A stretch of 64,000 nucleotides of DNA. It comes from Ascidia mentula (lineage: Eukaryota; Chordata; Ascidiacea; Phlebobranchia; Ascidiidae). The stretch spans positions 4,097,001 to 4,161,000 of the forward strand of contig OX387199.1 in NCBI GenBank assembly GCA_947561715.1, in the 5' to 3' direction. The notes beneath the pieces were generated by a model that did not search any database, had not been told where the DNA came from, and saw only the letters and a list, made by a program, of their open reading frames with translations. The position numbers and the translations under genes were made by a program. Of the stretch, positions 1-64,000 are shown one piece after another (the first letter of the stretch is position 1; every line of letters starts with the position of its first letter).

Positions 1-9
1 TCTACGTAG

Positions 10-3000
10 TATTGCCCGAGTTTTTATTGGCCCAACGACAACTTTACTGTCTGCGAAGAGCTGGAAATGGCCTACTTGAAATGGAACGAACCGGTGGCGA
101 TCGTGTTGTTAACTTTGGCAACGACTGTCCTTTGGGTGGCGCTTCTTACATCTTTCTACATGATACGGGTATGATAAAGATTACTTATTTCATATATTCT
201 AAGAAACTACTATGGCATTAGCTGCCGTTACAAAGCTTTTTCGACTGTTTAAATCATTGTCGACACATGTGATAAACTACTACTCACTGACGAGTGGATT
301 TTGGTATATGGTTTAGCATAGGAACGACAGACTGGTGAAGGCAAGCGGGAGAGAGCTCATGATGATTATCATGCTTGGAGTTTACATTCAGATCGGTTTG
401 ACTTTCATAATACTCGCCAAACCTACACGAGCAACCTGCTTTTGTATCAGGTATGACAATTGTTACTCGTAAGTCACAATACGAGATTTGTTCTGGTTCT
501 GGCTATTTGCGCTCTCCATTTATAGTTAAACTTATAAGATTGGTGCGTTCAATTCCTATGCTGAAATTCTATATTTCAACTCTTCAAAATAAAATTTGCA
601 CGAATGCAAATCAAAATCAACTTCACGTGAAGTTGATAACGAGTTATCTGCTGTACTGCAGGTTTCTTTTTGGTCTTGACGTAACAATTACTTACTCTGC
701 AATCCTCGTTAAATCAAATCGAATCTATCGGATCTTCAGAAACGGAAGGAAGTCGGCCCAACCTCCGATCTGGATTAAAAAATATCAACAAATATTAACT
801 GTATTTTTCATCGTATTCATGCAGGTAATAAACACACTTGTTCGACTTAGTTGTACATAACGCAAAGTAGAATGATTTTGATTTAATTTCAACATCGTGT
901 TTTGAATTCCAAGGTAATCATCTTGGCAGTCCTTTGCCTGATGTACCCACCAATTGTGGCAGCCTATCAACCTGCACCAGACGTGGCAGAGTTATCGTGC
1001 GAAATTGAGGAAATTACCGTGCTGGTGCCTCTCGCATTTAATCTACTGATATTTATTCCCTGTTTATATTACGGGTAAATCAACAAAATAACGCAGATGA
1101 TATTTTTAAGTAACTTTTCTATGACTTTACAGCACTTTTCCGTCTGTTTAAATTCCGAGTAATTCAAAAAACAATTGCAACACAATGTATATACGCAAGC
1201 AGGATCTGAAATCTAACATCAAGTGTTAAATTTAGTAACGTAAATAACTTGCAGAAACGTGTATGAACGTTTGGTTAACAGTCTGTTCACAACTGTTCAT
1301 ATAATTATTATAATGGATTTTACGTGTGCATTTTAGATGGAAAACCAGATCTCTGCCGGCGAACTTCAACGAATCAAGATACATCGCATTCACAGTCTGT
1401 ACCACGCTTGTTATATGGGTGGCATTCATTCCCATTTATTTGACTGTTGGGACGAAGTAAGACTCTGTGCGTTTTACGTAACTTTACAGTTTACAAAACA
1501 CTTGTTTTGCACTTCTACTAACTTGAAACATGCACAATGCTTGTGCGGTTGACAAGCATGCGGTAGCTATAGTCATTGAGGACTACTGCTTAATGCCCAC
1601 TGCCAGTGGTGTTACGTACTTTCAACACAAAAATACATGTTTCAGAGTATTAAGGAACACATAGCTTTCAATAAAACATATAATTCTTTGGGTAACAGTT
1701 AAAAGCACCGCGCAGAATTTCCAAAACAAAACAAACAATGTTTGCGAATCACACTCACCTACTTGCGCATTATGCAGCCAAACAACATCGTCCGAAGTCC
1801 ACGTCGAGATTCTCACCACCGTCGAACTGATGAGCGCCTTCATCACGCTGGCGTGCTTTTTCTTTCCAAAACTGTACGCTTTGAAGTTCGTGCCCACGGC
1901 GTCTTGGCACGTGTCCTCCATGTACAGAAAAAGGCCGAACAGTTCCCTTGCGCAATGCGGGCATTGTGGCAGTTTCTACTCCCGTGAGCGCAACAGTGAG
2001 GTAACTGATTGGTTTGTGGATGCTATTTTACGTGGAAAATACAAGTACATCGGGACACAGATTCGTTGGCATACTTGATCCTCATATAAGTTTATACGTA
2101 ACATAGAAATCGTGCGAATGTCAACGGTTAGGTGCAAACAAAGCAACCCGCTGTTATATATTTGAATTGAAATACTACACTAAATTTTGGTGTTAATAAA
2201 CTAAAAACTCCAAACTCATTTAAAAATACATTCATCTTTTGCGACACATCAATCCAATTATTAATAAAATGTAATACAGATGAACATGAGTCAAATGAAC
2301 AATCGCAACTCAGGATTTGTCATCCACAGAAGCGCGCAACCGACAGAGCTCAATCGATTTGGTAAGTTTCAGCGAAACGATTTATTTTCAGGTTATCTGA
2401 TCTAAAAATAATGTAAAAGGGGTACTTTTGACTGTAATTAAATAAGAAAACAACACAAACATGCCAATATTTGAGTGTGTGGCAACAAAGTTGTTGTTTG
2501 TTTTTCCAATGCTTGTTAAGTGATTCTGGGAATCGTTCCCCATTCTACTTCATTTGGCCCTGACGATTTCCACCTTATGCATAACTTTACCACAATCATA
2601 GAAACGTTAATTTTCAGGCTAAAATCTGTCAGTCTTGGTATATACCGGGCAGTTAACCACTCTGTGATTGTTTTTCAAATGACACCACTTTTATTTTCTG
2701 CAGGAAGAAGGCGCGCATCAAGCTTTGCAGAGGCTTGCATGAAGATTAAAGCTGCCCAAGAAAAAGACAAGCCTCAAACACTGCAGGTGAATAAAAAGAA
2801 AGTCGGGATTCTCACATTGTACACAACGCAGTGAAACTCTTTTCTTGATTAAGATTTCTACTGCGTCGAACATGCGTCGAAGCTCCAGCGCTCCGGATTT
2901 AACTTTATTGGCAAAGGATCTCGCGGAAAGACCGAAGTTTGTGAGAAGTAAAACCGATATAAGTGGGATACAAATATGTGAAGAAAACGACGAAACAGAT

Positions 3001-3821
3001 GACAACAGGTGCATTTTATTTCATGTATTCGATCCTTATCAAATTGCTTTCATGTGTTTCAACATTGCAAGTATTTAAACATAGCTTATAAAAGCTCCGA
3101 CCGAGTGTTCTTGTTTGCCATTTATATAATGCTAGCCACCATCTTAGCTTTAGACCCTACCTACAAAACAACGGTAAACCAAAGTATATGTCGGTATCCG
3201 AGGACTACAGCAATAAATAAAGATTCATTTCGGTCGCTTAGTTCTTCGACACAAGAATCGATTCCTGAAGTAGAAGCGATGAGCAAAGACGCCTCGTCCT
3301 TCTACCTCTTCGTCCCAACTCCAAATCCCAGCCGTAGATCTTCCTCCACGAGTATGAGGCGTTCTTCGGTCGTAACACCCGTAAATTTCACTCTGTCTGT
3401 ACGGCGGCCCGTCGCGTTTTCCTCGACGCCAGCAAAACCCCGAATCGCGGTGACGACTCCAACTGACGTGAAAAACGGCCACGTGGGGGCGTATGTGCCC
3501 CGTCGGCTTTCCCCGCCCGAAATACAGCATCCCAACCAAATACCAGCTACGCCTAAAATGAATGAAGACGATGGCGAACGGCACGTGACTATAACCGTAC
3601 CCGAAACACACTCCGAAGCTTCAGGATCTGACGACAGCGGTGCAGTGAGATTTCGGTCCAGTTCAGATGCGGCTGAAAAAAGGCGGATGCTGAACGCGCA
3701 AAACCAACGGCGACGCAGCAGTCTTGTACAAATAGCGAACGTCCTGCCGGTCAATGACTACGTGGAAGCAAACGAAATTCCCCGGCCTAGGGTTCTAGCT
3801 TATTCAAAGTACCATACTTAA
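10..3821 (+). CDS. Metabotropic glutamate receptor-like class C GPCR, 3' part (seven-helix domain and tail)
   Basis: A G-protein-coupled receptor of the plasma membrane; the ligand-binding Venus-flytrap part lies left of the window. Exons by splice sites and phase: 10-168, 317-450, 662-824, 914-1074, 1337-1456, 1778-2000, 2280-2361, 2704-2786, 2854-3008, and a last exon from 3185 or 3203 to the TAA at 3819-3821. Exon 1 holds the end of the cysteine-rich linker (CPSFYWPNDNFTVC) and TM1. Exon 2 has the family motif VKASGREL before TM2. Exon 3 has YSAILVKSNRIYRIF, like the mGluR third helix and second loop. Exon 5 has NFNESRYIAFTVCTT in TM6, and exon 6 has FPKLY at the end of TM7. The tail is long, Ser/Arg-rich and seemingly disordered, with several RRSS-type sites (RRSSS, RRRSS) suited to basophilic kinases. 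These motifs fit mGluRs better than GABA-B or GPR158 receptors. The subtype cannot be told without the N-terminus. Confidence 0.88.
2505..2640 (+). repeat. Dispersed repeat copy A, in an intron of the receptor gene
   Basis: This stretch resembles 56398-56525 in the same orientation: both start near ATGCTTGTTAA and share CCCTGACGATTT, the block ACCACAATCATAGAAACGTT, and end near CTGTCAGTCTT. Only about 130 bases are shared and no terminal repeats were seen, so the family is unknown. It sits in the intron 2362-2703. Confidence 0.7.
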
Positions 3822-5206
3822 ACTATGGGTAATGTATGGGAGCTTTGTGTTTTTTAGTGTGCGTACCTGTGAATATTGTGGGCACATTGACTTGTAAACG
3901 CCCGAAAGTCTTCCGTTTCATCTTCTAAACTAGTTCCAATGTTGTGGAGAAGTTTGGGGCCACGTGTAACCACTACAAATTACATTGGCTTTGTGTCATA
4001 GAAACACAAAATCGCCATTGACAATTCGGCTTCAACCGATAGCAAAGTTCATCAAATTATTCCATCCTTTCATGTAACTTTCTTGTTAGTCGGTGTTTTT
4101 GCCGAAGTAACTTATTGTGTGGGAGAGTTTGAGCGCGAGTAACTCTTGTTTAATTGCATTTTCTTTTACGTTTTCTTTCTCGTGCACTTGAGATATTGTA
4201 AATGCGTTTTAACATTTTTTGAAAGCATCGCGATATAATAAAGATATAAAAATAAAAAAATACGTAAAGTCAATGTGACGACAACATCATTAACCTCAAG
4301 GTTTATGTTTATTCGTATGAAAATAAACGTCACACATAGAATATATAGGAAAATACTGTACAATTTCACGAAAAAGCGGGCCTGGCGGTTGAGTGATTGT
4401 CAAAAGCTGCAACCGGCCAAAACCAATCAGAAACCACACACGCATTGACATAGCTAAGACAACAGATGGCGCTAAAGTGCACTAGCATGTTTTTCAGATT
4501 GAGTAGAATGCGTTGTTGGCTGTTAACCCATGTCTTTGTTCGACGATTTTCTTGGCACATTTGTAACGGCACCCGGTGTTTTCCAACGACTGGTTTAGTC
4601 AAATAAGGGTGTTTAAAAACAGTTCTTTGGTCGAATGAAATCACGTGACGGCTGAAGCAAAAGGCTCGCATAGAAATAATATAAAAGTGAAAAACCAGTC
4701 AGCAGGCTGAATGAAAATCGACTGTAAACAAAACGGCTGCAGTAATCTACTTAAAATAAGGCACCAAATTTCGATTGTGTCAGGTTGTAACACTGAACGT
4801 ATATAGTGTGCGTTAAACAGTTAATGTGCAATTTAGAGGCTGCAAAAGCAAAATATAATAACCACAAATTGACGACGAACATCAAACGGCCTAATATTTT
4901 GAAAGTATGTGTGTTGGCACCAAGAAATTACCATAGTACATTTCTCAGTATTCAGTTGAGAGTAAACATGTTCACGTTCCGACAGTATTTGAATCTAACT
5001 GTTAAAAATGATCCTCAACTTTGCCACTCCCCAATTAAAGAGCATTTCCAGCGCAATTCCATCTGTAGCACAATTAAATCCTAACGCCTATTTTAAAGTT
5101 TCACAGAGACCAAATGGTGTGGGCAACTGTAGACACGTTATACAAGCAAGTGTTACAATACAACATAACCTATTTAAACTAATAAACATGATGCACCCTA
5201 ACTTCG
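3822..5206. other. Convergent intergenic space with 3' UTRs
   Basis: The space lies between the stop of the receptor gene (+) and the stop of CPLANE1 (-), so it should hold only two 3' ends. A candidate poly(A) signal for the receptor, AATAAA, is at 4237-4242 about 415 bases past its stop, with a second in the A-rich run near 4251. No other convincing coding exon was seen. Confidence 0.6.
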
Positions 5207-8200
5207 TCACGCTCGGTCGACCGCTGCAACCATCGCGTCTACGTCATTCCAATCAACATCGCCAAGCAAGCTGGCCGTTCCGCATGACTTCATCTCTAGG
5301 TCATCAGGTGGCATCCCACTCACGTGACTCTCAGAGCTTCTCGACGATTGGTCGTCGAGGTCAAAAGTCACGTGACCCTTGTTTCGCTTTTCCACGCTTC
5401 CGTACAGCAAGCGCCTGACGTCATCGCTAAGCTTCCACGTGCTGAGTACACTCGACATAGACACATCGCTCATGGGATCAACTGCGCGTGAATTCACGGA
5501 CGTTAAAAAATTTGATTCTGTAGTCGAGTTTTGTCCATCGCTTACTGTCTTAACCAAAAATCATGGTGTAATTTCCAACATGTTATAGCTTATCCTTTCT
5601 TTGATCATAACGTAAACGATAGTAAGCAACGTAACTTAATCATGTTGTCAAGTAGTGGTAAATTAAGTTATTTGGCGGAACACCATCGCCAACATTCACA
5701 CAAACACGAAATTATATTTCAAAGCAGGCTTGATCAGCTTCCAAGCAAATAATCATCGAAACCAGATTTTAACTAAGAATCCGAACTCACTAACCTGTGT
5801 CAGGGGACGAGTATGACCCATGACCTTTCTGTTCTCGATACGCCTTTGGAGCAATAGAAAAGATGAATGTTATACTTTTATACAAAAATGTATTTCCCTG
5901 TGGTGAAAAGTCGACATTACCTGGTTTGCAGGTTTCTTTTTGTAAGGTGTCGATCGCTTGTTAATCCGGTATGTCGTGTTAAGATGGCCGTTCACTGCAA
6001 GGAAAGTGTAAGTGCTGTAGATGCGTTTGTGTGATAGTGCAGATATATCTCGTATATTAGTCTTAAAGTGTGCTAATGATTCCAATCATTACAATTACTG
6101 TTGTTTTATTGGTTGCCTATAGAATACTGAGGATGCCGTATCATAGGCGAAATATATCTGTTCAAAAAAGCAATATCTTGGCTGGAATCACAATTTTAAT
6201 CTCGTATATTGTGCTAAGCTTGTATATGGTTTGCAAAAACTGATAATTTCTATGAAAGTGAAATTGACTTATTTTAAAATTACAATAAATCAGCTGATAA
6301 TGACTCAAAGCATCTGCATAGAAATAAGTTTTAAGCTATACCTTCTTTCAAAGGGGAGCGCCTGGTTTTCGAAGACTTGGCGAAAGCCCTCTCTCTAAAA
6401 AGACAGTAATTTCCTTATTAGTCGTAGAATGGAGGTCGATTAACACCCTAAAGTGTATTTAGTGACAATAGTAGTGGAAAGCTGATATCCATGACGCACA
6501 GGCAACAAAGTCCATTAAAACGTACATGTACTAAATTGAAATACACTGGTGCATAGTGGCTCGCAATTACAACAAACAATTTGGTAGTAAACAGGATTTT
6601 TTTGCGGAACAAACCGTTTTCACAAAACTCCAGTTGTAAGCGCAGATTATATTCATATACTTACCCAGCGGAGTGTGATGACTTGTGTTCAGGCAATCTT
6701 GGCTTTTCACTCCTAATCTCTTCCATCAGATGAACTGATTCGTTTACTCGCTGATTATGGTGGGTGTGCAGCATTTGCCTGAAGTATTGAGGGACAAACA
6801 TGAATGTGTTGAGATAAAACACAGCAAAACCCGTCAACAACCGAAGTAGAAAATACTTCTATTTATTTAAGGTTTAAAATGACGAAGTTTGTCGTGTAAG
6901 TTGGTGTTTCCCAAACTTTTCTCCGAGAAACTCTGCAAGGTTATTTATGCTGACTAGGATATCTCAACAGCGCCAAAAATGTCAAGTAAACTAATAGAGT
7001 TTGCCTGAAACCGGATGGCAGCTAATGGACCTCTTCATTTACTAACAAACCCCAGTGTTCCGCGTAATGCACTAAGGAAACCGCGGGCGTCAAGTGGTGT
7101 AAAACGTGACAGAAGGCACAAGTGTAGACAACTGAAGCAACACCGCATCTGTTTCGCGCAACGTTCAAAACAGACAACAACCACTTTTCCCACCTCCTTC
7201 GCTCTTCCCTCCTTCTTTGCGATTCCTCGATTTGCTTCTGAGTCACGTGACCACCGGCCCCCTTGAACGGTTTCGCTTCGGCCTCGCGCAGCGCCTTCAC
7301 GCGCTCCTGGTATTCCCCCGTCCGTTCGCGACGCTTTTGCTCCATCCAGCGGCGGACTTTTTGACGCTCTATGTCCGACCTGTTTCAAATCACGTTATGT
7401 TATTTGACATGTGGGATAAATTAGCAAGAGCAGGCTGGCGTATAGCGTTTGGACTTAATGTTGTTGAGATTGCGCTTTATGGTACACAAACATGACGTTA
7501 CCTCTGGTCAAAAGATTTCACTTTCAGATTAGATGACTCGTTGTCTTCGATCAAGTCGCGAACCAACTGCTCTTGTCGTTGAATTGAAGCTGAAAATACA
7601 AGCGTTAAAGTGAAATACATTGGAATAATGATAATAAAAATTTGAATTCCGGCAAAAAATAACGTACACCAACGTTTCGTCTGACAATCCGCCTGTATAC
7701 ATCGACAATTGCATCACGCCCGGCCGCAATAGCAGCCATGACGAATGAAGACAATGCTTTAATTGTTTTCCATTAAATTTAGTTAGAACTTGCATACCCC
7801 GCCTGGCGTCCATTTTCTCCATAGATGAACTCGTCATGGAAACGTCATCGTCGACTTCCGCAATGGTTGGAAATTCTCTGGGCGTCTCGTACGGGCGGTC
7901 ATGCTTCGCTGAGTACAACATGGAAGCTGAAGACGAACTGGACACGTGATCGTCGACGTCACTGTACTCTGGGACTGATCGTTCTGAGAAAATGGGCGAT
8001 TGATTATCATGGGCAAAATTACTATGGTCAAGCCAAGAGGATACTTGACTCATTTTGGGTGCAAGTAAAAAGTGCAAATACTTGTTGCAAATAAATCTCA
8101 AAAAGAAAAGACAAAAACAGAAAGTTTGTTAATTGCAAAAAAAAACAAAAAAAATGCGAAAAGCTACAATAAAAAAATCTTTACCGCCACCAGGAGGCGC

Positions 8201-11200
8201 TGAGAGTTGGTACGCTTCCTGAAGGCGAGCCTTGTATCTCGATGATGACGTTTTAAAGTCGTAAGGGTCACCGTGACGCACATCACGTGACCGCGGGAAA
8301 TGTTCCAAACCACTGCCACGTGATTCTTCGTATGATCTGTAATTGCAGTACAAATGCATTAGTTACAAACACATGCTACAAATGTACAGGGATAGTTCAG
8401 AAGTGTTTTTGCCTTGGAGATAATTTGGTTGGTGATCTGACATAGTGCGTGTCTCTGCCTCCACCTCGTGGCGAAAGTTTTTTCACGGCTGTCAGTTCAG
8501 GGTCTTGCCTCAGGCTCCTCTCCTGATGGCGGGGATATCTATATAAAATCGGACACTTCACATGAAATTGAACAATAGGTGAACAAGCAAGGCTTTTGCA
8601 CTGACAAACAAAGACTCGTTATATCATTGGTTCCGACACTTGACCAAAAAAAGGCACGAATGGTGAATTATTCAGGTAATATTTTAGTTATTTACGACGA
8701 CTGCTTTTACATTCGGACATTTAAGCACTTTTAACTGTGGGTACCTTCGCTTCTCGGTCGGAGCCATAACTTCACCCAAGGTATCAATAGTTCTGATCAG
8801 TTTCTCCGAACTCTGTGAAAGCAATACTGGACGTTAAGGGCCAACGTATATAGAGAAACAGCTTATATGAGGAATCAAAATCAAACGGTTTGGACCTTTC
8901 AGATAAAACCTTATCTGTAACTAAAAGAATAGCCATTATTGCCGGCTAGATTGATATACAGTCTCTAAGGCACCGTCTAGAGATATTTATTTTAAAAACT
9001 CAAGCACGATTTTGGTCACGTATATTGTTTACCTTGAAGTCGTCGTTCATATTTTTAGCCATGACGTCAATAGCGTCGAGTTGAGCTCCCATTTGTTGCA
9101 TAGCAGAAGTCCATCTTTCACGCGTGACCTCACGAACCTCGCGAATCTGAAAGTATAGTCTTGTGATGAAACTATGGGAGTTTCAGTCAATTTCTTTAAA
9201 CCCTGACAGTTGCATACAGTCGCTCGTTTCTTCAGATTCATGATATGCACGTTTTTTGATGATTTTTTGTGTGTTTGCCACATTCAATGTACCCCAGGGT
9301 TTCTAAACTGTGGGTAAATGGATCCCTAAGGGCCCGCAGCGACTTATCGTGGATCCGTGCGAGACTTTCCCAAAGATAAAGACTTTCAGTGTTGAAGTTC
9401 AATAAAAAGGTCTCTAAAAGTTTTATCAAGTAATGAAGGTTCACAGAATTACAAAAAAAATGCCATAAAGTACACGGAAACGTTTATTTCTGTAAGCTAA
9501 AAAATGTCCGTGTTCTTACGCAAGACAAATATATTTCCTAGTAATTAACGGCTCTTCTGGCAAAAAGAAAAAGGAAGTAGGAAGTAAAACGCCAACATGG
9601 CGATAAATAGTCACGCGCGAAAAAAGGCGAAAGAAGCACGACAAGCTAAAAAACGGGAAGGGGAATATATTTCGCTTAAATAAGCACCGTTAGTATGAAA
9701 AAAAAACACACACAAGGGTGTTAAAATTAGAAAAGTGTCACTGATACCTCTAGCAATGAAACCTTCCATTTTTTCATCGTTTTACGTCAATTTATCAACT
9801 AAGTATGTTACGCAATCAAACTTACCCTGTTCACGTCCTTCAAGTGGTCAGATAGAATTGACTCCACGTTTGTTGTTGTTTCGAGGGGAAATCCCGGTGC
9901 GTATGGTGTGACGTCAGGCCGTAGTTCATTAACAGCCTTGTAGTGGATTTCGGCTGGGGTCTGTATCAAGTAAGACCGTCAGCACGGATCAATTTCTAGG
10001 CGGCGGTGTTATATACTTTCTTTGGTTAAAAAATGTAACTACACTATTTATTGCGCAATTGCGTGACTTGTCTATTTCCGCCTGCGAATATTTCATAGTT
10101 TTACGAAAATATTAATTCACATTCCAATACTTTCAGTGTGTTAGGCGGTTTTTACTCACCGACTTTTGTGGTAACCCCCTTTTCACGCTCTCGACACTGA
10201 CGTCACCAACGTGGAGAAATCCGGTGCGGTCAACCGTGTCCGGCTCAGCAACTACGTCAGTCTCAAGCCTAGCAACAGAATTAGAGTAAAGTTTGTAAAA
10301 TAACAAGGAGGCGCTTTTGCCTACCTCAGTTTGAGGAAGATGTCCGGAGGAGGTTTTAATGGTTTGGTCGTGAGTTTGTCTCTGTAATCTCCAGGCTCCT
10401 CATCCAGGGTTGATGAGTTGGGACTCTCCTCCTTATCTTCAATGATGACCTGCATCTGCGCGTCCTTCATCCGGGGTTTGTGAGGAGCCTTGAAAATATT
10501 TTTACATATAATAAATATTCCAGGTTTGATGCGCAGGCGGAAAACTGCAATTGTTGGATCTGTGATCAGTGAAGTGGAAAATGCACTTTGGGTGGTTACG
10601 TCACTTTCCTATGAGATGCAATTTCTAAGTGAACTTTCACAATGAAAGCGTTTCAAAGGCGTTATACCAGCCAACACGCACTATACCGGCTTACGCAAAC
10701 AAAAACACAATCCTGGAGATTTTTTACAATTTCGTTCCATATTGCTATACACTGTGATATTTATGTTACAAAAATGATTACGTAAAGCGAGATCCTACAA
10801 ATTAGCTCAATCAATGTAACCTTTTTCGCCAGAGAAGCAACGAAATGAGCATCGGCTGGAGTCATTACACCATCACTGTCACTACCGCTCATCATCGCCA
10901 CCTCGCGGTTGATCGCCTCTTGATTGAGATAACCTTCGAATGGGGTCTCTGTCGCCATCTGCTGGACTTCTGCGAACAACACAACATAAGTACAGCAATT
11001 TACTCTTTGTAGTCAGTCGGAAAAAAAGCTGTATTGCCATTATTCGACACAGCCTTTCCCAATATAACAAATTTAGGTATTCATGATCTATCCGCTGGTT
11101 TTAAGCAAAAACTGCTAAGGATGCATTTTAAATCTTTGCGCAACAAACGCATTAGAATATACCAAAATAAAATACTAACGACGGTAAAATTGAAAACCCG

Positions 11201-14200
11201 TTTACTTTCTGAAGTTTTTGGGGTTCCTTTTCAACTTAAATAACCTTGCACAGTTCCACAGACAAAGCGTTGTTGAAATTTTGATGTAAAGTGTTTATTG
11301 TGTCCAAGTTGTAATCGGTTATATGATATAACGAGCCAAGCTTTTACTCACACCTGAAACCAAACTAATCCGATAAACCTTAGTAACCAGCTCTCCAGCA
11401 AGTATGAACACGTTTTCTACTTAAAAATAAGCTTGTCGATTTTTCCAGCACCATACGAGATACTGGCATTATATGGGTCGAAAAATTTTGTTGCGTCAAA
11501 GAAAAAAGCGAGGTGCTTAAGTGCTGCAGTGTTTGTTCTTCCGACCAGCTGGCTTCAAGACCAGGTGTGGCGCTCAGCCATGCGTAACGAGTGATCATTA
11601 TAGACTTGATGTTGAGGTTTTAATCAGGGTGGAATTCTATGCCCTTATCATTACATGCAAACTTTCGGATTTGGATTATCGGATTGGTTTATTACAACGC
11701 GTGTCTACCAGTACGCACGGGACATTGCAAGCATTTAAATCATAAAAATAAGAAAAATTGGCAAACCTTTCTTCGTCGGTTCGGCCTTCGTTCTTGTTCT
11801 GGGTTCTCTCAGTGCTGTTTTATCCGGGTCTACATTTTCTTTGTCGTCGACTTCACGGTGAGCGACGCTGGGTCCACCGCGTTCCCTGGCTGGTCCGGAT
11901 TCAAACGGCGGCGCTTTCACCTTCATTAAAGGCACTGGAGGCGCTCGTGAGCTGGCGCCAGGTTTCTAACCCCCCAAAAAAACAAGTTTAAACGCGATAA
12001 GGCGTTATTGTAAACCTTCACGGATGATCTGCCTAATAGTTATTAACAGACATCAGTATCTGCTCAAATATTTGGTTGTACAGTGCTTTTAGACCAAGAA
12101 AAACAGTTTGCTTGATATAACTGTAAGAATTAGAAATATGTTTAGCTATGGTAAACCTATTTTAAATAATAGTTTTTGGTTGCATAAAATCGTGACCTGA
12201 AGTGACTGGTTTTACGTACACACTTCTAATTGTTACAGTTTGGTAAAACTATCAGGTTTGCGATTTCGTCTTGAAAAAACAATGATCGTTTTGGTACATG
12301 GTGCACACGCATACAACTTACCTTGGACACTGACTGAAAACCGTGCTTCCTCCCTTCGTAAGCCAGAACCTCTTTAGGGTCGATCAGCCTCGGCACCAAC
12401 TCTCTTCTAACTGGGGCCTGTCTGTCCTGGGGGATGCCCCTAATTCGTGAAAAGGGCACTGGCACGGTTTCGGCCGACCACGCCCTCCTGGGTAGGGCCG
12501 GGGCGAATTGGGGACGAGCTGGGGGCTCGACGTGCGTCTGGGTCATCGGAAATTGGGTCTTGTAGGCACCCGACGCCGAGGGCCCGGGAACCCTTGACGT
12601 GTATGCAAGTTCGCGTCGAGGAATGGCCGGAAATTTGAGAAAATGAGAGTGGGGGTGCTGGGGTGGGTCGCGGTGTTGGGGTTGGCTTCGGGGGTGTGGG
12701 GCCGACATCGGTGCGTTCGTGACGTCATTTTGAGTTTCGTGGGTGTATCGGTCTGGGTTGTGACCAAGAGGCTGAGGCTGCACTGGAGGATTTGTAACAA
12801 GTTGCTTCGGCTCCGTCTTGGACAAGTCCTTTACCAGAAGAGGTTTACTCGGAGATTGGAGGTTTATCAGTCGCATACGACCTGGAGGAGGAGAGGACGT
12901 TTCTGTTTCATATCGGGACTTCTTCACAGCTGTCGAGGCAGCCCACGCTTGTCGCGAGCCCGGCGTCCGCTGCAACTTCGCTGTTTTCGGATCTTGGGAG
13001 TTGGTGATGCCCGGGATGTGGAAGAGCGGGATTGGAAACTTTTGCTCCCGACTCTTCGGGATCACCTGCATCGGATACTGGGATATTTCCTCCTGGATTT
13101 TCTCTTCTACAACTGGTTTAGGTTCTGGGGGCTTTTGGGTGACTGGGGCTAGCTGGGAGGTTTGAAGGGAAAATCCCGGCACCAAGGACTGTAATACCCC
13201 GTTAAGTATTGGGTTTCCAGCCCCGGCGGTTGCTGCGCCCCCTTGTGACGCAATCATGGTCTGCCCGAGAAGAATCTGACTCAGGAGCGACACCTGCTGA
13301 GCAAGTAGTACGTTTTGGATCTCGCCGCGGACGACGCCGGCTACTGAGGAGTCACTTTGGGTAACGGGGGTTGGAGTGGGGGGTTTTCGGATGCCGCCGC
13401 CGTCAGGCTCTGCGGTTGAGGCTCCAACTGTGCTTTCTGCAATAGAATATTACAGTTGTTGTGTCACAGAGTACATGGTAACTGGACGCTGTGTTTTGTA
13501 TCTTGGGTGTTGTTTAGTGTTAAGTACAGAACACCCACAGTATTTTTTGACTTTATGATACGACTTCAACACAAACCTTATGAGTAGGATATTTCATGAA
13601 ATTTTATTGTTTTTAAAAACTAGCAAGAGGGAAAAAAACAAGTTTTGTACCAGGAGCTTGAGAATCTTCACCGTCTTGAAGATCTTCCGGTCTCAGGGTC
13701 GAGTCTTCTGTTAAAATCGAAAGTTTGTCAAATTGTGTAATGCCCAAGACCAAAGGTGGAAAGCAAGAATACATAAAAATTTTACGAAATTTCTAATATT
13801 TACACGTATACGATTCTCTGCATCTTGCGTTATATGTCAAGAGTTAGCGGGTATATTTTGGTGGCGATTAAGAGGTTTGTAAATTTTAAACCATAGAGGT
13901 TTGTTGACACTGGACAATGGAGAAGTTCACCACATAAAAATTACAAAAAACGCTGGTGATGACAGTGTCATTGATGGCAGTAAGGCCCTTGTTGTGCAAC
14001 TAATGTTGTGTATTTCACGGACATAGACGTCCACACCACAAAAGATAAACTTTGTCTCGAAAACTTGGGATGTTCTTACTTCCGTGATTATCAGCAAGAG
14101 TTCCTGGTGAGGATTTTTCCTCCTCTTTATCTCCTTCCGTGTCTTCCTCCTTAATAATTGTTTTGTCCACTTCGTCGAAGTCTGCACCAAATATGTATTT

Positions 14201-17200
14201 GTACACATGTCAGTAACAACCGGTTTATTTGCAGTGTGTGGTTTGGAAAACCAAAATTAGGAGTTCTCTTTCACAGCGCGAACAGTTGCGGTTTTTTTTC
14301 ATCCAAAAAAAGTTGCAGGATCATTTAGTCTAACAGGTACTGGTCTAGTCACGCAATTACGTCATACCTTCTTCCGCGGCTTCATCAGCTTCCACCTGGG
14401 GCACTTGATCGCCGTCGGTTGCCATCAAGTGGTCACTTACCGCCTTGGAGATCGCTGCGTCGCTTGAATCGGCCACCTGTTGGTTCTTAAATGAAGAAAT
14501 ACTGTGTAATCTTCCATTAGATATTCTGCATCTTTTGCACTCACTTCTTCGGCGATCAAGCTGACAGTTGTGACGTCATCCTCGCTTTCTGGAATGTCTC
14601 TCGCGCTTCCGGCGTCGCTCGTGCGATCCGACCCCGTTCCGGTCATTTGAAAGTAATCCCTTTTTCCGAACCGTAACTCAGCCACAACCAAACCTGGAAA
14701 CAGAACACACCGTTTACCTGTAATACAGCTAGTGGCATTCGTACATATGTTCACAGTTGAGTCTGGCTCGGCCGTAAAGATTATCACTTCCAAAGTTGAT
14801 ATTTGGCTTATCTTTTTGGAAAAATCCAAGACAGATGTTTAAAAATACCACACGAATTTTTTAATAAACCTAAATAATTCCTAACGCCAATTCATAAGCT
14901 GCGCAGGTAATAACCCGAAAGAGCAGTTGGAGTAAGATTCCCTTTAATATCATACTTAATGTACTATTCATAAACGTACCTGTGAGCAGTTGGTCTTTGG
15001 TGACGCTAAGCCTCATAGCAGACGTAGAGCCACGCTTCTGACTGGGCAAGTGCCTCTCCGACCAGTGTTCCAGCCAGTTGGCATACGAGGTAAGTCGCTG
15101 CACACGCTTTTGCATACCGATCGGAACTTTCTCCGCGTCCAAAAGAGGGCATCTGGCTTCCAAAGGGTCCTCACAAACATTCTCTTGGCTTTCGTTGACT
15201 TCAGGTTGGCTGAAGTAACGACGCAGAATGCGCGCCTTCTCAGGACTTCCCATCGAAGTGTATTCGCTGATGGAGAACTTGAGTTCGCGAGCGGGAGACG
15301 CGATCAAATCACCGACCGATGAAGTTTTCTTTACAGCTGACTTCGGAGTGGAGAAATATTCCGGAGGACCTCGGGCTTCTATTCGGGTGCTAAACCGCTT
15401 CAGTCTGGACACGTTTACGTCTGCCACCGAATTCAGTTCCTCCGTCGCTATCTGGAAACGGTTTCCCAACACCAGAAGCTTATTCGGGAATTTGGATTTC
15501 TTCGACCTTTTCCCAGTCATTGAAAACTTGCGCAGCGCCAGGGATTTGTCGAGGACGATGTCGAAGAGTTGCGCAACAAACTGGTGGTAAAGACGGTCGG
15601 ATTCGAATACGAACCCGGCATCAGAAGGCAAAAGATTCTCATCAACGCTCATAAGAGTGTTTGACATGGTGGAGGTTCCAGTCCCATCAAGCGGCTTCTG
15701 CTTCATAAAGATATGCGGAAAAAATCTATTTTCAGTCTGATGGGAGTAGGCTTTGCACTGGCGCTGGTAGAACACAGTCAACGGCTGTAAGGTTTGGTTG
15801 TGTGGATTTTGTGTTTCAGATTCGGAATCGGTTCCAGCAAGAGTTCCGTTTCGCTGCACCGGGACTGTCATTTTGCGCATCTTGGACATGATCTGCTTGT
15901 ACCTCGTCTCAACCTTCGGCTCCACGAGCTTTGGGGTGTGAAAATACGTGGCAAGCAGGGATGCAACGTCGTAGTCTAGTTTAACCGAAGCAACTAGACA
16001 CAGGACCAGATCCTGAAGCTCTGGTTCGCACTGCATGAACTTGGCGAAGGGACGAAGTCTTCCGACCCAATGCAAGCACTCCCAAGCGGAAGACTCATAA
16101 TCCTGACCCGTCTCTCGGAGGACTTGATACCTCCTGGAGTAAAGAGAGATCTGCTCCCGGACATGAAGAGCCCACATCAGGAAGCAGGTTTCCCGGAACG
16201 CAGAGAGAAGACTTTGGCACTCTTCGGAGTCAAAACTCTCCGTAGCAGTTTTGTGAAGAGTTTCGGAAGCGGAGGATGTTGGGGATCTTGATCTCTCCTC
16301 CAGCTTCCGGATGTACCACGAGGATGCGTCCTGGGTGATGCCGATAGAATGGAATATCACTAATGTGAATCTGAGGAGAGTGGATATCTTTTGGCGGAGT
16401 GCGGCTGATTGGGCATCACCTGTAACATGTTAGTAAGGTAATAAAACAAAGACTCATTTCATTGCGAAAAAGTTACAAAATATTAGGGTACCTGGAGTTG
16501 GTGAAGGCTAAAATTACAAAAGATAGTCAATCTCAACTTTACCTTACAACGTGTTTTGTAAATTGCCAATAGTAAGAGAAGATTTTGTGTATTTGGATTA
16601 AAAATATGAGCAAAAGAGAAATAATATTCCTAGTTAGTTTACCAGGCAGTGCAGTGCAACAGTCGGCTGCTGCACTAAAGAGACCTATATCTGCTGCTCA
16701 ATTGAATAAATATATCTTGTTACCTTTGGTGTCATCCACTGTCGGCTGGGGCAGGTAAAGAGGAGGAGCGGGGAGATACGTATCCGGATCCACGAAAAAA
16801 CCCAACCCTTGACACAAGGTTTTCAAACGACCCAAAGTAAACTTTGCAGCCCACGAGGCGAGGTCATTTCCGGTCATAACGGCGACAAGAAAGAGATCAG
16901 TTAGCTCTCTGTAGGCGTTCTCTGGATCAAAATGGAACCATTTTTCCGCTTCATCATCATCATCGCCGGATTCCTCCAGGAATGAGGATGGAATCAAGCT
17001 CTTGAATCTCTCCTGTAGAATCTCAAGAGCAGTGTAACTCTTTTTCATGCCCTCGGAGCCGTTCAGTACGCCGAGAGAGCAGCCTTCATCGGTGAACGCG
17101 CGGACTTTATTACATATAGCAGAGAGGACAGTGGCACTTCTCCAATCTCCTGCGTCCATGGCAAGAACGCTTGCCTCCTTAATTCTTCCGGAGGAGAGGA

Positions 17201-20200
17201 GAAAAGATACCGCAAGTCCGGCGGTCCAAGAGTCGGAAATCCTCAGGGTCCTATCAGGCAAGAAATCCATGTAGAAATACTGGTTGTTGAGAAAACAGGA
17301 AAGTACAACTACCTTATTGCGGCGGTCGCCCACTTTCTTTCCATCTGAAATGAACGTTTCATTGGCTCTTGGGTCGTGAACAGCATGTCACCGTTTGTGA
17401 AATAGGAGGCCATGCAACTGCATAGAAGTTCCACTGCTTGCCATTTCTCGTCTGCGCGAAACAAAAGCAAGCACATTACGGGCCCATGGTCCGACATAGC
17501 GTTGTTATTTATGCCATTCTATGTAGATAGTTCTACTGACAGGTGGAACGTCAAAGTGCAACAGAAACTTAATACAATGTGAAAAGTCGAGCGATGGGCC
17601 ATTTACATTAAATAAAACTTACAATGTAATTATTTGAGAAACTATGTTGATAAATTGATTTTCACTGAAATTAAGTAAAAAAAAAAAAAAAAAAAGTTGT
17701 ACTTTTCCATAAACGGGTGTTCGCGAATTGTTCGTTGACCGCGACTGAAGCGAGATGTAGCGCTGCGTCCAGTTTGTACTGGGAAAGCAAGCTCGTCATC
17801 GAATGAACGGTGGGCAGGATGACCCCACGCGAGAGGTCACCCTGGGTCATTGACCTCAAAAGCAAGCGCTGTAGGAAGGACAGGAGATGTTGCATAGACG
17901 GATCGACCTGGAATCGTTTAAAAAGGTTGAAATAATTGCGTTTGTGACACACATGCAATATATTACAGAGTCACATTGTACAATGTTAGAGTAAAAATAA
18001 CAATGGTGGTTTTATTTATGATAAAAAGAGAAATTATCACACTGATACGTCTGTTTACATTTATTCGGATTGTGGCAATGATTCGGAAGAGATTTTTGAC
18101 CACAAATTTCTAAACACGTGTTGTAAAAGCTTCAGTTTACCTGAATATCGGGTTCAGACTTGGAAAGGTCAGTTAAGTAATTCAAGATGTCCTTCCAAAC
18201 AGGAAAAAGCATCAGAGGTCTTGCGTATGTCCCATGAGGTAACCCTTGCATAGAAGCAACGTCAAGAGAACGAAAGGATTGTGAGAGTGGATGAAACTGG
18301 TTTCCACCGACAGTTTCTGCCTCGTGGTAACTGTGAAAATGTTAAAGCATTTATCGCATGACAGTCCGTTTTACAGATGATTTAGTCTTAAAAAGTTCAG
18401 TTTAAAAAATCAGTTTAAATTATTTTATCTGCTAAGGCTTCTTCTCACATCGAAAATTTAGTGCAAGGACAGCATGTAAAAGTGACATATTTTATGAAAT
18501 ATTGGAGACTTTAACAATCACATATTAAGTATTTTTTTTAAGCGAGAAAACGTTGTCAAACATAACGGTTACCTATGAACAAGACTCAGGGTCCTTTCAG
18601 TTTGGAGTAACATGGCAACAGCTACTGAGAAATTATCCGACAGCTCTGTGATCGAGGAACAACCCTCTGGCGCACTCCTGTGATTTTTAAGTATGGATCT
18701 AATAATAACGTGCATAGTTGCTGCCACTAAAGGGAGTTGGTCATAACTCCATGCAGTGAGGGCGGCAATTTTGTCACCGAAGGTTTTTTCAAGGTCACAC
18801 AACATTTCCTGTATGTGAACCTCAGTTTTGTCGTGGTGATGACCTTCCATTAACGACCAGGGCAGACAATGTGCCAGGTGCTGACACTACAAAAGAAAAA
18901 ATTGGAAAACTCAGTTTTTGTGGTTAAATTTACAAACAACTCCACCAACTATCCAAAAAAACTATTTTCACAATTTAAAAAAAAATAAAAAAGGGCCAAT
19001 TTTGAAAAGAAAATGTTTTTTAAACTCTTTTAAAAAATACATCTTGCCAAATGTTAATATAACAAATGGACATTGCAAAAGCCAAACAAATGGCCATTGT
19101 GTTTATGTTGCCAAGCAACCAATCAGGTCAAGCATACTCACTTCATTCAAAACTACGCAAAGAGAAGTGACAGACTGCAAGAAGAAAGTGTGGAGATCAT
19201 CTTTACTCTTCACGCCTTCAGTTCGAAAGTTTTCAGTTTCTGATGTCCTTTCTGACACAATGATGCCCCAAGAGCTACACATCTTTGTTATGCAATATTT
19301 CAGCGATTCCATTAGTGTTTCTGCACAAGAAGAATGGAAACTGTGGTGTGTGGTGCATGGTATGTCTTCTAAACTGATAAATATATGAATGTCTTTCTTA
19401 TAAGAACTCAGGACAAAACCATTTACAAAAAAGAAAACTAAAGTTACCATTTTCGGAAAAGTAAAAATTTTGCAAAAACAGGGAAAAAATATATTTGTCC
19501 AAATTTACCAAACTACAATTTAAAAAAAAATTTAATAGTGGAACAATTTGTTTTTTTGAGAAAATTAAAACTTACTTCCATCTACTGCACTGGCATCGAA
19601 TGAATCTTCCACTGTCTGTGGGTCCAAGGTCAAACTGAGGTCAGCAAAACTAATTTTTCCCTCATCTGCATTTAAAATGGCGCCAGACGGTTTCTTCACA
19701 TTTTCTTTGTTTTCTGCTTCATCTGACAATAACACAATAAACATACAATTACTAAATGTTTAAAACTATGCACAACAACCTATTTAGGGACAAATCAACA
19801 CTTTTTTTTAATAAAAAATTTAGTATGAATCGTTATTTTCCTTGTTAGAGTTACAATGTGACCATGTTTAAATGCTAGGTGTTTAAGCAAAAAATTCTAC
19901 AAATTTTTTACAATCACAAACAGTAAACCTGGACTCTCTGGTGATTCATTCTCCACAATTTCACCTTCAGCCTCTTCCTCCTCAAATCTGAAAATATAAA
20001 AGTTACATTACTACACCAAAATGACATTGTTCTTTGCAGCAAACCAGTGCTGGGATAAATACTCATGACAAAAATTTCCAATAAAAAAAAACAAATTTGT
20101 AGCTTGCATAAAAATTTTTGAAAAACAAAACCAAGTACTTGTAAACAAGCTTCTTGATGTCTTCATTTTCTTTAGTAAAACTGTCTTCAGCCACATTCTG

Positions 20201-23200
20201 TTTTTCTGCCAGTGGTTTTCTGTCACTTTTCTTCTTCTGTAAAAAGCAGTTTGAATGCAACTTTAGTTGTAACCACTGTCCAATGATTATAATCGGTGCA
20301 GATTAATCCACTAACCTTAAACCACCTGGCATAAAGTCTTGACAGTCTGTGTTCCCTGAACTTAGCCTGATCAACCAGAATACCAGGAAAGTCATACCTA
20401 GGCGTAGTTAAGGCGCTGGCCTAAAAGTAAAAATGAATTTTCAAAATTGTCTTATGCTACTGCATATTGTAGTTAAAACACTGAATATAAATATAGCAGC
20501 AAAAATACAGGAGAAATGAATTAGTTCACAGGTAAAGATTGAGAACAATCACAATGTCATGCATTTTTGTACAAAACTGTAAAACGAAATACAAGATATA
20601 AAAAACACTAAAAAAGTTAAATCTGTAAATAAGCAGGACATTGTGATTGTTCTTATTCATTATCTGTGAACTAATCCATTACAAATCTGTAAAAAATATG
20701 TTCAACAGTGTTTAAGCTTACTTCCAGCTTGTACTTGTCAACAATCCTCCTCAAATGACGATTTGTTTCCACCAAGGAAAGTGTGGCGACATCTCGTGAC
20801 CGAATAATTTCTGTAATTTGGAGGGCAGTGACGATGTAACCATCACTGCATAGTAAAATTGGTAGTCGTGGATGAGCAGTCACAGAAAAGCGCTGCCTCC
20901 ACGACTTCTCCGATATCATTGAGGATGCAAGCGAATTTGGACTACCCGGGCGTCGAGCAGGAACATTTGGTGTGTGATCCTTTTTTCTGGTAAAAATCAT
21001 GATAAGGTGTATGTTTAATAATTTTTGCTTTACTGTTGTTGGCAGTTTGTGCATAGTATAATGGGTATAATATCAAACAAGCATACTTTGAATACAGTCT
21101 AGAAACACGTTCAAATATCTTTGATTCAATGCCTTACTTGTCATGTTCAATTAATGGTAGCAGAGGAATAAAAATGGAAGGTCCAAACTCAATTCCTTGT
21201 TTGTGTGTGGCTACTAAAAGGGGATGCCCCAGCTTTGAGAGGAGAAACAGAGATCCACGACCAGTCATGCATGCAAGAAAGAGGTCATCACACGTCCATG
21301 CCATGTCCACCACCCAGTAAGTTCTAAAATGAACAAAGGTCAAATATTAAAAATATTTCCTGCCAATATGTCTCATCTAGACCACCTAACTGTTACCCGT
21401 ATACCACTGATTGCAAATCTATTCAAAGATACATTTTACCACAAAAACAAAATTATTATATTTAATAACTAGTCAACGACACTAAAAAATAACTTTTACA
21501 TAATTTAACATGCTGTTAAACAAAGTGAAACTTACTTTGCAAACTGTGCCAGAACATTGTTTCCCTTTGATCCCATGCTTTTGAGGTCAGTGGCAACAGA
21601 TGTTGAAGTGTACGGATGAAGAAAGAGCATCTGGGTTTGGTTTGGCTGCCTTTGATTCAATGCAACTGCAACAGTCTGGCCATTGTGTGTAATTCTCGCT
21701 ACAAAGGCTCCACGAATCCTGAACAGGTATTTTAAATATGTAATTAAACTTACAAGCTTTAGATGGTTCATAGAATTAAGATATAGGCCTAGAACAATAA
21801 AAGCATTTAGGAACAAGTCTTACCATACACACACCAGCTCAGGTTTTACAGTTCATACAAATTTTATTTAACTTAGAAATAAGATTTCTAATATTCTTAA
21901 GGAGTAACAAACAGAGGGCATTTGCAATACTGAACTGTAACATTAAATTATCACAGTATTACCTGATAGCTCTGCAAGATGGTTGGAAGTCATTGAAAGG
22001 ATAAGTGTGATAAGAAGCTGATGATGTAAAGTTGGGAGTGTTTGGATCCATAATTTCTTCATCATTCCAATGTAGAAGCAGATTACAAACAACCAGCTGG
22101 TCGGCATGGTTACACACAAAAGTGCAGAGGCAACATTTGCCCTGAATCTGAAATAAGTAAGTTGTGAAGTAAACAGTGTTTAGGAATACTAATAATGCAT
22201 TTACTCATAATTCTGGGAATAAATAGACTGGCCTATATTGACTTGTTTTCACTATCGGCCAGTCTCTTTAAATAAGTTTGTTGTGAAAATTTTGGAAGCA
22301 ACACAAGCCATTTCATTTAGGATTAGTTTGATAAATATAAAAAGGAACCTTTCTTATTTCTAAAAATGATTTATTGCAACATCTATCATACTTAAGTAAA
22401 GTTTAACTTAAAACAACAAAGACTATGTAGTACTTTGTGTTAAATTATGTATAATAAGAAATTCTAATAATCAAGTTTATACCTGGTTTCTAAAAAAAAT
22501 TGCATGCACTTCAGTTTCTTTGAATGAAACAGATTTCAATGGTCCCAGGCCAAGATCAACCAAACTCCACTCTCCAATATCAGTAGATGCTCCCACAGGT
22601 TCAACTTGCTCCCACACATTGATTTTACTGCAGTCAACAATCAACAAAATGCATCCACCATCATCACTGACGTAAAGATGAATCTTCTTGGAGTCTATAC
22701 CAGAAAATTATCGAATTAGAATATGAAGTCATAGTAAATAACTTGAATTGCAAATTTTTTAATAAAACAAGCAATTTAAAATATACCATGGAAAAATATG
22801 ACTAAGTTGCAACATACTCCTGGCATTTTTCACTTATACCTTTTGTATTAATGGGTGTAAAGCCTGGGCATGTTGGTATAGTGATGACTTTGTTGGTATC
22901 TTTGTGTAGTCGTACAATTTGACCATTCATCAATAGAGCAACCACATATTCACCTGTTACATATAAAATGATACAATTTAAACAATGATCAATTAAACCT
23001 TTACGATGACCCAAATTACGGTTCTCAGAATTATAAGTAAGTCCACCAGTAATGTTCTTAAATTATTTTTTACATGAAAAAACATATGTTTATATTAAGC
23101 ATACGAAAAAGGAATTGTTCTGATAGACAAGCAAGGTTGATATTACCTGATGCACTTGTATTCAGGAATACTACATTCTTCATGTGTGATTTTAGCGCGG

Positions 23201-23363
23201 TTATTACACGTCTCGTTCGCCCTGACGGCAGATACAGAATAGACGCACGCTTTCTGTCCAAAAGACAAACGCTTTCCTTTTGTTTTCCAATCCATCTGAT
23301 TTTGGGCCAAGGTTTCTTGCGTCTGATATTGCTGGAAACGATTACTTCGAACTGTAGGAGCAT
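5207..23363 (-). CDS. CPLANE1: Ciliogenesis and planar polarity effector 1 (CPLANE1/JBTS17 orthologue), complete
   Basis: Ciliary-base protein of the CPLANE complex (INTU, FUZ, WDPCP partners), which recruits intraflagellar transport proteins. The start ATG (23361-23363) opens a protein with KKPWPKIRWIGKQKESV near residue 15, matching vertebrate CPLANE1 (KKPWPRVSWLGKEKEAV in human, from memory). The first ~600 residues fit its beta-propeller-like region. Exons, 5' to 3': 23147-23363, 22840-22953, 22483-22694, 21963-22147, 21536-21718, 21138-21323, 20722-20986, 20316-20420, 20139-20236, 19929-19987, 19576-19722, 19142-19368, 18573-18886, 18141-18330, 17703-17907, 17392-17518, 16724-17344, 14980-16419, 14545-14693, 14368-14476, 14080-14181, 13651-13707, 12322-13436, 11767-11965, 10821-10970, 10325-10488, 10160-10268, 9826-9960, 9033-9146, 8745-8812, 8413-8538, 8185-8336, 7798-8043, 7502-7589, 7194-7379, 6665-6778, 5795-5843, 5207-5548. 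The sum is about 2,890 codons (human about 3,200). Late exons carry a basic coiled-coil (MEQKRRERTGEYQER) and QMLHTHHNQRV. The middle is acidic or Pro-rich and disordered. One or two junctions, mainly the last two, may be off by a few bases. Confidence 0.93.
22201..22270. repeat. Short repeat related to the 62.3-kb inverted-repeat element
   Basis: The piece AAATAGACTGGCCTATATTG nearly matches the terminal sequence of the element at 62274-62943. It is followed 30 bases later by an inverted GGCCAGTCT, so it may be a very small internally deleted copy. It lies in a CPLANE1 intron. Confidence 0.55.
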
Positions 23364-24794
23364 TCTGTCATTTTATTACCGCCCAGCTGAGCTTCTTAAG
23401 ACCGATTAGTTACCACTGCCCTTGTATTTTGCATAAAACAAAACCCACAACAAACTACAACTGCAATGTTATGCTCGCAACCCGACAAAGCTTGCGCTTA
23501 ATATTATATCAAGCGGTTGCTAAAAATTTTACGGTGACGACACAGCGGGTCGAAAATGACAAATATATTTGCCGAAGATGTACGGGGAATTTTAAAATTC
23601 TTTTTGGTTAGTATTAACTTTATTGTCAAAATACTCGGGCAGTAATCTCAGATTGTTACCTAATAAGTTCTGTTTAAAGTAAAAGCGGAAAACGCAAACG
23701 TACATTTTGCCCTATAACGACCTTGTAAATTGTTTGGTCACGCCTGGATGGTGTGTACATAGAAATTGCTAGGACGCCGCATTCTTTGCATTTTGCATTA
23801 TTGGCAAGGTTACCTTGCCTTGCACCTATAGTTATGCAAAAAGTACAATATAACTCGAAAGAATAGTTAAATCAAGAACATTTATTACATATCAATATAA
23901 TATAAACATTGTTCATAAACCCTCAGACTTTAAATTTCTCTCACAAATTTACGCAAATTTCCGAAAAATGTACAATTGGTGCGAATGCTTGAAAACGTTT
24001 GCAATAATCATTCACAGTGGCAAAAATTAACTCCTTCGGTGCAAAACTGTTTAGATCCAGTAACCAATTACAATTAAATTTTCCAAAATACTGTCGTTAC
24101 CAGAGTAGCACAGTTTTGGTAATGACGACAATCACAGTGAAAATTTGAAGTAAATGGATTGCGCAAAATGGACCAAAATACCGGTGACAAAAAATTAACT
24201 AGGTAAAAACACCACAAAGATGCGCAAAACTGTGAAGTAGTCATAAGTCGGTTGAATACTTTTTTTCTAGCAATAAAAGACACAACAACAAATCGAAAAA
24301 GAGCAATTGCATATCGACGGTCGTAAAGAACTAAGTTTGGAACTAATATCTGATGCGGGACCTCTGATAGCGGACGTCTGCCGACACACTGCGTGGTTTG
24401 TAGATATTGTGAGGACGGTCCGACTCAGTATAAGCCGCCTACAAAATATAACAACACTGTTGCAAAATGTGCACCTGTTTAAATACGTTTAAATTTTGTT
24501 TTAATTTCTTTTATAATATGGCTTGCCCGTAATTTTATAACCAAGATCGGGACCTGCATAATTCATTACGCGTAATGCCGCATTGGCAATGGCAGTGCAC
24601 GAGTATGCTGTAGAATAGTATAGCACTCGGCCCCACGGAGTAAAAATTTCTGCATCCCATTATCGTTTTTGTTTACCGTATAAGTAGAACAGCATCACAT
24701 CATGAAATACGTAATACGTTAATGACTTGATTTGACTAGTTCTCTGCCCATCATCACATTAACAGCTAGATCACCACCAAAAACTATGCTTTTT
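23364..24794. promoter_or_regulatory. CPLANE1 upstream region and CEP126 3' flank
   Basis: The 1.4 kb lies between the CPLANE1 start and the CEP126 stop, both on the minus strand. On the minus strand TAGCAAC occurs at 23516-23522, about 155 bases before the CPLANE1 ATG; AGCAAC is the half-site of the RFX X-box known from ciliary genes, but no full X-box is visible. Minus-strand AATAAA signals occur at 23881-23886 and elsewhere and could end CEP126. No other exon was recognised. Confidence 0.35.
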
Positions 24795-27700
24795 TCAATA
24801 TTCTAAGCATGCTATAGCAGCAACACCTTTGGTATACGAAAGACTTACGTTAGCGTTAAAGAAGGTTGCGTTGGGGTTGCTTGATACCGCCGTCTCCACC
24901 TCCTTTAGTCTTGAGTTAAGACGTTCAAGCGATGCAAGAAGACGTTGTTCTTCCATGGACAGCGTTGACGGCATGACTGAAAAACACAAGAAGTTATCAA
25001 ATTGCAGTACAAAGCCTGTGATCACAACTCAAAAAATACTTTAAACATGATTTGTTTTGCTTAAAACATGTCACCAGGAATGGAATAGACCAAGAGTTTA
25101 ACCTAAATTTCTGCCTCACAACAAATTTTAAACCTGGCTTTCCGTTGCTCTGGGCTTCCTTGGTTCTTCGCTGTAGCGAATCCATGGCTTTCATAATCTG
25201 CTCCTCGGACAAGTTTTGTTCGGCGAGCGTCTCTGCCAACAGGAATGCGGTCGTGCTGTCAGTCATGCGATCGTTGGCGCCCCCAGTGGTGGAAGGGGAC
25301 GTGAGAGGAGCGAAGGCACTGGATTTGGGCGAGGGGTACGTAATTACACCTTTCTGAAAGAAACAACAAGAGTCTTTTGTCACAAGAGTGCAATAATAAT
25401 TCAAATAAAATGTGACAAAACGTAATTTATTTGAATTCCTGATGAAGGTCGGTTGGATAACGACTGAAACGTCGACCGAATAAATTATTTTTGCCAAAAG
25501 AGATTAAATTTATTGAACATTATGTCTGGTAGCGTCAGCAACAAAATGTAATTGAATTTATGATTAGGATTTCCCTGACGTGGTCCTTGCAGTACCTGTT
25601 CCGGTCTGACGCCTCTTGGCATGAAATGCTTGTTTCTCCTTTGTTGAAGCAGAGCTTGCCGCCTCATGAACGCTCCATACGCATCTGAACCCTGGCTGTA
25701 GAAATAAAACCGAAATATAATGCGTGAAAAAAACGCAATCAAATCATCGTCAACATAGTGTATTTTTGTTGCAACAGTATAAAGTTGCTGTAGTTCCTGC
25801 ACAGGGAGGTACCAGTATGCTGTATATATACCCCAAGCCCCTTCACACTTATATAAAAATTAAATCCCCACTTCCCTCAAAACAACCATGGCCGGAAAAC
25901 AACAATGGTCGGAAATTTTACACAACCACTATTCACCGCATTAAGTAATCTTACGTACCCATGCTTGGATGAAGCCGCCGCGGCCGAGTTTGGACGGATG
26001 AGGCGGCGACCGCGACTACGGGCGATTATACTCTGTTGCTGCGTAATCAAATTCTCACGAGCGAGCAATCCCCCGTCAATGGAGACGATACTAGCTTGCT
26101 GCTGCTGAGGTTGGGAAGGCGCACTTTGGGGGGATCCCCACGCGTTTCGTCGTGCTGATGAGGAGCCTCCGAACCTGGAAAGATGGAAAGATTTCAACTG
26201 AAAGTGTGTTTCAGTCTTTTCCAACGATAGGTTCGCGCTATAGCATATATTTGTGCAAGGTTTGTAGCTGTACGCGCCTACAAATTTGAAACACATATAC
26301 TTTTGTGGACAGACAATCAGAAACAAACTTGTTTCGTGGCGTGACTAAGTGAAATTAAATTTCTCAGAAAAAAATAATATAAAAATATACGTGCAACAGT
26401 GTAAAGCGTAGCCTAACGGAAGCATTGGTAAAATGTAAAACCCTTTAAATCGACTTATTGCGAGCCCGCAAAAGCAGCAAGAATGCCAGCAAGTACCACG
26501 TAACAACGTTTCAAGCGGGTTTTCGAGTGCGCTCGTGCTTCATTTAAATCTTTGATGGGGTTTTGATTGCCAACAACAATTACCAACTTGCACCGGTATC
26601 ACGTCAAGTCTGCTGGTATATAGTTCAATAAAAATATAGCAAACTGCGTTTGTTACCGAAGATATAATCAGAGTCATAACTACATTAAGCATATGTGTAT
26701 GTATCGTTCGGACTAATGTACATCTAGGTTGTTTACTGCAATGAGCGATTTAACACACTTGTACAGACAAAGAGAAAAGTTAGTCGGTGGTGCCTAAACG
26801 CCATTTGGCAATGAGTACGGTATTTATGCAAAACATACAGGGACTGTTTTACCATAAACAAGTATTTATGTTGCGTACAAGAATGTTGCGAGCGCGGCGC
26901 CATGCCCCTGTAATCGAACTTCAAAAGTAATCGAGTATTGCAGACTTAAAAGCGAAGCAATCAGTATTTGAGCTGTATCACGCTCGGCTTCTATTGACAA
27001 AACGCGCAGGACAAGCGTGCTGACCCGCCCAGGTAAACAACAAGCCTAAACGCGTCAGCAAAAACCCCGTTAATTAAGGCCTGCGATTGCCTACCTCGTA
27101 TCGCTGGACGATTTCCTCAGCGTGTTGTATTGGTTCCTGGAATTGGGCCTTTGTGCCAAACATGTTCGGACCTGAAGGAAAGGCAACACATTAACACAAA
27201 TGTGCAAGGTATTTGACGCTATTATAGGTCGAAGGCATATTTACACTGCAAATATAGGACAGGGGTTAAAGATTCATAAAGTTTACGCTCGCGAAACATG
27301 CGTCACAAATACATTGGAACTACGGTGTTTTAGGAACAGAAAACCAGGCAATTGATTACAACAGAATAACATGCTTAATGGTCACACATACTTTGGTCCA
27401 CAGCCAGTTTATTTCTTCGTCGGTCGGCGTTTTGGTAAGTTGAATTGACGTGTCGGCATCTGATTGGTTCTCGCCGTTCCTCGACTTTTCGGGACTGGTC
27501 ATGTGTATGGTGACCTTTGCACATCACAAATATTCAACACCACACTTTCCACAAGGAAATTTAAGCCCTATTTTGCGTTGATAATTTCGAAAGTCGTTTC
27601 TAGTTAAAGTATAAATATATGTTAAGTGCGTATTACGTTTCATTAAGAAAATACATCATGCGATCAAGTTTCATTCAATTGCACGAGTATAATAGATATT

Positions 27701-30700
27701 TAGAACCACATGACCAACTCCATTACCTGATTTCCTGATTTGTGCACTACGTTTCCATGGCTCGACGCGGATGGTGATTCTGCAGCAGCAGGAGGCTCAG
27801 GAGAACCAGAACTCTTCAGCGTATCCATGGTAACCGTCTCCTCCGGCGCTAACGCCCACGCCACGCGATGTCGTCCTTCGGTCGCCTTTGCTCCATCCTG
27901 TTTTACGTTGCTATAAGCGGCATTCGGGATGGAATAGTTGATGGTGGTGGACATTGTGAGCTGCTTTTTCTTTGGAGCAGGAGGAGGGTGCGGCTCCATG
28001 GCGACTTCCGACTCCTTTGCTGGCTTCAGCTTTCTTCCGCGAGATCCTTTGGCCGACCCGGTCTTTTTGGCTCCTTTCGGCGACGTCGGTTTAGATTTGC
28101 TTCTGGGCACGGGAGCCGATTTGGGACGGGCTGCTTTAACGCCCCCACGTGGCGACACTTGCCTTATGCTAGCCACCGGCAATGAAGCAGCTGCCGGAGC
28201 AGGTTTAGCAACAAGTCCACCTTCATTCGAGATGGTTGCAGATGTGCCGTCGTTGTATTGCACCTCGTGCCAACGAACAGACTTGGGTGAAGAGGTGCCA
28301 TCATCTGTGCGTTGCACCTCGATGCTGTCTTTTACTTCCACTCCATTCAGCCTCGCTTTGAGGTACGGCGTGCCTGTGATGTGATTCACCCACTGCTGCC
28401 TGGCAACCGCCGCCGACTGGTAACTGGGATACGGGGAATACCCGGAGTGCGGTCGCCGCCCGTACTTTGACGTCTTCCGCAGGATACTTTTTACGTCTTT
28501 CGGCTTCGAGGTCTCGTGCGTCTTTCTGGCCTCGGACGCCGGCTCCTCGCCCGTGAAAGTCACTTTGGCGTGGGCGGACGGCACCGGCAGAGGTGCGGTG
28601 TCGGCAAACGCAGTTGGAATCACGATTTTGGGTTGTGACGTAAGCAAGGGGCTCGCAGGAGTTATTGATTTCGCAACAACAGTGGTGGGCTTGTTAGGTT
28701 CCGGTAGGGGGCGCTCGAAGTCCTCGTTACCGTAATCAGTACTTATAGGCGTGGCGCTTGTCTTCGTAAAAGACGCCCAACGGTTATTTGTTTCTTCCAG
28801 TTGCTCGAGCAAATTCGCGTCCACGCGCGTCGAAACGCTAGTAACGCTGTTGCCTATTATGACATCACGATCGCTGTTGATTTCCCTTTCCGGTTGGGGA
28901 TGCACCGGACGCGATACCGCGGCCGAGGACGGGCGTTTCAACGGTTGCTTAACCTCATGGTCTGGTTTGGTTGCGCTCCAAGGTCTGTAAGACTTGATGT
29001 AAAAGTTTGGAGCAGCACGAGCGGCCTCCTGCGCCACCGAAGCGTGTCTGGTCACGTGGGACGGTTCCGCTTGAGCGACGACGCTTTCCGGCGAGGATAC
29101 GTATTGGTGTGATTTATATTTGTATGGCAAATCGCCGCCGTCCCCGCCGGGAGTCGAACCATTCACCTCTCGAGTTTGCTGACTTGGGGCTTTTTCCTCG
29201 GTCGTTTGGTCGCCGAAGTATCGACGCTGGAAGGAGGTCATGTGACTGAAGACGGGGGAATTACCTGAACTGCTGCTTCCGTGCAGAGAATCCTGGTCGT
29301 CAAAGTTGCCTGGAAAGAAGGAACAATAAAATCATTGGTTGAAGGAGGTACTTCGGTTGAAAACATATGCTTTTCCGTCCTATCCACATGCAGTCGCCGT
29401 GCTATTTCGTTAGTTATCTGAACACTATACGTGCAATTTTTGAAAGAAAATAAATCAAAACAAAACAATACTTTGAGCATTGGCTGAGGTGTCCTCGTTT
29501 ATCCTGCTGTAGGAGTCGTAAGGTTGGCGACTCGGTACATCAATACCTGAAGTATGTGAAGCCGAGCCAGAGCGCGGTGCTGTGTATTGCTGTACACAGT
29601 ACAAAAAGTTACGTTAAGATGTAATGAGACTTAAATGCAACAGCCGCTTACCACAGCGCGATGCCACAGTTTTTTACCATTGTAGCAAATGCGAACATTT
29701 ACAAAGAAAATTATTGTCATTGGACACAGACAGTTTTAGTAAACAGCTAATGGTGCTGCGAAACCACTGTTTCTTACCGAATTCTTGACGGGAGTTTCAG
29801 CTGTAATATGACTTGTTGGGTGTTGTTTTGTTTCGGAATTATGCCACTCGTTATGTGCATTTTCTTCAGATTCCTACAAAAAGCAATTCATTGTATAATA
29901 AAAGCATTATCGAAGAGTGAGACATTTAGCAAATCGATATCAGCACTAAACAAACATATTTTATAATTTTGAGCAAATATCTAGACCACGAAACATCTAC
30001 ACAGGCAAGATTTGCAAACACTGTCTTTGGTAACAAGAAAAATGAGAACACAATTGTCCTGTTAGCTTTTATCAACAGTACAGTTCGTTTACCAACCTGA
30101 CGATCTTGATTGACGAATAGTCTAGACAAGCTGTCGGCCAGCTTGGACACGTCTTTGGTCGGCGTTTGTTGCTGGGGTTCCTGTGTTGTTTCTGGTACGG
30201 AATAGTGAGGACCGTACGTACGACCCGACATGATGTCCACGTTCGAATATGCGTAGGACGGGTAGTTTGCATAGGCGGGATAGAAGCTACCTGGAACTGC
30301 AACAAAACACATTGTAAAGCTAAACGTGCATTGATATGCGTCGTAAATAAAGCCAGCCCAGAGATCGGCAACCATTAGCATGCAAAGAGGCAATTACACT
30401 TTGCAACATTAAACTAAAACATACTCTTGTGGTCTCACAGAGTAGTATCAGAGGGGGTAAGAGAGAGCCATGGGTTTGGTGACGTATGCGCTAGACTAAG
30501 TGCCAATGCTCAAATTAAGGATGGTTGAAGACGTCTAACATTATATACAGTCCAATGAACAGTAGTAATGAGTGAAAATGCCGCTTTTTAAAAATATTTA
30601 TGGTTAGTGTGTTCTCACCTTGCTTATCTTGGGTTTCAGCCTCCAAGCTGTCTGTGTCACTCAAATCCTCATCTTGATCTTGGATGTCGTCCAAGTCTTT

Positions 30701-32134
30701 TTGGAGTTCTTGCTGAAACTCCTAAAAAGTGACAAATATACTTTAATAAACTTTGCAGTTCCTACTTGTTCTATGACTTGTTCATTTCTGCAATATTGTT
30801 TCAATATTTATCAAAACGCAAATCACAATGATTATTTTGCTCATAAGGCAGGAGACAATAAAAAGGTGAGGGTGTACTTACTTGCATAGTGTCTTGTTTG
30901 TGTTGTTCAAGCAGCTTCCGCTGTTGCTCATGAACCTCACTTTCAAACATTGACCTTCCATGATTTGTTAATTGTGACGAAGATACAACACTACAAAAAA
31001 AAAATGAACAGATTCCATAACAAAACATTCACATTATCTCATTTATTTGTGTAGCTGTACTGTAATGCAGCAGATAGAACGTGAATAAGCATCAGGATAT
31101 AAGTATTGCAATAAGAATAAGTAATGCAGCGGAATAACTTATTTTCATATTTAAATGAGAAACTAAAACAAAACAATGGAATAATTTAGTATGATTGGAA
31201 TCGTTACCTGTTTGGGTCTGGTCTATTCTGATATACGATTTCAGTACTTCCACTACGCAGCTGTTGGAGAACATGATCTAGAGAAGGAATCCCCTTTAAT
31301 CCTGCAAAGATAAATATGCATAAAACATTCATGTCTGTGAAATGAAAGGTGAATATCTTTAAGCCCCAAGTATATAATATTAAATATTTATGTGTGACAC
31401 AAGCCTTGAATTAAATAATGGTACCACAGCTTGTTTGATAATGAAACTTACTGCATGTATGAGTCCACTCTCAAAAAGTTATTTGGTCTTTCTATCACAA
31501 CCCAAGCAGTTGCTTTGCTTACATAAATAGCTTCAAAAACACTATAAAGGCTACATATATATAAATAATTAACTGCTACAAATGTAATAGCAGTTCCATG
31601 ATTGAGTTACCAGATGCAAGTTTGTGTCTTTTCTCCTGTTTCGTTGCAATATGAGATCTCTGATAACGCTCAGTGGCGTCCGTTTGGCGTTGTCTGCGTT
31701 TTGAAAGCTCCAAACTCCTCTTGCGCGATTCTCGTTCTTCAGCTAACTTTTTCTTATCTTCCAATGCCCTGTTACAAAGGTCATATTTCTTGGAAAACTT
31801 TTAAATTATTTAAAAGAATAGTTCAGAAACAGATATGGTCTTTGCAAAATATATGTGTCTAAAATGAATTGGACATCTATACAGTTGTCTGCTATGATGG
31901 GTGTTTGAACTATTTATAGGAATCATGTTCACAACATGGTGCACAATTGACTTTTTGGTTAATTAAATACAGTTTTGTTAATTATATACTTTACAACAGA
32001 ACATCAGTCTTTTTAAATATTTACTTTCTTCTCCTGTTAGTTTCTTGGGACAAACGCTTTTGTCTTTCCCTTTCAATCCGTCTCTTTTCCAAGTCCTCCT
32101 CAGTAACGACCAGGGAGTAGGTTTCATTCCCAAC
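24795..32134 (-). CDS. CEP126: CEP126 (KIAA1377) orthologue, 5' exon not found
   Basis: Centrosomal and ciliary-base protein, needed in vertebrates for spindle organisation and ciliogenesis. Exons: 32025-32134, 31611-31768, 31208-31301, 30882-30990, 30619-30721, 30097-30296, 29778-29873, 29472-29589, 27727-29309, 27392-27514, 27095-27171, 25959-26174, 25596-25695, 25134-25353, 24795-24976. All phases agree and the sum is 3,489 bases, 1,162 codons plus stop (human about 1,117). The N-terminal charged coiled-coil (NRRRKALEDKKKLAEERESR) matches human NRRKKAFEEKRKEQEEKEHQ. Next come IPSLDHVLQQL (human PPLEEALKQI) and DTDSLEA (human SIDSLEA). The rest is low complexity, with a short EEINWLWTKVRTCL block near 27.4 kb and two C-terminal coiled segments. 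The ATG at 27500-27502 could instead start a separate gene, but an in-phase acceptor precedes it and AG|GTAATG follows the big exon, so one gene is preferred. A strong donor after 24849 suggests an alternative C-terminus. Confidence 0.85.
25439..25565 (+). repeat. Repeat fragment with CTGATGA-hairpin-GAAACGTC module
   Basis: CTGATGA (25439-25445), a hairpin with GTCG/CGAC arms, then GAAACGTC ending at 25473, followed by sequence also found in the centre of the element at 62274-62943 (TTTTGCC, and GGTAGCGTCAGCAAC as a relative of its AGCGTTAGCAAC). It lies in a CEP126 intron, on the opposite strand to the gene. Confidence 0.5.
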
Positions 32135-33692
32135 CTAAAAAAACAAACAATGGTTAAAACTCACACATTATCAGAACAATCTTTTTTCAATAGTTTTTTA
32201 TTCTCTATTTGGCTTCTCAAAAAAGGGGCATTGACTGTTAAGATTGAACATTTACTGCCTGATCAACAAATTTACTTTAAGGGCTTGGTTTTATTGTGGT
32301 TCTTTCTGATAAGAGTGAAAGTTTATCTTGGGTAAACATGAACAGTATGCGAAAGGTTGTAAATTAAAAGATTATATGTGGACACAAACTTTATAATCAC
32401 AGGAAGTTTTTATGTAAGTTTGCTCAGCAATCAGGGAAAAAATTAATACACAGATTCAAGGACAGGACAAATGCTAAAATTTATAAATGACACATTCATA
32501 AAGTTTGACAGAAAAGCAATAGATTATGTACCACACCTGTACAGTTTGATTGCCTATGGTCATATTTTGTAGCTTGGTGTTTTCTGTCCTGCATTAGCAC
32601 CTACATTGCCAGACACACATTATCATCCGATATGTTTAGGTCATATTGGTTTTATATATTTCTGAACAAATAAAAGCATGTTACTAACTGCTCTGACAAG
32701 TTAGATAATAGCATTTTAAATTTCAATAGAATATTGACATCTAAAAACATTCATTGTCATGAGTTTACACAAAATTTTCAATTTATCGTTTACTTGATTT
32801 ACCACAATGTTAAACACAATACTTCGAATTCTTGGTCATGTATCAGTAACATTTACGTTGCCCATAACCTTTAGTATTAACCTACATCACTCTAATTGAA
32901 GTAAAGCAAGCGTAACTCCCTCGTATGAAACAACAACACGTGTAAGCGCGAGACAGAGACTGGCAATTTTAAACTGAGCGAACTTGAGAAATTACGACAG
33001 CTTTGTTAGCAACAGCACAATCAAAATATACCGTTGCTACGCTCTCTAGCGCTCCACACGACAGCAGTTTTAGGGGTGATTTTAGTTACTTCACGGTAAT
33101 AAACTGATTCGTATTTTAACTTCGCTGCAAGTAGTATAGAGATTGTATCAATACTGAATTTTTTTTATTTATTTTAGTATTGAAAGATTTCTTTTAACGA
33201 AACAAGAACCTCAAACAAATGCTGCTTTTGACCAACATTTGAAATACTGAACTACGAAGTCAAAGCAATTAATAAGTTGGTTGCAGCAAAGTCAAAAATT
33301 CTTTCAGCAACAAAATATACTATGTGCCAGGGTTTGACTAAGAATATGTTTACAGTGGTCAAATACTTGCTTTGTTTGTAAATTTTATCGTGGTTGTCAC
33401 GGGCTCACCTGGCATTAATCATGCATGACACACTGACGCCTAGTTGTTGGTTTTCAGCATTTTGTTCACACGGTCGTCGTACGTTCCGTTTATGGTGTTC
33501 TGTTGAACTGCCTTGTTAGACATTATCGCGGTAAAGTTGGTATTTAGATTTATTGTTAATTTAAGAAGCGATTGTACAACAGCTTTCAGATATTATCAGC
33601 TTGCTGCACAAGTGTATTTCCTCTCTGTGGTTGTAAACGGATTATGTCTGAAGCCATTGTGGTTGAAGTTTAACCAAATTGATAATTCAAAC
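32135..33692. promoter_or_regulatory. Shared upstream region of divergent CEP126 and CCDC181
   Basis: The two genes point away from each other and this 1.56 kb separates their first modelled coding exons, so it should hold both promoters and the missing CEP126 first exon. Near 33005-33040 there are two opposed RFX-type half-sites, GTTAGCAAC (33005-33013) and GTTGCTAC (33033-33040), close to where both transcripts could begin. The reading frame upstream of the chosen CCDC181 ATG stays open to 33513, but the residues do not resemble CCDC181. Confidence 0.45.
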
Positions 33693-36600
33693 ATGCAAAG
33701 TAGCTCAGAAAAGATTGGATCCTCGAGTGGAGAGGATTGGGAAAAGGATCTTGATTGGTTAATTGATGATTCAAGCAAAAAAGAAAAAGTAAGCACTTGT
33801 ACACAACTTGGAGTTAGCGTATATACATATAAATACTCCAATATGGATTACTTTCTGTCAAAAATGTTACTCTCTTTAAAATTATCTGTTATTTGATGTT
33901 TGTCGGTGATAGTGCCAATTTGTTTCATGATTATTGTTCATCTGCTACAAAAAATTTTGATTTGTTGGATGTGTTTGTTAATCCAGGGGTCCACATCAAA
34001 AAAATGGTAGTATAATTCATTTATAACCAGTCTAATGCAACAAGAAAATGTTTGGTCATAATTTTTGGATGCTACACATTTCATGCACAAAACATAACAA
34101 ACATGTTTCACTTTTCATCCAAATACCAATAATTGTCGTAATGCGCATAAAATGATTCAACAAACAATTTATCTTCAGAATAAGTCATGTTTTCTGTAGT
34201 GGATCTGCCACAAGGGTGGTCTGTAAAAATATTACGATGACTTATTAATTTATACGGTGCTTGCACATCATCACAACTTTATTGTTAGCATTGTATAACA
34301 CCGGTGTATTTATTTTTAGAAATCAGATGGAAGCAGTTCTTCATCATCCTCTTCTTCTTCTTCCTCCTCCTCTTCAGATGAAGAGACACAAGAGCAAAAA
34401 ATAAAGGAAATTATGAAAGGTATTTTTGCTTTTTCTCCTTTTGCTTACATAAACGATGTCATATAGACTTTTGTGTTGATTAATTGAATTTTGCTGCTAT
34501 TTTTAGATGAAGCAGTTGTTCTTGACCGAAATGAAGCAGCAAGTCCTGTTAAATCGGAGAGTGGTAAGTTTTGAAAAAAAAGGTGTATTTAAAATATTGT
34601 AGTTGTAAAAAACTTTATCTTTTTTATGTATTCTCGGAAAATTCAGAGATCAATTGTTATCTATGTGCCTGTAAATACCCGATATGGATTATGATAATAT
34701 TAACTGGTTTCATCATCTGTTTCATATCATACTTTCATCTCAGATGAGGAGCAAAGAACAACTGATTTTACAACAGATGAGGAAGACAATGAAGACGGTT
34801 TAACCTCCAAAACCCGTCCCATCGTTCAGCGAAACACGCAACTAAATGATGCAACAGATGATGAATATGATGTACAAGCAAGACTGCAAAAGGTAAAATG
34901 AAAAACATAAAACTAATGTCAAAATTATTTGTTTGTTTTTTGACAAAACTTGCAAATAATGAATCAGACTAAAATTCCAAAGTTGGTCATGCCAAAATAA
35001 GTGCAAAATCTTCAGACAACAACTGACACAGTCACAAAAAAGAGTGAAAAGCTGGTAATTAATGATTAATTATCCTATTGTTTCTCGCCCATTAATCCCA
35101 AAACGTTTTTGACACAATGTACACAGTCAATTAAAGTTGTAAGTTGCCCACAGACATTTCTGTTTGTACAGCAACAATACAATAGTGTAGTACAAATTCA
35201 GACAACACCGTGCAAGGGCTTGTATTTATTTTCACATCTCGGTCTGGCCATTGTCGGCATGCATTGTGTTACCGAATTAGAAACATGAGACAAGCCACAC
35301 AACAATAAGCAACCAAACACTGCCAAGCTTACTCCTTTGTATTTTCTGTTTTCTTGGAAACACCAACCACTAGTTACTGCCCATAGGCAAAAACACAGGC
35401 TTAAGGTAAGCAGGTTGTTTCTTTTGGAAACAAATTTTTGTAAGGTTTTGTTTATTTGATGTTGTTTAGTTCAAGATACTGTATTAGCGACAAAATGGTG
35501 TAACTGGTACATGTAAGTTTTTGCATAATATAATGATAATTTGGTGTGATAACATTAATATTATGTACAAAACGGAGGCCAACGCAACTGAACAAAAAAC
35601 TGAAAACATGTAATTTATTCTGCTTGAATAGTGTTTGGCTGGGCTACAGGGCTGTTGAGGTCGTATATTATATGTCTGTCTAGTGGTTCACACTGTACAC
35701 AGCAATATTGGCACCATAATTATATCCATATCTCATAAATATTTAATGGGTGGTGTTAAGCAGCACTGTGAATATGACCATATTATATGCTGATTTTGGG
35801 GTTCATAATTTTTCTTTCAAATATAATTTAAAAATGAATGTCTTACTATTTTAAACTGTCAGAAGATGTATATAAAATTTATTTGTGACAAAAATTTTAA
35901 AATGTACAAAATATTTACTGTTGGAAAAAGTGGTGAAGGCTACAGACCATTCTTGCTGTAAATAAAGTGTTGTCATGCATTTTTTGTCTGGGTGTGCCAG
36001 TAATGAGTGATTAGTCAAGCAAGGCATCCTGGTAAACATCCTTAAAATGTCAAGTGAACATAAAAATTGCCCCAATAGGTGCGCCCTTGTTGTATATACA
36101 GTATCCTGGTATTTTGGCACGCAAATCTATTGCAAGTCAAATTCAGTTGGCATGAAACTATCGTAAAAGTATGACATGGGAATATTCTGTTGAATTTTTG
36201 TGTTGTTGTTTTTCAGGCAAATGCTGAATTGGCGACCGATGATAATTCTGACGCAGATCGTGAAAGAAAGGTTTTGTTCAAGCCTAAGTTAATCGACTTT
36301 GAAGCACCCCCAGACGATTATTCATCGTCATCATCATCTTCTGAGGACGAATCGGACATAAAGTAAATGCATTTCATCAGCAACAAAATGTTTATACCAA
36401 ACAACAGAATTTGTTTAAAATTTTTTTTCTGTTTTTTAGCATGTACCTATAGTTATTTATTGCTTAACTGGTAACAATGTTAAACTGCTAGTGGCCTATC
36501 CTTTTTGAGCTCTTAATGTTTTTTAGACATTCTTATTACAATGTAGCCTCATCCAAAAATGCAGCCACAATTAAACTTTTCTCTATGACAGTAAAATTTC

Positions 36601-39229
36601 GCTTGGCATGGACCAAATGGGCACCGGTGACCACTCGAAGTCGAGTTCTGACGAAATCGTCGAGATCAACGGACAGTTTGTTCGTCGAGATGAGAAAATA
36701 CTAATTGAACGTGGTGGGAAGTTCGAACTGGTCGAAGCCAGCGAACTCAAGGCAATCCTTCCACCTGTACAGAATGGCAACGGTAACGGTCATTCTGTGG
36801 CTTTGGTAGTCAACGATCCTCAATCCAAAGCGCGGCAATCAAGTTTGCCGCCAGTAAACGGCCGACCCAAGTCTGCTCCTGTGAGGTCTTACAAGCCAAG
36901 ACCGCCTTCATCAAACCGTCCAGTTTCGGCCTCAGAGCCGCAAACTTACAGAAGAAAGGTTGGAAAATGATTTTCTCTGTCGGCAAATACTTTCTGTTGA
37001 CCGCTTCTCGTTGCCCAAGTTGTTCACTAAAAGGACGCTTGCCTAATAAACAACGTAGTTTATATGTAATGTTACCCGTGTGTCCTATGGCTGGGACAGT
37101 GACACAGACTATACATTACGTCATATTGTAGGCAAACCGTATTTCTCAAGCCTGTTGACTCGGTGATTGATTTCCCACAAGCTTTAAGCTCATAGTAAAA
37201 GGGAAATACTTTGGTTTGCCGAGAAAATGTTATATTTAACGGCACTGTTTTGGCCATAATTTAACAAGTTTTTTTATATCGACATTTCGTTTAGTTTGTG
37301 TTGAGACTTCCTTAATGAGTTATTCATAAGTCACAAAGTTTTGACATTCGAAAAACGTTAATTTTTAGAACGAACGCCCATTTTCCTACTCCCCTGAAAT
37401 GAAGAAGATCCTGAAGAAGCAGCTGGAAGCAAAGAAGGAAAAAGAAAAAGAAGACGAAAAACGAAGAACTGCGGAGGAGAGGGCAGCTCGCGAAGAGGCT
37501 GACGATGCGTGGAGAGCTTGGGTGGAGAGGAAGAACAAGGACATCCGGGAACAGAAGAAGATATATAGGGAAACGGAACAAAAAAAGGAGCTGGCCAATA
37601 GGAGGGTGAGGATAATATTTTTTATTGCGCTTTAACCAATGAGATTTTTAAACAAACAAGGTTTCTAAACTTGTTTCTATGAAAAGCAATGTGGAGCCAA
37701 TAATATGAATTTGTGACCTAAAAGGTCTCATCAGTGCAGCTGGTGTGACTATCAAACGACTTTGCTGATCAAACGGCCAAGCAAAGACTTCCACTTTGTG
37801 GTGACTATACAATCACCGTCATCCGTTGGGCGCCAAACTAGGTGCAACCTTACGGAGCAACCAGCTGCACTGATGAGACCTTTTTAGATCGAAACAGTGG
37901 CCATCTGTCTGCAGCTTATACACAAATTGTTTCTATGAAGGCTGTCTGTCACACCATTTCGACTCAGTAGGAGTTAATATGTCCAAATCTGCATGTTTTG
38001 TACATAAATCCGTTATTCTGACTACGTTCTTCTGTATAAAATAAAACATTGCAAACTTTTGTGTTTTCTTTTGGCGCCAAGATACTCCAATAAGAGATTA
38101 CACCACAACCATTGTGGCCTGCAATTATTGCACGCCCAGACAGTCTGCTTATTGTCCGGGCAATATTTTTCTGTGGTAATAAACGCCTTTAACTTGGATG
38201 TGCTGGATGTTGTTCAGGATCCCAACGAGGCTGAGACAGCTTACAAGGATTGGTGGAGAGCTAAATCAGTGCAGATCAAGCAGGAGCGCTTGTCCTTGCA
38301 ACAGAGACAGATTGAACAAGACGAAGGCTGGTTTTTGAGGTAATTGAACAACTTCTTTTAATCAAATTTTCTCCGTTGCTGGCTTAGATGACGTTTGGGG
38401 TGATTGAATTAGGCATAAAATTATTTCGGACAGTTTTGAAATTTGTGTTCGTCTGATTTGTCTCTTAGATTTACAAATGGTTTTCCGCCGTTGACGAATA
38501 GCTAGATACCAAAGACATATGCTGGATAATCTGTTAATCTTTTTCGGGATATGTCCATATGTCATCGTTGGCGTCGCTGCGTTCGCTATATTAAGATTTT
38601 AAATCAAATAAACGACATCGCTCATTTTATGCGATATTGATTGTAAATCACGTCAGTGTAGCGTGTTTGTGTATTGTTTAATGGTGCCTGTCTCAGCTAC
38701 TGCTTTAACGTTTTGAATTTCTGTGTTTTGTGTGAGCATTCAGCTTAAATCACTAAGCTTTTCAACGTACGTTGAACTTTTAGTTCCCAAATCTTATTAC
38801 ACTTGCGAGTCGGTAAAATTTCAAAACAATTTTACAGGCCGATTATTTCATAAAACTTAAGTAAACAAGACAATAGTGGAGAATACCTAATAAAGCAAAA
38901 GTATGCTTTTCGCGTCAAAATAATTCCATTTATTGTGAACTGCTTTGGAGGACCTTTAAAGAATGAACACTGCATCAAACCACAACTTGTGCAAATAACT
39001 TGCATTTCATCATTTTCTTGACAGAGAGCGCACGGAGTGCAACAAGGCGTACCGCCAGTGGCTCCGCAAAAAGAACGAGGCCTCGCGCAAAGAGCGTGAA
39101 ATGGAAAAAGCGATGAGAAAAAATTCCCGCCGCGAAGCGAGACAGATGAGGCGAGCTCAGAAACTTCTCGACTCGATTCGTGAAGCTCAACAGATGAAAT
39201 ACGTCGAATATTACGGCTACAGGTTTTAG
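33693..39229 (+). CDS. CCDC181: Coiled-coil domain-containing protein 181, complete
   Basis: Microtubule-binding protein of sperm flagella and motile cilia in mammals, reported to bind HOOK1. Exons: 33693-33788, 34320-34419, 34507-34563, 34744-34892, 36217-36362, 36592-36958, 37369-37605, 38218-38339, 39025-39229. They sum to 1,479 bases, 492 residues (human 509), and every phase agrees. Residues 14-24 (EDWEKDLDWLI) match human DDFEKDLEWLI. RERKVLFKPKLIDFEAPP matches RERKLKFKDQLVDLEVPP. ILIERGGKFELVEASEL with ILPPV matches ILVERDGKFELLNLQDI with FLPPI. The C-terminal half is a long charged coiled-coil with three repeats of the AxxxWxxxK type (AWRAWVERK, AYKDWWRAK, AYRQWLRKK), as in human. Exon 2 encodes a run of about 14 serines, and exon 5 another. 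The ATG at 33693 is chosen because the homology starts just after it. Intron 7 carries the hammerhead motif. Confidence 0.94.
37719..37916. repeat. Small inverted repeat in CCDC181 intron 7
   Basis: The left arm (37719-37745) is the reverse complement of the right arm (37860-37887): both contain AGCTGCACTGATGAGACC on one strand or the other. About 115 bases lie between. The right arm continues into a complete hammerhead fold. The left arm keeps stem I, CUGAUGA and a perfect GACC/GGUC stem II on the minus strand, but then diverges and lacks GAAA and a cleavage site. No coding sequence is present. Confidence 0.85.
37863..37916 (+). ncRNA. Type I hammerhead ribozyme motif
   Basis: A self-cleaving RNA fold that can be read directly. 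Stem I is AGCUGCA (37863-37869) with UGCAGCU (37910-37916), seven perfect pairs. The core CUGAUGA is at 37870-37876. Stem II is GACC (37877-37880) with GAUC (37887-37890), one C-A mismatch, loop UUUUUA. GAAA is at 37891-37894. Stem III is ACAG (37894-37897) with CUGU (37905-37908), loop UGGCCAU. C17 is at 37909, so the site is GUC and cleavage is expected after 37909. Stem I is the open one, which defines type I. It lies in sense in CCDC181 intron 7. Hammerheads are known from introns and from Penelope-like and SINE-like retroelements; which class this belongs to cannot be told. Activity is inferred, not shown. Confidence 0.85.
38770..38870 (+). repeat. Dispersed repeat pair, copy 1
   Basis: Resembles 40330-40430 in the same orientation: AGTTCCCAAATCTT then CACTTGCGAGTCGG, against AGTTCCAACTTTTT then CACTTGCGAACCGG, each followed by a TTTTAAAACAA-like and an ACGGCC-like block. 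The openings resemble hAT-type ends, but no target duplication was found. One copy is in CCDC181 intron 8 and the other past the gene. Confidence 0.5.
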
Positions 39230-41341
39230 TTCTCCCCGCTACAGCACTTTTTCCTGCAATACCGCGGTGTCTTACACGCTACAAACGGTGGCTAATATCT
39301 GTTTTTGTGCTCACGACTTTGGTTTTCCTACGTGATTTTCGCTTCTAACAACACAATTTTGGATCATGACACACACGTTAAAGACCGAGCGAAGTGTATT
39401 TGCACGCTTTTTGACGCAACACACAAAGCTTCCCTGTAAAATACAGCCTACGAAATTAACGCTTAATAAATGCCAATTCGTCCCACAAGAAAAATTCTAC
39501 ATCAAGGCAATACTCGGCCACAAAACCAACACTTTTTTTCGTTCTGAATTTAGTATGTAGGCCTTGCTTCTTTCTTGTTAGGTTTAATTATGACCTAATT
39601 CCAAACCATCCGCCTCTGTCGGCTTCGCACTAAACCCGATATGCATCACAACCAAATCACTCACCCTAGTTACTTTCTTCAATCCAGGAGCGTAAACTGC
39701 AAGTCATCTTTTGCTTGCGGAACGAACCACACTCGTTAATGCCACATCTAGCGTAACAGCACAAAATTTGCACCTTTTGCGTTGAACCACATCGAAACAC
39801 AGCATTATGCGCTTACACAACTGACGCTAATTTCCACAATACACTGGAACGCACACATTTCGTCGTATTCCCCACAAAGCGAAATACTTTGGGTCTGAAA
39901 ACGTGACGGACCGATTAGTCACAAAACTCCCGACGAGAGCTGTATGTTTTTCACGCTTCGCTTTTGATAAATTTCTTGAAGACACAAACTTGTCTAAGTG
40001 ATTGTCTTACTTTTAGTATTTTGATATTTTTGCTTGTATATACATATAGTGTTTGTATACTCTTTCGATCGTGTTATAGGCGCGCTTTCTTCACGTTTTG
40101 AAGGTCACTGTGTCCACTCTGCGTGCTTGTGTTTCTGTAGCATTCGTTTATCTGCTGTCCCTCCCTGTGTATTTGTATTAACACGGTTGTAGCGCGCTAA
40201 TAAAACTCCTCTGTAATCCAGACCTACTCGTTTGCTCAAAACTTGATAAAAATACATTATAAACGTTCTCATTGAATAGAAGCTTGGTTAAAGGTAATGG
40301 TGATGTTGATGCTGCAGGAGGAATGTTCTATAACAGTAGTTCCAACTTTTTGCACTTGCGAACCGGACAAGTTTTAAAACAACTTTTACGGCCCGGTATT
40401 ATTTTAAGCTAAAATGTAAAACAAAAATTAACATGATTGCAAAATTAAGCACTTAATTGAATTAACGTAAATCAGGTTCTCCAAATATAGAATTCAGTAG
40501 TGGAAGGTTTATCCAGGGGCAAATACGTATACAGCACTGCATTGAAAACGTCGATCGTGTCACAGCCCTACAACGAATTTAGACGTATTATCAAAGCTTA
40601 GGACACCTGTTTTCATCTGTTCCAATGTATGGCGAACAAATCCCCAGAATAGCACTTTCGGCGAACACCCCGGGAACGTTTTTTACGTTCATCGAACCGT
40701 TTCTTGTCCTGCAGATCGAATTCTACAAGGGTTGTGAAATGTTATACTTCCAATTCGTCGAGCGAACCGGCTCGTGAAAGTCGAAACTCCATAGGTCGGT
40801 TGAGTTCAATTCACGCAAAATGGAGCAATTGATCGGCGACCGAGTTGCCCACACAGAAATGTTACAAATTTTCGTACCCCAAAGTTTATTGCTGGTCTGG
40901 TAATTGTAAAACCATTCACCGAGGGGCATATACAAACACACATGCTTTATAGTTACAAGAAAAATAGCAGCAACGCTAATCGTCCAATATCGCCCCGATG
41001 AAACCGAGGCCCTGCAGCGCCAAATGTGACTTAAAATTTCGAATTTAATACAGACACACAATTAGGTGCCCCTATCAAGCATCGATTCCACAACAGCAAG
41101 TCCGATTCCATTTACGTATGTTGTAATCAAACTGTTAGCTAAATAAAACGCCATGTGCAAGTATTTGTTAAGTAACAACAAGACAGGGTAATTTGTCGCA
41201 TGTTAGGCCACGGGCAAAACACAATATACTTTTAAACATATTCCTAATAATTTGATATAAAAACCTCTAAAGACCTGATTCCCAATCAAATGATATTAAA
41301 TAGTTTGCAAAGAACAAAACAATTGACACAGATTTGTAATG
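39230..41341. other. CCDC181 and KTI12 3' flanks, no confident gene
   Basis: Both neighbours end here. A good poly(A) signal for CCDC181, AATAAA, is at 40199-40204, giving a 3' UTR near 1 kb. Repeat copy 2 is at 40330-40430. A 112-codon open frame on the minus strand (40723-41061) has one hydrophobic stretch (WTISVAAIFLVTIKHVCLYM) but no recognised family and no clear start context; it may be the KTI12 3' UTR. Confidence 0.45.
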
Positions 41342-42875
41342 TCACGCCACAGCAGTTGTTAAAAAACTCAAAAAAGTCCTTGGCACGTCTTTAATATTGG
41401 CCACAGGGTTTGCTCTTAGGTAAGTAAGGAACTGCTTTCGATGCCTACGCATGTCGGGGATGGAAATGATGTGGTTTATGGTGAAGACTTCATTGCATCC
41501 TGGCAATGTTATGGTATCACCAAGGTTTGCAGTTTTCTGTGCAGACAGTAGCGATGCACCGATGCTCTTAAAACAAAATATAGCTTTCGATCACAAAATT
41601 GACACTAACAAAAGAATGCCAAAACAAAAAAACATTAAAATTTTGATTAAACTGGTACATTGTTGTAACATATACATGGTGAAGGTAGCAAATCTGGCAA
41701 ATATTTTATCATATGTTGTACTCTGATCATATTTAACGGTTTTAGTTCAAAGTTCCACGCAATTTCAACAGAAGGTCTGTTTTAATTTGTTCAAAACCAC
41801 TTTGATTACGCCTGATAAAGTCATACCAAGAAATTAAAATAGCTTTAAAATTCACCTGTAACATTTTGTCTGCCTCGTGAACAAATGTTGGTGACATTAG
41901 CGGTGGATTTTGGGTGGACATGTTGGGTTTAGGTGCCTTTGCATTAAAAATGGCATTGCAGATTTTTTCGCAGGGCATATCATCATCCACTTGCACAGTA
42001 AACAGTGGTGAATCCCACCTGGCCATTGAGTTTGGTGTCTCAAACCTCATCCACAAGGCTGACAAATATACAAGGATTCATTATATTTCTACAGTATGTT
42101 GCATCTTAATTTGTGGTGGAAACAATGAATTGTTTGCACCGCTACTACAGTTTTCCAAGTTACCCTCCAATATTTCATCAGAATATTGCTCTTCCATTTT
42201 CTTCAACTGATTGAATTTGTGCATGTTTTCCTTTGATGCAGCGCAATGCACAACACAATATGTAGTCCTCACATACTTAGATACACAATTCAGCTCGTAC
42301 CTGTAACCTGCAAACAACATTTTGGGAAAAATAATTTGAAAAATTTACAGCTTAATTAATAGAAATAAAATCTAAGAAGGATTATACGCATTGGAGATAT
42401 AAACCAGGTTTTATTATATATAGCCAAACATAATTTTATGTATTTAATTAAAAGCACCAATATATACATTTATAAAAATACATATAGTCTATTAGCTGAA
42501 TAAATCAGTCAAAAGTGGAATATTACCTAACACACTCACCATTTTAGTGACTATTCATCATGTCAAAATTAATATGTCAAAAAAATCAAAAACTTTCAGT
42601 TGGGTTAGTGTTGCAATATTACCTTTAATGTAGTTCAGAGAATCCACGATTACGATGGTGTCAGTGGTAAGCTCACGTTCAACCCATGATTTCAAAGCAC
42701 CCCTCGTCGTTACTTCCTTTTTTGAATCCGCATAAACTACGTTTCGATGTAAATTTAAGTCATCAACTAAAACCGTTTTAACATTGGGACGATTTTCAGA
42801 CAAATAACTAACAAGTTCCTTGGCACGTTTCGTCATGCCGCTCGACGGACAACCGCACATCAAAACCAGGGGCAT
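41342..42875 (-). CDS. KTI12: KTI12, Elongator-associated tRNA-modification factor, complete
   Basis: KTI12 is a P-loop ATPase that binds tRNA and assists Elongator in wobble-uridine modification. Exons: 42623-42875, 42164-42307, 41856-42058, 41342-41566; all junctions keep phase and give about 274 residues (human 354). Homology is clear throughout: VDSLNYIKGYRYEL matches human LDSLNYIKGFRYEL, ILEALWMRFETPNSMARWDS matches LLEALTQRYEAPDSRNRWDR, and the C-terminal LGDTITLPG and RRHRKQFLTYLRANP match PGDLLTLPG and SRLRRQFISYTKMHP. The ATG at 42873-42875 starts MPLVLMCG, the usual KTI12 beginning. The loop is odd: it reads GCPSSGMTKRA, with Met where the family has the Walker A lysine (human GLPYSGKSRRA). 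The linker between the two lobes is shorter than in human. Downstream sequence before 42164 looks like coding but is intron, since a GGTAACT donor there restores the homology. Confidence 0.93.
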
Positions 42876-44008
42876 CACACTTTAGCTACTAGATGCACTG
42901 CTTTCAGATATTGTTCTTTCTTGTTTGTTTACAGATTCTTAACTTGATACAAACATGTGTGCCTTCCTGTGCGGCTTTTTGGTAGCGCATAATTTGAAGC
43001 CGCCAAAGGAAGACCCGTGGGAACGCCAATTAGCGTTTAAAATATTGGTTGACGAAGAAACCTAAAACTTTTGCCAATGGTTACTTACAAATTATCGTTT
43101 TTATCAAAAATTCTCAAAAATAAGGGCACAATTCGAATTAATAGCTTACCAGCGGTGACAGCAATTAGAATTCTATGACGAAAGTAAGCCGATCCGAAAC
43201 GCAGTTCCGGTACATTTTTTTTTTACTTTTACCCCTGGAAAGTGCACAACCTCACAAGTCTTTTAAACTAAAACTTTCAGACATGGGCTCTTTGGTCTCG
43301 CCTTGGCTACGCCAATGAATCCATACATGTCAGAAAGCTTTACATCTATTTAGGATACAAGAAAATTTTAAAAATGTTGTTTTTTGCAACTGAAACTGTA
43401 AAGCAATTGTCACGACAGCCTTACAGAGTTCCTATAATTAGATTATTATTCACTTAAAATGTAGCCTACTGTTTCAACAAAACTAACAGCGAATTAACAT
43501 AAAAAAAAATTAATAGTACTCTACTTAAAACTTACTTAAAGGAAAACACGAATTATTACGTGTTCGAAAATTTTTGTATTATAAGAAAAAAACGATAATA
43601 GCCACCTTTATGTGAGAAGCATGTACAACACACGACAGTTTAAGAAGGGAATAAATAACAGCACAAGATATATGTATGTATGGCTTCGTACATTGCACAT
43701 GAAACTGGTTGAATGAAAACAAAACACGAAAGACAGATGTTAGTTCAAGTGTCAAAGTGTCGCAGAAAACGGGGCGTCGTTGTGTCAATAAAGCAAGCAA
43801 ATGTGCGGAAAAATTGGGCCACTGGCAATAAGTTTGAATAAAGTTTATTGAGTCTTGCTTTATTGCCATTCTGTGCCGTTGTAAATTCATACAAGCAACC
43901 GTTTTCAAGTTTTCGCTTCACTCATTACATCACAGTGTTCAACAACATTACAATTCCGCAGTGACGTCACAGCGACCGGCGCACTATTGACGTTGCCGGG
44001 TGGACGTC
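42876..44008. other. KTI12 upstream and protease 3' UTR
   Basis: KTI12 must be transcribed leftward from the left part of this stretch. On the right, two minus-strand AATAAA signals (43844-43849 and 43859-43864) about 150 bases past the protease stop are good candidates for its poly(A) site. No coding exon was recognised. Confidence 0.5.
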
Positions 44009-47000
44009 TTATAAACAGTCGTTCACACTCTCGATAATACTCCGTACCCAGCTCTCGTACGACCTCATGCGAGCGTAGATACCCACGTGACCCGGTTCGC
44101 CGCACCCAAAGCCAAAAGAAGTAACTCCCGCCAAGTAATGGCTGCCGTCTTCACGCTGGCAGGTCAACGGACCACCAGAGTCACCCTGTGAAAAATTAAA
44201 CATCTTTAAGTTGTGCTTACGTGGTTTTATAGAGTGTTATGAAAAAACATCAGCCCCACTTACGTAACATGTGTCGGATTGAGCTTCGATAGGATCGCCG
44301 GCGCAAAGGTGATGATCTTTTTCAAGGATAGTGTAATTGGTTCCAAGCTTTCTGCAAGTCGAGTAGGACAAGACAGGTACTTCCGCTTCTATAAGCTTCT
44401 GTCCGTTTGGTTCTGAAAAACGCAAATGGTTTATTTTAAAATTTTTGCGAGCATGTTTTTGTCTTAGTTTCATCTTGTTAAAGTGAAAGGGTCTTTATAT
44501 ATGGTAGCCTGGGTGCAACGCCTTTTCGACACACCCGTTATTAACAAACAACAACATTAGGCCACGGACTGACAGAGTAGTTGTTTATTACTAGGCCAGA
44601 AAAAATAGCCACATATTGGATTTCAAAATTATTGTCACACTTTTGTAAGGATCGTCTTTAATACCTATATAATCTCCCCATCCGGTGATGTAGCACCTCT
44701 CACCGGGCTGGGGTTCACTGTCTCCAGGCATGCAGATTGGCATAATGTTGGGATCAGGTTTCACCGGCCATCGCAGCTTCACTAGCGCAACATCAGCTGA
44801 AATGCAAGAAATACAACATAAATTTTCTTTTATATACTGTAGCTTACTCTGCACATGTATAGTGAGGCATATGAAGTATTGTCCCTTAAGACAGGGTTCA
44901 CAAACTGTTTGTAGCAAAAAAAAATATCTAAACTTGAACTTGCTTAAAAGTTTGGTGTTGCAAAATAATTAGAGGATCCAAGTGTGTCGTGATCCTACTA
45001 GGTTTTAAAACCTCTGCTTTAAGGATATTTGGAGCGCCGTTGCATCAAGAAAGCAGAACAACACCATGATGTACCTTTAGGAACGTTAATATAGGAATAG
45101 TTTTTGTGAACATGGACTCTGGACAATAAGTAGGGCGTTCCCTCTTCGTGTAGACGATTCATTCCGAAAACTACTCGCCAGTTATCGCCTGGGTTATTGT
45201 GGTTCACGCGGTAATATCTGCAAGCACAAATTTAAATGTAAACAGTAGTATTATTACTGGGGATGCACCGAAAGTTCGATTTGGCGAATTTATTCGGCCT
45301 AAAGTAAGGTTTTAATAAATATTCGGTTTCGGCCGAATATTTTTGCAAAATTCGGCCGAAACCGAAACTTTTCACTGCATGCAACGGAAATACGCTAAGT
45401 TTGGAAAAGATTAAAATCATTGATTAAACTGTACGAATGTGTTCGTTTTGTTTGTTTATTGTCACCGAAATGATGAAAATCAACTTTAAGCATTTGGTAC
45501 AGCAGTCGAGGTTATTCTTTAAGTGCCAATAAAAGGCTGTATGATAAGATTCAAATCAGCACATGTTTTGTTTCAATTTATTACGTTTAAAGAGATGGAT
45601 ACTAAAATTAGTTTCGGTTTATTCGGCCGAATAAAAAAAGGTATTTCGGTGCATCACTAATAATTACGTAACATACGGCCATCAACAAGGTGTGTATAGT
45701 TCGTTCTGAAAACAGCATGTTGTACAAGCAGTAAACCCTCAAAAGCTAGCAATTCAAATGTGTACAACTTTTGTTAAAGGCTAAAAACGCTTACGAGTCT
45801 TCGCTGCAATGTCCAGCTGTGATGAACCAGTAAGGGGCAATTAGAGAAGCTCCACAAAGATGTTTCCATCCGCAAGAACCACCGTCACAGTCATTATGTT
45901 GAAGACTTCCGTGCCAGGGCCAACCGAAGGACGTTGATTCCTGCAGTGTAAATTTTATTTTTTAATGTTGTTATTTTGTTATTGGTAACAGAAACATTAG
46001 ATTTGTTACTTGTTTTGTAAAATTGATTTGTGATTTTTATTAGCATTCCCTTTATATTCGGATGCTCAGAGTGCAAAGTTTAAAAAATCACCTTTCCGCC
46101 AACCACTTTCTTTGATGCCCCCCCTTGACCAGACTCGAGGAAATTCCGTTTCCCGCAGACAGTTGTATTTAAAACATGCGGTCTGGTGCCGTTGCAAGGA
46201 CCTGGTGAACATTCCTCTGCTTGGACGGCGGGGCCTTCGCAACCTTTATAACGTATTGCAAAAGTAGATTTAATTTCAAGTAAATTGAAAATTTAGGATT
46301 GATTGAACAGTTTTTTTTTAACAGTTTTTGTTGAAAAAGGACGAAACAGGACAAATTGCATCTTAAGTCTGTTTGCATTTGGCTTAAATAACATTTAAAA
46401 CCGGAACCAAAAGCTTTTTTCTTAATAGATGTTCTGCAAATTTTTTGTGAAAAAAATGATTCAAGTTAATCAATCCCATATGCAATTTTAATTGTTACAA
46501 GAACAACTTTGTGTCCACGCTTCTGGTTTTAGAATACATGTTTCGCTTTTGTTAAAGCATCTTCAGTTCTACAAACAAAATAAACAGAAAAGACATAGTT
46601 GCTAAAATGATAAAACGATAAAAACTGACTGAACAGTAGTAACCTCTGGTTCTAACATACTGAACGACGCTCAAATCAAATGTTACGAGTGACCTACTTT
46701 AACAAAAAGCGAAACATGTTTTATGAAACTAAAAGCGTGGACACAAAGTTGTTCTAGTAACATTTAAAATTGCATATGGGATTAATTAACTTGAATCGTT
46801 TTTTTCACAAAATATGGGTTAAAAACTCATCAACTGTCTTGCATACCATCAATTAGGAAAAAGGCGTTTTATTACGATTTTAAATGTTATTTAAGCCAAA
46901 TGTAAAGAGATTTGAGAATGCAATTTGTCTTGTTTCGTCCTTTTTCAATGAAAACTTTTCAAAAAAGACAGCAATCAATCCTAAATTTTAAATTAACTTG

Positions 47001-50000
47001 AAATTAAATATACTTTTGCGTGGACACAAAGTTGTCCTAGTAACATTTAAAGTTGAATTGAAGGTTAACTTGTGTCGCACGCAAGAAGTGCTGCTGGTGA
47101 GGTGGATTTCATGAAGAAAAACATTTTATTGCTACTCAATCCCATATGATGTCAAATTTAAAAATATTTACGTAAATAAGTCCCAAATTCCTACCAACCT
47201 GGAACACCTGGCGATCCCCTTCGACAAGTCCGAGTTCTCTTTTTTATACCTGTTTTGCCGCACGTGGCATTGCAGCACCCAAATGAGGACCACTCATTCC
47301 AATTCGGGCAACGCTAAAGTAAAAATAGGCACAATGTTATCAAACCCTGAAACTTCACCATATTTTTGAAATTGTATTAGTTTTACTGTCTAATAAAGGA
47401 AATGTTTTTTTCTTAATGCCATTGGTTGTGATACATACGTTAATATTACATGACTTTCGTTCCCGATCTGGTCCCAGACAAGGCGGAGCGTAACATTTCC
47501 GAGTTTTGTACATAAATCCGCCCCCGCACGTCTTGCTGCAGTCCGAGAAACCGCTCCATGACCCCCACTTCTGGCAACTCTGCGGCGAAAATAAATATTT
47601 TGCCATCTTGTTACACTGTTATACATTTATGATAGAAATAAGTCAAAAAATTTTGCCTTTTGTGCAAGAAACTTGGAGTTAACTAATTTGAAAAGGAAAG
47701 CCAAAGCTATCATGCCGAAGCATACGTTTTGAACACCACTGTGTTTACTACCAGTGCTAGATAGACCGAATTTGCGTCGGCATGAGTAGCATATTAGCTT
47801 TGGCTTTTCTTTTTAATTTAAATCAAGCCGGGTCGTCATAGTTTACGCTGACAAGTTCATAAAGTTTGCATCATTTAAAAGCCCATCGCTTTAGACATGT
47901 GTGTTGAGTGGAGAATAAATGTGAGTTCTTTTAAAGCGCCGACTTACATTCCGCCTTTTAATTCCGTTAATGTGCATGTAGCAAGTGTAACACGCACTGA
48001 AATAACTTTATTCCCGGTGGAATCGCAAACACAGCAAAATCAATGTTGCTATACCTTTCCCTTGGCCGGAGGACAGGGACGTTCCTCTCTTCTGGAACCC
48101 ACACACCTCCTGTATTTCGGTATATGGGGAGTTGTATGGAGACAGGCACGAGTGCGAAAGCGTTTACCAGCTCTGTGGCCGCACTTTCCCGTGCAGTGGG
48201 TGAAATTGGACCATTGGCTCCAGCACGGCGGCGTGTAACACCCGCGGTACTCGTACGGTTTTCCGCTGCAGGCAGAAATTGGCCCTGGAAGCGTAAATAC
48301 GTCCACTGTTGTTTTTTCGTTACAATGGTAGAAGCATATATATGATGAAGCCCATGGTAAAAGCGCTATTCAACAGATTTCGTATTTTTTTACATGGTTT
48401 TTAAAAAAAAAACTCATCGTTATAACTTATTCCAATCTTAATTTTCACACACTCGTGAAAACCGTCGTAATTGGTACTGAAATAGAGGTAATTTACCGTT
48501 GCACGTCCTCATGCGATAACTGATTCCCTTCCCGCACGTCGCGAAGCACGGACTCCAGTTTTTCCATTCCGACCAACATGAGACCACGCATTGCACCGCC
48601 TGGGATCGTTCACCTGGACAGCGGTTGGGAGTCACGACTGAATTGAAAATATTTTGTTTAAGTTTAAAACAGTTGGGGATAATGATGTGTTTCAATTGGC
48701 CAATTGATATTTTATAACTTGACAAGTGAACTCGGACCGATTCACTTTCGTCTTCATTATTTATTCTTTGCTTAAAAAATTAAAACAAGTCGGACTATTA
48801 TTGATATTCCAAAGAATTTACGCTGACAAAGTTCATAACTTTGTTCTATGTAAACACCCATCGTTTTAGATGTGTGATAAGTGCCAAGAAAATGTGATTT
48901 CGCTTTAAGCCCTGAGTGTAAACGGGGATCAACCGAACTTTGTGTCAAGCCGGGATGAAAACCACATTTGTGACAAAAACACGTTGACCTTACATTGGTA
49001 ACTTTGCTCCAACTGGGCTGAGTGTGTTATTCTCAGGATACTGGTACCGCCCGGTGAGTCAACTCCAAGGTTCACAGACCTGTGATGTACAGAACGACAT
49101 TAAAATCAAGTTCAACGCACGGACATGTCGAAAAAAAATCTTACATTGAGAAACGATGACCAACTTCAAAAACGTTATGCAAAATGTTGTGCTGCAGTAA
49201 TTGATACCTTACATGAAATTTACACTAAGTTTCGTTTGAGTTTTGTGTGAATTTACTCCATGAAACAAAAATTTATGAAATGAGGCGGTCACCAAGCAGT
49301 GCATGGTGACTATTTAAAAAAAATCAACATAGTACGATGTGCGTATATAAGTTGACATGCAAAGTCATTGACAGTTTGACAAAAATTGTGAACTCGTACG
49401 TTTCGAGAAATCCTATCAGCAACCTACCTCACAATGCAATCTCTACTTCTGTGCTTTAGTCCTATTCCACACAAAGCTGAACATGCGCCCCACGGATGCC
49501 AAGTACTCCAAGCTGGACACGTTTTTCCCATGCGACAGTTTCGGTGTTCCCTGAAATGGCCTACGCAAAGCCTGCAATAAAAATAGTATGATGAAGAAGG
49601 GATTAACTTCTGACTACTGTTCCAAGAAAATTTCCAAGAAACATTGAACTAATATCGACAAACAAAGCAACAGAATATAAGATAGCTTGTAAAGAAAATG
49701 GCTGTACAAAAACTTCGCAGTATTTTTAACAACAAAAATTTGTTAAAATAAACTCAACACACAATTTAAAAAAAAAAACCTACCTCCCGTCCGTTCGCAG
49801 GCACCTTCTGTCCCGGTGCTGCACACCTTGACCACAAGAGGCGCTGCAGCTGCTCCACTGACCCCAGTTGCTCCACCTATTGGTAACAACAAGTTTTAGT
49901 TGAAGCAAAACACCAGTGTTGTTTTGGGATCGTTAAAGGTAATATTAAGTTGGAAATGACGCTGATGATTTGTCTTCAGTGAAAACGGGTAGCGCAGCGA

Positions 50001-52886
50001 TGTTTAACCATAAATCCGATTATTGGATTCCTATACAGTAAAGCAATAATATGAACTCTACTTAACGGTGGATTCAAGGTTGGTCTTTGTAATGTTTTCT
50101 AGAACTACCGAAATTACCACAGCACCCGCAACTTTAACGTGATATGTTGTGTGACTAACTACACGCCTACTGCGCACTGACAGGAATTCGAGTCAATTTG
50201 CATGTAAGCGTTCCAAGATTTAAAATATTTACTGTGGCCGCTGAACCCCGCCCAGTTGGGAGCACGTTTCGCAGAAAGTTTCATTTTATTTTATCCGATC
50301 TTACCTCGTGTTTCCCTGCGTTTGGGGTACGCAGGGTAGACAGCGGCGGATTAGGACAAGCGCTGAAAATACATAAGTAAAGGTAAAGCATAACTATGGG
50401 AGTGCACGTGCCAAGAGATATATGTGAAGGTTTGCGATTTTCAAATGTATTTTGCTCATGACTCATGCGGATTAAAATTATCACGAGAAAGGTGATTTCC
50501 GACGTTTTTTTAGCGAAACCAAGTCAGGTTAAATGCAAAAAGTAAAACAGTCGCCATAAAAATAACCCACTCACAACAGGTTATACGTGAATGATCAAAA
50601 ATTAAAAAAAGATTCTTTTGCTTACGTTCCAAGCATGTCTTTTCGGCGGTACTTCCGTGACAAAACCTTTTTCTCCTTTGATAACCGATCTTGCCGCATG
50701 TGGAGGAATTGCACGGCGACCACATTACCCATGACGAAAGAAATGGATACTGTGGAGGCGAAACACAAGTTGTAGAACATATAAGTTGGTTGAGTCAGCC
50801 CCTTATACCGTGAAAGCTATGGGTTAGCTGCGCCAAATTATTGATCATGGCGCAAGTTTTTTGCACAGACGTATAAACAAACCACTTTTATTGTCTCAAT
50901 GTTGTGAATAAAGAAGATAGTCATCTTCTGAAAAATATTCAACTTCCTTTAACATAGTAGGTTTGCTGCGTTCTTGCTTACGCACAAATATTATTGACGC
51001 TTTGATCAATGCGATCACACGCAGTTATTTGTTGTTGCGTGGTTGGATAAGGTTTTCGACGGTCGGATGACTTTACAGGTTTGTCGACCTTGTTGTTTCG
51101 ATGCTGTTTTTTTGTATACGCTTAAATTCCGCGGTTTGTTTGAAATTTAGTAGCTACTGCACAAATTTAAGTTTAAAGAATTGCAGCCAATACCTTGAAT
51201 TTAAGTTTGAATTTTAGAAACAGTTGATTATTCCAACGTTTGTTTATTCGCAAATTCACCTCTCATAAATCATTAAATTATATTTTTGCTTTAATAACGG
51301 GTGTACATATTGTCGAGCAGTCTGGACGGATGCCATATCTCACTCAAAAGAATCTTTGTTGTAAAATTATATATTTATTTGGGTCAAACGATCACGCGCA
51401 CATTTGTGTGACAAGAAAATCCGATTTTAATTGTCTGTCGGTTTTGACTGTCGATCCTGATGTCGTAAACAAGTTTCGATTTTTTTGGGCTGCGAACGCC
51501 GGTTATTTCTCTTTGTCAGGAAAGAGACTGTACCGATAAAATGCCCAGTTTGCTTTATTTACACAACTAAAAAATAGCTGCGTGAGCGCTTTTTATGGCA
51601 TAAAAACTCTACGTGGTCAGTCGCGTTGCCGAAAGAGCGGCAATAAAAGTGGATGTAACGGTACACCGGACCGGACCGATTTTCTTGGAATTGCGCCGTG
51701 ATTTTTTCCATGTATTCGAAGCGAGGCCAACCACAAGCAAACAATACCGCGGACGTCAATTCTCGACCCGACACCACGCCCGGCGTCCGCGTCATGACCG
51801 AATCCTGTTTTCGATTAAGCGAAAGATTAAAATCGTTATTCGCCTTTCGTAAAATTCTTATGTAATCTTTGCCTAATGGCAAAGGGGACTACATGGTCTG
51901 AATTCGTGCTTTAGTGGCATCGCAATTGCAAATGTTAAAGATTTTTAATTTTGGAGCGGTCGACCAATCCTCCGGAAATGGCTTAAACTTCGTGAGGCGT
52001 CTAAGACTACGCGGTTTTCTTGAAGAATTTTGCGTACATTCGATTACGACGTCTCGTCATAGCCGTTGCTCTTATGTATGCACACATGACGCGGTAAGCT
52101 GATTAAGAGGTTTGCTTTGGCAAGTTCATGTACGTTTGTGGTCCATAGACTTGACCACCATTTTGTACAAGACTTTGATGGTGTTTGGTTCGCGAGAAGT
52201 TACGGACAAGGTAATACTGGTTGGTGACATTGTTTATTCATATTTAATTCGATTATCTCTTCAAGGCATTTATTCACATACACAGAGTGTATTTCTCTTT
52301 GTCCACAAGCTGGCGCAAGGTTTTGAGGCGCAAAACCGACAACATCACAACAACAAAAACATAATTCCAATGTCATGAGTCTCTTGTCCTTACATTTATA
52401 CAAACTGCATGTTTGAGGTCATTTAATCAAACCAGGCGCTTGCATGCACTTAAAGATACTTTAAATCGTATGTTTTGCGGCTTGGCAAACCTCCCCCGCA
52501 CAAATAGAGACATAGCAGTCTTGGTTTCGGGAGTAGAAACTTCTCGTGTTTTGTGGCACATATCGCGAGAATTGAGACTTTTTCAAGGATCTTTCGGGCT
52601 AGAAACAGCTTTAAAGTTGGCCGCAGGAACTTGGTGTCATACTTTTCACTGGCATAAAGTAGGTGTTTTCCTCTCAAAGACTTGTATTATGTGTAAGCCA
52701 TTTCGATTGTCAACAAGTAAATATGACTAAATTTAAACGTATCGAACTGAAACTGACGGAATGTACATGCAGAACGTTTGAAACCTAGACGGAAACAAAT
52801 CATTTTACAAAATTCACTTACCACGGTGCGTCTTCGGCGGCGAAGCAGTGACGAGGCATCGATGACGTCATGCACGAAATCTGGCT
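44009..52886 (-). CDS. Secreted thrombospondin type 1 repeat / trypsin-like serine protease, 5' end missing
   Basis: An extracellular protease with seven TSP1 repeats ahead of an S1 domain. Exons: 52822-52886, 50626-50749, 50305-50362, 49784-49876, 49428-49571, 48994-49079, 48497-48637, 48055-48284, 47439-47579, 47199-47313, 46092-46243, 45795-45940, 45075-45217, 44665-44796, 44264-44412, 44009-44185. TSP1 signatures include [34 protein letters not shown] and [17 protein letters not shown]. The protease is activated after Lys at KK|VVGG. The triad is intact: [21 protein letters not shown]. Asp189 is present (SDTC before YGDSGG), as are Gly216 and Gly226, so cleavage after Lys/Arg is expected. 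The 52822 exon encodes RRRRRT, a possible furin-type site. No signal peptide exon was found upstream, so the N-terminus is open. Vertebrates have no obvious one-to-one relative that I recognise. Introns hold several small transposable elements. Confidence 0.87.
45258..45659. mobile_element. Non-autonomous hAT-like element (MITE), 402 bases
   Basis: Terminal inverted repeats read TGGGGATGCACCGAAA (left) and TAGTGATGCACCGAAA (right end, reversed). Flanks ATTATTAC (45250-45257) and ATAATTAC (45660-45667) make an 8-base target duplication with one mismatch, as expected for hAT. The inside has TTCGGCCGAAT palindromes and no coding capacity. It sits in a protease-gene intron. Confidence 0.82.
46258..47019. 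mobile_element. Foldback element with ~300-base inverted arms
   Basis: GCAAAAGTA at 46258 is mirrored at 47011-47019. Between them the left arm (to about 46561) and right arm (from about 46697) match as imperfect reverse complements, e.g. GGACGAAACAGGACAAATTG against its mirror near 46940, and CATTTGGCTTAAATAACATT against 46881-46900. The loop is about 135 bases. A third copy of the inner block GCGTGGACACAAAGTTGTCC follows just outside at 47018. No coding sequence or clear target duplication was found. It lies in a protease-gene intron. Confidence 0.82.
47690..47813. mobile_element. Short inverted-repeat element (~125 bases)
   Basis: GAAAAGGAAAGCCAAAGCTA and CATGCCGA on the left are mirrored by TCGGCATG and TAGCTTTGGCTTTTCTTTT on the right. 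No coding sequence. It lies in the intron 47580-48054. Confidence 0.75.
47841..47938 (+). repeat. Dispersed repeat pair in adjacent protease introns, copy 1
   Basis: Matches 48819-48909 in the same orientation: TTTACGCTGACAAGTTCATA, CCCATCGCTTTAGA and AATGTGAGTTCTTTTA against TTTACGCTGACAAAGTTCATA-like, CCCATCGTTTTAGA and AATGTGATTTCGCTTTA. Identity is roughly three quarters over 90 bases by eye. Confidence 0.6.
48819..48909 (+). repeat. Dispersed repeat pair in adjacent protease introns, copy 2
   Basis: Partner of 47841-47938; here CCCATCGTTTTAGATGTGTG is the best conserved block. It lies in the intron 48638-48993. Confidence 0.6.
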
Positions 52887-55050
52887 CTAAAAAACATAAA
52901 GAATAAACTTTAATCCCTAAGAGCCCTTCCTACATTTATTTTAAGGTACAATATTTATATAAGGTGCGTTCACCGGCGTCCCTTGACGCTATTTCAACTG
53001 TTCAGATTAAAGTTTGATGGTGCATGAGTATGGTCACTGACATAGATTGTGACTTTTCTTTTCAAGGAAAAAGCACTGGAGTTTCTGGCGAAGGACCCTT
53101 CTTTGGAGCATTGGAAATTTGCGCCAGGCACTTGCCTCATAGACCTCTGTCATATTGCCGGCGCTCTGAGCTTACCTTAAACTTTAGATTAAAAATTTCA
53201 AGCTTTAAAGAACTTGGCAGGTGATTATTATTGTTGTGTGGTAATCAATGTGTCATTATACCTATATACGTGCATGCTCGGCATCCCACAAACGCACCGA
53301 CAAAAAATGGGTGACCAAATAAAAAACGTTTAACCACTTGAAGTCTCTGTCTTCAGTTAAACCAATGGGTATAATCAAACAGCCACAACCACAATTGCCA
53401 ATTTGTATGTCCACAGCCTACAATTAGCGCGGATTTTCCAAATGAAATCACGATGTTGTCACCTGGATATGAGGTACGAAAGCGTGCTTTGACGATCGAG
53501 AAGCGTGCGCTTGCAATTTGATCGACCGAAACCACAAGCAACTCCGGTAAATTATGAAAATAGTTGCCATCCATGCCCGCCGTATTTTCAAACAGACGAC
53601 CGCATCCTTACCATTGCCATTTCACGACCGTTAAACCTGGGCGGTTTTTCTTAAAAACTCTCCAAAGCTGAAGAGCACCTTGCTTCATCTTTTAATTGGA
53701 TCAAAAACGCCACACTTATGAAGTTTACTCACACTAAGCATATTTTACACCTGCGTCTGCTTGGTACCACGATCCAGGCAAGAAGAGGAATGCGGGTTTT
53801 CCCGAGTTAACGACGATAATGTAACCAAAACTGTCGGTCGTCTGTAGGCCTTCATGTAAATGCAAACTTAAAAAAAACACCCATAAAGTAGTCGCATTTT
53901 CCCCCTTACAGGTTCATAAATGCTTTACTTTTTAAAGTTACAGGGGTTTGGCGCAGTTGGAAAAATACGCATTAGAGTAGTGATCCCTAGTTTCAAAACT
54001 CTGTGTCGCAAGCATCCCTTGACAAATCAGATAATGCATTTATTTCCCGACATTTTTAAACGATACTTTGTTTTTTGTCACTGCAGGAACTCAAACGCAG
54101 CTTTGCAGTGTGATGTGACCAATGTAATTAAAGCTTCGTAAACCTATTTTTTCTTCTGCGAATTTACATAGCAATCATTGTTTGTGCGGCAATTTCTAGG
54201 AGAACAAGTTTTTTTCTCTTTCGGTTATATTTTTGATTGGAAGATACAAACATCGTCAAACATCGTTCGCAATTGAAAAGGCCAAAACTAATAACTCTTC
54301 ACAGGAACTCAAAGTTGCAAGTGCTTGGGAAGAAAAAGTTAAAATGATCACGTCTTTAATTGGCTGTGGCGTTTTCATATCAAGTGGACATAATACATAT
54401 TAAAATTTTCTGAGAAACATCCTACGTATTTGCCAATCAATTTCACAATTTTACCAATCGGGAATAGCTTAATTTTATGACTTTGTTTTTAAAGATTTTG
54501 ACAAATTAACTTTTCGAAATGTCAAAGGTATCATCAACAAAAGGCAAGTGGCATAGGACTTCTTCTTGAAAATAAAGAATTGTCGCAAACATGGTTTCTG
54601 GCGAGCCGAGCAGAGGTACGCCGGAGAATCAACTTTATCTTTTGCGTGACTTCGACCAAAATATGTTTTCGCCTTTCTAGATCGCCCAAGGGTGCTGTTA
54701 TTCACCACATGTACTCGGGGAAGTTAAAATCAACGAAGGTTAGTGTATTTCGCAGCGCAATCTGTTGATGAGATCCAGGTTCCAGCCATCGAGCTACGCT
54801 GAAGCGGATCCCGTGTTTATTTCCAGTAAATTTTGCGGAATCAAGTTTCGGCTGAAAATTTTGGCGAAAAGTGGGCTAGGCCGGATAGGTGCGGATTTCT
54901 GATTTTTTTTTCTGCATGTCCGTTACTAGATTTAGCGATAATAGTAAATCTAGGAAATTTTGCACGACCCGCAGAAATTGTCTCGCCGAGGCGATTGCAA
55001 TTATTTGTAAAAAAATGTTTAAATCAATTTATCATTTTGAGAACAAACAG
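52887..55050. other. Upstream of the modelled protease exons; no firm gene
   Basis: The missing 5' exons of the protease gene should lie here or further right. One weak candidate on the minus strand starts with ATG at 53689-53691 and ends at a CAATG|GTAAGG donor near 53614, but it does not encode a signal peptide. A hAT-like terminal fragment (GTGATCCCTAGTTTC...) occurs near 53978. Nothing else could be supported. Confidence 0.35.
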
Positions 55051-55059
55051 ACTGGCCTA

Positions 55060-55245
55060 TAGTGCTGGAAGCATTTATATTGACGTTAGTCAGGCCAGCT
55101 TTATCTTAACTGCGTGGAGCTAGAACAACTGCGCCATTTTAAACTGATGATGCCATCCACGAGTTTTTGTCGAAACGTCTTAAATATACAAAACACGTCA
55201 ATGTTTTTAGCACTATGGGTCAGTCTTTTTATTCTCAGAATTGTG
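55060..55245. repeat. Diverged inverted-repeat element related to the 62.3-kb element
   Basis: It starts with CAGACTGGCCTATAG and ends with GGGTCAGTCTTTTTATTCTC, the same terminal sequence as 62274-62943 in inverted form. It holds CTGATGA (55144-55150) and GTTTTTGTCGAAACGTCTTA, again shared. It is about 185 bases, so the centre of the larger element is absent. Confidence 0.68.
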
Positions 55246-55249
55246 AGTA

Positions 55250-58200
55250 AATCTGTCATCAGTGTCCCAATATATCATTTATTCTTAACAAGACGTTTCA
55301 CATCGAGCTCGCAGGTTCAAATTAAAACAATAATGGAACGTAAATATTTCATGGTGGCTAATTAGATACATATACAGTCTCGTAAGAAGTACCGAACTGT
55401 TCACACACTCTTATCGTTCAAATCAAGTTCAAATCACTTCTCTTGGCTTGATCTGACGTTGATAAATGTGACGATAACGCGGAAGGATTTTGGCGTAGTT
55501 GATATGCCCCAAACAAACCGGCGTTGCAGTGTCTCGCTTTTACGCCAAGCAGGGCAGGTTAAACAATGCATGTATCGTATACAGGAATTTTTTACTTATA
55601 ACTAGGAAAGTGTAAGTGTCAATTCTGTTAAAAACGTGGCAATCTGGTGCTGTATTGCTGGGTTGTTAGCGATGGTGCTGCACAGAATTGGACAAAACGT
55701 GCATATGCTAATATTTTGAAGTATACACACACTGAAAAATGTTTTGTTATTACTGAAAATCCAATTGAATTTTCGAATTTAAACCACATGACGATTTATG
55801 GCTCAATGATTCAATGATACGAAAGTACGAATTCCCCATGTTCGCTACAAACGTTGTTCTTGTTTACAAACGGAAGATACTTTTACACCGGGTCACAAAG
55901 TTTTTTTCCAAACTTGTTCCACATATGAGCCTATGTAACATAGAAATATGTGCGAATATTAACGCTACGATTTCGTGTAGTATTTCAACTCAAATTTATA
56001 TCAAAAATAACAGGCGGTTGCCCTGTTTACACCTAATCATTAAAATTCGCACACCTTTCTGTTTTACACAGACTTATATGTGGGTCAAGTTTGGAAGAAA
56101 CTTTGTGACCCGGTGTAGTAGTATTTTCCTTTACAAACAGACTGGAGCGAAAATTACATAAAGATAGAAGCAATTACTACAATGATGACATTGTTTCGAA
56201 CAAAATGAATCGCTCATTACATTTCCGCCTTTTGAAATTCTTGGCCAGGAATTAATCATGTTGTTTGAATGTAAGTTTCGCAAAGCTCTTTTCACATTCG
56301 ATTCTTTGTGAAATGAACGGGAAAGTTGTTTTGTTTTTGTTTCAAAACAATTACTTCTGCAAAATCTTTGTTTCGAGGTTTACGATAAGGGATCATTCAT
56401 GCTTGTTAATTGATTCTGTGAAACAAACTGTTGCAACGGGCCCTGACGATTTCGTCCTTATGTATAATTATACCACAATCATAGAAACGTTAATTTCCAG
56501 GCTAAAACCTGTCAGTCTTACAGTATTTACTGTTTTAAGAGATGTTTTAAGACAAGCACTTACCCACACGTGCGAGATCCCTCTTCGTCCTAACTTCCAA
56601 GTCGTGATCGACAAATGACATGCTTAGGGTTGGGAAAATATGCCCGATCGTTACCATCAGAAACATCACAATTACTGAACTCATTTTTATGGATTAATGG
56701 TGTTAAGCGCTAAAATCATTTAAACATGTTATTTACTCCATTGCCAGCGTTACACACACCATACGTCAAACAGAAATGTATTACTACAAAGTATATCTTG
56801 GACACATGACATGATTCTGCCATTCAGGCGCACATTAATTAAAAACAATAGTATTTAAATCAATTTAGAATAAGTACAACTTGGTGAAAAATATCAGCAG
56901 CTCTTACTGTTATCGCATACAAATAAAGTCGCCAATTCGGAGAAGCATATACGCTCTGCTTATCCCAAGCTAAACTTAAACTTACACGGTCCTCATAACT
57001 ACGGCACTGGAGCCGCCATCTGACTGTGGAGCGAAGAACTGCGCGTCCTTTTAACTCCTCTCCGCTTCGTTTAGCGAGCGTTGTAACCAGGATTCGCGTG
57101 CTGTGCCCGCCCAAATGGCTGCGACCGCCGGCCGCAAGCAGCTTTTTGTATATTTACACGCGAACGTACAACACGCGTCGAAGGAGCCTAATCACCTAGA
57201 CGCGCACCTCGCCCTGCGGAAGAACTCGAACGCGGGAGGTCAAAGTCTTGTGGTTGTTTTTTCCACTGAAGTTGATTCGAAGTCGGGCAGTTCGGTTTGA
57301 ACAACGTGCTGCAACACCACTGGCCATCTAATACACATATTCATGAGCAAATCGCAACCACCTCCGTGTTTTGTGTGTCCTGCAGCTGCATCTGTGTTGT
57401 GACCACGAAATTTTTAGTTCGTGTGAAGAAGTTAACCATGGAGTCACGAACGATGTCATGCGAGTTCTTTTTCGAGCTAAATCTTGCCAGGGACCAGGTT
57501 TACGGTTTTATTGTAATAACAGAAGCAAAACTTCTGAAAATCACCGATAGGATTTAGAACAAAATCAAATTTTTGGGGAGCCACTGACCAAAGGAGTTTT
57601 TTTGTTTTTCTGGGTCTTGCAAACTTTGGTAATGGGTTTCCGGTAAAAAATTTCAAGAAGAATAAAAGTGGACGTGGCTTTATAGGCAAACATTACGCAA
57701 CAACATAGTAAGCTTACTAAATACATTTAAAACTGTTTTTAATTGCTTTATTTTTAGTAGAAACTGCAATATACGCGAATTGATTTCAGTCAGCGTGGAG
57801 TTCGAACCCGTGCCCTACAGCTAAAAACTTAATATTCCCTGAACGGCCAATAGAACACCGACCCAAAAAGTGGGGCCAAAATCACCTGCGACCACACCTC
57901 GCCGTCTGCGGGCTGGACCTCCAAAAGTCTTCGAATATTTGATACAGATTACGCATCGACCTTCAGTGCAACGGATTAAGCGCGTTCCGCCAGCTTTCGT
58001 CATTGTTTGTATAGACTCAAAACAGCCTCGTTGCATTACCAGAAGCGTCTGTTTGAGCTTCAAAGGACACGACACCAAGTTCCGTAGATGGTCACCTGAT
58101 TGTGCCCGGCGACGCCCGCAGGCTCTCGTACATTAGGCAAAGTGTTTGGCTGCCACTTCTCCATTTTGTTTAATTGGCGACATTAGGCGCGTGCGCAACA

Positions 58201-58922
58201 TGCGACCTTGGCTTCGTAATGAGGCGCTGAGTTCGCACACAAATGCACTGCGTGACGGTGATCCCCCTTCTTTGAGAAAAAAATGACGCATTTGGCGGAT
58301 GAAGTGAATGAAAATAAGAAAAAGCAGAAAATGTGAGCAAAGTTTTGTGGGCCCTGATGCTGTGAGAGATGCATCTTATTACACAAGGCCAACAAGATTT
58401 CCTTTACGAAGTACACCAATCTCAGATTGTTTTGAAAGAATTAACGCCAATAAATAAGATGGCTGTCGATCCAACATTTAAGAAGACACATTTATGCGCG
58501 ACCTGAATTAGAATCCATTGTTATAATGATAACATGTTGTCGATAAGTGTGTATTGGAATAAAAGCCTCTCTGAAATACCTGAATTGGTTTGCAACTACC
58601 ACGTCAAGCACTGTACTGAACGATATTCCCCGATCTGGAAACTTCATCCCTGGCACCTACTGTACATGCAACTAAATATTTCATTCCTAAAGAAAAGTGA
58701 TGAGTAAGAAAGGACAGTTTTTTTTCCGAAATTTTTATTATAAAACTGCTTACGTATTTGTAAATAAAAATATAATGAAAAAAACGCTCTCGTAGGGCCT
58801 ATAACTACATGTCAAGAGTCAATGGTAATTTTGATGGAAAATTAGTTTGCTATATCTTTTTGTAAAAAACTAATTCACTTTCTTCAATTTGCCGTGTCAG
58901 TCTCTGGTCTATGCTTACACTG
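55250..58922. other. No confident gene; repeat copy B and a CpG-rich patch
   Basis: Repeat copy B is at 56398-56525. Around 57000-57200 the sequence becomes CpG-rich; on the minus strand a TTAAAAGG box is followed by an ATG and a GTGTAAGT donor-like site, which could be the promoter and first exon of the protease gene, but no coding link was found. A GAGTTCGAACCCGTG near 57802 resembles a tRNA B box but does not fold as a T arm. Confidence 0.35.
56398..56525 (+). repeat. Dispersed repeat copy B
   Basis: Partner of 2505-2640, same orientation. Both copies keep open a frame with GPDDF, then TTIIETLI and RLK; this may be chance from recent common origin, as neither has a full gene. Confidence 0.7.
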
Positions 58923-59288
58923 CTTGCTGGTGCACTGTTTTTGTAAGAGACTGACTGGTAAATAACTTTATTATAGCACGAGCTTTCGCGAGCTTGATCT
59001 CGCTTCTTCAGGTGCAGTAAATAGCGTGTCAAATAAACTGCGGAACGTCGCTAAAACAAGAAAGAAAAAGGGGGAAATCGCACGAAAAGGTGATCATTGT
59101 TGGTCACTTAGTGCCCGTGGCATCATGGTGAGTGACTCATGAAGCCCCAGTCTCTGTTGAGGCCGTGATTGACAGCGTCAAATTTTGCATTTACTGCACC
59201 TGAAGAAGCGAGATAAAGCTCGCGAAAGCTCGTGCTGTAATAAAGTTATTTATCAGTCAGTCTCTTACAAAAACAGTGCACCAGCAAG
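58923..59288. mobile_element. Inverted-repeat element with ~100-base arms
   Basis: CTTGCTGGTGCACTGTTTTT (58923 onward) is mirrored by the end at 59288. Each arm contains CTGAAGAAGCGAGAT and GCTCGCGAAAGCTCGTGCT. The centre (about 59030-59185) is unique and non-coding. No clean target duplication was seen, so the class is open. Confidence 0.78.
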
Positions 59289-60111
59289 AATTATAGGTGT
59301 AAAAAATTAGTACAATACAAACTTGCTGTTTTCGACATTTTTAATTACTGCATAGCCTATTGTTGTTTAATATATATCTTAGTTCTTGCCAAAAAGACGA
59401 TCGTACTGGACAGAATATTGGTTTGTGAATTGGAATACAATATAAATAAAACGGTATAATTGCTATTAAAAATTTCGAATCTATGGAAAATAACCACAAA
59501 GGTTTGTGCCTCAGTCGCAGCGTAACAGCTGCTAAATTGTTGAAAAGCGAATTTTTTATTTGAGAATACCTGAGAAGAATGTTGCAGAAACCTGTTCTGT
59601 GAGATTTGTGCAAAAAATTGGCAACAGTCGATCGCAGCCATTTTGTATTCACAGGTGATAAAAGATAATGCCAGTCATAAGGGGTTACGCCCGAATTTGC
59701 ATATTTAATTGCAAGGAAACCGACCTTCAACAGTGACCATGTGTGTGCACATCAAACAAGTTTGGTGGTCCAAATCTGATACAGACGTAAGATTAGCGAG
59801 AACTTGATTGGCTGTTATATGGTTTTGGAGAATTACCCTGGTTTATCTATTAGAACCACACGGGAAACTTTGTAAAAGCATCGTTCGTGGCATTTGCGAC
59901 ATACGTTAGATCACACCGCCAACTGGAGCAAAAGTGAAGGGCGTGGCATTACGATAACCTTTTACGGGTGGGTTTTAAAGTTAATTGCGATCTTTTAGTC
60001 GATTTAATACTTAACCATCATTAATTTTAAGTTCTGTTTAAAGCGCAAAATATTTTGTCTTGCTTCAATGATGTTATGAATTGGCTTTAACAAAAACAAA
60101 ATTAAACAAAA

Positions 60112-60253
60112 GGTTCACAGGCTTCGCAGCCAAGGCATTGCAGCCAAGCTGGATCAACCACTTTTCCCGACAAGTCGGAGCGAGATCTGAAAAACCAAGC
60201 TCCCGGTGAGGTTTGAACTCACGACCCTGGGCTAACCAGGCCCAACGCTCTAC
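60112..60253 (-). mobile_element. tRNA-derived SINE, 5' truncated
   Basis: On the minus strand, GTAGAGCGTTGGGC opens the D-arm end and anticodon arm (TGGGC CTGGTTA GCCCA). Then comes a perfect T arm (GTGAG TTCAAAC CTCAC) and the CGGGAGC acceptor end. The first ~20 bases of the tRNA are missing. A non-tRNA body of about 85 bases follows. A functional tRNA gene is excluded by the missing 5' half. Confidence 0.72.
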
Positions 60254-62273
60254 AAAAATTAAACATTTTTGATTTTTATCAAGTAACAAAAATAAATTCT
60301 ATTTGAACAAGTAATACTGACGATACCGAATTGTAGGCGAAATATATATATCAGAAACAACAGAAAGACAAATGACTTAAGTTTTCTCTTGTATAACTTG
60401 TTAAAAATTCAGATACTAAGTCTTTGTTGTCCAGAAGACTGTCGGGAGATTCCTATACATATTTGAGTTCGATCTGTTTTAATTTTAATACGATTTTTTT
60501 TGTTGCCGAGGTAAGTCGTTTGACAAACAATAATTTAACCCACTTTTTTTGTATACATATAACAGTAGAAGTAAAAATTAGGCAAACTACAGAATTTTCG
60601 AACTTCCAAGAAAACTAAATCGTCGCAGACGTAACTGAGACGGTTGTATGTGTTTTTGTGCCCAGCTCATAGGATGACACCAGAGAAAAAATGAAATATG
60701 GCAACGGAAGTGTGTTGCATCCAAACCTTCGGTCACGTAGCCTATAGTTCCAAGACACCGCAGGACTTTTTCAAATAGAGACGCTGTGGACTCAGCGCGG
60801 GCGTCCGAAAGGGCACAAAATCTGTTTACTGACGTCGTTCGTCGCGTATCGCCCAAGTCATCAGTAACGCAAGATTATTCGCCGAAAAACGACGATTTAT
60901 TTGTTTTGTGAGCACCGGCAAACTCTTACTCGACGTTGCGTTCTTGGAGGGATTAGCGTCGCTCGAATTGAGAGCTGCGCAATTCGAGAGGGCGGGCCTC
61001 GACTTCCCGCCTCTCTGTTGTGACGTGGATTAAAAACCCCGACCTTTAAACATTGTTACAAAACGCCCACCCCAAATCCAGATATCCTTAACTGCGTTAT
61101 AGCATCCATTTTTCATATCCCAAAACGACGTCCAGGGAAAGGCTTTTGACGCCAGATTCGAAAGACATAGCAAGTCATTAGTGGTTATAGGTCATTTCAA
61201 GGGCAATTTTAATCTTCTTAATACACAAAAGCTTTTTAACTTGGCGCTGGGTTGATGCATATGTATTAACAGATTAAGCAAAATTTCATGGATCGAATAT
61301 TGTAAGCATGCGAGTGGCATCGCTTTGTCAGGTACAGAGTCCGACAGCAGCACGTGGCGTCTGCGATTCAGCCATGATGTTTTTTGACCTACTTGTCAGT
61401 GTCAAAGGTCAAATTAGAACAGGCGATTCGATGATGTATGCCCGTGGCTCACTGTGCATACGACTGAAGTAAAAATGTCCTACGATTTCGGAGAAAATTT
61501 GTCCATAAACTTATACTCGCAGTAAAATCTATTAGATTCGTTTCTGTTTTTACTTATTGTAAATATAATGTTGCTGTTGCTGCCACGCATATTATATATT
61601 AATAAACTGTTCTTCTGGCACTTTAAAACGTAACGTACAAGCCAGAAGAAGAGACTAGTAAAATAAAATTTACCTAATGTGTTTATTAATTATTGCGACC
61701 ACACAAATAGATATCGAATGGATGGACGCGCGTTGAACTCGTTTGGTATAAACGCAAATTCACTTCTGCATGTCAAGGCGTGTCTTGGCCGGATCCACGC
61801 ATCAATAACAACATCCAATCCGCATCGGGATGAAACGGGTTCCTGGAACGGACTTATCGCATATTTGAGCGGTTTAACTTCTGAAAAATGAGCAAAATGC
61901 GAAGTAACTACCGGCTCATGCAATAATGTCTTTGGCGTCAACATCTGAGCTAAACCATTTGGCACCGCTGTCAAATAAATTAATTACGTACAACATGAAT
62001 TGAGGTTTTTCAGATTTTATCTTGGATCGAAATTAAGATTAAAAAAACCCAAAATATTTTTTGTATTCCATGCATATTTGGACATTTCTTGTGTAGATTG
62101 AATACTTCTTCAGAACAAAGTTGTTGTTACGTAACAGTTGTTTTCTCGAAGGAAAGTTTCAAAGTTTTGTCACAATAAAACGTGCGAGATAAACTGCAAT
62201 AATTCATATTTATCCCTTTCTATTAATTTCGTAACATTTCGTTTTAGGAACACAACTCACGGGTTTTCTCATA
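60254..62273. other. No confident gene
   Basis: About 2 kb of mostly AT-rich sequence. A GC-rich patch at 60940-61050 includes GTGACGTGGATTAAAAACCC, a CRE-like site next to a TATA-like box on the plus strand, but no open exon follows. Other open frames are short and unlike known proteins. Confidence 0.4.
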
Positions 62274-62943
62274 ATGCTGAGTATAAATAGACTGGCCCAT
62301 ATTGTAATTAACACTGTCATGTTAAAGACGTTTCGACAAAAACTTTTGTCGTCATCAGTTTGACTGACGCGATTGGTAGAGCTCCATCAATATAAGGAGC
62401 TGACCGGACCGACGTCACAGATAAGGCTCGCGCGGGTGGTGACGTCATTTTGCTATCGGCCACACACCACTGAGAGGCGGAAAATGCGCAGAAAGCGACG
62501 CAAAACGCAAAATACACAATAAACGGCATAAAACGCAACAAACACTTTTTAGTAATGAAAAGCTCGTCTGGCAAAAGAAAAACTTGTTTGTTCGACGTTT
62601 CGGTTGTTATACAACAATCCTTCATCAGGATTATCCTGATTATGCCTGGCAGCGTTAGCAACAAACGCAACAAACACATTACACATTAAATAAAAATAGT
62701 GGTGCAGAAGTGCCGTCCACGTTGAGTTGTGGTTGTTGCTGTTGTATGGTGTGTGGCCGATAGCAAAATGACGTCACCACCCGCGCGAGCCTTATCTGTG
62801 ACGTCGGTCAGGTCAGCTCCTTATATTGATGGAGCTCTACCAATCGCGTCAGTCAAACTGATGATGACAAAAGTTTTTGTCGAAACGTCTTTAACATGAC
62901 AGTGTTAATAACAATATGGGCCAGTCTATTTATACTCAGCATT
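62274..62943. mobile_element. Inverted-repeat element (~670 bases) with ~200-base arms
   Basis: The arms run from AATGCTGAGTATAAATAGAC (62274) to about 62472, and from 62747 to 62943 as its reverse complement, nearly identical. Each arm holds a TATAAGGAGCT box, GACGTCAC, a TGACGTCA CRE site, and CTGATGA with GTCGAAACGTC. The centre adds an opposed CTGATGAAGG ... GAAACGTCGAAC copy (62594-62628). No transposase is present. Related pieces are at 22201-22270 and 55060-55245. Confidence 0.85.
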
Positions 62944-64000
62944 TCGTTTCACAAGTTGTAAATGACAAGTTGTAAACACTAAAATCGCTCATTGAAAAAG
63001 GTTTCATTTGTTGTAAGTGTGTAATATTTACCTTAATTTTAAGCAGTAAAAGGACATGTATTTTTTAAAACAAAATATATTAAACGCTATAATTTTTTAT
63101 AATAATTGTGTGTTATTTAAACCAAATTCTTTGAGGTTCGAATGGCGTGCAATATTTAAAGCACACATTTGATACATATAACAAAGAACAATGGTTTATT
63201 GTTCTGGGCGTAATTGGCGGTCACTGAAACCTGTAGTCAGCGTTAGCGCTGCTGATAAGAGTGACATAAGTTTGGGATAACTTAGTTTACTCACACCGAT
63301 TCAATCAGCTACGATTACGTTGCCAAAACATACAAGTTCTCACTCCACCCTGAAAAAATTCAATCCGGCGCTAATTTGTTTTTATTTGCCACACAATTAC
63401 AGCAAATTGTGTCATGATACGGTTGACAAAACGCACAAAATGTCGGTTGGCGCCAAAACCAAAATCCATGATGCACCGCAGCCCCGTAGTGAGTGGCAGA
63501 GGTGATGAAATAAAATTTAATTTACGTAAACCTCAGATACGAACGTTAACCGGATTAAGGCCGGATTGCTGCGGTTAGGGAATTACTGTACAGGTCACGT
63601 CAAAACATAAACAAGGCCAAAATAACGTGTAATACGTTACAGGAGCCAAGTTTGCACTGAACATGTGGTGGAAGCCATTGTTACGTACACCAGCTAACTT
63701 GACGCGAACCAGCGTGTCATTTAGCTTTCGGTGACGTGGACAATGGAACCATTAAAAAACTGTACAAGATTCCAACACGAAAGCAAGGTAAGCGGCACAA
63801 TAAACAATGCAGGGAGCTGGCAAGCGGCGGGCGCTGGGTTGAAATGCTAACTAAGCTGGGTTAAGCGCAGGTTTATACAGATACAAATATTCCAAAACCG
63901 TAGGATTTAGCAGGAATATAATTATTGTGAATAGGTGATCTGGATGTTTTGGGGTAATTGGTTGTTGTCTTTTAACACAAAACTGATAAATGTGCATAAA
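62944..64000. other. Right edge, intergenic with possible gene start
   Basis: AT-rich and without confident coding exons apart from the small candidate at 63743-63787. Nothing else was recognised. Confidence 0.4.
63743..63787 (+). CDS. Possible first coding exon of a gene leaving the window
   Basis: An ATG in good context (ACAATGG) opens 15 codons (MEPLKNCTRFQHESK) that run straight into AAG|GTAAGC, a strong donor, in phase 0. GTGACGTGG lies just upstream. No partner exon could be found before the window ends, and 15 codons carry no family signal, so this may be chance. Confidence 0.22.

What the first reader, a model, noticed from the sequence alone, without database searches (positions are those of the whole stretch)
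37863..37916. Complete hammerhead ribozyme fold in a CCDC181 intron
Seen in sequence: CUGAUGA and GAAA core, seven-pair stem I, stem II with one mismatch, four-pair stem III and a GUC site, all in correct order and register. Established: type I hammerheads occur in introns and in Penelope-like and SINE-like retroelements. Inference: the intron RNA may cut itself after 37909. A chance match to 7 + 4 + 3 pairs plus 11 fixed bases is very unlikely.
Basis: partly seen in the sequence, partly recalled or inferred. Interest (0 to 1): 0.88.

Follow-up and report, generated by a model that had tools for sequence, protein, structure and literature searches.

The report
Ribozyme retroelement inserted in an intron
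The hammerhead-shaped RNA in this intron is one worn end of a small mobile element that is repeated through this animal's genome, and the way its copies are inserted points to Penelope-type retrotransposons as the machinery that moves it.

Summary
The hammerhead motif is really at 37863-37916, every listed part in register, but stem II is damaged and no Rfam model reaches threshold. It is not an intron-specific ribozyme: it is the right arm of a 243-bp insertion (37684-37926) with a 13-bp target duplication, a copy of a 285-bp tandem element whose intact copies carry a better hammerhead, that is, an animal retrozyme. A strict hammerhead pattern has 1,236 matches in this genome, reversed control 0. 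The new part is the insertion anatomy. In a sample along one contig 24 of 54 loci are 5'-to-5' inverted pairs of arms, 3' ends outward; duplications are mostly 12-14 bp; in 45 of 49 two-ended inserts exactly one end carries a ~30-nt tail. Ten of ten inverted Penelope-like (PLE) insertions opened in the same genome show the same duplication and exactly one tail. PLE machinery therefore most likely moves these retrozymes, priming from both ends of a break, one at each of two adjacent start sites. PLEs were proposed as mobilisers before; this footprint and the one-tail rule I found in none of the papers I could search. The window copy is probably a weak or dead ribozyme; CCDC181 is not confirmed.

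The parts
37606..38217 (+). Likely host intron holding the insertion (GT at 37606, AG at 38217, phase 0)
   Evidence: Letters and open frames ending and starting there; inference, no transcript seen
37671..37683 (.). Left copy of the 13-bp target-site duplication TTGTTTCTATGAA
   Evidence: Direct repeat
37684..37709 (-). Tail of the left arm (unit positions about 26 to 1)
   Evidence: BLAST of the 285-bp unit: unit 1-32 on 37678-37709 minus, overlapping the duplication by a few bases
37710..37863 (-). Left arm, unit 249 down to 100, with about 30 nt of the unit (about 250-279: GAAA, stem III, cut site) missing near 37715
37728..37734 (-). CTGATGA core of the broken left hammerhead
   Evidence: L001 1535 minus
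37860..37863 (.). 5'-to-5' joint of the two arms; 4 nt fit either arm
37860..37926 (+). Right arm, unit 220-285, untailed, ends TTATACACAAA
37863..37916 (+). Type I hammerhead arrangement; predicted cut between 37909 and 37910; stem II carries a mismatch
37927..37939 (.). Right copy of the target-site duplication

Best explanation
The motif is the 3' end of an old, partly deleted copy of a non-autonomous hammerhead retroelement (animal retrozyme, 285-bp unit, often tandem). Steps: (1) tandem copies are transcribed, hammerheads can cut the RNA to units, and units are ligated into circles or stay as multimers (inferred from the published retrozyme cycle). (2) A Penelope-like reverse transcriptase/endonuclease recognises the RNA just 3' of the hammerhead, where two start sites lie about 30 nt apart, and cuts both target strands about 12 nt apart (duplication shown, enzyme inferred). 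(3) Both target 3' ends are extended on the RNA, one starting at the upstream site and the other at the downstream site (shown as exactly one tailed end; the two enzymes or two sites of one dimer are inferred). (4) The two cDNAs are joined 5' to 5' through microhomology or short filler, giving inverted arms with a hammerhead at each outer end (structure shown). Since the arms run through the hammerhead cut site, the template was circular or uncut. In the window copy the left hammerhead is broken and the right one weakened, so strong self-cleavage of the intron is unlikely.
For: Dispersed 285-bp tandem unit with hammerhead. Target duplications: 12 bp or more in 24 of 30 loci of set A against 4 of 870 mismatched pairs; 11 bp or more in 25 of 53 loci of set B against 2 of 600. 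Exactly one tailed end in 25 of 26 and 20 of 23 two-ended loci. Joints with at least 2 nt shared in 22 of 43 against 146 of 583 simulated. Arms of a locus share private variants: 22 against a mean of 5.5, maximum 14 in 1,000 shuffles, 36 loci. Ten PLE insertions in the same genome, chosen as inverted pairs: 10 of 10 with a 12-15-bp repeat and exactly one longer end. GIY-YIG neighbours within 8 kb: 22 diverging, 0 converging, 14 same strand. Two PLE frames with RVT_1 and GIY-YIG. An anole PLE enzyme cuts and extends both strands and starts at two adjacent internal sites (PMC11167929).
Against: No PLE in this genome was found to share the retrozyme's tail or hammerhead sequence: BLAST of the unit against three PLEs gave only one 25-nt match at E 0.73. 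No expression, circle or cleavage data. L017 has two tails and no duplication; L032 is unresolved. 29 of 54 set B loci show one arm only by script. Script counts untailed ends from unit 264 on, and in L007 and L010 the untailed end stops at 270 and 267, short of the usual 281-285. 14 of 43 joints have filler, and their mean overlap (-0.3) is below the simulated mean (1.04). Rfam and energy folding do not favour the hammerhead.
Confidence: 0.75

Rival explanations
1. The hammerhead retroelement is real but moved by a LINE-type enzyme; the inverted copies are ordinary twin priming.
For: Twin priming (recalled, L1) also uses both ends of the break and gives inverted 5' parts, duplications of this length and microhomology (compare).
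Against: Both outer ends lie at the same two fixed sites, one each, and autonomous PLEs in the same genome do exactly this. No LINE of this genome was examined.
Confidence: 0.13
2. The hammerhead was taken over by the host: it cuts this intron and regulates the gene's mRNA.
For: Sense orientation within the likely intron and all core bases kept.
Against: Damaged stem II relative to intact copies, weak predicted fold, broken partner arm; the motif occurs 1,236 times in the genome. No relative of the intron was available for comparison.
Confidence: 0.03
3. A DNA transposon of the MITE kind with terminal inverted repeats; the hammerhead resemblance is incidental.
For: 25-nt perfect inverted repeat around the window copy and a target duplication.
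Against: Head-to-tail 285-bp arrays within insertions and arm lengths and joints that differ at nearly every locus, one-sided tails and one-armed copies.
Confidence: 0.02
4. Chance hammerhead-like sequence in an unrelated repeat.
For: Sub-threshold Rfam scores, competing folds, no covariation.
Against: Complete core in three-stem order in many copies; 0 reversed-pattern matches; 285-bp tandem arrays of the retrozyme kind.
Confidence: 0.05

Closest known systems
Non-LTR (animal) retrozymes with type I hammerheads (Cervera and de la Pena 2020, PMC7229834, parts 1-4 of 6 read)
   Same: Type I hammerhead in tandem units of some hundred bp (published 170-400 nt RNAs), dispersed, no protein in the unit, target duplications longer than 4 bp, co-occurrence with PLEs.
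   Different: Inverted two-armed insertions with one tail are not described there ('inverted' 0 hits in its text); expression and circles untested here; stem III here is 4 pairs with a 7-nt loop.
Endonuclease-containing Penelope-like elements (Adineta vaga, PMC3846280, passages; anole PAc, PMC11167929, parts 1-2 of 4)
   Same: Tandem and head-to-head copies, an optional tail of about 31 bp at one inverted pLTR, short target duplications, hammerhead next to the start sites, both strands extended.
   Different: The window element codes for no enzyme. In vitro PAc showed no start-site difference between strands; here each two-ended insertion uses one of each. Duplications here are about 12 bp, in Adineta 8-10 bp.
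Rfam RAGATH-1-hammerhead (RF03152) and Hammerhead_3 (RF00008)
   Same: Core CUGAUGA...CGAAAC...GUC aligns.
   Different: Scores far below the gathering cut-offs.

Membership tests
Type I hammerhead ribozyme | Conserved core bases and three stems in type I order | tested here: met
   stem II of the window copy has one mismatch
Type I hammerhead ribozyme | Covariance-model score over the Rfam cut-off | tested here: not met
   intact copies in L006 also below
Type I hammerhead ribozyme | Covariation of stems | tested here: inconclusive
   Stem II of 37 variants, 131 of 148 paired against shuffled 130.3
Type I hammerhead ribozyme | Mg2+-dependent self-cleavage | not testable with these tools
   Needs a bench assay
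Animal (non-LTR) retrozyme | Hammerhead in short tandem units of a few hundred bp | tested here: met
   285-bp arrays in L006 and L024; the window copy itself is less than one unit per arm
Animal (non-LTR) retrozyme | Target duplication longer than 4 bp, no LTR | tested here: met
   LTR features not searched for beyond the unit
Animal (non-LTR) retrozyme | Circular RNA in tissue | not testable with these tools
   No RNA data
Insertion by PLE machinery | Head-to-head copies with a tail on one end and a short target duplication | tested here: met
   Retrozymes; PLEs of the same genome
Insertion by PLE machinery | Shared start-site or tail sequence with a PLE of the genome | tested here: inconclusive
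   No match to three PLEs beyond E 0.73; other PLE families not examined
Autonomous Penelope-like element | Reverse transcriptase and GIY-YIG frame in the element | tested here: not met
   The 285-bp unit is far too short; PLE frames here are 801-953 aa
MITE | Fixed ends and fixed internal structure | tested here: not met
   Arms and joints vary

The most novel reading that the evidence does not exclude
PLE integration is a two-ended reaction by design: an enzyme dimer sits on one circular or multimeric RNA and extends each side of a 12-nt staggered break from a different one of two adjacent start sites, which forces exactly one tail per insertion and makes the inverted copies. Retrozymes are the smallest RNAs that exploit this, and the hammerhead serves to make the circle that both polymerases copy.
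Probability: 0.45. Interest if true: 0.8.

Novelty: new variant of a known kind. Interest (0 to 1): 0.64.

Why it matters
Which enzyme moves animal retrozymes is open: the papers seen call PLEs strong or likely candidates, mainly from co-occurrence and shared hammerheads (PMC7229834; PMC7761336). A shared insertion footprint in one genome is a more direct link and can be tested with a purified enzyme. The one-tail rule also limits how PLEs can integrate: in vitro the anole enzyme showed no start-site difference between strands, whereas in this genome each two-ended insertion uses one of each, which suggests one RNA shared by two extending ends.

Tried and rejected
Constant total arm length in L001-L030 (sums mostly 310-340) suggested joints at positions paired in a rod-like RNA; set B gives sums from about 205 to 457, so it came from a query that was itself an inverted joint. 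Re-copying of ready-made inverted elements: joints differ at nearly every locus; one joint, L031/L032, is shared. Stem II covariation: uninformative. Conservation along the unit: not used, since set B was picked by the hammerhead pattern. A tail arm ending near the cut site (L094): one case, not used. Host-gene identity by Pfam and PDB: nothing usable. RF00163 in the own genome: no match, and its control genomes rang nowhere, so it says nothing. The MFE fold of the circular unit does not show the hammerhead.

Sampling limits: set A (L001-L030; 28 distinct) came from a query holding an inverted joint. Set B is the first 100 listed of 1,236 places, all on contig C1: the first 30 as L031-L060, then 39 loci L069-L107 plus L108 (other end of L070). 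Left out of set B: 18 listed places with other stem III or loop letters (two of them lie in L064 and L065) and the array that is L018. Duplicate loci were dropped as named in the scripts. The ten PLE insertions were picked because their GIY-YIG matches diverge, so their inversion is by choice; their duplications had no mismatched control, and that of the second array contains a T run. The 150 GIY-YIG matches are the scored part of 382 candidates.

Full report
What is there. The hammerhead at 37863-37916 is as described. The same letters, in better condition, recur in the genome: BLAST with 261 bp of the window gave 148 matches from the 40 scored of 1,927 candidates, and a strict hammerhead pattern gave 634 + 602 matches with none for the reversed pattern. 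Intact copies read AGCUGCA CUGAUGA GACC UUUUA GGUC GAA ACAG UGGCCAU CUGU C UGCAGCU; the window copy has one more U in loop II and GAUC for GGUC. Nothing else in the window matches the unit.

The unit. L006 and L024 hold head-to-tail arrays of 285 bp with one hammerhead per unit. I set the unit's end at TTATACACAAA, where many insertions stop; what follows (unit 1 to about 32) is the tail.

Insertion anatomy. Laid on the unit, 27 of the 28 distinct loci among L001-L030 have arms on both strands with their 3' ends outward. Exact direct repeats of 12 bp or more flank 24 of 30 loci, against 4 of 870 mismatched pairs, which I take to be the two duplicated pairs in the set; 22 of 28 without duplicates. 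Since that query held an inverted joint, I took a second sample along contig C1. There 24 of 54 distinct loci are two-armed by script, 29 one-armed and L049 is odd; some of the one-armed ones keep a few nt of tail at the other end (L087, L088, L090, L098). Duplications of 11 bp or more flank 25 of 53, against 2 of 600 mismatched pairs.

The one-tail rule. By script exactly one end is tailed in 25 of 26 two-ended loci of set A and 20 of 23 of set B; L070, left out of that count, is untailed on the left and tailed on the right in L108. Of the four misses, L040 and L086 show a diverged or internally deleted tail when read by eye, L032 stays unresolved, and L017 has two tails and no duplication. 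45 of 49 against an even chance has p 4e-10, a figure that treats loci as independent. An untailed end was scored from unit 264 on; L007 (270) and L010 (267) stop short of the usual 281-285.

Joints and template. Joints differ from locus to locus. In 22 of 43 joints at least 2 nt fit either arm, against 146 of 583 simulated; over joints without filler (29 against 503) p 6e-7; 14 of 43 have filler of 1-18 nt. The arms of one locus share private variants more than arms of different loci (22 against mean 5.5, maximum 14 of 1,000; 36 loci), as expected if one RNA or one kind of RNA served both; subfamilies could add to this. In some searches the untailed arms that reach unit 274 or beyond start at unit 259 or lower, so they cross the hammerhead cut site (268/269), and some arms exceed one unit: the template was circular or an uncut multimer.

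The PLE link. GIY-YIG matches abound (150 scored of 382 candidates). Frames of 892 and 801 aa in L066 and L068 have RVT_1 and GIY-YIG; the 953-aa frame in L067 has RVT_1 just under its cut-off and no GIY-YIG at E 0.001, though one search scored 23 bits there. Minimal hammerhead-like motifs lie upstream of these frames (by eye). Both ends of four PLE arrays (the fourth read) and of six more insertions of the L068 family carry a 12-15-bp repeat and exactly one longer end, by 38-45 nt where measured in the L066 and L068 families, 73 nt in L067, and a tail of about 33 nt read by eye in the fourth array: 10 of 10. These were chosen as inverted pairs. Neighbouring GIY-YIG matches within 8 kb diverge in 22 cases, converge in 0, run the same way in 14.

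Reading. PLE inserts with inverted pLTRs, an optional tail on one of them and 8-10-bp duplications are described in a rotifer (PMC3846280, passages), and an anole PLE enzyme cuts and extends both strands and starts at two adjacent internal sites (PMC11167929, parts 1 and 2 of 4). The retrozyme insertions here carry the same marks, so PLE machinery is the best candidate. That PLEs may move animal retrozymes is already in print as a proposal (PMC7229834, parts 1-4 of 6; PMC7761336; PMC8969392; PMC11722881; the last three passages only). I met no report of inverted retrozyme insertions or of a strict one-tail rule in searches, of whose papers I opened only those named; the library is open-licence only, and two PLE papers likely to bear on it were not held, so novelty is provisional. 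The one tunicate hammerhead report met is nine type I loci in Didemnum (PMC8704543, one passage).

The window copy. Its left hammerhead lost its 3' half; its right one has a weakened stem II, with a hammerhead fold at -8.7 against a -14.4 optimum. It may cut slowly or not at all. Nothing here shows an effect on the host gene. Species and gene name were not established.

Noticed in passing
L031 (about 1721) and L032 (about 1302): Two loci 10 kb apart share the same inverted joint (unit 31/252) with different flanks and mirrored tails: one ready-made inverted element may have been copied, or it is a coincidence.
   Followed up: partly
L067 756-800: PLE-like element with a 953-aa frame has a minimal hammerhead-like motif (CTGATGATGCCGTTTTAGGCGAAA) about 165 bp upstream of its open frame.
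   Followed up: no
L058-L060 and further places on C1 listed: Other hammerhead subfamilies with different loops (for example CTGATGAGACCTGGTCGAAACAGTGTGTACACC), so several retrozyme families may coexist.
   Followed up: no
L040-L046: The same two-armed insertion sits in six copies of a larger duplicated stretch on C1, a natural series for watching hammerhead decay.
   Followed up: no
L094 591-605: A tail arm whose cDNA ends at unit 270, about the hammerhead cut site: possibly copied from a cut RNA end.
   Followed up: no
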